A stretch of DNA of 39,958 nt from Metasolibacillus sp. (GTDB taxonomy: Bacteria > Bacillota > Bacilli > Bacillales_A > Planococcaceae): NCBI RefSeq assembly GCF_025291715.1, contig NZ_JAMBIZ010000033.1:1-39958 (forward strand). The letters run 5' to 3'. Position 1 is the first letter of the stretch. Each line of letters opens with the position of its first letter. The notes under the pieces were generated by a model. That model made no database searches, was not told where the DNA came from, and saw nothing but the letters and a program-made list of their open reading frames with translations. Shown here piece after piece: positions 1 to 39,958 of this stretch. Made by a program: the position numbers and the translations under genes.

Positions 1-7
1 AGAAAAA

Positions 8-43
8 GAGAGTACAGGAACGAATATTCGTTCCTGTACTCTC
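8..43 (-). terminator. Perfect-palindrome terminator
   Basis: Two 18-nt arms are exact reverse complements with no loop spacer. On the minus strand the hairpin is followed by a run of T (plus-strand positions 3-7). It lies about 100 nt past the stop of the CoA-disulfide reductase gene and is the likely end of that transcript. The 36-bp palindrome could also act on plus-strand transcripts entering from the left. Confidence 0.7.
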
Positions 44-120
44 TCACTTGTGCCTGAGGGACTTTTTCAGTGCCCTCCTTCTGCGTACGGCAATCCTTTT
101 TCACATTAAATTGTGTGAGA

Positions 121-140
121 ATTGTTTGTGTGCCTGGCAC
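121..140 (-). repeat. 20-nt dispersed repeat, copy A
   Basis: The minus-strand sequence GTGCCAGGCACACAAACAAT is identical to the copy at 1507-1526. It contains the palindromic core GTGCCAGGCAC and lies one base past the stop codon of the CoA-disulfide reductase gene. Confidence 0.7.
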
Positions 141-141
141 A

Positions 142-1452
142 CTAACTATAACGCTTGGCAATCTGAAGCAATGGATCCCATACGCCATTAAACGGTGGCG
201 AATAGGATAAATCAATATCTAATAAATCGGGCAAGGTCATCTCTGCCGCTAGTGCCGTCGCAAAAACATCGATGCGCTTATCAACACCTGTGCCAACCGC
301 CTGTAAGCCAAGTAATTTTTGCGTATCTTTTTGTACAACCATGCGCAAATAAATCGGCTGTGCATCAGGATAATAGCCTGCAATATGATTCGCTTTATGC
401 GTATAAACATCGTACGCAAGCCCAAGCTTGTCCGCATCCTTTGATGTAACACCTGTCATGCCAATCCCTATGTCGAAAAACTTCAAAATCGCAGTGCCTG
501 CCACTCCTTTAAAGCTTGTTGCCTTGCCAGCCATATTAAGCCCTGCTACACGTCCTTGTTTATTCGCAGTTGTGCCTAGCGCAACATAGTCATATTCGCC
601 TTTTACATAATGGAAATGCGCTACGCAATCCCCTGCTGCATAAACATTCGGTAGCGATGTTTGCATATGCTCATCGACAATAATGGCACCATTATCCCAT
701 TGTTTTAGCTGGTCTGCAAAAGCAGTATTTGGTTTAATTCCTGTTGCGACAATGACAAGGTCTGTTGGATAGCTACCTTGCTCCGTTACAACAGCCTCCA
801 CCTGCTTTATTCCTGTAAAGCCTGTCACCTGTTCATTCAATAACACTTCTATACCCTGCTTCTGTGCCTCAGCTAACACATGCTCAGCTAGCTGTTCATC
901 AAGCAGTGACATAAGCTGTTTACCACGATGAATTAGACGCACTGCCAAATTGCGTTCTCTCATCGCCTCTACCACTTCAAGCGCAATATAGCCTGCCCCT
1001 AATACCGTAACATGACGTACATTTTGCAGGCTTTCTAGCAATTCATGCATTTGTGGAATCGTTTTTACCGTATGGATATTTTCCAAATGTGTGCCATCCC
1101 AATCAGGCATCGTCGGACTGGCACCTGTAGCGATTAATAATTTATCATATGGCACAGTAAAGGGCTCATCTTGATATTGCCCTTTCACAACCTGTGCCTC
1201 AAAGTCAATCTCCTGCACCTCATGTCGAATACGTGCATCAATACCTCTTTTGCGAAACTCTAGCGCAGAACGTGCAATTAAATTTTCCGGTGAGGAAATG
1301 CGCCCATCAATTACATACGGTAGCCCACATTGCCCATATGAGTAAATCTCTCCACGTTCAAGTGCTGTAATTTCTGCCTCCTCTACATTGCGTAAAATTT
1401 CCATTGCCGCACTCATACCAGCAGCATCTCCACCAATAATGACATATTTCAT
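142..1452 (-). CDS. cdr: CoA-disulfide reductase (FAD/NAD(P)-dependent)
   Basis: Predicted 436-aa cytoplasmic flavoprotein of the CoADR family, which reduces CoA disulfide (and in some members CoA persulfide) with NAD(P)H. An N-terminal FAD-binding Rossmann motif (GGDAAG, residues 7-12) is followed by the single active-site Cys42 in YGQCGLPY. A second Rossmann motif (GAGYIALE) for NAD(P)H lies mid-protein, and an ATGD-like FAD contact (AAGDC) in the C-terminal half. Length matches the 438-aa S. aureus enzyme. I chose the ATG at 1452 because GGGAGTG lies just upstream and the protein begins directly with the Rossmann strand; a longer frame runs upstream through a repeat. It follows the DUF418 gene on the same strand and may be co-transcribed with it. 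Confidence 0.88.
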   Translation of the reverse strand: MKYVIIGGDAAGMSAAMEILRNVEEAEITALERGEIYSYGQCGLPYVIDGRISSPENLIARSALEFRKRGIDARIRHEVQEIDFEAQVVKGQYQDEPFTVPYDKLLIATGASPTMPDWDGTHLENIHTVKTIPQMHELLESLQNVRHVTVLGAGYIALEVVEAMRERNLAVRLIHRGKQLMSLLDEQLAEHVLAEAQKQGIEVLLNEQVTGFTGIKQVEAVVTEQGSYPTDLVIVATGIKPNTAFADQLKQWDNGAIIVDEHMQTSLPNVYAAGDCVAHFHYVKGEYDYVALGTTANKQGRVAGLNMAGKATSFKGVAGTAILKFFDIGIGMTGVTSKDADKLGLAYDVYTHKANHIAGYYPDAQPIYLRMVVQKDTQKLLGLQAVGTGVDKRIDVFATALAAEMTLPDLLDIDLSYSPPFNGVWDPLLQIAKRYS

Positions 1453-1502
1453 CGCAATCACTCCCTTTATTTCATGATACATGAATTGCGACGAAATTGT
1501 GC

Positions 1503-2552
1503 CTAAATTGTTTGTGTGCCTGGCACTTTTTGTTTTGGTTTCCCTGTCATCCAACGCCACAATTTCTCCAACGGCCCAATATTAAAGAACTTAAAATAAA
1601 TTACGCTAAATACAACCTGAATAGCAAAAACCATTGGTGCAATGACGAGAATATCCTTTGAATTGACAACTTCAATGCCCATCATGCCCATAATTGCTAA
1701 AGCAATAAAGCTTTGTGCAATATAGTTTGTTAATGCCATGCGCCCAACCTTTGCAACAGGCTGAAATAGCTTGATTGCTGTTGGGTGAGAGAAAATCCAA
1801 AATGCTAAAATTAAATAGCAGTACGTAATCGGTACTGTACCTAGCGTGGTAATTTTCATTAATTGTCCGTTATTACCGATTGATGCAAACCAAATCCATA
1901 GCATACTACCTACTGCAAATGGTAGCAGCACAATAAATAACGTTTTTAATGGCTTCACTTCTTTTACACTTTGAATCCACCCTGCCTTGGACACATAAAA
2001 GCCAGATAAAAACATAATAAATACAAGCATTGAATCATTGCTAAAAAGGCTTGTAACAAATGAATCAGTTGCAGGAACAAACAGCGGTAATGCCGTTGCA
2101 ATCAAGTGAACAACGATAATTCCTATTAACCAATTGCGAATCGTCTTTAAGCTTGCTTTATAAAATGGCAGCAATAAAAAGCCTATCACTGCATAAAAGA
2201 CTAAAATTGAGCCCCAGAAAATAAAAATATGCACAACGCCAATTAAAAATAACGCAGCTAATCGACGAACAAAGCGCCATCTTGGCTTATCGCCCCTCGC
2301 CTCAGCACGCGATGCAAAAATATAAAAGCCAACCCCAAACAAAAATGAGAAAATGGAAAAGAACTTCTTTTCTACAAAAACATTAATTAACGAACTAATT
2401 GTTTTATTAATACCTGTAAAATCAGGCATCGGCCCACCTTCAACTAATACTTGGTAGCCTGCAATATTAATAAATAAAATACCAAACAAAGCAAAACCTC
2501 GAATAATATCGAGGGATTGAATTCTTTCTTTCGGTGTAACAGATGAACTCAT
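1503..2552 (-). CDS. DUF418 family multi-pass membrane protein (YeiB-like)
   Basis: A 349-aa protein starting with the typical RIQSLDIIRGFALFGILFIN segment of the DUF418/YeiB family, followed by about eight to ten hydrophobic helices. The C-terminal part has the conserved RMALTNYIAQS motif of DUF418. Its function is not established; members resemble membrane acyltransferases. GGGAG lies about 11 nt before the ATG. The last codons (VPGTQTI and stop) are encoded by copy B of a dispersed 20-nt repeat, so the native C-terminus may have been replaced. The CoA-disulfide reductase gene follows 50 nt downstream. Confidence 0.85.
   Translation of the reverse strand: MSSSVTPKERIQSLDIIRGFALFGILFINIAGYQVLVEGGPMPDFTGINKTISSLINVFVEKKFFSIFSFLFGVGFYIFASRAEARGDKPRWRFVRRLAALFLIGVVHIFIFWGSILVFYAVIGFLLLPFYKASLKTIRNWLIGIIVVHLIATALPLFVPATDSFVTSLFSNDSMLVFIMFLSGFYVSKAGWIQSVKEVKPLKTLFIVLLPFAVGSMLWIWFASIGNNGQLMKITTLGTVPITYCYLILAFWIFSHPTAIKLFQPVAKVGRMALTNYIAQSFIALAIMGMMGIEVVNSKDILVIAPMVFAIQVVFSVIYFKFFNIGPLEKLWRWMTGKPKQKVPGTQTI
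1507..1526 (-). repeat. 20-nt dispersed repeat, copy B (in coding 3' end)
   Basis: Identical over 20 nt and in the same orientation as the copy at 121-140. It overlaps the final codons of the DUF418 gene and supplies residues of its C-terminal tail just before the TAG stop. Confidence 0.7.
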
Positions 2553-2650
2553 CTATCAGCAACTCCCTTTTCATATATTGTTACACCTACTATAAATGCT
2601 GTATCTTACATATGCTTAATGCTAACCTTACGACAACCTTAAATAAAAAT

Positions 2651-2680
2651 AAGGCAGAGGAAAATTATGCCCCCTGCCTT
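2651..2680. terminator. Bidirectional terminator hairpin
   Basis: AAGGCAGAGG pairs with CCCCTGCCTT with one mismatch. The stem is flanked on both sides by T-rich tracts (TTATTTTT on plus, the same on minus), so it can stop the DUF6509 transcript and anything converging. Confidence 0.7.
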
Positions 2681-2684
2681 ATTT

Positions 2685-2975
2685 TTACTCTTCTGTTGTC
2701 AATTGCTCCTTGCAAAACGCTACAATCATTGCTTCCTCTTCATCCTCTAAAGCAAAATCTAAGTATTCATTTTCAGCCTTATCAATAATGAAGTAATTCA
2801 GCACGCGTACCTCATCATTATGATAACCAATTAATACGCGCACCTCGATACCTGCTTCCGAATATAGCTCATCCTCCTCGTCAATCTCTACATCTAATAA
2901 AAATTCATAGCGCTTGCCTTCGATAATATTTGTTGGGTCTTTAATTTCTTCAATTGAAAATTGTGTAATATTCAA
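2685..2975 (-). CDS. DUF6509 family small acidic protein
   Basis: A 96-aa soluble, very acidic protein with the pattern EEIKDPTNIIEGKRYEFLLD near the N-terminus and LDFALEDEEE near the C-terminus, which I associate with the Bacillales DUF6509 family of unknown function. No signal peptide or membrane segment. It starts at TTG 2975, with GGGAG eight nt upstream. It is monocistronic and ends directly at a strong terminator. The family name is from memory; no catalytic motif is visible. Confidence 0.7.
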   Translation of the reverse strand: MNITQFSIEEIKDPTNIIEGKRYEFLLDVEIDEEDELYSEAGIEVRVLIGYHNDEVRVLNYFIIDKAENEYLDFALEDEEEAMIVAFCKEQLTTEE

Positions 2976-3097
2976 GTTGCTCGCTCCCTTTGCGAAAGAT
3001 ATGTGTCTTTCTTAATGATAACGTAAAATTACTATGCGTCAACTAGATGACAGCCTCCTTGTCATATGCCAAAATAGAAAGCAAAGGAGATGAAAAG

Positions 3098-4276
3098 ATG
3101 GAAAATTTACTTTATTATGTCGATTCCACAATACAACAATTTTCGGCACAAATTTTACATAGTGGCAATGATGGGCGCAACTATGTCGTGCTTTCCAATA
3201 CAGCATTTTACCCAACAGGTGGCGGACAACCGCATGATACAGGTTGGTTGAACGATGTCGAAGTAGTGGACGTTGAAAAAATTGATGGTGAAATCCGTCA
3301 TTATATAAACGGTGAGCTAGCTTTAGATCATGTGACAGGCAAATTAGATTGGCAGCGTCGCTTTGACCATATGCAGCAGCATACGGGACAGCATATTTTA
3401 ACAGCGGCTTTTGTCGAATTATTCGGCTTTGCTACAACAAGCTTCCATTTAGGCACAGGTTTTGTGTCAATTGATTTGGATACAGCGACAATCACAGAGG
3501 AACAGCTGCAACAAGCAGAGGCACGTGCTAATGAAATTATTTTAGAAAATCGCCCAATTGAAACGAAATGGGTAACGAAGGATGAGCTTGCTGCTTATAA
3601 TTTGCGCAAAGAGGTAGCAGTTGATGAGGATATTCGTCTCGTTATTATTCCTGATTATGATTATAACGGCTGTGGAGGCACACACCCAACATCAACTGGA
3701 CAGGTTAGCCTGTTAAAAATTATGTCAACAGAGAAAATGAAAAAGCAAATTCGCGTTCATTTCGTCTGTGGACAGCGTGTATTACATGAATTAGCAATGC
3801 GTAAAACAGTGCTGACGGATGTAGCAAGACAGCTAAGTGTGCCAGAGGAGCAAGCAGCAACAGCATTACAAAAAGTAATGGAGACAGCAAAAGCTACTGA
3901 TAAAACCTTAGCTGAGGCACAAGAAACATTGCTACAATATGAGGCGCAGGAATTGTTGGCTAACGCAAAGCAGCATATCATAACTGCACATTTTGAAAAT
4001 CGACCAATACAAACATTACAAAAGCTGACACGCTTTATTACAGAGCAGGACGCTACAGCCATTGCCCTGCTTACTGCAAGCAATGATGCTAAGCTGCAAT
4101 TTGTAGCAGCACGTGGACAAAACGTGACGGTCAGCATGAAAAATGTAGCGAACTCCATTTTACCGATTTTAAATGGTAAAGGTGGCGGTAACGATGCACT
4201 TGCTCAAGGCGGCGGTGAGCAAACGCTAGCAGGAGCAGAGTTGCTAGCACATATGGTAAATGCCTTAAAACAATGA
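3098..4276 (+). CDS. Alanyl-tRNA editing protein AlaX (long form, with DHHA1)
   Basis: A 392-aa free-standing homologue of the AlaRS editing domain, predicted to hydrolyse Ser- or Gly-tRNA(Ala). Visible motifs are the zinc-binding HTGQHIL (HxxxH) and CGGTHP (CxxxH) of the SAD editing fold, a coiled-coil middle region, and a C-terminal DHHA1 domain with the Gly-rich GGKGGGND. The ATG at 3098 is preceded by AAAGGAGATG; an in-frame start 51 nt upstream lacks a good site. The stop overlaps the next gene by 4 nt (ATGA), so the two are translationally coupled. Confidence 0.9.
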   Translation: MENLLYYVDSTIQQFSAQILHSGNDGRNYVVLSNTAFYPTGGGQPHDTGWLNDVEVVDVEKIDGEIRHYINGELALDHVTGKLDWQRRFDHMQQHTGQHILTAAFVELFGFATTSFHLGTGFVSIDLDTATITEEQLQQAEARANEIILENRPIETKWVTKDELAAYNLRKEVAVDEDIRLVIIPDYDYNGCGGTHPTSTGQVSLLKIMSTEKMKKQIRVHFVCGQRVLHELAMRKTVLTDVARQLSVPEEQAATALQKVMETAKATDKTLAEAQETLLQYEAQELLANAKQHIITAHFENRPIQTLQKLTRFITEQDATAIALLTASNDAKLQFVAARGQNVTVSMKNVANSILPILNGKGGGNDALAQGGGEQTLAGAELLAHMVNALKQ

Positions 4277-4821
4277 CCTATCTTCAATTGTTTGGCATTT
4301 CGATTCCTACACTTTGGATTGCTTTGTTAATAACAGCTCTATTGCTATCCATTCAACTTGATGATTGGTTTAGCAATGCCATCTTTATTTATATTTTAAT
4401 TTGGAAACTCAGCTATATTTTCCAATGGGAAAGCATATGGGGCTTGCTCTACTTTAATGGAGGTAAAATAGGGCATTGGCTTGGGCTAATTAGTGCTGTG
4501 CTTTATATCGCTTTATTTGCACAGAAAAAATACCCTTCACTCAAAGCACAGGCTAGCATTACGGCATTGCTGTTCATCTATATATTTGAAGTGATTTCCA
4601 ATTTATTGCATATTGATTTTTTATTCGCTGCCATCCAAGGAGCAATCTGCTGCCTTATTTTATTGCTACGTAAAAGGCTCAATTGGCAATGGATTTTACT
4701 ATTTTTCGCAATGGAACTACTAACTTTGTCGTTGCAGCATACGTTAACATTAACGAAGCTTTTTACATTTAGTATGCTGATTTTCATAACTTTGATTATA
4801 AAGGAGAAAAAAAATGGCTAA
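4273..4821 (+). CDS. Small multi-pass membrane protein, unknown
   Basis: A 182-aa protein that is almost entirely hydrophobic, with about six predicted membrane segments, no long soluble domain and a basic C-terminus (KEKKNG). It starts in an ATGA overlap with alaX and itself overlaps the next thioredoxin gene by 8 nt, so it is the middle of a three-gene coupled operon. Its position next to a membrane-anchored TlpA/ResA-type protein suggests an extracytoplasmic thiol role, for example as a membrane partner. There is no Cys pair typical of CcdA or DsbB. A distant prolipoprotein diacylglyceryl transferase-like fold is possible, but I cannot show it. Confidence 0.7.
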   Translation: MTYLQLFGISIPTLWIALLITALLLSIQLDDWFSNAIFIYILIWKLSYIFQWESIWGLLYFNGGKIGHWLGLISAVLYIALFAQKKYPSLKAQASITALLFIYIFEVISNLLHIDFLFAAIQGAICCLILLLRKRLNWQWILLFFAMELLTLSLQHTLTLTKLFTFSMLIFITLIIKEKKNG

Positions 4822-5326
4822 AAAAATATTATCAATTGCTATTATTGCCGCTGCCGTTGTTGTCATCGTTTTTAGCATTGCCAACGCAATGAACAAAAAG
4901 GAAAAGCGTGAAAATGCGGAGCAAGCGGCTGATTTCACATTGGCAATGCTTGATGGCAAGACGACCTCTTTATCAGACTATAGAGGGCAAAAGGTCGTGT
5001 TAAATTTCTGGGCGACATGGTGTCCCCCTTGCAAGGCAGAGGTTCCACACTTACAAAACTTCTATGAGGAAAATGAAAATAGCGATGTACAATTACTTGC
5101 TGTTAACTTAACAGCCTCTGATTCGATGAGCGATGTTGAAAATTTTGTTGATGGCTATGGAATTACCTTCCCTGTTTTGCTTGATGTAGATGGTGAGGTT
5201 GGTCAGCAATATGAAGTAATTACAATTCCGACAACATACTTCCTTGATGAGGAAGGCAATATTGTTGAAAAATACATCGGTGCTTTAGATGAAGAAACGA
5301 TGGAAAATATTTTAGATTCTTATTAA
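4814..5326 (+). CDS. Membrane-anchored TlpA/ResA-type thioredoxin
   Basis: A 170-aa extracytoplasmic thiol-disulfide oxidoreductase. One N-terminal signal-anchor helix (residues 5-24) is followed by a redoxin/AhpC-TSA thioredoxin fold with the active site WCPPC (Cys70, Cys73) and the cis-Pro loop (ITIPTTYF). The WCPPC pair and downstream PTTYFLD match the ResA/TlpA family, which reduces apocytochrome c or other exported thiols. AAGGAG lies 8 nt before the ATG. Last gene of the alaX operon. The physiological substrate cannot be read from the sequence, and no ccs or cytochrome genes are adjacent. Confidence 0.88.
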   Translation: MAKKILSIAIIAAAVVVIVFSIANAMNKKEKRENAEQAADFTLAMLDGKTTSLSDYRGQKVVLNFWATWCPPCKAEVPHLQNFYEENENSDVQLLAVNLTASDSMSDVENFVDGYGITFPVLLDVDGEVGQQYEVITIPTTYFLDEEGNIVEKYIGALDEETMENILDSY

Positions 5327-5334
5327 AACTGTCC

Positions 5335-5360
5335 AAACCTGCTGAGGAATCGGCGGGTTT
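5335..5360 (+). terminator. Weak terminator-like hairpin
   Basis: AAACCTGCT can pair with GGCGGGTTT using G-U pairs, just after the thioredoxin stop. The T tract is short, so confidence is moderate. Confidence 0.4.
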
Positions 5361-5403
5361 TACTGAGTTATGAGCATTTACTTTATACGAGAAATCTTTC
5401 TCG

Positions 5404-5433
5404 TTGACATACCCCTCATAGGTATGGTAAATT
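5404..5433 (+). promoter_or_regulatory. csoR promoter with CsoR-like operator
   Basis: A -35 TTGACA (5404-5409) and a weaker -10 TAAATT (5428-5433) flank the 17-nt inverted repeat ATACCCCTCATAGGTAT (5409-5425). This resembles known CsoR sites (TACCC...GGGTA). The repressor would occupy the spacer and block RNA polymerase, giving autoregulation of csoR-copZ. Confidence 0.7.
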
Positions 5434-5459
5434 GAATATAACGATTGGAGGCGAGCATA

Positions 5460-5771
5460 ATGGAGCATACTGTTGATGAAACGATAGCTTGTCGAAAAAG
5501 CCATCACCCTGAGTCGGTAAAAAAAGATTTATCAACACGTTTGAATCGCATTGAAGGTCAAATTCGTGGCATAAAAGGCATGATTGAAAAGGATGTATAC
5601 TGCGACGATGTCATTACACAGCTAGCAGCAACACAATCTGCCCTCAACAGTGTCGCTAAAATTTTACTTGAAGGACATTTAAAGGGCTGTGTCGTAGACC
5701 GTCTATCAGAGGGCGACGATGCAGTAATAGATGAATTAGTTGTCACAATCCATAAATTAATGAAAAAATAA
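5460..5771 (+). CDS. csoR: Copper-sensing transcriptional repressor CsoR
   Basis: A 103-aa all-helical DUF156-family repressor. After a His/Cys-containing N-terminal tail come the DNA-binding RLNRIEGQIRG helix and the Cu(I) ligand triad Cys48, His73, Cys77 (YCDDV, EGHLKGC), the signature that separates CsoR from persulfide-sensing CstR. Cu(I) binding releases the repressor from its operator. The ATG at 5460 has GGAGG 8 nt upstream; an in-frame TTG at 5445 overlaps that site and is not used here. copZ follows 14 nt downstream in the same operon. Confidence 0.92.
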   Translation: MEHTVDETIACRKSHHPESVKKDLSTRLNRIEGQIRGIKGMIEKDVYCDDVITQLAATQSALNSVAKILLEGHLKGCVVDRLSEGDDAVIDELVVTIHKLMKK

Positions 5772-5785
5772 GGAGCGGATGAATT

Positions 5786-5992
5786 ATGCAAAACGTAACA
5801 TTAAATGTACAAGGTATGTCATGTGGTCATTGTGTGAAAGCAGTAGAAGGAAGCGTTGGTGAGCTTGCAGGTGTTGAGCAAGTAACAGTAAACCTAGAAG
5901 CTGCAACAGTTGCAGTCGCTTTTGATGAAGCGCAAGTAACTGTTGAGCAAATTAAAGAAACAATCGACGATCAAGGCTATGATGTCGAGTAA
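5786..5992 (+). CDS. copZ: Copper chaperone CopZ
   Basis: A 68-aa single HMA domain with the Cu(I)-binding motif GMSCGHC (Cys13, Cys16 region) and the usual beta-alpha-beta ferredoxin-like pattern ending DDQGYDVE. It carries Cu(I) to CopA and CsoR in the cytoplasm. AGGAG precedes the ATG. It is downstream of csoR and 79 nt upstream of copA. Confidence 0.93.
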   Translation: MQNVTLNVQGMSCGHCVKAVEGSVGELAGVEQVTVNLEAATVAVAFDEAQVTVEQIKETIDDQGYDVE

Positions 5993-6000
5993 CATTAAGT

Positions 6001-6030
6001 AGGGTGCTTCTGAAAAGCACTCTCTTCTTT
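6001..6030 (+). terminator. Attenuator-like hairpin between copZ and copA
   Basis: AGGGTGCTT and AAGCACTCT form a 9-bp stem with a 5-nt loop, followed by a pyrimidine-rich CTTCTTT. It could partly terminate csoR-copZ transcripts before copA. The T tract is imperfect. Confidence 0.4.
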
Positions 6031-6040
6031 ACAAAAATAT

Positions 6041-6057
6041 ATACCCCCATACAGTAT
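6041..6057 (+). promoter_or_regulatory. CsoR-like operator upstream of copA
   Basis: ATACCCCCATACAGTAT has the 17-nt length and the ATACCCC half-site of the csoR operator, but a weaker right half. It lies 15 nt before the copA start, so copA can be transcribed on its own under copper control. A TTTACA at 6028 may be the -35. Confidence 0.55.
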
Positions 6058-6071
6058 AAGAGGTGAGCAAA

Positions 6072-8474
6072 ATGGCAACAAAAGAAACAACCTTACAAAT
6101 TACAGGTATGACCTGTGCTGCCTGTGCAACACGCATTGAAAAAGGCTTAAATAAAATGGATGGTGTAGAGGAAGCAACCGTCAATTTAGCGCTTGAAAAA
6201 TCTGCTATTAAATATGATGCAGAGAAAATTAGCACTGCAGATTTAGAAAAGAAAATTGAAGCTTTAGGCTATGGAACAGTAAAAGAAAAAGCTGAGCTTA
6301 ACATTACAGGTATGACTTGCGCTGCTTGTGCAACACGCATTGAGAAAGGCTTAAATAAATTGCAAGGTGTGACAACAGCGAACGTCAACTTAGCTTTAGA
6401 AAGAGCAACAATCGAGTTTAATCCTAGTGAAATTTCCGTTACTGATATGATTGCTCGTGTTGAAAAGCTTGGCTATGGTGCCACACAGCCTATGGCACAG
6501 GAAACAACTGATCACCGTCAGCAGGCTATCCAAAAGCAAACACGTAAATTTATCGCAGCCGCAATTTTCGCACTGCCATTACTTTGGACGATGGTTGGAC
6601 ATTTCTCTTTTACATCATTTTTATATGTACCCGACTTTTTAATGAATCCTTGGGTGCAAATGGCGCTCGCAACACCTGTTCAATTTATTATCGGCTGGCA
6701 ATTTTACGTAAGTGCTTATAAAGCATTGCGCAACGGTAGTGCAAATATGGATGTCCTTGTAGCAATGGGCACATCTGCCGCCTATTTTTATAGTGTCTAT
6801 CAAGCAATTGCACACGGCAACTCACATCATGCGCAGCTTTACTTTGAAACAAGCGCTGTTTTAATTACACTCATTTTATTAGGAAAATTATTCGAGGCAA
6901 AAGCAAAAGGCCGCTCGTCTGAAGCGATTAAAAAATTAATGGGATTACAAGCAAAAACGGCTTTAGTCGTGCGTGATGGTATTGAAAAGGAAATTCCGTT
7001 AGAGGAAGTAGTCATTGGCGATATACTTTTAGTCAAACCAGGTGAAAAGATCCCTGTCGATGGCGAAGTAGTAGAAGGCAGCACAGCAGTAGATGAATCA
7101 ATGTTAACAGGCGAAAGCTTACCTGTTGATAAAAAAGTTGGCGATTTATTATTCGGTGCAACAGTCAATAACAATGGTTTTATCCGTATGAAAGCAACGA
7201 AGGTTGGGCGCGACACGGCGCTTGCGCAAATTATTAAAGTGGTGGAAGATGCACAAGGCTCTAAAGCACCAATTCAACGACTTGCTGACAAAATTTCAGG
7301 TGTTTTTGTACCTATTGTTGTTGGTATTGCTATATTAGCATTTATCGTTTGGATTACGCTCATCACGCCTGGCGAATTCACACCAGCACTTGAAGTTTTC
7401 ATTACGATTCTTGTCATTGCCTGCCCTTGTGCGCTAGGTCTTGCAACACCAACATCTATTATGGCTGGCTCAGGGCGCGCTGCTGAATTTGGCATTTTAT
7501 TTAAAGGCGGCGAGCATTTAGAGCAAACTGGTCATATTGATACAGTAGTTGTTGATAAAACAGGCACTGTCACATACGGTAAACCTGTTTTAACAGATGT
7601 ATTATTAGCTGATGCTACAGATGAAACGACTGTTTTATCATTAGTCGGTGCAGCAGAAAAGCAATCTGAGCATCCATTAGCACAAGCGATTGTGCAAGGA
7701 ATTGAAGAGCGTAACATCTCATTAGGCGATGTGCAATATTTCGAAGCAATTCCTGGCTATGGCGTACAGGCAACGGTTTCAGGGCAAGCTGTTATTGTCG
7801 GTACACGTAAATTAATGGCACAGTACGGTATCGACATTCACAATGTTTTATCGACAATGGAGGCACTAGAGAAAAACGGGAAAACGGCGATGCTTATAGC
7901 AATTAATGGGCAATATGCTGGCCTTGTAGCTGTTGCTGATACCGTGAAGGAAACATCGAAGGATGCAGTTGAACGCTTACAGGCCATGGGTATCGAAGTC
8001 ATTATGATGACAGGCGATAACGAGCGCACAGCCCAAGCAATTGGCGCAGAGGTTGGCGTTAATCAAGTGATTGCAGAGGTACTTCCAGAAGGTAAAGCAG
8101 AAGAAGTGAAAAAGCTACAAGCTATGGGTAAAAAAGTTGCGATGGTTGGCGATGGTATTAATGATGCCCCTGCCCTCGTTACAGCAGATATCGGTATGGC
8201 AATCGGAACAGGTACAGATATTGCGATGGAGGCAGCAGATATTACATTAATACGTGGCGATTTAAACGGCATTGCTGACGCCATTTTAATGAGTCGCAAA
8301 ACGATGCGCAACATTAAACAAAATCTGTTTTGGGCATTTGCCTACAACACATTAGGTATCCCGATTGCCGCAATCGGCTTGCTAGCACCTTGGGTAGCTG
8401 GTGCCGCAATGGCATTTAGCTCCGTTTCCGTTGTATTGAACGCCTTGCGCTTACAACGAGTAAAATTACATTAA
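6072..8474 (+). CDS. copA: Copper-exporting P1B-type ATPase CopA
   Basis: An 800-aa Cu(I)-exporting P-type ATPase. Two N-terminal HMA domains carry GMTCAAC (Cys15/Cys18 and Cys83/Cys86). About eight membrane helices follow, with the A-domain TGES, the ion-site CPC (ACPCALGL), the phosphorylation motif DKTGT, the N-domain SEHPLA and the hinge [10 protein letters not shown]. The ATG at 6072 has AGGTGAG upstream; the in-frame GTG at 6063 lies inside that site. The two HMA copies are unusually alike at the DNA level. A strong terminator follows the stop. Confidence 0.95.
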
Positions 8475-8475
8475 A

Positions 8476-8518
8476 AAAATCGCATGAAATCCTTTAATAC
8501 TGGATTTCATGCGATTTT
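8476..8518 (+). terminator. Strong terminator after copA
   Basis: A 17-bp perfect stem (8476-8492 with 8502-8518) with a 9-nt loop, ending in TTTT directly after the copA stop. Confidence 0.85.
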
Positions 8519-8534
8519 GTCATAAATTCTTCAA

Positions 8535-8562
8535 TTTGTACTATACCCCCCTATGCTATAAT
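8535..8562 (+). promoter_or_regulatory. Extended -10 promoter with CsoR-like operator
   Basis: TGCTATAAT (8554-8562) is an extended -10 with a perfect TATAAT, and TTTGTA at 8535 is a possible -35. The 17-nt ATACCCCCCTATGCTAT (8543-8559) overlaps the -10 and has the length and C-rich half-site of the copper-type operators upstream of csoR and copA. This predicts copper control of the lipoprotein gene. Confidence 0.6.
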
Positions 8563-8590
8563 TTTATTAAAATAAGGAGGCGAATATTTT

Positions 8591-9061
8591 ATGAAAAAGC
8601 TAAGATTTAGTTTGATAGCTATCGTTTTACTATTAGCTGCATGTAGCTTAAAGGAAGAATCCCACGATGGACATGAGCATGTAAATGGTGATATTCAGGA
8701 GGAAACAGCAAGTGCTGAAATATTACCAGCTTTTTTAAATGAACAGCCTGAAAATATTCGTTTAACATATCAAATTGCAGGGCAAGCAACAGATTTATTA
8801 GAATGGATTCCTTGCTATTGTGGCTGTGGTGAGTCAGCAGGACATCGCAGCAATTTAAATTGCTTTATAAAGGAAGTGAAGGAAGATGGTGCTGTTGTTT
8901 GGGATGACCATGGCACACGCTGTCTTGCCTGCCTAGAGATTGCCTTACAATCAGCGAAAATGTACAAAGAAGGTGCAGATTTGAAGGAAATCCGCCAAAC
9001 GATTGATGAATTGTATAAGGAAGGCTATGCCCAGCCAACAGATACTCCATTCCCAGCTTAA
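8591..9061 (+). CDS. PCYCGC-motif lipoprotein, probable copper-binding
   Basis: A 156-aa exported lipoprotein. The signal peptide ends in lipobox LLAAC (Cys18), then a His-rich stretch (HDGHEH, residues 25-30), then the PCYCGCG motif (Cys75, Cys77, Cys79) with further Cys at 91, 111 and 114. The spacing of these cysteines defines the PCYCGC family, whose role is not firmly known. Six cysteines, the His patch, the CsoR-like operator and the position after copA suggest a surface metal-binding or metal-handling protein. AAGGAGG precedes the ATG, and a terminator follows. The copper role is inferred. Confidence 0.85.
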   Translation: MKKLRFSLIAIVLLLAACSLKEESHDGHEHVNGDIQEETASAEILPAFLNEQPENIRLTYQIAGQATDLLEWIPCYCGCGESAGHRSNLNCFIKEVKEDGAVVWDDHGTRCLACLEIALQSAKMYKEGADLKEIRQTIDELYKEGYAQPTDTPFPA

Positions 9062-9066
9062 AAAAC

Positions 9067-9110
9067 GGCTGTCACAAAGTATATGATTTCACTTTGCGAC
9101 AGCCTTTTTA
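9067..9110 (+). terminator. Terminator after the PCYCGC gene
   Basis: GGCTGTCACAAAGT pairs with ACTTTGCGACAGCC with one mismatch, followed by a TTTTT tract. Confidence 0.8.
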
Positions 9111-9235
9111 CATACATAATTGCTAGGTATTTCGAATGGTTTCCATAGCTCAATATTCCTGATTTGCCAATATAAATATCAGAATTTTCCGCCATCGTAG
9201 TATACTATTATAACCTGAACAGTGAGGTGTGCAAA

Positions 9236-9613
9236 ATGATGTATATTATTATTGCCATTGTTGCAATATCTGTTGTCACTGCAATCGTCAATATTATGTT
9301 CGTGAGTAAAAAGCTCAAAGCCCATCGGCAAAGTAATAAAATGCGAAAAAACATTTTAGCGGAGGGACAATCTGCAAAAGCGATGATTAATGCAATCCAA
9401 GCAACAAATGCTTCTTTAGGTGATCAACACCCAAAGGTCATTCTTGATTTGGCTGTAACTATGCCAACTGGGGAAACACTTCAAACAGCTGTCGAAACCT
9501 ACATCCATATTGTTCATGTACCAGCATTCCAGCCTGGAAAAGAAATAGATGTGAAATATCTTATCATTGATGGTATACCAAAATTTGAAGTTGTAGGCGC
9601 TGTTGTCCTATAA
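9236..9613 (+). CDS. Small membrane-anchored protein, DUF3592-like
   Basis: A 125-aa protein with one N-terminal membrane helix (residues 2-22), a basic stretch, then a beta-rich soluble domain with the pattern AKAMINAIQAT...NPxVxLxL...PAFQPGKEIDVKY seen in DUF3592-like proteins. GAGGTG lies 6 nt upstream of the ATG at 9236; an in-frame GTG at 9227 overlaps that site. It stands alone between terminators, with about 170 nt upstream in which I see no clear promoter. Function unknown. Confidence 0.7.
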   Translation: MMYIIIAIVAISVVTAIVNIMFVSKKLKAHRQSNKMRKNILAEGQSAKAMINAIQATNASLGDQHPKVILDLAVTMPTGETLQTAVETYIHIVHVPAFQPGKEIDVKYLIIDGIPKFEVVGAVVL

Positions 9614-9614
9614 A

Positions 9615-9643
9615 AAGGCCGTGCGAAAAGATAGCACGACCTT
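9615..9643. terminator. Terminator between convergent genes
   Basis: AAGGCCGTGC pairs with GCACGACCTT (one mismatch). The T tract is stronger on the minus strand, so it mainly ends the dipeptidase transcript. Confidence 0.7.
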
Positions 9644-9654
9644 AACAAATGTGA

Positions 9655-10578
9655 CTACTTTGGCAAATGCTGCAAAAAATTTCGCCCTGCAAAGCCACGT
9701 ACCTCGTCCTCTGTATAATATTTCAATAGTTCATTTAATAAATTAGGATGCTGGCTCGCATTTTCCAGCTGCGGCACCTTTATATCTATCCCATCAAAAT
9801 CAGAGCCCAAGCCAATTAAATGTTTACCACCAAGTGCACAAATATGATCAACATGCTTGATTAAATCAGCAATTGTCGCATTGCCTTGCGCTTCAATAAA
9901 GAGCGGATAATAAACAAGATGAATTGGTGCATTTTTCGCCACCATTGCCTTTATTTGTTCATCGCTTAAATTTCTGCGATGCGCGCATAATGCCTTCGCA
10001 TTGGAATGTGAGGCAATTACATAATCTGCAAGCTCCAATGTATCCCAAAAGCTTTTTTCACTTAAATGAGAAACGTCTGTGAATATTTTATGTGTATTAT
10101 TTTGTTGAATAATTTCCTGTCCAAATGCTGTTACCCCGCGTCCTAAATCTTCATCTGCGCCGTCCGCAGCCTCATTCGCATTATTCCATGTTAAACCGAT
10201 GCTTAACACACCGAGCTCACGGAATAAATGCCACATTTTGATATCCCCCTCGAAGAAATCAACACCTTCAATCGTCAAAAATGCACCAATTTCATCGCTC
10301 TGTAAGCGTTCAATATCTGACCAATTTTTAATATGTACTACTTTATTTTCTGGTCGTATAACATGTGTTTGAAAATAATAGATTTGACGCAGCGCAGATT
10401 TTATTTTTTCCGATTTCGGTGTAGTTGGCTGAATAAAGATAGCAAATGCTTGCACCTTCACATTACCCTGTCTTAAATGTTGCAAATTCACATCAAATGG
10501 AGCAGTGGAAAAATCATATTCCTTTTTCTCATATTTATAGAGTACGTCACAATGTAAATCAATAATTGGTAATCGCAT
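9655..10578 (-). CDS. M19 membrane dipeptidase (renal dipeptidase family)
   Basis: A 307-aa zinc amidohydrolase-fold peptidase. The metal-binding HxD is at His9/Asp11 (DLHCD), the bridging Glu is in LTIEGVDFF, and the DVSHLSE and ASHSN motifs carry later His ligands; GLGSDFDG follows near the C-terminus. The family cleaves dipeptides, including D-amino-acid substrates. There is no signal peptide, so it is cytoplasmic despite the family name. The ATG at 10578 matches family N-termini. Its only ribosome site (GGGGGA) lies inside the 3' arm of the terminator hairpin that ends the TauE transcript, an unusual arrangement. Confidence 0.88.
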   Translation of the reverse strand: MRLPIIDLHCDVLYKYEKKEYDFSTAPFDVNLQHLRQGNVKVQAFAIFIQPTTPKSEKIKSALRQIYYFQTHVIRPENKVVHIKNWSDIERLQSDEIGAFLTIEGVDFFEGDIKMWHLFRELGVLSIGLTWNNANEAADGADEDLGRGVTAFGQEIIQQNNTHKIFTDVSHLSEKSFWDTLELADYVIASHSNAKALCAHRRNLSDEQIKAMVAKNAPIHLVYYPLFIEAQGNATIADLIKHVDHICALGGKHLIGLGSDFDGIDIKVPQLENASQHPNLLNELLKYYTEDEVRGFAGRNFLQHLPK

Positions 10579-10583
10579 GTAAA

Positions 10584-10625
10584 AATCCCCCTTTCGATAC
10601 ATTATGCTGCATCGAAAGAGGGATT
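10584..10625 (-). terminator. Terminator hairpin overlapping the dipeptidase ribosome site
   Basis: A 15-bp stem (10611-10625 with 10584-10598, one G-U pair) is followed by TTTTT on the minus strand. It ends the sulfur operon after tauE. The 3' arm contains the GGGGGA that must serve the dipeptidase start at 10578. Confidence 0.8.
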
Positions 10626-10632
10626 GCTACTA

Positions 10633-11397
10633 TTACATATCAAGCCAGATTTTAATCGCTGTTGCTAAAATCAACAAGGCTAAAATGATTTGCAAAGCTT
10701 TTGTGTTTAATGTTTTACCAACCTTTGCCCCTAAAGGAGCCGCAATGATGCTAGCAACAATCATAATAGCCGCTGCTGCATAATCGACCTGTCCTGTTAC
10801 AAGCTTGCCAACGCTACCTCCAATAGATGAAATAAAGGTAATTGCAAGACTTGTAGCAATCGTCATTCGTGTTGGTATTTTTAAGACCACAAGCAAAATT
10901 GGAACAAGTAGAAATCCTCCTGCCGCCCCAACAATGCCTGAGCCTACCCCGACAATAAACGCAAGCACTGCAGCAAGTGGCTTATGATAGGTTACTTGTG
11001 CTAACGGTTGGTCATCTAGCTGCTTCTTCGGTACAAACATCATGATCGCTGCAATGGTTGCCAACACTCCATAAACGATATTCACACTTGCTTCTGATAA
11101 ACTAGTTGAACCGAAGCTCCCAACAAAACTCCCCACCAAAATCGCACTTCCCATCGTTGCGATTAGCGATTTATTTAAATACCCACCTTTACGATATGCC
11201 CATACGCCTGCAATAGAGGCAAAAAGTACTTGCACTGCGCTAATACCAGACACTTCATGTGCGGTAAAGGTTGCCACACCAAATAATGGCGGGATATATA
11301 GAAGCATTGGGTATTTAATAATGGAACCGCCAACGCCGAGCATGCCTGAAATAAATGAGCCGATAAAACCAATCGCAAACAATACGATGATAAACAT
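10633..11397 (-). CDS. TauE/SafE family sulfite exporter (YrkJ-like)
   Basis: A 254-aa membrane protein with about eight helices and two internally similar halves (GMLGVGGSIIKYP and GAAGGFLLVPIL), the hallmark of the TauE/SafE family of sulfur-compound exporters. The last gene of the sulfide cluster, 10 nt after the TusA gene, with GGAGAA upstream. The persulfide dioxygenase of the same cluster produces sulfite, so export of sulfite (or thiosulfate) is the likely job. Position and order match B. subtilis yrkJ. Substrate inferred from context. Confidence 0.88.
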   Translation of the reverse strand: MFIIVLFAIGFIGSFISGMLGVGGSIIKYPMLLYIPPLFGVATFTAHEVSGISAVQVLFASIAGVWAYRKGGYLNKSLIATMGSAILVGSFVGSFGSTSLSEASVNIVYGVLATIAAIMMFVPKKQLDDQPLAQVTYHKPLAAVLAFIVGVGSGIVGAAGGFLLVPILLVVLKIPTRMTIATSLAITFISSIGGSVGKLVTGQVDYAAAAIMIVASIIAAPLGAKVGKTLNTKALQIILALLILATAIKIWLDM

Positions 11398-11407
11398 AAA
11401 AGTTCTC

Positions 11408-11635
11408 CTACGCCTTTTTTATACGGAATATTAGCACATCAGCTTGCTCTGTTTGCTCAATAATTTCATGTCCTCCTGCACTTGCCCATGCAGGAATATC
11501 TGCTAATGCCCCCTTATCCGTTACATGCACCTCTAAAATATCGCCTGTTGTTAATGCATCCATCGCTTTCTTTGTACGTACAATTGGCATCGGACACGCT
11601 AAGCCCTTTGCATCTAAAATCATTGTTTTTTCCAT
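11408..11635 (-). CDS. TusA-family sulfur carrier (YrkI-like)
   Basis: A 75-aa TusA/SirA domain with the persulfide-carrying Cys14 in the GLACPMPIVRTKKAM signature (CPxP). It accepts and passes on sulfane sulfur in the cytoplasm. Three ATGs stand in tandem; the third (11635) is 8 nt from AGGAGG and is preferred over those at 11641 and 11638. It lies between the dioxygenase and the exporter genes, as in the yrkH-yrkI-yrkJ order. The same signature is in the TusA-rhodanese protein upstream, so the operon codes for two TusA domains. Confidence 0.88.
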   Translation of the reverse strand: MEKTMILDAKGLACPMPIVRTKKAMDALTTGDILEVHVTDKGALADIPAWASAGGHEIIEQTEQADVLIFRIKKA

Positions 11636-11687
11636 CATCATTTCCTCCTCTGTTTTATTGGGCGAATCGCTACTTTAAACTAAAAAT

Positions 11688-12806
11688 TTATCTCACTGCA
11701 CAGCGATTCGGTCCAATTTCCATTTCTGTCTGCTCATCGTAGTTCGGTTTTAATTTTCCCATATTGACATAACGAATTTGCTTATAGGCATTTGGCTGCG
11801 GTGGTAAATGATCCGTTACCGTTTTGCGGAATTCCTCTGCATCTTCAATATTCAATCCATGATTTTCTGCAAATAAATCTCCTAAACGCTTCGCTACTGA
11901 GCCGTCTGCATTCAGCTCCTCCACAATCATAAAATGTGCTGGCAAGACAATCAGCTCATCAATTAGTTCTCGATAACGGTCATACAATGTTGTACGCAAG
12001 TCATCTACCCAATCCTCTGCTAATCCTGCTAAATCAGGACGACCAATGGAATCAATAAATAAAATATCCCCCGTTAATAAATAGCGACTATCAATAACAA
12101 ATGACGTTGAGCCAATTGTATGCCCTGGGGAGTACAATGCCTCGATATTTACCGAGCCGATTTGTACCTTTAGCCCATCTAATACATCATGAAAATCAAA
12201 CACGACTTCCTCTGCATCCTTTGGTGGTAAATAATACGTAGCACCTGTTATTTCAGCAATTTTGCGTCCACCTGAAATATGATCAGCATGTAAATGCGTA
12301 TCGAAAACATGTGTAATTGTGACGTTTTTCTCTTTAGCAAAATTGATAAATACATCTGTAAAGCGCACCGCATCAATCACAGCTGCCTCCCCATTTGCCA
12401 TAACCATATAGGATAAGCAGCCTTTACCTAAGCGTACAAATTGATACAGCTCTCCCCCATCTGTTAAATCACCTATTTTGATTGGTTCAATATGTGTGCT
12501 CCAAGACTTCATACCTCCTGCTAAGTAAGCGGCTTCTCGTCCTTCTGCCTCTAACATTTGGGCAATCATTACGGAGGAGCCCTCTTTCGCACATACTACT
12601 AATAGCTCACGATCTGTTGGAATTTGTGGCAATATTTCCTCCACACCATCCAATAGCTCAAAATACGGGATATTTAAATATTCGAATTGCTTACCTTCAA
12701 TTTTCCAATCCTCAAATGCCTCTTTGTTGCGTACATCTAAAATAAATAATTGCTCATTATCGATTACTTTGCGTGCTACTTGAGCCGCTGTCCATGCTTT
12801 TGCCAT
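11688..12806 (-). CDS. Rhodanese-persulfide dioxygenase fusion (YrkH/CstB-like)
   Basis: A 372-aa two-domain protein. Residues 1-105 are a rhodanese domain with active-site Cys72 in CAKEGSS. Residues 115-372 are an ETHE1-type metallo-beta-lactamase-fold dioxygenase with THLHADH (His171, His173, Asp175, His176), SPGHT (His229), TGD (Asp246) and PAH (His291). It would oxidise low-molecular-weight persulfides to sulfite, with the rhodanese moving sulfane sulfur. The domain order (rhodanese first) is the reverse of S. aureus CstB and like B. subtilis YrkH. ATG 12806 is preferred over an in-frame TTG at 12812; the GGGGGT ribosome site lies within a CstR-like operator. Confidence 0.9.
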
Positions 12807-12812
12807 CTTCAA

Positions 12813-12828
12813 TTACCCCCATAGGTAT
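12813..12828 (-). promoter_or_regulatory. CstR-like operator inside the sulfur operon
   Basis: The plus-strand sequence TTACCCCCATAGGTAT has the 16-nt geometry of the sites before cstR and the DsrE gene, with one changed outer base. It lies in the 30-nt gap upstream of the dioxygenase gene, suggesting an internal CstR-controlled promoter. An A+T-rich stretch just upstream could supply a -10, but no clear -35 is visible. Confidence 0.5.
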
Positions 12829-12836
12829 TATTTTAT

Positions 12837-13394
12837 TTAAAAAATTTTTTCTAATGTACCTTGCCATTCAACCATTCCTGGCACCACATTATAAACATTG
12901 TCGAAGCCTGCGCTCGCTAATTTTTTCGCTGCTAAATCGCTGCGCTTAGCTGTGCGACAAATAACATAAATCGGCTGCTCCTTTGCTAGCTCATGCATAC
13001 GGGCATCTAGCTCACCTAACGGAATTGATTTTGCACCTGCAATATGTCCAAATGCATATTCCACTGCCTCGCGTACATCTAAAATGATACCGTCTGTTAA
13101 GCTAAGCAATTGCTCATTTGACACAGTTTGTGGAAAAGGTGTTTCCACAATACCCTCATTTGAGCATTTGCGTACATAATGATAAAGAACATCCCCCTGT
13201 ACCGTTGTACCAATATATTGATGTCCGACTGACTGTGCCCATGCTGCTAAATCTGCTGTTGAGCCTTTATCTGTTGCCTGTACCTCTAAAATTTGCCCAT
13301 CAATTAAATCTGTCATCGCCTTTTTCGTGCGCACAATCGGCATTGGACATGCTAAACCTTTTGCATCAATTTGTCTATCTGCCTTTATTGTCAT
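12837..13394 (-). CDS. TusA-rhodanese fusion protein (YrkF/CstA-like)
   Basis: A 185-aa sulfurtransferase. A TusA domain (residues 1-75) with Cys16 in GLACPMP is joined to a rhodanese domain (about 90-185) with Cys146 in CRTAKRS. An extra Cys77 lies in the linker (YVRKCSNE). It is a two-domain version of S. aureus CstA, which is rhodanese-TusA-rhodanese, and matches B. subtilis YrkF. AGGAGG precedes the ATG at 13394, which overlaps the stop of the upstream rhodanese gene. It probably relays persulfide between small thiols, the other rhodaneses and the dioxygenase. Confidence 0.9.
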   Translation of the reverse strand: MTIKADRQIDAKGLACPMPIVRTKKAMTDLIDGQILEVQATDKGSTADLAAWAQSVGHQYIGTTVQGDVLYHYVRKCSNEGIVETPFPQTVSNEQLLSLTDGIILDVREAVEYAFGHIAGAKSIPLGELDARMHELAKEQPIYVICRTAKRSDLAAKKLASAGFDNVYNVVPGMVEWQGTLEKIF

Positions 13395-13711
13395 TGTACT
13401 TCCTCCTGTTCCATAGCATCTTGCCACGCTAGCATTCCTCCTACCATATTAGTAACGTCATAGCCTTGCTCCTGTAAAAACGCTGTTGCTCGCCCACTGC
13501 GCGCACCTGAGCGACAGACGATAATATATGGCGTATTTTTATCTAGTTCATGCATGCGAAATTCCAGCAGCCCTAATGGAATATGAAGAATGCCTGGAAT
13601 ATGCCCTTGCTGTACTTCATCCACTTCTCGTACATCAAGCAAATGCACTGTTTCACCTACCAGTATACGTTGCTGTACTTGTTCCACTAAAATTTCCTTC
13701 ACTTTTATCAT
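13391..13711 (-). CDS. Single-domain cytoplasmic rhodanese
   Basis: A 106-aa rhodanese with active-site Cys66 in the CRSGARS loop and the CDC25-like tail GGMLAWQDAM. No signal or membrane segment. Starts at 13720, 13711 and a GTG a few codons later are all open; I chose 13711 because it forms an ATGA overlap with the upstream gene's stop. It is one of four rhodanese domains in this operon, and this gene is absent from the B. subtilis yrk cluster as I recall it. It probably accepts or passes on sulfane sulfur. Confidence 0.85.
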   Translation of the reverse strand: MIKVKEILVEQVQQRILVGETVHLLDVREVDEVQQGHIPGILHIPLGLLEFRMHELDKNTPYIIVCRSGARSGRATAFLQEQGYDVTNMVGGMLAWQDAMEQEEVQ

Positions 13712-14055
13712 CCTCTCCATGCATTCATACCACCGCGTATATTTGTAATATTGTTATAGCCTAATTTCTTTAACTGCTTACATGCTTGTGCACTGCGCAT
13801 ACCACTTTGGCAAATAACGAAAATTTCTTGATTCTTTGGCAAGTGTGAAAAATCTGTGCCAAGTGGCATATTTTTAGCTTGTGGAATATGTCGTCCTTTA
13901 TATTCAGCAGGTGTACGCACATCAATAAATAACTTGTTACGATCATTAATAATACTTGCCAGCTCCTCAGTAGAAATTGTTTTTACACCTTTTGCTGGCA
14001 TCATTCGCCATACAATTAAAGCTACGATAGCAGCAGCTATAATAAAACCAGTCAC
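13708..14055 (-). CDS. Membrane-anchored rhodanese
   Basis: A 115-aa protein with one N-terminal transmembrane helix (residues 3-19) and a rhodanese domain with Cys82 in CQSGMRS, ending GGMNAWRG. The positive residues after the helix place the catalytic domain in the cytoplasm, at the membrane. It starts at GTG 14055, with a GGGGGG ribosome site 8 nt upstream. The stop overlaps the next rhodanese start. A membrane-bound rhodanese beside a sulfide cluster could receive sulfur from a membrane quinone reductase, but no sqr gene is in this window. Confidence 0.87.
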   Translation of the reverse strand: MTGFIIAAAIVALIVWRMMPAKGVKTISTEELASIINDRNKLFIDVRTPAEYKGRHIPQAKNMPLGTDFSHLPKNQEIFVICQSGMRSAQACKQLKKLGYNNITNIRGGMNAWRG

Positions 14056-14059
14056 TTAA

Positions 14060-14075
14060 ATACCCCCCACCCTAT
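14060..14075 (-). promoter_or_regulatory. Possible degenerate CstR half-site
   Basis: The plus-strand ATACCCCCCACCCTAT keeps one C-rich half-site of the operator but lacks the GGTAT partner. It also serves as the G-rich ribosome site of the membrane rhodanese, so it may be coincidence. Confidence 0.25.
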
Positions 14076-14548
14076 ATAAATAGATTGACATGCCCTTGCT
14101 CAGCATCTGCTAAATAGGCAGCTACACCCGCATAATGGACACCATCTAAAAGCTCTTCTTTTTGAAGTCCCAATAAATCCATTGTCATCGTACATGATAC
14201 GAGCTTAATATCTTGCTCCTGTGCCATCTCAATAAGCTGTGTGAGTGTTAATGCATTATGCTTTTTCATGACATGCTTAATCATTTTTGGTCCCATGCCA
14301 AGCATCTGCATTTTTGACAAACCAAGCTGTTCCGCACCGCGTGGCATCATGCGCCCGAACATTTTCTCTAAAAATCCCTTTTGCACTTCGGCAGGCTGCT
14401 GCCTGCGCAATGCATTAATACCCCAGAACGTATGAAAAATCGTTACGTCATGGTCATAAGCTGCTGCACCATTAGCAATGATATATGCTGCCATCGCCTT
14501 GTCATAATCTCCACTAAACAATACAATCGTCGTTCTTTTCTTTTCCAT
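14072..14548 (-). CDS. DsrE/DsrF/DrsH-like family protein (YrkE-like)
   Basis: A 158-aa soluble sulfur-carrier-like protein of the DsrE superfamily (YrkE group). It starts with the strand TTIVLFSGDYDKAMAAY, carries a Met/Gly-rich insert (MMPRGAEQLGLSKMQMLGMG) typical of this subgroup, and has a conserved Cys119 in LVSCTMTMDLLG that can hold a persulfide. GGAGG lies 6 nt before the ATG at 14548. It is the first structural gene after cstR and has its own CstR-like operator. Likely a persulfide carrier working with the TusA and rhodanese partners. Confidence 0.87.
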   Translation of the reverse strand: MEKKRTTIVLFSGDYDKAMAAYIIANGAAAYDHDVTIFHTFWGINALRRQQPAEVQKGFLEKMFGRMMPRGAEQLGLSKMQMLGMGPKMIKHVMKKHNALTLTQLIEMAQEQDIKLVSCTMTMDLLGLQKEELLDGVHYAGVAAYLADAEQGHVNLFI

Positions 14549-14561
14549 TGTCCGCCTCCAT

Positions 14562-14577
14562 ATACCCCTACAGGTAT
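14562..14577 (-). promoter_or_regulatory. CstR-like operator upstream of the DsrE gene
   Basis: ATACCCCTACAGGTAT is a 16-nt imperfect inverted repeat with ATACC/GGTAT arms, directly upstream of the ribosome site. With the site before cstR it suggests two operators at the head of the operon, as described for the S. aureus cst system. Confidence 0.65.
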
Positions 14578-14608
14578 TTATTTTCACAAAATAGAAAGCC
14601 GCACTAAT

Positions 14609-14869
14609 TTAACGGCTTTTTACTAATAAACTAACGGCCTCTTGAATTGAAGCATTGATTTCCTCGGTATTCTCGCCAGCCTTCTGCACACATTCAACAA
14701 GATTTTCGCTAACAATTACACCGATAGCTCTATCTACGCCTGAACGCACCGCCGACAATTGGGTAATGACATCTCGGCAATCCTGACCTTCTTCCATCAT
14801 ACGCAAAATGCCGCGCAATTGTCCCTCCATGCGTTTTACACGATTCATTACTTTGTTATCATATGTCAC
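14609..14869 (-). CDS. cstR: Persulfide-sensing repressor CstR
   Basis: An 86-aa CsoR/DUF156-family repressor. Numbered from the GTG at 14869 (GGAGGT lies 8 nt upstream), the two cysteines fall at Cys31 and Cys60, the positions used by S. aureus CstR to form di- and trisulfide links. The Cu ligand His of CsoR is replaced (SENLVEC), so it is a sulfur rather than a copper sensor. It heads the sulfide detoxification operon, in the place held by yrkD in B. subtilis, and has a palindromic operator in its own promoter. Confidence 0.92.
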   Translation of the reverse strand: MTYDNKVMNRVKRMEGQLRGILRMMEEGQDCRDVITQLSAVRSGVDRAIGVIVSENLVECVQKAGENTEEINASIQEAVSLLVKSR

Positions 14870-14904
14870 TATACAGCACCTCCAGACATCGATTGATAAC
14901 ACTT

Positions 14905-14933
14905 ATATTATACCCCATCGGGTATTTAGTCAA
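14905..14933 (-). promoter_or_regulatory. cstR promoter with CstR operator
   Basis: On the minus strand a -35 TTGACT (14928-14933) is followed after 17 nt by TAATAT, or after 15 nt by TATAAT, in the string TATAATAT. The inverted repeat ATACCCCATCGGGTAT (14910-14925, ATACCC/GGGTAT arms) fills the spacer and touches the -10. Confidence 0.75.
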
Positions 14934-14939
14934 GCTGTA

Positions 14940-15503
14940 TTACTCAGTAATAATAATCTCGTTCACAGGCGCACCAGATTTGCGTACGTATTTTACGATT
15001 TTATTAGCAATTGGTTCGTCCACTAATCCCCCTACTGGAAGCGTTATCGTAGACTGATCATGAAATGTAAACCGCATTTCATCATCATGCACACGATTAA
15101 TAGTTTTTTTCGTGTAATCAAGCTGAACAATGTCCCCCCACTCATAATGCTTTTTCCCCTTTAACCAATGGGCGCTTTCAATGCCACTTGTATCAATATA
15201 AACATAATGTCTTGTTCCACCGATAAATAAAAAGAAAAATGCAATAATCGCAAAAACCCCTAAGCCAATTTTAAAAATTCGTTTTTTCAAAAAGTACATC
15301 CCAATCAAGCTTGCCACAGCTGCTACAAATGCAAAGGTATACACAATTAAGCTTGATGGTAGCGGTACGAAAACAATTTTATCTGCATAATCATAAAATG
15401 TCACCGCAATAATATACGGTGTAAATAACACAATGATTGGTGCAATTATCGCAATTGCTATTGCAAACACCGCATAAATCGTTTTCTTCTCTCTATCCAA
15501 CAT
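14940..15503 (-). CDS. Membrane protein, unknown
   Basis: A 187-aa protein with three predicted helices in the first 95 residues (about 10-35, 50-70 and 78-95), then a soluble beta-rich domain of about 90 residues (YVYIDTSGIES...HYEWGDIVQLDY...FTFHDQSTITLPVGG) that resembles a PH-like membrane-associated fold. The ATG at 15503 has GAGAG upstream; an in-frame GTG at 15512 is an alternative. It ends 6 nt before the cstR promoter, so it is a separate unit converging on nothing. Function unknown. Confidence 0.7.
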   Translation of the reverse strand: MLDREKKTIYAVFAIAIAIIAPIIVLFTPYIIAVTFYDYADKIVFVPLPSSLIVYTFAFVAAVASLIGMYFLKKRIFKIGLGVFAIIAFFFLFIGGTRHYVYIDTSGIESAHWLKGKKHYEWGDIVQLDYTKKTINRVHDDEMRFTFHDQSTITLPVGGLVDEPIANKIVKYVRKSGAPVNEIIITE

Positions 15504-15594
15504 TGCAATCACTCTCTTCCTAATTTATTGTATAATTAATATACGGATGGAAATTACGGAAGTTTCAGAAAATTTGAATGTAGGGAGAGAAATC

Positions 15595-15708
15595 ATGGTT
15601 CAGCAAAAAATACTAAATATTCTATGCCACCCAAAAATGAAAAGCAGTAGGGAATTGCGCTTCCCTACTGCTTCTTTAGCTCTACTACCACAATCTCTGG
15701 TAAATTAA
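15595..15708 (+). other. Possible orphan leader and short ORF
   Basis: A well-placed GGGAGAG lies 5 nt before an ATG opening 37 codons (MVQQKILNILCHPK...), which run antisense into the metallophosphoesterase 3' end. It could be the 5' remnant of a deleted gene. The second half is simply the terminator hairpin of the opposite gene, so coding is doubtful. Confidence 0.15.
15643..15672 (-). terminator. Terminator overlapping the metallophosphoesterase stop
   Basis: AGCAGTAGGGAA and TTCCCTACTGCT form a perfect 12-bp stem with a 6-nt loop, followed on the minus strand by TTTTCATTTTT. The gene's TAG stop is within the 5' arm. Confidence 0.8.
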
Positions 15709-16480
15709 AAATGCGATATGGCACAATGCTATTGCCTAACCCTCGACTCACAACCATTGTTGTCTCTCCACTTTTATACGTGCCTGCTGTATATTTAGGG
15801 AAATAGCCTTGCCCTGGAGCCACTAGCCCTCCGATAAATGGCAGGCGTATTTGACCACCGTGTGCATGTCCTGTGAAAACAATATCAATTGCATTATCCA
15901 CATATGTGTCAAAGCGCTCTGGACGATGTGATAAGAGCAATGTCAGCGTATCATCTGGCATATCTCTCAAAGCCTCATCTAGCATCTCCTGCGTTGTATA
16001 GCCCATTAACGGGTCTTCAATCCCCGCAATAATGATTTGTTCTCCGTCCTGCTCTAACATCGTTGCACTGTTTGGCATTACATGTACACCTAGCTCAGTT
16101 AATGCTGTATAAATCTCTGTCATTTTTCTCGTTGCTACTTCATGATTACCTAACACATAATACACATCTGCCATTTCGACAAAGCCTTTTACAGCATCTA
16201 AGCTGTTATCTAAATCATAACGATTGCTGTCGATCAAATCTCCTGTAATGAAAATAGCATCTGGATTGGTAGCCCGTACTTTTTCAATCAATCGCTCCTG
16301 CCCTTCACCGAAAATAGCATCATGTAAATCAGTGACTTGTGTAATACGATAGCCATCAAAGCTTGCTGGAATACGCTCTGATTCATACACATGCTCCGTC
16401 ACAACAAGCCATTTATTATTCACCTGTAAAAAAATATAAAGAGCCACAACGAAGATTATTAATTTTACTAACTTTTTCAA
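15665..16480 (-). CDS. Membrane-anchored metallophosphoesterase (YkuE/YaeI-like)
   Basis: A 271-aa calcineurin-like phosphoesterase. One N-terminal helix (residues 4-20) anchors or exports it; the metal-binding motifs follow in order: Asp51/His53 (TDLHD), GDLID, GNHE, LSHRPE and GHAHGGQ. This arrangement is typical of the YkuE/YaeI group, some members of which act on lipid-linked phosphates. It appears to start at TTG 16480 with GGTG upstream; no ATG fits without removing part of the helix. It is separated by 21 nt from the end of the ABC operon. Confidence 0.87.
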   Translation of the reverse strand: MKKLVKLIIFVVALYIFLQVNNKWLVVTEHVYESERIPASFDGYRITQVTDLHDAIFGEGQERLIEKVRATNPDAIFITGDLIDSNRYDLDNSLDAVKGFVEMADVYYVLGNHEVATRKMTEIYTALTELGVHVMPNSATMLEQDGEQIIIAGIEDPLMGYTTQEMLDEALRDMPDDTLTLLLSHRPERFDTYVDNAIDIVFTGHAHGGQIRLPFIGGLVAPGQGYFPKYTAGTYKSGETTMVVSRGLGNSIVPYRIFNLPEIVVVELKKQ

Positions 16481-16501
16481 CCTACACCGCTCAATTCGTT
16501 A

Positions 16502-17179
16502 TTAATGTATATTGTAAATCATACCACTTTTATCAACAATATTTATATGTTTTGGCACATTTAAATATAATATTTGTGAGCTGTCTTCCCAACCATGGTC
16601 TTTATAGTGCTCCTGCAATAGCCATAAATCTGGTATGACACGATTATAGGTTACTCTATTTTCTATTTCAACAATTGATAATACATCATTGGCAAAGCTA
16701 AGCTGTGGCGTGATGAAATAATTTGTCATATCCATTCCTGCATACGCATATGGCAGTTGATAGTAACTTGCATAAATCTCATTAGATGCTGCATCATCTC
16801 TCCATTCTATAATAAGACGCATCATTGAAAAGCCTTGCTCATTATTATTATCAAGAACAACCTCATTTTGCGTTGCTGTAAATGTCCACTGCTCCTGCAA
16901 ATAAGCTGTGGCCTCTTCTACACGTTTTTCATTTAACTGCTCTAGGATATATCGTTTCTCTTCTAGTTTTTCCTCTACTTCTCGGTCAGACAGTGCTATA
17001 TGCTGGGCATTCGGTAAATAAGGAAAAATACAAATCGCCATGAAGCCTACTGCAATATACACCGCTATTAGCTGATAAAATCGCCTTGCAGACAAAGCTT
17101 TAAAGCGTATAGGAAATAATAATCTCACTATCAAAAAGGCAACAATGAAAAGTATTATGATTGGCAATAGTGTAATCAT
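16502..17179 (-). CDS. Two-helix membrane protein of the ABC operon
   Basis: A 225-aa protein with two N-terminal hydrophobic segments (about 3-22 and 35-55) and a large extracytoplasmic C-terminal part, including a charged helical region (EVEEKLEEKRYILEQLNEK) that may form a short coiled coil. I do not recognise the family. It starts in an ATGA overlap with the permease gene and ends the GntR-ABC operon, so it is probably an accessory subunit or a sensor for the transporter. Confidence 0.65.
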   Translation of the reverse strand: MITLLPIIILFIVAFLIVRLLFPIRFKALSARRFYQLIAVYIAVGFMAICIFPYLPNAQHIALSDREVEEKLEEKRYILEQLNEKRVEEATAYLQEQWTFTATQNEVVLDNNNEQGFSMMRLIIEWRDDAASNEIYASYYQLPYAYAGMDMTNYFITPQLSFANDVLSIVEIENRVTYNRVIPDLWLLQEHYKDHGWEDSSQILYLNVPKHINIVDKSGMIYNIH

Positions 17180-17883
17180 CCTCTACGCACCTCCTGCCTG
17201 TTATTAATAAACAATGTAGCAGCATACAGCATCATTGAGATAAGCAACGCTTTTAACATATACAGGTTAATAGAACTGCTAAAGAACCATGCATTTACAG
17301 GTATTCCCATTAGAAAAATAGCAAGACCAACAACCACAAGTATACTAACTGTTAGCACTCTAGACATGCTCCAGAGGGTACCAATAAAATAGCCAATTGC
17401 TGCCGCAAAAAGCAATGTCAAATAAAGCATAAAAAATGTTGTACCACTAGGAAGAAGCGTTGCACTTATAACATCCAAATCATATACAAGCACTTGGACA
17501 AATTGTGTACTAGCATACGATGCAATCGCTGTCAGTGTCGCAATAAACATCATGACACAAATAAATAAAATCGTTGAAATATTTGCTGTTAATCTCGTTG
17601 TAGGAATTGATAAATTCTCCATTTGTAATCGTTTAGAGGGCATGGCAAGACAAGTTGAAAATGCTGTTACTATCGACAGTGCTAAAACGCCATCCAAGCT
17701 ATAAAAATACTGCTCAATCACCAGATTGTTGAAACCTCTCGAACTCATACCTGTTTGACTGCCAATAATCGAAATAAATAATTGAACAACAATAAAGCTT
17801 ATTAGCATACCTCTATAAATATCCAGCTTCCACTTGACCTGCTCTACAATATTTCTCATCACCGACACATTATTCGAATACAT
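17176..17883 (-). CDS. ABC transporter permease
   Basis: A 235-aa protein with six predicted membrane helices of the ABC-2 permease type. Starts at 17889 (TTG), 17886 and 17883 (ATG) are open; 17883 has the best spacing (7 nt) from GGGGGG. It overlaps the upstream ATPase gene by 14 nt and the downstream gene by 4 nt, so the three are translationally coupled. It is the membrane part of the YtrA-type transporter; the substrate is unknown. Confidence 0.78.
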   Translation of the reverse strand: MYSNNVSVMRNIVEQVKWKLDIYRGMLISFIVVQLFISIIGSQTGMSSRGFNNLVIEQYFYSLDGVLALSIVTAFSTCLAMPSKRLQMENLSIPTTRLTANISTILFICVMMFIATLTAIASYASTQFVQVLVYDLDVISATLLPSGTTFFMLYLTLLFAAAIGYFIGTLWSMSRVLTVSILVVVGLAIFLMGIPVNAWFFSSSINLYMLKALLISMMLYAATLFINNRQEVRRG

Positions 17884-18718
17884 CATCAATCCCCCCTGTT
17901 GTGTTAGCTGTCACATATTTACAAGCCTCGCTCGCAGAAATATGCTCCCATTGAATCGTCGATGATTCCTCAAAATATTTCTTTTCTATAATGAGCTCGC
18001 GATTTCCCTCAAATAAAGCGTGTGCACGATAGGGTGCAAGCTGCTCCGGTTGCCCAACTATGCGCACTGCATATTGCTGCATTTCTTCAACAGCTTGATG
18101 CACTATTACCTGTCCATAATGAATTAATAAAATCTCCTCAATTAAATGCTCAATTTCCTGTAGATGATGACTCGATATGATAATCGTTCTCGGATACGCG
18201 ATATACTCCTTCAAAATTGCCCTATACATATCTGAACGTATCGCCTCATCCATGCCATTCATTGGCTCATCTAACAATGTAATTGCACAGCGCGCTGCCA
18301 AGCCATAAATTAAATGAAAAGAGGAGCGCTGCCCTTTTGATAAACTACTAGGAAAGCTTTTGTCACTAATTCCTACATAGTGCAACAGCTTTTCTGCCAG
18401 TTCTTGTTGCCAATTCGGATAAAAGCGGGGCGCTGTTTTAAAAATTTGCTCAATATTGCTATTTGCAGCAAACGTCATACCTTCTTCAATAAAAATTGTA
18501 TTCGTTGCTGCCGCTAAGCTCATCGGACTATCTTGATAAATACTTATTTGGCCTGCGGTCGGTCTACTATGTCCCGCTAAAATATTTAGCAGCGTGGATT
18601 TACCCGCACCATTTCGCCCAATTAGACCAACAATTTTATGTTCCTCGATTTGGAAGGAAACATCTTTTAATATTTCTTTGCCTCTATATTTTTTCAGGAT
18701 ATTTTTACATTGAATCAA
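17870..18718 (-). CDS. ABC transporter ATP-binding protein (YtrB-like)
   Basis: A 282-aa ATPase with Walker A GRNGAGKST, signature LSKGQR (usual LSGGQ, here S-K), Walker B ITLLDEP and switch His in ISSHH. The C-terminal 80 residues are an extra domain ending GGIDDVFE, as in YtrB/YhcG-type exporters. It starts at TTG 18718, 7 nt after GAGGAG and just past the regulator stop. The operon arrangement (GntR, ATPase, permease) is that of YtrA-controlled transporters induced by cell-wall-active compounds in B. subtilis. Confidence 0.88.
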   Translation of the reverse strand: MIQCKNILKKYRGKEILKDVSFQIEEHKIVGLIGRNGAGKSTLLNILAGHSRPTAGQISIYQDSPMSLAAATNTIFIEEGMTFAANSNIEQIFKTAPRFYPNWQQELAEKLLHYVGISDKSFPSSLSKGQRSSFHLIYGLAARCAITLLDEPMNGMDEAIRSDMYRAILKEYIAYPRTIIISSHHLQEIEHLIEEILLIHYGQVIVHQAVEEMQQYAVRIVGQPEQLAPYRAHALFEGNRELIIEKKYFEESSTIQWEHISASEACKYVTANTTGGIDDVFE

Positions 18719-18720
18719 AG

Positions 18721-19092
18721 TTATTCTCCTCTCTGTATCTTGTGAATAAGTGTTAACAACTCCTCATCTGCTACTGCAAGTCGTCGTGCCTCTAACACAA
18801 GCTCTTGCGCAAGCTTTTGCAATGTCTCATTGCGCCGTTTCTCCAAGATCATCTCTTTCGCCTGTGTCGTCACAAACATACCCAGCCCCCTTTTTTTATA
18901 TAAAATTTCTTCCTCTAACAACAGTGTTAGCCCTTTTCCTGCAGTTGCTGGATTAATATTAAATAGCTCCGCTAGCTGATATTGTGAATACACCTTGCCG
19001 TCAGCTATAAGGTGGTCTGCTAATATCTCATTTTGCAGCCATTCCGCAACCTGCACATAAATGGGCGCCGTGCCATCCATATTCAATTTCAA
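18721..19092 (-). CDS. GntR-family regulator (YtrA subfamily)
   Basis: A 123-aa regulator: a winged-helix GntR DNA-binding domain (APIYVQVAEWLQNEIL...YSQYQLAELFNINPATAGKGLTLLLEEEILYKKRGLGMFV) followed only by a short helical tail (about 40 residues), typical of YtrA-type repressors. A TTG at 19092 has GGGGGTG 7 nt upstream; the in-frame ATG at 19080 is the alternative. It is the first gene of the operon, with its predicted operator over the transcription start, so autorepression is expected. Confidence 0.85.
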   Translation of the reverse strand: MKLNMDGTAPIYVQVAEWLQNEILADHLIADGKVYSQYQLAELFNINPATAGKGLTLLLEEEILYKKRGLGMFVTTQAKEMILEKRRNETLQKLAQELVLEARRLAVADEELLTLIHKIQRGE

Positions 19093-19112
19093 ATTATAGC
19101 ACCCCCAAGTCG

Positions 19113-19161
19113 GTACATTAGTGTTGTAATGCACTATATATAAATTCCATAATTTTGTCAA
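19113..19161 (-). promoter_or_regulatory. GntR-ABC operon promoter and operator
   Basis: On the minus strand TTGACA (19156-19161) and TATAGT (19133-19138) are 17 nt apart, a near-consensus SigA promoter. An inverted repeat GTGCATTA-6-TAATGTAC (19113-19134, one mismatch) overlaps the -10 and start site and is a good candidate for the YtrA-type operator. Confidence 0.72.
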
Positions 19162-19218
19162 GTCGTGCTATAGAATTTTTTTATTTGATCACTTTTAGCT
19201 CTTATTCGATCACTCTTG

Positions 19219-20109
19219 TCACCAAGGCCATTTATAAATCGTGCTACGACCACCTCCTACTTCAATTAGTCCAGCTGATTGTAGCAAACGCTTTGTTCTA
19301 TGTCGGTCTTTCACTTGAAGAAACTCACATGCTTCTCTATTGGAGATGGTTTCCTTTACAAATATGAACCACTCCTTCAATGTTGCGATATGTGCTTGTT
19401 TATCACGATGCCCACAGTTTGGGCAGTGCCAGCCAGTTCTTTTATACTGCATTGCTAAAGAGTCACAAACACAGCGCACGCCTGACTTTATTGCATGTAC
19501 TTTCACTTGCCATCTTGGAAATAACGGGTAACGCACAAATTTATAGCGTTCGTTTTCCGCTTGAAGTGACGCTATAAGCCCATCTCAATCATCTTGCGTT
19601 AAAGTTTTAGGAAAACGCGCCTGTTGTTGCGCATAAAATGTAGGAATCATCGATAAAAATAATAGAGGTTGACGTTTTGGGGACTTTATAATTAAAGGAT
19701 AGCTTGATGTCGTCCAGGCAATCGCACCGATTACAGGTATTTTGATGTCATGTTGTATGAGCCATTGCTGGAGTAAATGCATATTGCGTTCAAGCTGTAC
19801 TTCAGGGCTTTCAAAGGTAGTGGCAATACCTTCGCGCACCCTTACTAGACGTGTAGGATTTTCTTCAAAGGATAATTCACCTGTAATGTTTTTGCTTTCA
19901 AGCACTAATAAAAAGCGTTCTGTCACAACGAGACAATCTATTTGAAATTTACCCACTGCATGCAGAGAAATATCGAATAATACATTTTTAGCTATGCAAT
20001 AATTGTCGAATAGTCGCCGAAGTCGCATTTCTCCTGCATCTCCAGCTAGAATAGCCTTCCATTTCATTTCGACGAACTCTAAGTTATCCACAGTGAAGCG
20101 ATTTAACAA
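19219..20109 (-). pseudogene. NERD-domain protein split by an in-frame TGA
   Basis: A 297-codon frame from TTG 20109 (preceded by GAGGAGGAG) to 19219, interrupted only by TGA at 19585-19587 (codon 175). The first part is a NERD (nuclease-related) domain with DISLHAVGKFQIDCLVV and LLVLESKNITGEL. The second part, in the same frame, has a possible zinc ribbon (CVC...WHCPNCG) and a helix-turn-helix-like tail ending GGRSTIYKWPW. NERD proteins of this sort are usually one chain of about 300 aa, so a single nonsense change is the simplest reading. Alternatives are a sequencing error, or two separately translated pieces (a GTG at 19536 is open but has no clear ribosome site). Confidence 0.75.
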
Positions 20110-20260
20110 ATTTTCTCCTCCTCTTTTCCACAAAGTTATCCTCAAATTAAAAGGTTATTCACAGAAGAAATAGTTGAATTATCCACAATTAAAATTTTAC
20201 GACAAAATACTACAAAAAAACACCTACTTCCCGAAAGAAGTAGGCGCGAATTGTGGATAA
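20084..20260. other. DnaA-box cluster
   Basis: Three perfect TTATCCACA boxes (20084-20092 plus, 20179-20187 plus, 20252-20260 reverse) and three one-mismatch boxes (20124-20132, 20136-20144, 20155-20163) lie within 177 bp around an A+T-rich stretch. No dnaA or dnaN is nearby, so it is not the usual oriC; it resembles the DnaA-box clusters known outside oriC in B. subtilis. Confidence 0.7.
20214..20244 (-). terminator. Terminator of the mrp operon
   Basis: CCTACTTC and GAAGTAGG form an 8-bp stem (20223-20230 with 20237-20244), followed on the minus strand by GTGTTTTTTT. It lies 17 nt past the mrpG stop, with a DnaA box in between. Confidence 0.75.
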
Positions 20261-20671
20261 CTATTCTTTTAGCTCCCGTTCAACTGGTATTTCCTCACTA
20301 TGCTCTGGCACAGTAGCTTCATCTCCAAATAGCACAGGCTTCAATAAGTCTTCACCGAACCCTTCAGCAAGTGGTACACGTGAACGATATGCTGCACGAC
20401 AAACAAGATGTCCTGCAACTGGTGCTGTAATAAATACGAAAATGATCCCTAAAATTAAACGAATACTAAAGTAGCCATCGTGGCTCCAAAAATAAATAAA
20501 GGCTCCGAAAAGACAGGCTAATACGGATAGGGTAGCACTTTTCGTTGCAGCATGGGAGCGTGTATACACATCGGGTAAACGAATCATACCGAAGGCGCTA
20601 ACAACACTAACGATAGAGCCAAACAAAATTAATAGAACTCCTATCCACTCAACGATTTGATTTACGTTCAA
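20261..20671 (-). CDS. mrpG: Na+/H+ antiporter subunit MrpG
   Basis: A 136-aa subunit of the multi-subunit Mrp cation/proton antiporter. Three membrane helices contain the family motif GMIRLPDVYTRSHAATKSATLSV, followed by an acidic C-terminal tail (EEIPVERELKE). It starts at TTG 20671 with GGGGAG upstream, overlapping the end of mrpF by 23 nt; a longer frame from 20716 lacks a site. The last gene of the operon. Confidence 0.9.
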   Translation of the reverse strand: MNVNQIVEWIGVLLILFGSIVSVVSAFGMIRLPDVYTRSHAATKSATLSVLACLFGAFIYFWSHDGYFSIRLILGIIFVFITAPVAGHLVCRAAYRSRVPLAEGFGEDLLKPVLFGDEATVPEHSEEIPVERELKE

Positions 20672-20933
20672 CGATAACTCCCCTTTCAATATATTTCGAA
20701 AAGGCGATTGTGCCAATAAATGCTAAAATCCCTAAAATTAAAATAGCCTCTAAAAAAGCCTTTGTCTTTAATAAAATCGAAACAATCGCAATCGAGGAAA
20801 TCAGATTAACGCCTATCGTATCAAGCCCAATAGCACGATCTGGCTTAGAAGGCCCTACAATTACACGATAAAGGAGAAGTGCGATTGCAACCATAAATAA
20901 AACGAGTGAAGCAAGTAAAATTTTCTCAATCAT
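20649..20933 (-). CDS. mrpF: Na+/H+ antiporter subunit MrpF
   Basis: A 94-aa subunit with three membrane helices and the conserved RVIVGPSKPDRAIGLDTIGVN segment. GGAGGTG precedes the ATG, which shares one base with the mrpE stop (TAATG), a sign of tight coupling. Confidence 0.92.
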   Translation of the reverse strand: MIEKILLASLVLFMVAIALLLYRVIVGPSKPDRAIGLDTIGVNLISSIAIVSILLKTKAFLEAILILGILAFIGTIAFSKYIERGVIVERKSNR

Positions 20934-21415
20934 TAACGTGACACCTCCATAATTGCCTTCTCAAATTTACCAATGGAACGAAGCAATGTTTCCTTGGATT
21001 CCTCGATATCCATTGCATGAATATAAAACATATCGCCCTCCTCAGAAACTTCCATGACTACAGAGCCTGGTGTTAGTGTCAGTAGCAATGCTAATGCCGT
21101 AAGCTCCCAATCTCCTCGAAGCTCTGTACGATATGTAATAATGCCAGGTGTAATTTTTAACTTTGGCGTCAACACCTGATGAATAACAGAAAAGCTGGAT
21201 AAAAGCAGCTCACGAATAAATAGTGAAATCAACTTGAATACCTTAAAGACACGACGCAAATAAAATTGAGTTCCGAAAAATCGATGCATTGCATATAAAA
21301 TAAAGATACCAACTAGAAAGCCTGCTACAAACGTAGGAAAGCCTGCTGTAGGGTCATCTTTCAGTAAAAACCATAGTGTAGCGATAAATAAATTTAAAAT
21401 AAACTGACCGAACAT
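20933..21415 (-). CDS. mrpE: Na+/H+ antiporter subunit MrpE
   Basis: A 160-aa subunit: two to three helices at the N-terminus, then a cytoplasmic domain with TELRGDWELTALALLLTLTPGSVVMEV, the family signature. GGAGG lies 7 nt before the ATG. It is 13 nt downstream of mrpD. Confidence 0.92.
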   Translation of the reverse strand: MFGQFILNLFIATLWFLLKDDPTAGFPTFVAGFLVGIFILYAMHRFFGTQFYLRRVFKVFKLISLFIRELLLSSFSVIHQVLTPKLKITPGIITYRTELRGDWELTALALLLTLTPGSVVMEVSEEGDMFYIHAMDIEESKETLLRSIGKFEKAIMEVSR

Positions 21416-21428
21416 AATGCGCCTCCTT

Positions 21429-22910
21429 CTACTTAGCTCCTAAAATTGCTTCAATATAAATAGCTGGGTTCGCTAAAGTACGCGCTGCATCCTCTACATA
21501 CACGGCAATTCCCTCTGCACCTAAGCCAAGTGCTACAATGCAAAGCGCAAGCATCACAAACGATGCCATCGCTGCTTTTGGAATAGGCTTTTTATCTTCA
21601 TCACTAACAGATGTTTCCCCGAAAAATGCTGCTAGGAAAATACGAAGTAAAGAATATAATACGATAACACTTGAGCCAAATCCGATTGCTAGTAAAACGT
21701 AAAAGCCACCCTCTACCGCCTGCTGACCAATTAGCACTTTGCCAATAAAGCCACTCAATGGCGGAATGCCTGCCAACGCACACATCACAATAAAGTAAAT
21801 CCAACCAAATAAAGGATAATGACGAATCAAGCCATTCATATTTTTGACGATAATCTCACCTGTTAAATACACCATCGTCCCTACAATTAAAAACAATAAC
21901 GCTTTTGCCAGCATATCGTGCATTAAATAATAAATTGCCCCCGCAAAAGCCTGCTCTGTCCCAACAGCTAGACCTATCATAATAAAGCCAACGCCGATTA
22001 TGACATTGTAAGCTGCAATTGTCCGAACATCACGACCTGATAATGCGCCTAAGCAGCCAAGCACAATGGTAATCCCTGCCATAACGCCAATTAACATATG
22101 CGTTACGCCTGTATTTAGCGTAAACATCAGCGTGAACGTACGGAATAATGCGTAAATCCCCACTTTCGTCAATAAAGCTGCAAACAAAGCTTGAACTACT
22201 GTCGGTGGTACACTGTACGAGCCTGGTAGCCAGAAAAATAATAACAAACCAGCTTTTAAGCTAAAGACGATTAAAAATAAAATCGCTACTGTTGTTAAAA
22301 TAGGGTCTTGTCCTACTTCTGCCACACGTACTGCAATATGTGCCATGTTTAATGTTTTTAACGTGCCATATAAATAAGCGAGCGCTACTAAAAACATCCA
22401 TGAAGCGACTACATTAATCAATACATATTTCAACGATTCTCGTAGCTGAAACTTTTCGCCTCCAAGCGCTACTAATGCATAAGAAGCTAGTAGCATTACT
22501 TCAAAGCAAACGAATAAATTAAAAATATCACCCGTTAAAAAGGAGCCATTTACTCCTGCAATTAGGAACAACACAAACGGATAGAAAAACATTTGCTCAT
22601 GGCGCTCACCAATTGTTGAAAAGGCATAAATTAAGCAAATCGCTGTAATAATATTTGCTGTTAAAACGAGCAGCATTGAAAATGAATCTGCTACGAATAA
22701 AATACCAAATGGTGGTAACCATCCGCTAAAATCAATTTTCATAATGCCATTTGCCTGTACTTCAAGAAGCAAAATCAATGCAATGATACTAACTGCAACA
22801 ACTGTCACTAAGCTCACAATTCGCTGCACACGAATATTTTGGCGTAAAAACACCAGTACAATTGCTGTTACAATAGGAATAATAAGTGGTAATACAATAA
22901 TATTATTCAT
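21429..22910 (-). CDS. mrpD: Na+/H+ antiporter subunit MrpD
   Basis: A 493-aa, about 14-helix subunit homologous to the proton-pumping NuoL/M/N subunits of complex I. It carries the conserved mid-membrane sites (GSFLTGDIFNLFVCFEVMLLASY with the key Glu; FSLKAGLLLFFWLPGSY with the key Lys; MHDMLAKALLF). It overlaps mrpC by 8 nt and has GGGGGA upstream. With MrpA it forms the ion path. Confidence 0.94.
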   Translation of the reverse strand: MNNIIVLPLIIPIVTAIVLVFLRQNIRVQRIVSLVTVVAVSIIALILLLEVQANGIMKIDFSGWLPPFGILFVADSFSMLLVLTANIITAICLIYAFSTIGERHEQMFFYPFVLFLIAGVNGSFLTGDIFNLFVCFEVMLLASYALVALGGEKFQLRESLKYVLINVVASWMFLVALAYLYGTLKTLNMAHIAVRVAEVGQDPILTTVAILFLIVFSLKAGLLLFFWLPGSYSVPPTVVQALFAALLTKVGIYALFRTFTLMFTLNTGVTHMLIGVMAGITIVLGCLGALSGRDVRTIAAYNVIIGVGFIMIGLAVGTEQAFAGAIYYLMHDMLAKALLFLIVGTMVYLTGEIIVKNMNGLIRHYPLFGWIYFIVMCALAGIPPLSGFIGKVLIGQQAVEGGFYVLLAIGFGSSVIVLYSLLRIFLAAFFGETSVSDEDKKPIPKAAMASFVMLALCIVALGLGAEGIAVYVEDAARTLANPAIYIEAILGAK

Positions 22911-23241
22911 CCGGTGATCCCCCTAGCTTGCTGAAATCATCTGTTCCATTTGTACTGTACATACGATAAGCCAAAACCAATACAAATGCTGTAACAGCAA
23001 AGCTAATAACAATCGCCGTCAAGATCAATGCCTGTGGAAGTGCATCTGTATATGGACCATCTGACTGGCCTAATAGCGGCACATCCCCTTTTTTCAAGCC
23101 ACCTACGGATAAAATAAGTAAATGAACCGCATGTGATAAAACAGCCGTGCCTAAAATAACGCGAATCACTGTACGTGAGAGGATTAAATAGGTCGCTACT
23201 GCAACTAGAATTCCTACTAATATAACAATTAAAGATTCCAT
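22903..23241 (-). CDS. mrpC: Na+/H+ antiporter subunit MrpC
   Basis: A 112-aa NuoK-like subunit with three helices, the HAVHLLILSVGGL segment and the conserved DALPQALILTAIVISFAVTA region. Two nt after the mrpB stop; the stop overlaps mrpD. Confidence 0.93.
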   Translation of the reverse strand: MESLIVILVGILVAVATYLILSRTVIRVILGTAVLSHAVHLLILSVGGLKKGDVPLLGQSDGPYTDALPQALILTAIVISFAVTAFVLVLAYRMYSTNGTDDFSKLGGSPDE

Positions 23242-23243
23242 AA

Positions 23244-23669
23244 CTACTCATCCTCACTTATACTCAAAATAATCGTTACAAGCGTACCAATAACCGTTAA
23301 TGCTACACCTGCTTCAAAAATCATCACTGTTGATAAATGTGTTTCGCCTAATAGCGGAAGATCAAAATAACGATCAGCCTGTGTTAAAAATGGTACATTG
23401 AAGAAAATTGAAGCAATAGCGGTGCCTGTTGCTAAAAGTACACCCAAGGCTGCTACTTTTTTAAAATCGAAGGGCATGCCGTTATGCACCGTTTCAATAT
23501 CATACGTTAAATACAGTAACACAATAGCTGAGCCAAGCACTAAGCCGCCAATAAAGCCGCCACCTGGCGCATTATGTCCAGCAAAGAAAAGATACACACC
23601 GAGCGTTAAAATAATAAACACTACCATTTTGACAACGGTGCGCAAAATGACATCATTAATTTTCAACAT
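23244..23669 (-). CDS. mrpB: Na+/H+ antiporter subunit MrpB
   Basis: A 141-aa subunit with four helices. It has the family motif FAGHNAPGGGFIGGLV near the N-terminus and GVALTVIGTLVTIIL near the end. The ATG at 23669 lies inside the 3' end of mrpA (14-nt overlap), with AAAGGAGAG upstream. Confidence 0.93.
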   Translation of the reverse strand: MLKINDVILRTVVKMVVFIILTLGVYLFFAGHNAPGGGFIGGLVLGSAIVLLYLTYDIETVHNGMPFDFKKVAALGVLLATGTAIASIFFNVPFLTQADRYFDLPLLGETHLSTVMIFEAGVALTVIGTLVTIILSISEDE

Positions 23670-26055
23670 CAGTCTCTCCTTTCTTTGCCTTTAATTTAAT
23701 CAATGTATAAATTCCTAAGCCAGCAATAAATAACACGACAACTTCAAGCATCGTATCAAATGCACGGAAATCCCCTAAAATCGTATTAACGATATTTTTC
23801 CCACCAGCTAAATTATAGGAATCCTCAAAATAAGCCGAAATTGGCTCAAACTTTTCATAATGTAAAACACTTAATCCAACAAGTGTTACGGTCGCTCCTA
23901 CGAAAATAGAAATAGTTGCCTTCGAAAACTTCACTGCTCTTGATACTTTTTCCTTCGTTAAATCTGGTAAGAACTTAAAGCACAGTAAGAACAATGCTGT
24001 CGTTACTGATTCAACAACGAGCTGTGTCAATGCTAAATCTGGTGCACGAAACACAACGAAGAAAAAGGCAACCGAATAGCCAAGTACACCATTCAGTAAA
24101 ACTGTCGTAATACGCCCCTTAGCAAATAACAATGCCACGGCAGCAAACACCATAATTAGTAATAAAATCATCTCATAATACTCAACAGGTGAATCCTGCG
24201 ATGGACTCCAAGTAAATGCATCACTTACTACAAAATAGCCTGCAACAATTGTCACAAATATAATGTAAATATAAGCAAAATAATACGTTAAATTGCCATT
24301 CATATATAAGCGAGTAAACCAGCCCGACTTCGACTCAGCGAAGCCAATAATACGCTCATAGTATGCATTCAATGTATACTTTTGTGAGAACAATTGGTAA
24401 ATTGCACGCCACTTTGGCAGCGAGCGGTATAAAAGGATACCGATAATAATCACACCAATTGTCATAAACAATTCCGTACCAATATGGAAGTGTTCAATTG
24501 GCACTGTTAGCTCCTCCGCTGGGAAGCTTGGATAAATGCTTTGCATCGCAGGCGCTAAAATATTGCGTCTTAAAATATTTGGGAAGAAGAAAATACCAAT
24601 AACAAATGCTACTAACACAAACGGTGAAATTAGCATACCAATAGGTGCTTCATGCGGTGGCTTTTCTAAACGATCTGGTTGCAGCTTGCCGAAAAATGTT
24701 CGACCGATAATAATCACGCAATAAACAAATGTGAAGACACTTGCTGTCCATGCAACAACAGGGAAAATAAAGCCAAAGCTTTCAACAGAGAAAATATTTA
24801 ATTGTAAAATATCTACCGTTGCTTTAAAAAACATTTCTTTACTTAAAAAACCATTGAATGGTGGCAAGCCTGCCATCGACATACTGCCAATCACTGCAAT
24901 TGTAAATGTAAACGGCATTAATGCCATCAAGCCGCCCAGTCGACGAATATCGCGCGTCCCTACTTCATGGTCCACAATGCCGACCATCATAAAGAGCGCT
25001 CCTTTGAATGTGGAGTGATTAATTAAATGGAATAACGCAGCAAATGTTGCTTGCGTATAAATTAATGATTCGGAACTGTAGCCTAATGCATGTGCAGCAG
25101 AGCCAAGCCCAAACAATGACATAATCAGCCCAAGCTGACTAACTGTGGAATAAGCTAATAATGCTTTTAAATCGAATTGGCGCACCGCGTTAAACGAGCC
25201 CCAGAACAGCGTAACAATACCGACACCAGCGACTGTCCAAAACCATACTTCATGTCCACCGAAAACAGGTGACATACGCGCAACTAAATAAATCCCTGCT
25301 TTTACCATAGTTGCAGAGTGTAAATATGCACTAACAGGTGTTGGTGCCTCCATTGCGTCTGGCAACCAAATATGGAATGGGAATTGTGCTGATTTTGTGA
25401 AAGCACCTAAAAGCACTAATAGCATTGCTGGAATAAATAGTGCGTGCTCTTGAATTATGCTGACATTTGCAATTAATTCACGTATGCTAAACGTACCCGC
25501 AATTGTATATAAAGTTAAAAAGCCTGCTAGCATTGCGACGCCACCTGTTACCGTAATCGTCATTGCTTTACGTGCACCAGCACGAGACGCTTTACGATGG
25601 TGCCAAAATGCAATCAGCAAAAATGACGATACGCTTGTCAGCTCCCAAAATGCATAAAGCACCATTAAGTGATCTGAAAAAACGACGCCTAGCATGGCTC
25701 CCATAAAGAGCAATAGATAGCAATAAAAATGATGAAGTGATTCTTTTGTTGATAAATAAAAAATTGAGTACAAAATGACTAAGCTACCAACCCCAGTAAT
25801 GAGCAAGCTAAAAATCATGCTTAGCCCGTCTAAATAGGTTGTAAAGCTTATGTTAAAAGAGGGGATCCACTCATAAGTTTTTGTAAATGTTTCACCATTC
25901 GCTATACGAGGGATATATGTAGTTAATATACTAAATAAAATGACCGGCACAGCTAAGACAAGCCAGCCGATATGTACTTTATTAAATCGCCTATATATGA
26001 ACGGAATAGCAGCCGCCATTATAAACGGTAAAAGTATTGCAAGTTCAACAATCAT
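23656..26055 (-). CDS. mrpA: Na+/H+ antiporter subunit MrpA
   Basis: A 799-aa, about 20-helix subunit. The first 500 residues are NuoL-like (YAFWELTSVSSFLLIAFWHHR with the key Glu; KSAQFPFHIWLPDAMEAPTPVSAYLHSATMV with Lys and His). The C-terminal part carries the MrpA-specific region with FFFVVFRAPDLALTQLVVESV. Start ATG 26055 with AGGAGG 9 nt upstream. First gene of the seven-gene operon that exchanges Na+ (or K+) for protons, giving alkali and salt tolerance and pH control. Transcribed from the promoter at 26209-26237, with a leader of about 150 nt. Confidence 0.95.
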   Translation of the reverse strand: MIVELAILLPFIMAAAIPFIYRRFNKVHIGWLVLAVPVILFSILTTYIPRIANGETFTKTYEWIPSFNISFTTYLDGLSMIFSLLITGVGSLVILYSIFYLSTKESLHHFYCYLLLFMGAMLGVVFSDHLMVLYAFWELTSVSSFLLIAFWHHRKASRAGARKAMTITVTGGVAMLAGFLTLYTIAGTFSIRELIANVSIIQEHALFIPAMLLVLLGAFTKSAQFPFHIWLPDAMEAPTPVSAYLHSATMVKAGIYLVARMSPVFGGHEVWFWTVAGVGIVTLFWGSFNAVRQFDLKALLAYSTVSQLGLIMSLFGLGSAAHALGYSSESLIYTQATFAALFHLINHSTFKGALFMMVGIVDHEVGTRDIRRLGGLMALMPFTFTIAVIGSMSMAGLPPFNGFLSKEMFFKATVDILQLNIFSVESFGFIFPVVAWTASVFTFVYCVIIIGRTFFGKLQPDRLEKPPHEAPIGMLISPFVLVAFVIGIFFFPNILRRNILAPAMQSIYPSFPAEELTVPIEHFHIGTELFMTIGVIIIGILLYRSLPKWRAIYQLFSQKYTLNAYYERIIGFAESKSGWFTRLYMNGNLTYYFAYIYIIFVTIVAGYFVVSDAFTWSPSQDSPVEYYEMILLLIMVFAAVALLFAKGRITTVLLNGVLGYSVAFFFVVFRAPDLALTQLVVESVTTALFLLCFKFLPDLTKEKVSRAVKFSKATISIFVGATVTLVGLSVLHYEKFEPISAYFEDSYNLAGGKNIVNTILGDFRAFDTMLEVVVLFIAGLGIYTLIKLKAKKGETDVEN

Positions 26056-26425
26056 ATGCCAAAACCTCCTAGATTAAAAATGATGCATGACCATAATGTT
26101 TAATATCAGTTTTACTAAAAAATATATTTTCTATCCATTAATATTTTGACTATTATTACTTACAGCAATTTGTTACCAATTCACTTGACTAACGTTACAA
26201 CTCATAGCATAATAGTGTGTCATAAAGAGCAAGTCAAAATAAAAAAATTTTTTAGTGTGCAGTGCCCTTTGCAAGCCAAAAATACATCATATAAGAAAAG
26301 TATACACTAGAATATGACGGAATGCACTGCAATGGCTTCGATATTCGCTCATTTACACTAGGTTTTTCAAAATTGATAACTGGAGTGTCGTGTTTACAAA
26401 TATAATAAAGAGGTGCAAAACTATC
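26056..26425. other. Intergenic region between mrpA and the USP gene
   Basis: 370 nt without a gene. It holds the interlocked promoters at 26185-26237, leaders of about 150 nt to the left and 200 nt to the right, and inside the right-hand leader an 8-bp inverted repeat (TGCAGTGC at 26258-26265, GCACTGCA at 26324-26331). No coding frame or known riboswitch is evident. Confidence 0.5.
26185..26237. promoter_or_regulatory. Interlocked divergent promoters sharing one -10
   Basis: Plus: TTGACT (26185-26190), 17 nt, CATAAT (26208-26213). Minus: TTGACT (26232-26237), 17 nt, TATTAT (26209-26214). The two -10 elements occupy the same bases and the -35s flank them symmetrically, so RNA polymerase can sit in only one direction at a time. 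Confidence 0.65.
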
Positions 26426-27112
26426 ATGAAGCATGTTAAAAGCAGAATGGACGAAAGTATTTTAGTTTGTGTGTACTACGGACTTAATGGCGAACGTCTA
26501 ATCCGTCGAGGGCATAAGCTCGCAACATTACTTGACTGTCCTCTATATGTTTTAACAGTAGATGCTAAGCCTATCGACGCATTTGATGCAGAAAAATCGG
26601 GCTACATCGAACAATGGAAGCAGCTAACAAGTGAATTAGAGGTTGAAGAGTTTATTATTCGCGATAACGAGAAACTACCTATCCATAAAGTAATTACAGA
26701 AGTAGCAATGCAACATAATATTACACAAATCATTGTAGGTCAAAGCGCACAAAGCCGTTGGGAGGAAATCACAAAGGGCTCATTCTTAAATGTCTTATTG
26801 CGTGAAATTCCTTTTGTTGACTTCCACATCGTGGCTGTCAAACGCCCGACAGAGGATGAGTCATTCGATATTTATGAAAAAGGCGTTCGTGCTTATTTAA
26901 TTTGTGACAATGGCGAGTACAAAGTTGCCTTTACTTGTCCAAAATTTGCCTCAATCGAGGGGATTTTCTTTAAAGAAATCGGCACAGATTTCGATAATGG
27001 CATTTTCAAATTCAATTTTGAAGGAAAAATGCATGAGCTAGATATCGTAGAGGGTGCTGTAACAAATCCTCAGGTGATTCCAGTGAAATGCAAGCCATCG
27101 CTAGCTCGTTAA
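26426..27112 (+). CDS. KdpD-like universal stress protein domain protein
   Basis: A 228-aa soluble protein. It starts with an ESILVCVYYGLNGERLIRRGHKLA segment like the USP domain of KdpD sensor kinases and continues with the nucleotide-loop motif IIVGQSAQSRWEEITKGS. The C-terminal 75 residues are an additional beta-rich domain. No kinase or membrane part, so it is a stand-alone USP. The ATG at 26426 has AGAGGTG 10 nt upstream. It is divergent from mrpA with overlapping promoters, which fits a role in K+/Na+ homeostasis; nucleotide (possibly c-di-AMP) binding is an inference. Confidence 0.78.
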   Translation: MKHVKSRMDESILVCVYYGLNGERLIRRGHKLATLLDCPLYVLTVDAKPIDAFDAEKSGYIEQWKQLTSELEVEEFIIRDNEKLPIHKVITEVAMQHNITQIIVGQSAQSRWEEITKGSFLNVLLREIPFVDFHIVAVKRPTEDESFDIYEKGVRAYLICDNGEYKVAFTCPKFASIEGIFFKEIGTDFDNGIFKFNFEGKMHELDIVEGAVTNPQVIPVKCKPSLAR

Positions 27113-27121
27113 ATAAAAAAG

Positions 27122-27150
27122 CTGTAGGAAAGATTTCATCCTTCCTACAG
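27122..27150. terminator. Bidirectional terminator
   Basis: CTGTAGGAA pairs with TTCCTACAG; T-rich tracts flank both sides (TTATTTTT on plus, CTTTTTT on minus), between two convergent genes. Confidence 0.78.
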
Positions 27151-27156
27151 TTATTT

Positions 27157-27579
27157 TTAGTATTTCTCATTCGCCTTAATGCCTCGAAGATTTTTATCTA
27201 ATATATAAACATCTCCTCTATTTATCTTATCTGTAATGTGGTAAATATTGAATAACGATTTATCAATATATCTACCTAAATATGCCTCTTTAAACTCATG
27301 CGGTCCTCCGTCATAGCCCTTCGCTCTTGTAAAGCTCATTGCTTGCGATTCTGACATTTTCTTAAGCCCTTTTAAATTGCTAATATCAAAGCGTTGTAGT
27401 GTTGGATTTTTAGAACCAGAATAGGGTGTAACTTCAACTTCTATGTAGTCTGAATCTGTTTGGGGGAAATCCCCAAGTGGTACACTAGAACTATGCGCAC
27501 TCGTTACAGGTACTAACAGTCCTACTAATAGAAGAAGGCTCAAAAACCCAGAAAGCAGCCATTTATTTTTATAAACCAT
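27157..27579 (-). CDS. Small secreted protein, unknown
   Basis: A 140-aa exported protein: signal peptide (helix at about 6-24, cleavage probably near VTSAHS), then a mature domain of about 115 residues with KMSESQAMSFTRAKGYDGGPHEFKEAYLG and FNIYHITDKINRGDVYILDKN. I do not recognise the family. The compact basic-acidic end resembles C-terminal domains of polymorphic toxins, but no catalytic set is clear. The ATG at 27579 has GAGGG upstream; an ATG at 27591 overlaps that site. Its promoter is interlocked with that of the divergent DUF4279 gene. Confidence 0.65.
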   Translation of the reverse strand: MVYKNKWLLSGFLSLLLLVGLLVPVTSAHSSSVPLGDFPQTDSDYIEVEVTPYSGSKNPTLQRFDISNLKGLKKMSESQAMSFTRAKGYDGGPHEFKEAYLGRYIDKSLFNIYHITDKINRGDVYILDKNLRGIKANEKY

Positions 27580-27592
27580 ATAATCCCTCATT

Positions 27593-27630
27593 TTGTAAAA
27601 TATTATAACATTATGTTATAATATTTTCAA
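27593..27630. promoter_or_regulatory. Interlocked divergent promoters in a 27-bp palindrome
   Basis: A 13-bp perfect inverted repeat with a 1-nt centre (27599-27625) contains both -10 elements. Plus: TTGTAA (27593-27598), 18 nt, TATAAT (27617-27622). Minus: TTGAAA (27625-27630), 17 nt, TATAAT (27602-27607). The two promoters overlap fully and face outward, so they should exclude each other. The palindrome may also bind a repressor. Confidence 0.68.
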
Positions 27631-27667
27631 ATACTTCAAAAAACTATTTAGATAGGAGAATTACAAT

Positions 27668-28099
27668 ATGTTACCACTAGATACTACAATAAACGCATAT
27701 TTTTGTATTTATGGGGATGATTTCTCTGTAGATAAATTCACTCAGGAAATGGAAATAACACCTACCACTACTCGAAATCAAGGTGAAATTTTTATGAAAG
27801 GCACAACAAAGCATGTTAGCTATACAACTGATTGGGTTTATGAAACAGGCGATCAATTAACAAATAATCCACTTATACAACTACATGAATTAGTAGGTCC
27901 ACTTAACAAAAAAATTGATGTGATTAATCACTATAAAAAGAAATTTAATTTACAGTCACAAATTGTTATCGTTATTCGTTTCACCGAATATCAAACACCA
28001 GGGCTTCATTTTGATCATAAACTAATTAAATTTGCTTATGAAACGAATTCGCCATATTCAGTTGATATTTATTGTAATGTACAGCCTGAGAGCATCTAA
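27668..28099 (+). CDS. DUF4279 domain-containing protein
   Basis: A 143-aa soluble protein with the DUF4279 pattern: an N-terminal YFCIYGDDFSVDKFTQEMEITPT strand-helix, a central DWVYETGDQLTNNPLIQLHELV, and a C-terminal LIKFAYETNSPYSVDIYCN. DUF4279 proteins are often found singly in Bacilli and some sit in immunity-gene positions, but no activity is established. AGGAG lies 8-9 nt before the ATG. Divergent from the small secreted protein with overlapping promoters. Confidence 0.8.
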   Translation: MLPLDTTINAYFCIYGDDFSVDKFTQEMEITPTTTRNQGEIFMKGTTKHVSYTTDWVYETGDQLTNNPLIQLHELVGPLNKKIDVINHYKKKFNLQSQIVIVIRFTEYQTPGLHFDHKLIKFAYETNSPYSVDIYCNVQPESI

Positions 28100-28159
28100 A
28101 AAACCCTTTTAGAGCAATTCAGATTTGCTGGGAGCAATAGATATTTAGCATAAAGGTTA

Positions 28160-28197
28160 AGGCTGTCTAAAAAAGATAGTATCTTTCCAGACAGCCT
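28160..28197. terminator. Terminator hairpin, GCTGTC family
   Basis: AGGCTGTCT pairs with AGACAGCCT, with a further AAAGAT/ATCTTT inner stem. It lies between the DUF4279 gene and the convergent MFS gene and is related to the hairpins at 34223 and 37491. Confidence 0.65.
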
Positions 28198-28205
28198 CCT
28201 ATACT

Positions 28206-29411
28206 TTATATCCCCACATTCGCCGCCTTATCCTTCGGCAACCAAAACGCAACAAACAATAATAAGGGCAGGCATGAAATGGCAATAATTGTTGCGACAA
28301 TACCATATTCATCAATTAACATCCCCGTTGCAACAGCTCCGATTGCCCCCATACCAAATGATAAACCGACCGTCAAGCCAGCCATCGTGCCAATTTTAGT
28401 TGGTACCAGCTCCTGCGCATAAACAACTGTGACAGAGAAGCTAATCATAATTAACGTACCGATAATCACTAGAAGCACTGGAACGAGCCATAACGGCATA
28501 TAGGGCAATGCTAAACAAAATGGTGTTGGTGCAACAACCGATACCACAATCACATTTTTACGTCCAATTCGATCTGACAAAGGACCGCCGAGAAATGTTC
28601 CTACAACACCACAAGCCATAAAAATAAAAATGAAAATCTGTCCAACTGGAATTGTTAAGCTATACTCCTCCACTAAATAAAATACATAAAAACTCGTAAT
28701 ATTTGTCGTATAGAAGGAGCGTGCAAAAATAATAATAAACAGCAAGGCCAATGCCATTGTTACTTGCTTTTTTGTCAACGGTGGCAATGATGAAATCAGT
28801 CGACGCTTCACTTTCGATAGCTTCTCTTCCTCTAGCTGTGCCTTATACCATAGCGAAATTTTGGTAAGAATCACGATGCCGATAGCTGACAATGCTAAAA
28901 CAACAGAGGCTCCCTTCATGCCAAATGGCAGCAAAATAAAGGCACTAATCAGCGGGGCTAATGCTTGTCCAGAATTGCCTCCTACTTGATAAATCGACTG
29001 TGCTAAGCCACGCTTCGTCCCAGCAGCCATATAAGACACACGCGAGCCTTCAGGATGGAAAATAGCTGAACCAAGTCCTAAAAAGAGTACTGCAACGAGG
29101 ATTACCCAATAGCTATGCGCTAAAATCAGCATCGCTACGCCAATGAAGGAGCTGACCATGCCAATAGGTAACGCATATGGCATTGGTTTTTTATCTGTAA
29201 TAAAGCCAACGACAGGCTGTAAAACAGAGGCAAACATATTTAACACAAAGGAAATTAAGCCTAGCTGCGTAAAGGTTAATCCTAAACTATCCACTAAAAG
29301 TGGAAACATCGCAGGTACAACAGACTGCATCGTATCATTAATTAAATGACAAATGCCGATTGCAACCATCATCGCATAAATTGGTTGATTATATTTTTCA
29401 GTTGTATTCAT
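28206..29411 (-). CDS. MFS transporter, fosmidomycin-resistance (Fsr) type
   Basis: A 401-aa, 12-helix major facilitator. The motif HLINDTMQSVVPAMFPLL near the N-terminus, FHPEGSRVSYMAAGTKRGLAQSIYQVGGNSGQALAP in the middle and GGPLSDRIGRKNVI are typical of the Fsr subgroup. Drug export is the family's role; the real substrate is unknown. ATG 29411 matches the family start, but the ribosome site is weak; a longer frame opens at 29444. Divergent from the DUF421 gene, with a small inverted repeat ATGCT-4-AGCAT at 29431-29444 between them. Confidence 0.85.
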   Translation of the reverse strand: MNTTEKYNQPIYAMMVAIGICHLINDTMQSVVPAMFPLLVDSLGLTFTQLGLISFVLNMFASVLQPVVGFITDKKPMPYALPIGMVSSFIGVAMLILAHSYWVILVAVLFLGLGSAIFHPEGSRVSYMAAGTKRGLAQSIYQVGGNSGQALAPLISAFILLPFGMKGASVVLALSAIGIVILTKISLWYKAQLEEEKLSKVKRRLISSLPPLTKKQVTMALALLFIIIFARSFYTTNITSFYVFYLVEEYSLTIPVGQIFIFIFMACGVVGTFLGGPLSDRIGRKNVIVVSVVAPTPFCLALPYMPLWLVPVLLVIIGTLIMISFSVTVVYAQELVPTKIGTMAGLTVGLSFGMGAIGAVATGMLIDEYGIVATIIAISCLPLLLFVAFWLPKDKAANVGI

Positions 29412-29485
29412 AATTTTATTCACGCTTTCTATGCTGTATAGCATATATACTTTTCGCTCATGCTATGTGATAAGGAGTGATATAC

Positions 29486-30193
29486 ATGGACATAGGCGAA
29501 ATTAATTTTTGGGAAATGATGTTCCGCACAACGGTTACGTTTATTGCCCTGCTCATTTTAGCTCGAATTATTGGCAAAAAACAACTAAGCCAATTGACGT
29601 TTTTCCACTACACGACAGGCATTACCTTTGGTTCCATTGCAGGAGAATTATCCTCTCAAAAGGAAACCCCTTTTTGGGATGGGATGATTTCGCTCATTTG
29701 GTGGTCCATTTTAACAATTTTGCTCAGTGCCATTGCTTTAAAATCAACAAAGATGCGCGTGCTTGTTGATGATAAGCCAACAATTCTTATTCATAATGGT
29801 GTTATCTCTGAAGCAAACTTAAAGAAAGCAAGGCTCCATTTAGATGAATTGACGATGCTGTTGCGTGAGCAAAGCATTTTTTCAGTAAACGAGGTTGCCT
29901 ATGCTGTTTTTGAAACAAATGGAGAGCTTAGCGTTATGAAAAAACCCCCCTTTGCAGAGGCAATAAAAAAGGATACGCAGGCCAATTTAACCCCACCTCT
30001 ATGTATGCCAACAGAAGTGATTTCCAATGGGCGAATTATCTCTGAAAATTTGCAACAGCTTGATTTAACAGAAGAATGGCTGTTGAAAAAGCTCCGTAAT
30101 AAAAAAGTCGATGATGTGGAGCAGGTTCTTTTTGCACAAGTGTTGGAAGACCATTCACTTTATGTTAGTACGAAAACTAATCAATCTCCATAA
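29486..30193 (+). CDS. DUF421/YetF family membrane protein
   Basis: A 235-aa protein with three N-terminal helices and the family signature LARIIGKKQLSQLTFFHYTTGITFGSIAGEL, then the cytoplasmic YetF C-terminal domain (PTILIHNGVISEANLKKARLHLDELTMLLREQ). Homologues include B. subtilis YetF, YdfS and YrbG, several linked to sporulation or spore properties. AAGGAGTG lies 8 nt before ATG 29486. It overlaps the opposite CBS gene by 17 nt at the 3' end. Confidence 0.88.
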   Translation: MDIGEINFWEMMFRTTVTFIALLILARIIGKKQLSQLTFFHYTTGITFGSIAGELSSQKETPFWDGMISLIWWSILTILLSAIALKSTKMRVLVDDKPTILIHNGVISEANLKKARLHLDELTMLLREQSIFSVNEVAYAVFETNGELSVMKKPPFAEAIKKDTQANLTPPLCMPTEVISNGRIISENLQQLDLTEEWLLKKLRNKKVDDVEQVLFAQVLEDHSLYVSTKTNQSP

Positions 30194-30875
30194 TATCAAT
30201 CGGTGTCACCATGCCAATAAGCTTTTGGTGCGGGCGACCATGCTCTGTAATCAACAGTGCTTCATAACGTTGCCCGCGCTCCACCCCTTGCTTAAAAATC
30301 TCCTCTGCCTCATACACCGTCATCGTCTTGCTAATAAATTTATAATTTTTAAGCTTTCTCTCATGAAATAAAATATCCTGCAATGTTACATGCTTCGCCC
30401 AATTCCCTTTACCCATTGATGTTGCAAGCCAATTCGTTATACCGACTGTCGTAATTAACCCTTGAAATTGTTGCCCTGTATATATAGGAAATTGTGTATA
30501 TTTACGCTTACGAATGACCTTCAGCATATATGTAAGTGAATCCGTTGTCTGAAAAGCCGTGACATGCTTGCGAAACAGCTGCCCTACAAGCTTTGGCTTT
30601 GCTAATGCAGCATCAATCGCCTCAATTTCCTCCACAACCTGTATATGCGGTTCTGCGATGACAAAATCAATCGACGTTCGATGATGCACAATAGCATTGC
30701 GCAAATCAGCATAAGCACGTAAATCATCCTCATATTTTTGCACAAGTGGATTTTTCCTTCGTGCCCTATCCAGCAAGCGATAAAATGGCATATACTCTTT
30801 GACATCAGCTATCTCGCGCAATGTATGGTCAATCCGATTAAAAGCAGTGATAAATCGATCAGAGTTTGTAGACAT
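30177..30875 (-). CDS. HEPN-like/CBS-pair protein
   Basis: A 232-aa cytoplasmic protein. The N-terminal 100 residues are helical and carry DLRNAIVHHR, the RN-x3-H pattern (R-x4-H) of HEPN domains. The C-terminal 110 residues contain two CBS motifs (one around YTQFPIYTGQQFQGLITTVGITNWL, one around YEALLITEHGRPHQKLIGMVTPIDIMEI). CBS pairs bind adenine nucleotides, so the helical part may be nucleotide-controlled. AGGAGGGG precedes the ATG. Whether it is a ribonuclease is unknown; HEPN domains can also be non-catalytic. Confidence 0.75.
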   Translation of the reverse strand: MSTNSDRFITAFNRIDHTLREIADVKEYMPFYRLLDRARRKNPLVQKYEDDLRAYADLRNAIVHHRTSIDFVIAEPHIQVVEEIEAIDAALAKPKLVGQLFRKHVTAFQTTDSLTYMLKVIRKRKYTQFPIYTGQQFQGLITTVGITNWLATSMGKGNWAKHVTLQDILFHERKLKNYKFISKTMTVYEAEEIFKQGVERGQRYEALLITEHGRPHQKLIGMVTPIDIMEID

Positions 30876-31008
30876 TTAGCCCCTCCTTACCTTGCATAAT
30901 TATGATATATTATAGTCCTAATTTTCGGATTTTGAAATATTATTGCCAAAAAGAGGACGTCCGAAAAATCATTTTGGGACGCTCCCTTTGCGACGAGGAT
31001 GGTGACAA

Positions 31009-31139
31009 TTTGCTCCTGCGATTACTCGTCGCAGTTAAAACCATTTGCTCCTGCGGTTACTCGTCGCAGTTAAAACCATTTGCTCCTGCGGTTACTCGTC
31101 GCAGTTAAAACCATTTGCTCCTGCGATTACTTGTCGCAG
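31009..31139. repeat. 35-bp tandem repeat with hairpins (about 3.7 copies)
   Basis: Units start at 31009, 31044, 31079 and 31114. Each reads TTTGCTCCTGCG(G/A)TTACT followed by (C/T)GTCGCAG, and the full units end in TTAAAACCA. Within every unit CTGCG and CGCAG can pair around a 9-nt loop. Copies are contiguous, so it is not CRISPR. Confidence 0.9.
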
Positions 31140-31206
31140 AAAAGCTCTATTGTAACCACCGCAGGAGCACAATTTTAATCAAAAGTTGACTATGTAAAAA
31201 AGCGGA

Positions 31207-31236
31207 GCCGCCCAGAAAGTTCACTTTCTGGACGGC
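31207..31236 (-). terminator. Terminator after the phosphatase gene
   Basis: A 14-bp stem (31207-31220 with 31223-31236, one G-U) with a 2-nt loop. On the minus strand CCGCTTTTTTAC follows. Confidence 0.75.
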
Positions 31237-31245
31237 CCCTCTACA

Positions 31246-31659
31246 TTATTTATATAATTTTTCCAATGCCTCATGCATATTTGAACGAATATTTGCTGAC
31301 GGGCGAGCTTCCTTTACAAGCTGCTCAGCACTTTGCACATCATTTGCTAGTCCTAGCTCTAGCAATACAGCTGTTGCCATAACACTTGCTCTGCCATTCC
31401 CACTACCACAATGGATATAAATATTTTTTCCAGCCTCATATGCTTCTTTAATCCCCATAGCACCCGCCTGAATGCTTCCAGCTAAATCCTGTTCAACAAT
31501 TGGGGAACACATAATCGGACTTGTTGGCATTTCTCCATCCTGTACAGCATTCGCACGAACATCATAGACAATCTCAATATTTTCCGCTTCTACAGCATCC
31601 TTAGCATCTGCTGCACCACCAAAGAAAATACGTCCCTTTACTAATTCATCGTAGCTCAT
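31246..31659 (-). CDS. Protein tyrosine phosphatase-like protein
   Basis: A 137-aa protein with the P-loop CX5R motif HCGSGNGR (Cys84, Arg90) and the preceding IYIHC strand of the dual-specificity/tyrosine phosphatase fold. An Asp-containing loop (VYDVRANAVQDGEMP) upstream resembles the family's general-acid region. The usual Ser after CX5R is replaced by Ala. Two ATGs in tandem; 31659 has better spacing from GGAGG than 31662. It lies 12 nt after the PfkB kinase gene, so the two are probably co-transcribed. Confidence 0.8.
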   Translation of the reverse strand: MSYDELVKGRIFFGGAADAKDAVEAENIEIVYDVRANAVQDGEMPTSPIMCSPIVEQDLAGSIQAGAMGIKEAYEAGKNIYIHCGSGNGRASVMATAVLLELGLANDVQSAEQLVKEARPSANIRSNMHEALEKLYK

Positions 31660-31671
31660 CATTGACCTCCA

Positions 31672-32610
31672 TTATAGTAAATTTTTAATTTCCTCATAGC
31701 GTGGTAATGCTGTTAAGGCACCTGGCTTCGTCGCCGCTAATGCACCTAGCTTGTTACCAAAAGCAACACATGCAGTTATTTCCTCGACTGTCGTTGGCAA
31801 ACCATTATAATGCACATAGCGCAATACCCCTGCCATAAATGCGTCGCCTGCACCTGTTGTATCGACTGCTGTTACCTTTTCAGCAGGTACATGAATTGTT
31901 TCACCATTTAAAATTGCATAAGAGCCTTCTGCCCCTACTGTAATTAAAACGATTGGTACAAGCAATGCATCAAGTGCCGCAATGCCTTCTTCAATTGTTG
32001 CTGTTTGCGTTAAGAAAAATAGCTCCTCATCTGTTAGCTTTAAAATATCTGCATCCTCAAAAAAGCGTGTAATCGTCTCACGGCAAATTTTCTCGCTATG
32101 CCAACGTAATGGACGAATATTTGCGTCTATTGCAATAATTGTGCCATGCTCCTTTGCTAGCTCCACTGCTGCCACTGTCGTTGCAAGTGCGGTTGGATGA
32201 AACATCGTTCCTGAGCACACATTAAAAATAGAAGCACGTTTAAACGCTTCTAGCTGTAACTGCACATCTTCTACTTGTAAATCAGGCGTTTCATCTATAT
32301 AATCTCTAAAAATGCGTTCACCATCTGCTGTTAAATCGACATACACACCACTCACGCGCTTTTCTGGTACGTAAACAGCATAATCTAAATTAACGCCTTC
32401 ATTCGTTATCTCATTGCGAACAAATTCAGATGTCTCATCATCACCTGTAATTGTAATTAAAGCGGACGGGGCACCAATGCGGCTAATTCCTGCTGCTACA
32501 TTAATTGTTGCGCCACCTAAATATTTTGTAAATGTTGTATTGCTTATATCATCTGCAATATAATCAACAAATGCATCTCCATAAATAAGAATAAAATCTT
32601 TATTTGCCAA
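31672..32610 (-). CDS. PfkB-family carbohydrate kinase (fructokinase-like)
   Basis: A 312-aa sugar kinase with the N-terminal YLGGATINVAAGISRIG substrate motif and the C-terminal PfkB signature DTTGAGDAFMAGV containing the catalytic Asp. It phosphorylates a sugar, perhaps fructose or a related ketose; specificity is not readable. It starts at TTG 32610, 7 nt after GGAGGT; an ATG at 32628 overlaps that site. Paired with the phosphatase-like gene downstream. Confidence 0.87.
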   Translation of the reverse strand: MANKDFILIYGDAFVDYIADDISNTTFTKYLGGATINVAAGISRIGAPSALITITGDDETSEFVRNEITNEGVNLDYAVYVPEKRVSGVYVDLTADGERIFRDYIDETPDLQVEDVQLQLEAFKRASIFNVCSGTMFHPTALATTVAAVELAKEHGTIIAIDANIRPLRWHSEKICRETITRFFEDADILKLTDEELFFLTQTATIEEGIAALDALLVPIVLITVGAEGSYAILNGETIHVPAEKVTAVDTTGAGDAFMAGVLRYVHYNGLPTTVEEITACVAFGNKLGALAATKPGALTALPRYEEIKNLL

Positions 32611-32749
32611 CCTTCTAACCTCCGACATTTTGCTTACTATAGATTACCACGAAAACAGAGCGTCTTTAAAGTATTAAAGTATTTCGATAACTAGAAATCG
32701 CACATAATTTTGTTATACTTCTATGTAGGTAAGAAAGGAAGCGAATACA

Positions 32750-33310
32750 ATGGAAATTACAATTCAACAAGCACAACCAATGGATGCTACACAAATCGCA
32801 CCATTAATTTATGAAGCAATCGGCGATATCGCACATCGTCTAACTGGTGAAACAGAGGAGCAATCTGTACTCACAGCATTAACAGCACTTATCGAACGTA
32901 CAGATAATCGCCATAGCTATTTATACACATATGTTGCTAAACAAGGGGATGCGCTACTTGGCATCGCTGTGCTATATGATGGATTAACAGCCAAAGCATT
33001 GGATGCTAATTTAGCAGCATGGTTATCATCAAAAAACGCCCCTACAAGCATTGATGTAGAAGCACACGATGATGAATTTTATATTGATACAGTGTGTGTC
33101 ACACCAGAGGCACGTGGCTTAGGTATTGGCACAAAACTGTTACAATTTGCGGAGGAGCAAGCTGTCACAAAAGGCTATAAAAAGCTTGCCTTAAATGTAG
33201 AGCTAGAAAAAGAGAAGGCACGTGCTTTATATGAGCGCCTTGGCTTTACAATTACAGAGCCGTGGACAATTATTAATGAGCCATTCCACCATATGGTCAA
33301 GGAGCTGTAA
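32750..33310 (+). CDS. GNAT family N-acetyltransferase
   Basis: A 186-aa acetyltransferase with the acetyl-CoA loop EARGLGIGTKLL (R/Q-x-x-G-x-G/A), a preceding FYIDTVCVTP strand, and the C-terminal ARALYERLGF segment. AAAGGAAG lies upstream of the ATG. Its stop (33308-33310) directly abuts the start of the transporter gene, so the two form an operon. Substrate unknown. Confidence 0.88.
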   Translation: MEITIQQAQPMDATQIAPLIYEAIGDIAHRLTGETEEQSVLTALTALIERTDNRHSYLYTYVAKQGDALLGIAVLYDGLTAKALDANLAAWLSSKNAPTSIDVEAHDDEFYIDTVCVTPEARGLGIGTKLLQFAEEQAVTKGYKKLALNVELEKEKARALYERLGFTITEPWTIINEPFHHMVKEL

Positions 33311-34213
33311 ATGAAAAATCTCATTTTCCCCTTATTAATTGTCATTGCATCAAGTAGCTACGGGATTTTATCGACGATTGTTAAGGTTGCTATGCAGCAT
33401 GGATTTACTTCCGCAGAAGCTGTTACAGCTCAATATATGGTTGGTTTTTTCCTGGCCCTTGTACTATTTATCGTCACACAGCGTTCATTGCCAAGGCTGA
33501 ATAAATCTGGCGTTATCATTTTAACGCTTGCTGGTATATTAACTGCTGCAACAGGCACTATTTACGGACAATCGTTAAATTATTTGCCCGCCTCACTTGC
33601 AGTCGTTATGCTCTTCCAATTTACATGGATTGGGCTGTTTATAGACTGCGCCTTGCATAAACGTTTACCGAGTCGAGCTGAAACGATTTCGTTAATCTTT
33701 TTAATAGTGGGCACTATTTTTGCAGCTGGTGTTGTTGATGTCGATTTATCTGCTATTGCTTGGCAAGGCTGGGCACTTGGCTTGCTATCTGCCTTAACGT
33801 TTGCGTTATTTATTCAAATCAATTCCCGCCAAGTAGAAGGTATCACAACGATTTCACGTACGTTCTTTGTATCGTTAGTGGCAGTAATTGTTATTAGCAT
33901 TATACTGACGCCTGAAATTTTATGGAATGGTCAACTATTCGGTGCTGGACTTTGGAAATTCGGCTTAGCGCTTGGATTGTTCGGCATCATTTTACCGATT
34001 TTATTATTTTCTATCGCTGTACCGAAAGTAGGAGGCAGCCTCGCATCTATTTTAAGTGCGATGGAGCTACCAGTGGCTATTTTAGCCTCAATGCTTGTAT
34101 TGAAAGAAGCGTTATCTACATTGCAATTTTTCGGTATCGCTCTCGTTCTAATTGGAATGGTTTTACCTTCTTATATATCAATGAGAAGAGCGGAAAAGAT
34201 ATCGCAAGGTTAA
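33311..34213 (+). CDS. EamA/DMT-family transporter
   Basis: A 300-aa protein of ten predicted helices in two EamA halves (first around SSYGILSTIVKVAM, second around GWALGLLSALTFALFIQINSRQ), typical of the 10-TMS drug/metabolite exporters. It starts on the base after the acetyltransferase stop, and an upstream GGAG within that gene can serve as the ribosome site. Substrate unknown; acetylation followed by export of the same compound is one possible link. Confidence 0.88.
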   Translation: MKNLIFPLLIVIASSSYGILSTIVKVAMQHGFTSAEAVTAQYMVGFFLALVLFIVTQRSLPRLNKSGVIILTLAGILTAATGTIYGQSLNYLPASLAVVMLFQFTWIGLFIDCALHKRLPSRAETISLIFLIVGTIFAAGVVDVDLSAIAWQGWALGLLSALTFALFIQINSRQVEGITTISRTFFVSLVAVIVISIILTPEILWNGQLFGAGLWKFGLALGLFGIILPILLFSIAVPKVGGSLASILSAMELPVAILASMLVLKEALSTLQFFGIALVLIGMVLPSYISMRRAEKISQG

Positions 34214-34222
34214 ATAGTTAAA

Positions 34223-34255
34223 GCTGTCCGAAAAAGTATCATCTTTTCGGACAGC
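34223..34255. terminator. Terminator hairpin, GCTGTC family
   Basis: GCTGTCCGAAAA and TTTTCGGACAGC form a perfect 12-bp stem between the convergent EamA and helicase genes. T tracts are weak on both sides. Confidence 0.65.
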
Positions 34256-34259
34256 CCCC

Positions 34260-37200
34260 CTATTCAATCATCAAAATATCTTTAATTTCTCGCTCGCTTA
34301 ACATCGTTAAATTTTCATTATCTGATTCGATAACTGCTTGAATCAAATTTTTCTTTTTTTCCTGTAGCTCATTGATTTTCTCTTCAATTGTTCCTTTCGC
34401 AATAAGCTTCATTACTTGCACATTATTTTTTTGCCCCATTCGATAAGCTCGATCCGAAGCCTGCTGTTCAACCGCGGGATTCCACCAAAGATCGTAATGT
34501 ATAACAGTATCTGCTCCAGTAAGATTTAACCCTGTACCACCAGCCTTTAATGAAATAAGGAACACCTCTCTTTCTCCAGCATTAAATCGCTCACAAAGAG
34601 CTACTCTCTCAGCTGCAGCCGTACTACCATCTAAATAGAAATGGACTATCCCTTGACGATTTAACTCCCGCCCAATTAAAGTTAACATCGACGTAAATTG
34701 AGAAAAAATTAGTATACGTCTTTTCGCGCTATAGCATTCCTGAACAATGTTTATAACATGCTCAAATTTAGCGGAGCTTCCTGTATAACCTTCTACAAAC
34801 AAAGCAGGGTGACAGCAAATTTGACGTAAACGTGTAATGCCTGCAAGAATTTTCAGCTTGTTTTGTTGGAATGTCTCCTTGTTTAAATGCTCCAGCGTCT
34901 CAACTTTAAGCTTCGCTAAATAAGCCGCATATAACTTTTTTTGCTCTGGCAATAAATCCGACGTCAGCACTAACTCCATTTTTTCTGGTAATTCAAGTAA
35001 TACCTCTTCCTTTAATCTTCGGAGAATAAAAGGGTTAACTAGCTTTTTGATTGTTTGGTGAGCTAGAGATTTAAACATTTTTCGCTCAGGTAACAATGTT
35101 GGAAAAACAACATTCAAAATTGACCAAAGGTTATCAACAGAATTTTCTATAGGTGTTCCTGTTAGGGCAAATCGATTATCTGCCTTCAGCGCTTTAACAG
35201 CTTTCGCCGTTTTCGAAGCAGGATTTTTAAAAGCCTGTGCCTCATCAAATATAATCGTATGAAAAGATTTTGATTGATAGCTATTCATATCCATGCGTAG
35301 TAAAGAATATGAGACAATGACAACATCGACCTCGGAAATATCCTTTAACAACGCCGCTCTTTGCCCTTTATCTCCCTCTATCAGCTTCACAAGCACCTGT
35401 GGAGAAAACTTAGCTAATTCATTTAGCCAGTTATAAACTAAAGAAGATGGGCACACAACCAGCACTGGTTTATGATGCTGGCGAATTTCAGGTAAAACAG
35501 AAACGATAAACATAATGCTTTGCAACGTTTTCCCTAAGCCCATATCATCTGCTAATATCCCACCAAATTTATAATGTGCTAATGCTTTTAACCATTTAAA
35601 TCCATGTATTTGATACTCTCTAAACGAGGCATTGATACTATCAGGTACCATAAATTCAAGCTTTTCAGGGTGCAGTAAATCGTCCATAATAGCTTGAAGC
35701 GATTTTCCTCTCACTAAAACATTTTCATTAAGGGTGCCCAATTTATAAAAATTTGAAATAAAAGGAACTCGTATTTCCTCTGCCTCTATTTGCTCTAAGG
35801 TGATACCCATATTGTAAAGAAAACGTTGCATTTCTTGAAACGCCTTCGTTTCTAAAGATAACAATGCGCCATTTGTTAAACGATAATATTTTCTTTTCTC
35901 TGTAAGAGCTAATAATATGCTGCGAATTTCATTTTCTGGAATACCATGCATATCAAACTCAAAAATAAGCCAATCTGTTCGTTCATCAACTTCTATTCGA
36001 ATATTTGGAGGGCTGGAATGTTTCACAATTCTCTCTTTCACAGCTGTTGTTGCGTAAACATTAACAAACTTACTTATTTTCGGGACCATATAATGTAAAA
36101 AATCATACTCAGCCTCTTCATTATGCATAAAATAACCGCTCTCGGTTCTAGTGAAAAGCCCCGCCTCCATCAAACTCATAACTTCTAGCTCAAGGGCGTG
36201 GTCGCGATTTAACACACTTTGCCCGTCTTCTAAAGGGTTAATGGTGACATTACCATATTCAAATTCAAGTGCAGCAAGTAATTTATTGTTCACCCTATCT
36301 AAAAATAATTTAGCCTTTGGAGGTATTTGAGGAAAAGCGTTCTTCACATTACTAGCGATTTCAACACTACCTAATTCCATTAAATGAGGAACTACCTTAT
36401 CCAAAAAATATGGCAGCTGTTCCTTTTCAATTTGAAGCTGGTTTTCCTTGCTTTTCGCCAGTGCATACTTTAATTCACTAAGTCGAACACTGTCTTCCTT
36501 TGATAGTTTATAAAAATTATTTTTATACAGCACATAGCTATAAGTATCCATTACAATGATATGCTCTAAATTTTTTATCGTGAAGCGATAATATTGGTCT
36601 AAGTGAAATATTAATGGTAACGTTTGCTTTGATAATATATTTACCCCCTCATAAACAGCCCTATGATGCTCTAACTGGACATATGGAGCTAGATGAAGCA
36701 AATAAAGTAGACTTTCGAACTCTGTAGGTGGGATTAACAGCCAACGCTCATCTATTATCTCTAGCTGCTCGTTTCTCGCTGCCTCAAAATTTTGCAATAT
36801 ATACAATAAACTTTTCAACACATTGGCGTCTTCCTGTGTAAAGCTATGAACCTTTGGATTATATGAAAATACATTTGAAAACGCATAGTCCTCACCTTTA
36901 TCAAGAGCTATTAAAAATCCCCTGAAATTAGTTACTTTATAGGATTGTATATTTGCTGCTATCCCCATTAAATATTGACCATTTTTAAGCATCATGATTT
37001 CACAAGTAAATTGTACAAAGAGCATTGCTCGATTCTCCATATGATATTGGCTACGAATAGGGCGCACAAATGAATTCTCAAATATCTCGAAAACTTCATT
37101 CACTAACTCTGTATTTGACGTAGAAAGAGAAGTTGCTTCCTTTCCTCCGTTTACTTGAATATCATGTAAAAGCACAAGAACCGCCGCTACATGTTGGCAT

Positions 37201-37439
37201 TTTTTATGAAAGGATTCTAATTGTGGGCATGTACATTCTGCATGTATAAACCCATTTTGCCCCTTCTTTATCACTACATGAAATAAGCCATTTCCTTTCA
37301 CACTTGCATTGACTATAGCATCACTCGGATGAAAATTTTTTAGCACAACTTTATTATCTTGAAAATATTTTTTCCCTTTTTTATAAGAGATTTCCCCACA
37401 AATATCTTTTATTTTTTTCGTATTCAAAAAATAATTCAT
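34260..37439 (-). CDS. SWIM zinc-finger SNF2-family helicase
   Basis: A 1059-aa DNA/RNA-dependent ATPase. The SWIM finger is at residues 66-84 (CTCPQ...CQH, the CxC...CxH pattern). A middle region of about 500 residues has no recognised motif. The SNF2 core starts near residue 620, with Walker A LADDMGLGKT (about 630), DEAQ (about 731), TGTPIENS and the C-terminal helicase motifs SLKAGGTGLNLTGAD and QASDRAYRMGQ. Members remodel or translocate on DNA; the biological role here is unknown. ATG 37439 has AAAGGG 6 nt upstream. Transcribed alone. Confidence 0.9.
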   Translation of the reverse strand: MNYFLNTKKIKDICGEISYKKGKKYFQDNKVVLKNFHPSDAIVNASVKGNGLFHVVIKKGQNGFIHAECTCPQLESFHKKCQHVAAVLVLLHDIQVNGGKEATSLSTSNTELVNEVFEIFENSFVRPIRSQYHMENRAMLFVQFTCEIMMLKNGQYLMGIAANIQSYKVTNFRGFLIALDKGEDYAFSNVFSYNPKVHSFTQEDANVLKSLLYILQNFEAARNEQLEIIDERWLLIPPTEFESLLYLLHLAPYVQLEHHRAVYEGVNILSKQTLPLIFHLDQYYRFTIKNLEHIIVMDTYSYVLYKNNFYKLSKEDSVRLSELKYALAKSKENQLQIEKEQLPYFLDKVVPHLMELGSVEIASNVKNAFPQIPPKAKLFLDRVNNKLLAALEFEYGNVTINPLEDGQSVLNRDHALELEVMSLMEAGLFTRTESGYFMHNEEAEYDFLHYMVPKISKFVNVYATTAVKERIVKHSSPPNIRIEVDERTDWLIFEFDMHGIPENEIRSILLALTEKRKYYRLTNGALLSLETKAFQEMQRFLYNMGITLEQIEAEEIRVPFISNFYKLGTLNENVLVRGKSLQAIMDDLLHPEKLEFMVPDSINASFREYQIHGFKWLKALAHYKFGGILADDMGLGKTLQSIMFIVSVLPEIRQHHKPVLVVCPSSLVYNWLNELAKFSPQVLVKLIEGDKGQRAALLKDISEVDVVIVSYSLLRMDMNSYQSKSFHTIIFDEAQAFKNPASKTAKAVKALKADNRFALTGTPIENSVDNLWSILNVVFPTLLPERKMFKSLAHQTIKKLVNPFILRRLKEEVLLELPEKMELVLTSDLLPEQKKLYAAYLAKLKVETLEHLNKETFQQNKLKILAGITRLRQICCHPALFVEGYTGSSAKFEHVINIVQECYSAKRRILIFSQFTSMLTLIGRELNRQGIVHFYLDGSTAAAERVALCERFNAGEREVFLISLKAGGTGLNLTGADTVIHYDLWWNPAVEQQASDRAYRMGQKNNVQVMKLIAKGTIEEKINELQEKKKNLIQAVIESDNENLTMLSEREIKDILMIE

Positions 37440-37490
37440 CAGCAACCCTTTCTGTAATAGTTTCTTCTTTGCTCTCTAATCATACCAAAA

Positions 37491-37521
37491 CTGCCCGAAA
37501 AGATAATATCTTTCCGGGCAG
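37491..37521 (-). terminator. Terminator hairpin, GCTGCC/GCTGTC family
   Basis: CTGCCCGAAAAGAT pairs with ATCTTTCCGGGCAG (one G-U) around a 3-nt loop. On the minus strand GCAGTTTTGG follows, ending the DUF1232 gene transcript. Confidence 0.72.
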
Positions 37522-37528
37522 CCTCTTT

Positions 37529-37909
37529 CTATAGCTCTTCCTCATAGTCATATTTCTCACCAAATGTCTTTTTCAAAAATTGATGTGCCTCTATTTTTGT
37601 ATCATCTGTAATGGAAGAATAAACTTTGGTTAATGCGGCAGTAATCACAAAGACATCATCAGTTAAGCCGACAAATGGTAAAAGATCTGCTACTACATCT
37701 AGTGGTAAAATAAAATAGCCAAGCGCTCCTAAAATAATCAATTTATTTGCCTTTGACATATTCGGACTTTTTAGTGCAAAAAATAATGTGCTTGTGGAAT
37801 GTAATGCAGACATCCCTAGCTTCAAGCCTGTCGATTTTACCTTCGTCAAAAATTTATCATTCGAAAAATGCTTGTCCTTACCAGCAATCATGTCTTCAAA
37901 TTCAGCCAT
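37529..37909 (-). CDS. DUF1232/YkvA family membrane protein
   Basis: A 126-aa protein with the YkvA signature ALGYFILPLDVVADLLPFVGLTDDVFVI, a hydrophobic membrane-associated stretch with conserved Pro/Asp residues, preceded by a charged helical region. Function not established. ATG 37909 has GAAGGAGG upstream; a longer frame from 37984 lacks a site. Divergent from the Sel1-repeat gene, 111 nt apart. Confidence 0.85.
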   Translation of the reverse strand: MAEFEDMIAGKDKHFSNDKFLTKVKSTGLKLGMSALHSTSTLFFALKSPNMSKANKLIILGALGYFILPLDVVADLLPFVGLTDDVFVITAALTKVYSSITDDTKIEAHQFLKKTFGEKYDYEEEL

Positions 37910-38020
37910 ATCCGTTCCTCCTTCTATTTCTACTTGCCTATATTTACGAATTTTTCTTAAAAAAGTTTCAACACTATTATGCATTTCACCCGATAAAAAA
38001 CATAAGAAGGAGTGATGAGC

Positions 38021-39886
38021 GTGTACAAACCTGAAGAGCTTTCGTCTATTTTAAGTGCTATCCCTAGCACACATCAGCCCCTCATACTAGCATTGCAACA
38101 AGCAGCTACAAATGTAAATGATTACCCCTCACGCTCTTTACAGCATTCTAGTGAAGTCTTGACTATTATTGCAAAAGATATATATGAGAAAAAAATGTCA
38201 CAGCCTGTCGTACATGTCGCACTACGTACTTTATTAAAAAATAAACTATTCATATCTAAAATACAGCCAAGTCGCATTTATTTATTAATGAACCTTGTTC
38301 AACAAATGACAACTACACAAACAAGCTCAAAAATCGATGCCAAGGCAGCTCAAATTGTTCTCGATTATATTATAGATATTTGCGAATGGTATTTAAAGGA
38401 ATTAAAAGATGGTGAGGAATTAGCTGCGTCAGCCTTACATCTTAAACAAAATCATGAGGATACAAGCGATAATTTTGAAGCGATGAGACAGTGGTTTTTA
38501 GTGGCAGCGACTGCTGGTGATGCTAGCGCTCAATATAATTTGGGCGTTCTTTACAATCACGGTAAAGGTGTCACTCAAAACTATGAAGAAGCTGTGAAAT
38601 GGTACTCTTTAGCTGCGGCACAACATGAAGCAGATGCACAATATGCATTAGGTGTACTTTACGAATTAGGGCTTGGCATTGAGCAAGATGCCCAAAAAGC
38701 AGCTGAACTTTATCAGTTAGCTGCACAAAGCGGTCATGCAGATGCGCAATATAATTTAGGATCCCTTTATAATCAAGGAAGGGGCGTATCTCAAAACTAT
38801 GTGGAGGCTGCTAAATGGTACGAGCTCGCTGCAAGTCAAGGTAACACGAGTGCGCTCAATAATTTAGGCTTCTTATATCATAATGGCACAGGTGTTGAGC
38901 AAAACTTCCAACAAGCCATCGAGCTATTTTCAAAAGCTGCTGTCGCCGGCGATGCAAGTGCTCAATACAATTTAGGCTATATGTATAGCAAAGGGCGAGG
39001 TGTAACAACTAACTATGCCGAGGCTGCCAAATGGTTTTTAAGTGCTGCATTGCAAAATCATACGAATGCGCAATTTCAGCTTGCTTTATTATATCGTACA
39101 GGAGACGGTGTCGAAAAAAACATTGATGAGGCACTTAAATGGCTTCTCCTTGCAGCCAATGCAAACCATACAAATGCTCAATATACGTTAGGTCTTATGT
39201 ATAAGCTGCAAAATAATGAAAAGCAAGCAATGGACTGGCTATCAAAAGCCGCTGCGAACGAACATATTAGTGCCTGTTACGACTTAGCAATGCTTTATAA
39301 AAAAATCTATAGCGAAAGCCCTCTTATGATGAAATGGCTAAAGCGCGCTGCTATACGTGGTCATGCAGATGCCCAGTTTGAGCTAGGTATGCATTATTTA
39401 CATGAGCTTATCTATACAGAAGCTGCTAAGTGGCTTCAATCAGCTGTTGAGCAGCACCATCTCCAGGCAGAATACGAGCTGGGCTTACTTTATGAGCAAG
39501 GGCTTGGTGTCGAAAAAAATTATGATGAAGCCCGCCACTGTTATCGCCTTGCCGCTGATCAAGGTCATATGCTCGCACAGTATAAATTAGGCAATATTTT
39601 CGATAAAGGGCTTGGCGTTACTGTTGATTACACTGAGGCCGCTAAATGGATCAGCCTTTCTGCCTTTAAAGGGTACCCAAAAGCACAATTCCAGCTCGCA
39701 CAAATGTATGCGAATGGCGAAGGCGTTTCACACGATTACTCCGAAGCAGCCAAATGGTATCGTCGAGCTGCTATAAACGGTCATATTAAAGCACAATTTC
39801 AACTAGGTATGTTATACAAAAAAGGACTTGGCGTTGCGCAAGATTATGCCGAAGCAACATACTGGCTAAAAAAATCTATCCAATAG
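38021..39886 (+). CDS. Large Sel1-like repeat (SLR/TPR) protein
   Basis: A 621-aa soluble protein. The N-terminal 130 residues are helical and unrelated to the repeats. Then come about 13 tandem Sel1-like repeats of about 36 residues (A-QYNLG-LY--G-GV-QNY-EA-KWY--AA), forming a superhelix for protein binding. No signal peptide. Starts are ambiguous: GTG 38012, ATG 38015 and GTG 38021 are all open; 38021 is the one with correct 8-nt spacing from AAGGAG. Such proteins usually act as scaffolds; the partners are unknown. The gene ends where group II intron sequence begins. Confidence 0.88.
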   Translation: MYKPEELSSILSAIPSTHQPLILALQQAATNVNDYPSRSLQHSSEVLTIIAKDIYEKKMSQPVVHVALRTLLKNKLFISKIQPSRIYLLMNLVQQMTTTQTSSKIDAKAAQIVLDYIIDICEWYLKELKDGEELAASALHLKQNHEDTSDNFEAMRQWFLVAATAGDASAQYNLGVLYNHGKGVTQNYEEAVKWYSLAAAQHEADAQYALGVLYELGLGIEQDAQKAAELYQLAAQSGHADAQYNLGSLYNQGRGVSQNYVEAAKWYELAASQGNTSALNNLGFLYHNGTGVEQNFQQAIELFSKAAVAGDASAQYNLGYMYSKGRGVTTNYAEAAKWFLSAALQNHTNAQFQLALLYRTGDGVEKNIDEALKWLLLAANANHTNAQYTLGLMYKLQNNEKQAMDWLSKAAANEHISACYDLAMLYKKIYSESPLMMKWLKRAAIRGHADAQFELGMHYLHELIYTEAAKWLQSAVEQHHLQAEYELGLLYEQGLGVEKNYDEARHCYRLAADQGHMLAQYKLGNIFDKGLGVTVDYTEAAKWISLSAFKGYPKAQFQLAQMYANGEGVSHDYSEAAKWYRRAAINGHIKAQFQLGMLYKKGLGVAQDYAEATYWLKKSIQ

Positions 39887-39958
39887 AGTAGGAGGGAGCG
39901 ATTAACTCCCGTCCTCTCACACCACCGTACGTACGGATCCGTATACGGCGGTTCAATT
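39887..39958 (-). mobile_element. 3' end of a group IIC intron (domains V-VI), cut by the window
   Basis: On the minus strand the 34 nt at 39921-39954 form a helix beginning GAACCGCCGTATACGG and ending TACGGTGGT, with the size, pairing and CGC triad of a class C domain V. It is followed by a helix built from GGGAG and CTCCC (39893-39911), like domain VI, and the expected CCTACT end near 39888. The rest of the intron, and any maturase gene, lies beyond the right edge. Based on recalled consensus, not on a covariance search. Confidence 0.7.

What the first reader, a model, noticed from the sequence alone, without database searches (positions are those of the whole stretch)
10633..14933. Extended yrk/cst-type sulfide detoxification operon with four rhodanese domains, two TusA domains and a CstR
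Order on the minus strand: cstR, DsrE, membrane rhodanese, soluble rhodanese, TusA-rhodanese, rhodanese-dioxygenase, TusA, TauE. The cysteines of CstR sit at 31 and 60 exactly as in S. aureus, and the order follows B. subtilis yrkD-yrkJ. The two extra rhodaneses, one membrane-anchored, suggest a membrane-to-cytosol relay of sulfane sulfur ending in oxidation and export. No sqr is present, so the electron path for sulfide oxidation must lie elsewhere in the genome.
Basis: partly seen in the sequence, partly recalled or inferred. Interest (0 to 1): 0.7.

Follow-up and report, generated by a model that had tools for sequence, protein, structure and literature searches.

The report
Persulfide-sensing sulfur detoxification operon, three operators
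A gene cluster that probably senses and burns off reactive sulfur is really here and is laid out much as in its relatives, but no sulfide-oxidising partner enzyme was found in the genome, and a third likely repressor-binding site, kept in many relatives, doubles as the ribosome-binding site of its key oxygen-using enzyme.

Summary
On the minus strand lie cstR, dsrE2, membrane rhodanese, soluble rhodanese, tusA-rhodanese, rhodanese-persulfide dioxygenase (PDO), tusA and tauE. CstR has cysteines at 31 and 60.

The layout is not an unusual extension. 26 of 40 family loci that I chose across genera carry both extra rhodaneses. B. licheniformis yrkD-yrkJ is the characterised cousin (PMC9918477).

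(1) SQR is not "elsewhere": none was found in this genome or in a one-contig same-species genome. Of 151 family genomes, 122 have the PDO and 15 a strong SQR; 111 of the 122 lack one. The operon therefore probably clears per/polysulfide rather than H2S.

(2) There are three CstR-type operators, TACCN4GGGGTA, the only exact ones in this 3.83 Mb assembly. The third lies on the Shine-Dalgarno of the PDO gene. It is exact in 70 of 129 orthologous copies and 0 of 17 divergent copies.

CstR binding at the third site is inferred, not shown. A known kind of operon with a regulatory twist.

The parts
14928..14933 (-). -35 box (TTGACT) of the cstR promoter
   Evidence: Promoter-like site TTGACT-17-TAATAT; 21 of 24 operator sites upstream of cstR in the fetched loci have TTGAC in the 24 bases before them
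14911..14924 (-). operator 1, TACCCGATGGGGTA, inside the 17-bp spacer between -35 and -10 of the cstR promoter
   Evidence: exact site near the cstR start in 23 of the 28 loci where cstR was placed
14905..14910 (-). -10 box (TAATAT)
14609..14869 (-). cstR (yrkD-like), persulfide-sensing CsoR-family repressor, 86 aa, Cys31 and Cys60
   Evidence: Trns_repr_metal 85 bits; 52-56% identity to annotated staphylococcal CstR; best PDB match 7mq1/7mq2, 7MQ2 being called CstR in PMC9774590
14563..14576 (-). operator 2, TACCTGTAGGGGTA, 14 bp before the dsrE2 start
   Evidence: exact site near the dsrE2 start in 11 of 27 loci
14072..14548 (-). dsrE2 (yrkE-like) sulfur carrier, 158 aa
   Evidence: DrsE_2 223.5 bits; PDB 3pnx E 5.3e-34
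13708..14055 (-). membrane-anchored single-domain rhodanese, active-site loop CQSGMRS
   Evidence: Rhodanese 75.2 bits; hydrophobic N-terminus
13391..13720 (-). soluble single-domain rhodanese, loop CRSGARS; overlaps the genes on both sides
   Evidence: Rhodanese 67.1 bits
12837..13394 (-). TusA-rhodanese fusion (yrkF-like), CPMP motif and loop CRTAKRS
   Evidence: TusA 66.8 and Rhodanese 63.4 bits
12814..12827 (-). operator 3, TACCTATGGGGGTA; its right half (GGGGGT) is the likely Shine-Dalgarno of the PDO gene, 7 bases before the ATG
   Evidence: exact pattern at 70 of 129 orthologous PDO starts and 0 of 17 divergent copies; TACC arm beside a GGRGG ribosome site in 31 of 43 PDO starts and 8 of 120 other operon gene starts
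11688..12806 (-). rhodanese-persulfide dioxygenase fusion (yrkH-like), 372 aa; THLHADH, PGHT and GD metal motif and rhodanese loop CAKEGSS, invariant in 13 aligned sequences
   Evidence: best folds in the PDB are 3r2u (S. aureus), 3tp9, ETHE1 and PDO-rhodanese structures
11408..11641 (-). tusA (yrkI-like) sulfur carrier
   Evidence: TusA 84.5 bits
10633..11397 (-). tauE (yrkJ-like) putative sulfite/thiosulfate exporter
   Evidence: TauE 164.6 bits

Best explanation
It is a CstR-controlled sulfane-sulfur disposal operon. CstR sits on operator 1, inside the spacer of its own promoter, and on two downstream operators. Persulfide or polysulfide links Cys31 to Cys60 of neighbouring subunits, CstR lets go, and the operon is transcribed. 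The rhodaneses, TusA and DsrE2 proteins pass sulfane sulfur from cellular persulfides to the rhodanese-PDO, which oxidises it with O2 to sulfite; sulfite or thiosulfate leaves through TauE. No SQR was found, so the usual load is probably persulfide and polysulfide from cysteine or cystine breakdown or from outside, not H2S oxidised by SQR. Operator 3 probably gives tighter shut-off of the O2-using enzyme, by blocking RNA polymerase at its start or repressing a weak internal promoter; as RNA its right half is the ribosome-binding site. Shown here: gene content and order, catalytic residues, SQR not found, operator sequences and their conservation. From the literature on relatives: the CstR switch, and two regions bound by YrkD. 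Inferred: every step of sulfur transfer, PDO activity of this protein, TauE substrate, CstR binding to all three operators, and the effect of operator 3.
For: Domains and order. PDO fold: 20 of the 22 best Foldseek chains are 3r2u, 3tp9, ETHE1-type (2gcu as ETHE1 is recalled) or named PDO/SdoA structures, with glyoxalase-II-type chains from rank 23 on. CstR: each of the 122 PDO genomes has a CstR-like match at E <= 1e-16, and the 10 genomes without one all lack the PDO (Fisher p 1.6e-8; not corrected for kinship; the matches were not inspected one by one). Operators: the only three exact sites in the own assembly; operator 1 sits between -35 and -10. Operator 3 occurs exactly in at least one member of 14 of the 16 genera with PDO orthologues. 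B. licheniformis: YrkD binds IR1 and IR2, elemental sulfur abolishes binding, and yrkH is induced by elemental sulfur (PMC9918477). SQR.
Against: No expression, binding or enzyme data from this organism. YrkH is only a 'hypothetical' PDO in B. licheniformis too. Operator 3 is exact in only 70 of 129 orthologues, and 36 of 129 keep not even the TACC arm; it is absent in all 15 copies of genus g8 and present in 1 of 16 of g3. B. licheniformis has an ordinary Shine-Dalgarno there (L053). The 14-mer is not specific to the operon: 148 of 151 family genomes hold at least one and many hold sites elsewhere; the same-species genome has a fourth. The reversed control occurs three times in the own genome. 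SQR absence rests on one B. licheniformis query (312 aa of a truncated copy) and on reading 19 of 24 PF07992 matches; two of those proteins, L015 and L016, give matches to a type III SQR model far below its cut-off (62.5 and 49.5 against 525 bits).
Confidence: 0.75

Rival explanations
1. Operator 3 is not an operator: it is only the Shine-Dalgarno sequence, and TACC in front of it is accident or shared descent.
For: The G-tract is exactly where a Shine-Dalgarno belongs (the site begins 21-25 bases before the aligned PDO start in 27 of 27 sites), and where the pattern is lost a GGAGG often stands at the same place. All loci are related, so counts are not independent.
Against: TACC arm beside a GGRGG ribosome site: 31 of 43 PDO starts against 8 of 120 for the other operon genes pooled (5 of the 8 at TusA-rhodanese and 3 at DsrE2). 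14 orthologues keep TACC where the G-tract carries A. 0 of 17 divergent PDO copies have it. The sequence around it varies.
Confidence: 0.25
2. Operator 3 acts as RNA: UACC pairs with GGUA and hides the ribosome site of PDO until something opens it.
For: The half-sites are complementary as RNA, and the Shine-Dalgarno is inside.
Against: Only four pairs; the same motif sits at operator 1 in the promoter spacer, upstream of the expected transcription start. No compensatory changes seen by eye in the non-matching sequences. No folding test was run.
Confidence: 0.1
3. The operon serves sulfur assimilation or delivery (thiosulfate use, thio-cofactors, tRNA thiolation) rather than detoxification.
For: BpPRF, a related PDO-rhodanese, was proposed to serve sulfur assimilation (recalled). 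The only two TusA matches of the genome are here. No SQR found.
Against: A CstR-type repressor and an exporter in the same operon point to induced disposal. B. licheniformis deletion of yrkE-ydfQ raises sensitivity to cysteine, sulfide and sulfur (PMC9918477).
Confidence: 0.15
4. It is a full H2S-oxidation pathway, with an NDH-2-like, CoA-disulfide-reductase-like or other flavoprotein acting as the quinone-linked sulfide oxidase.
For: The NDH-2-like protein at C10:31345 gives weak matches to SQR, and a second protein (L016, C14:2583) a weak match to the type III SQR model. A CoA-disulfide-reductase-like gene lies at 142-1560 of the same contig.
Against: 26% identity over 118 residues only; scores far below the model's cut-off; none carries an exact operator. 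The PDO occurs without a strong SQR in 111 of 122 family genomes.
Confidence: 0.1

Closest known systems
[quoted passage not shown]
   Same: Repressor of the CstR type first, then DsrE, TusA-rhodanese, Rhod-PDO, TusA, TauE in the same order; YrkD binds IR1 and IR2, which I read from the text as the regions before yrkD and before yrkE, matching operators 1 and 2
   Different: Window has two further rhodaneses and an operator-like site on the PDO ribosome site; no nreBC-sqr-pdo module behind tauE; a B. licheniformis plasmid copy has a plain Shine-Dalgarno before yrkH (L053)
Staphylococcus aureus cst operon (cstR, tauE, cstA, cstB, sqr)
   Same: CstR with Cys31/Cys60, TauE, sulfurtransferases, PDO; a single directly regulated operon proposed for S. 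aureus (PMC5480029, passages), and all three exact sites in this one operon here
   Different: CstA fuses RHOD, TusA and DsrE (PMC9918477), separate genes here; in 3r2u (S. aureus; that it is CstB is recalled) the PDO domain precedes the rhodanese-like part, while the window's enzyme has rhodanese first; no sqr found here
Rhod-PDO operons of other Planococcaceae and Bacillaceae (for example L032 Metasolibacillus meyeri, L050 Cytobacillus plasmid, L055 Sporosarcina plasmid)
   Same: Same genes in the same order, two extra rhodaneses included
   Different: Many have a second, small DsrE-like gene before PDO (28 of 40 loci; also L050 and L055), and L050 a glutaredoxin gene; both absent in the window
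Burkholderia PRF (5ve3), Alicyclobacillus 3tp9, human ETHE1 (4chl), Beggiatoa PDO (8zbd)
   Same: Fold of the dioxygenase domain and matching sequence blocks around the metal motif
   Different: Domain order and rhodanese position, or no rhodanese; 19-26% identity in the structure alignments

Membership tests
CstR (persulfide-sensing CsoR-family repressor) | CsoR-family protein with two cysteines at positions 31 and 60, no Cu-binding His before the second Cys | tested here: met
   Trns_repr_metal hit; Cys31 and Cys60 by count from GTG 14869; NLVEC at the second Cys against HLKGC in the paralogue at 5445-5771. That the His marks copper sensors is recalled.
CstR (persulfide-sensing CsoR-family repressor) | G-tract pseudo-palindromic operator at the sulfurtransferase operon | tested here: met
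   Three TACCN4GGGGTA sites; G-tract pseudo-palindromes as the family's sites: abstract start of PMC3902906 and passages of PMC10318464. Binding not tested.
CstR (persulfide-sensing CsoR-family repressor) | Derepression by per/polysulfide through Cys31-Cys60 linkage | not testable with these tools
   Needs protein chemistry
yrk operon (B. licheniformis type) | Order yrkD-E-F-H-I-J | tested here: met
   against the order in PMC9918477
yrk operon (B. licheniformis type) | Downstream nreBC-sqr-pdo module | tested here: not met
   TauE is followed by an M19 dipeptidase gene; no SQR found in the genome. With the Rhod-PDO as query the own genome shows one other, weak match (C11:80799, 33% over 83 residues, 215-aa frame); a CstB-type pdo was not sought with its own query.
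S. aureus cst operon | sqr in or linked to the operon | tested here: not met
S. aureus cst operon | cstA three-domain fusion and CstB with PDO first | tested here: not met
   Separate genes; rhodanese precedes PDO
Persulfide dioxygenase | MBL fold with HxHxDH, second His, bridging Asp | tested here: met
   H171, H173, D175, H176, H229, D247 invariant in 13 sequences; fold matches. That these are the metal ligands is from recalled ETHE1/MBL chemistry.
Persulfide dioxygenase | O2-dependent oxidation of a thiol persulfide, mononuclear Fe(II) | not testable with these tools
   Needs enzymology
TauE sulfite exporter | TauE/SafE membrane protein family | tested here: met
   PF01925 164.6 bits; substrate untested

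The most novel reading that the evidence does not exclude
In much of this family the third CstR operator has been built into the Shine-Dalgarno of the dioxygenase gene, so one 14-base element serves as repressor site on DNA and ribosome site on RNA, giving persulfide-gated, gene-specific control of the O2-consuming step inside an operon that works without SQR on sulfane sulfur rather than on H2S.
Probability: 0.5. Interest if true: 0.5.

Novelty: new variant of a known kind. Interest (0 to 1): 0.35.

Why it matters
It suggests that the sulfane-sulfur half of the cst/yrk pathway usually runs without SQR in this family (111 of 122 genomes with the PDO lack a strong SQR), so a CstR operon need not mean H2S oxidation. 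It also offers a conserved test case of an internal operator merged with a ribosome-binding site. The operon itself is ordinary for the family.

Tried and rejected
Rejected: that the layout is a lineage oddity. Rejected: that an SQR is to be expected elsewhere in the genome. Rejected: that the operators belong to the copper-type CsoR next to copA; there is no site with up to one mismatch near 5400-6063. Hairpins before PDO seen by eye in several relatives are not in the window's species, so I left them out of the model. Sigma-70 and terminator scans gave no clear excess over shuffles (16 promoter-like sites against a mean of 19.7; 6 terminators against 4.3); only the cstR promoter is used here, because relatives keep it. 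NCBIfam had no model above its cut-off for these eight genes. Window bases beyond about 17,000 were not studied.

Papers: PMC9918477, parts 1-3 of 8 and passages read; PMC5480029, PMC10318464 and PMC9774590, passages only; all others, search listings only. I saw no title or abstract start about a CstR or YrkD operator merged with a ribosome site in the listings (20 of 37 papers listed; 15 of 25 listed; whose three papers use CSTR for a reactor); the library holds open-licence papers only, and the original S. aureus CstR papers were not read.

Slips: one search gave the CstR query in the wrong frame, so its table has no CstR column; corrected. One search read 12 loci on the wrong strand; redone. 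In one search the spacing count runs to the first ATG/GTG/TTG triplet in any frame, so I use the aligned starts instead.
Full report
What is there. The four rhodanese domains keep a cysteine in the active-site loop (CQSGMRS, CRSGARS, CRTAKRS, CAKEGSS), and both TusA domains keep CPMP; these are read directly from the sequence, and their catalytic meaning is recalled. The genome has 9 rhodanese matches in all, 4 of them here, and 2 TusA matches, both here. The CstR start that fits its relatives is GTG 14869, which puts the cysteines at 31 and 60, the pair that PMC9774590 reports as cross-linked in S. aureus CstR (passages).

Is it unusual? No. I searched 151 genomes of the family with the Rhod-PDO: 122 have it at E <= 1e-60, 120 of them by an orthologous copy and two (G012, G030) only by a 42-43% copy. 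I fetched 40 loci from 40 of those 122 genomes, chosen by me to cover the genera, four of them from the window's own genus. The order cstR, dsrE2, membrane rhodanese, soluble rhodanese, tusA-rhodanese, (small dsrE), PDO, tusA, tauE recurs; the membrane rhodanese was placed in 26 of 40, always with the soluble one, the soluble one in 30 of 40, and a second small DsrE-like gene in 28 of 40. Named records agree: Metasolibacillus meyeri and others (laid out), and annotated Cytobacillus and Sporosarcina plasmids, which add a small DsrE gene and, in Cytobacillus, a glutaredoxin gene. The characterised cousin is yrkD-yrkJ of B. licheniformis (PMC9918477).

No SQR. Using an intact 312-residue part of a B. 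licheniformis SQR (L053), the own genome gives one weak match, 26% over 118 residues of an NDH-2-like protein. Among 24 PF07992 matches I could read 19 (18 proteins) and saw no SQR; L027 and the four matches without a locus were not resolved. Two of the proteins read, L015 and L016, match a type III SQR model far below its cut-off (62.5 and 49.5 against 525 bits). In 151 family genomes 17 match the SQR query at E <= 1e-10, 15 of them strongly (51-65% identity, E <= 1e-100), so the query works in this family. PDO and SQR do not go together: 11 of 15 genomes with a strong SQR have the PDO, and 111 of 136 without (Fisher p 0.49). So in most of the family this operon must draw its sulfane sulfur from another source, unless an unrecognised enzyme does SQR's work.

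The dioxygenase. The Rhod-PDO matches PDO structures by sequence (3tp9, 3r2u, 8zbd, 4ysb). An AlphaFold model (mean pLDDT 81.9; residues 249-262 and 369-372 below 50) finds 3r2u, 3tp9, ETHE1 and PDO-rhodanese structures first, with glyoxalase II and beta-lactamases later; two of the top 22 chains, 4efz, are an unassigned Burkholderia metallo-beta-lactamase. The metal motif and rhodanese cysteine C72 are invariant in 13 aligned sequences. Activity is inferred.

Three operators. The pattern TACCN4GGGGTA occurs at 14911-14924, 14563-14576 and 12814-12827, and nowhere else in the 3.83 Mb assembly. The reversed control pattern also occurs three times in the genome, the same-species genome G002 has four sites, and 148 of 151 family genomes hold at least one, many outside the operon. 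So the count is ordinary; the place is not. Operator 1 fills the spacer between TTGACT and TAATAT of the cstR promoter; in the 40 loci, TTGAC lies in the 24 bases before 21 of 24 sites upstream of cstR, 2 of 11 upstream of dsrE2 and 0 of 27 upstream of PDO. An exact site lies near the start of cstR in 23 of 28, dsrE2 in 11 of 27, PDO in 27 of 40, tusA-rhodanese in 3 of 39, soluble rhodanese in 1 of 30, tusA in 1 of 35, membrane rhodanese in 0 of 26, tauE in 0 of 37 and small dsrE in 0 of 28.

Operator 3 and the ribosome site. I took all 146 PDO copies listed, the window's among them (sequences), and split them into 129 orthologues (64-100% identity, 120 genomes) and 17 divergent copies (42-58%). 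The exact pattern stands just before the gene in 70 of 129 orthologues, in at least one member of 14 of 16 genera, and in 0 of 17 divergent copies; it is missing from all 15 copies of genus g8 and both of g13, and found in 1 of 16 in g3. A further 14 orthologues keep it with A in the G-tract and 9 keep only the TACC arm; 36 have none. In the 27 exact sites of the 40 loci the operator begins 21-25 bases before the aligned start, so its right half, GGGGGT, is where the Shine-Dalgarno is; where the operator is lost, GGAGG often stands there. The TACC arm sits beside a GGRGG ribosome site in 31 of 43 PDO starts (three of the 43 are divergent copies) and 8 of 120 other starts in these operons (loci are related, so the p value of 2e-16 is only a guide). 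In B. licheniformis YrkD was tested on the regions harbouring promoters, IR1, IR2 and IR9 (passages); a B. licheniformis plasmid copy has a plain Shine-Dalgarno before yrkH (L053).

How it probably works. CstR represses at operator 1; persulfide cross-links CstR and the operon is made; sulfurtransferases load the Rhod-PDO; sulfite or thiosulfate leaves through TauE. CstR at operators 2 and 3 would add a barrier inside the operon. At operator 3 there is no room for a promoter downstream of the site, so a roadblock or an upstream weak promoter is the likely mode. Binding and effect are untested.

Verdict. A real, ordinary operon of its family, of a known kind, with two points worth keeping: no SQR was found in this genome or in most relatives that have the operon's dioxygenase, and it carries an internal operator-like site, kept in many relatives, merged with the ribosome site of the dioxygenase gene. 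The checking round changed wording and added contrary counts; the odds stand.

Noticed in passing
142-1560 (-): CoA-disulfide-reductase-like flavoprotein without a rhodanese domain, below the NCBIfam cut-offs (428.7 against 578.8 and 408.9 against 458 bits); could reduce persulfides, about 9 kb from the operon.
   Followed up: partly
5445-9061 (+): Copper-type CsoR paralogue (HLKGC motif), then a CopA-like P-type ATPase and a PCYCGC lipoprotein: two members of one repressor family lie about 9 kb apart.
   Followed up: no
9655-10602 (-): M19 membrane dipeptidase gene directly downstream of tauE, also downstream in L032 and L033; whether it belongs to the transcript is unknown.
   Followed up: no
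L099, L102, L109, L110, L116, L117, L122, L128, L132, just before PDO: Hairpin-like inverted repeats of quite different sequence followed by an A-rich tract stand before operator 3 (by eye, not folded) but not in the window's species; possible transcript-processing element.
   Followed up: no
L054:9317-10045 (+): A Geobacillus plasmid has, in one reading frame, a methyltransferase-like part followed by a CstR-like repressor (by eye).
   Followed up: no
L051 (CP065518.1) and CP031730.1: Plasmid records labelled Stenotrophomonas rhizophila carry a Lysinibacillus-like cstR and Rhod-PDO (73.3% and 77.7% identity to the window); possibly mislabelled or mixed cultures.
   Followed up: no
L101, L111, L112 (genera g2, g8): A second PDO copy, 56-58% identical, lies upstream of cstR in the same cluster.
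   Followed up: partly
L101, L129, L135 before tusA-rhodanese: A further operator-like site stands before the tusA-rhodanese gene in 3 of 39 loci.
   Followed up: no
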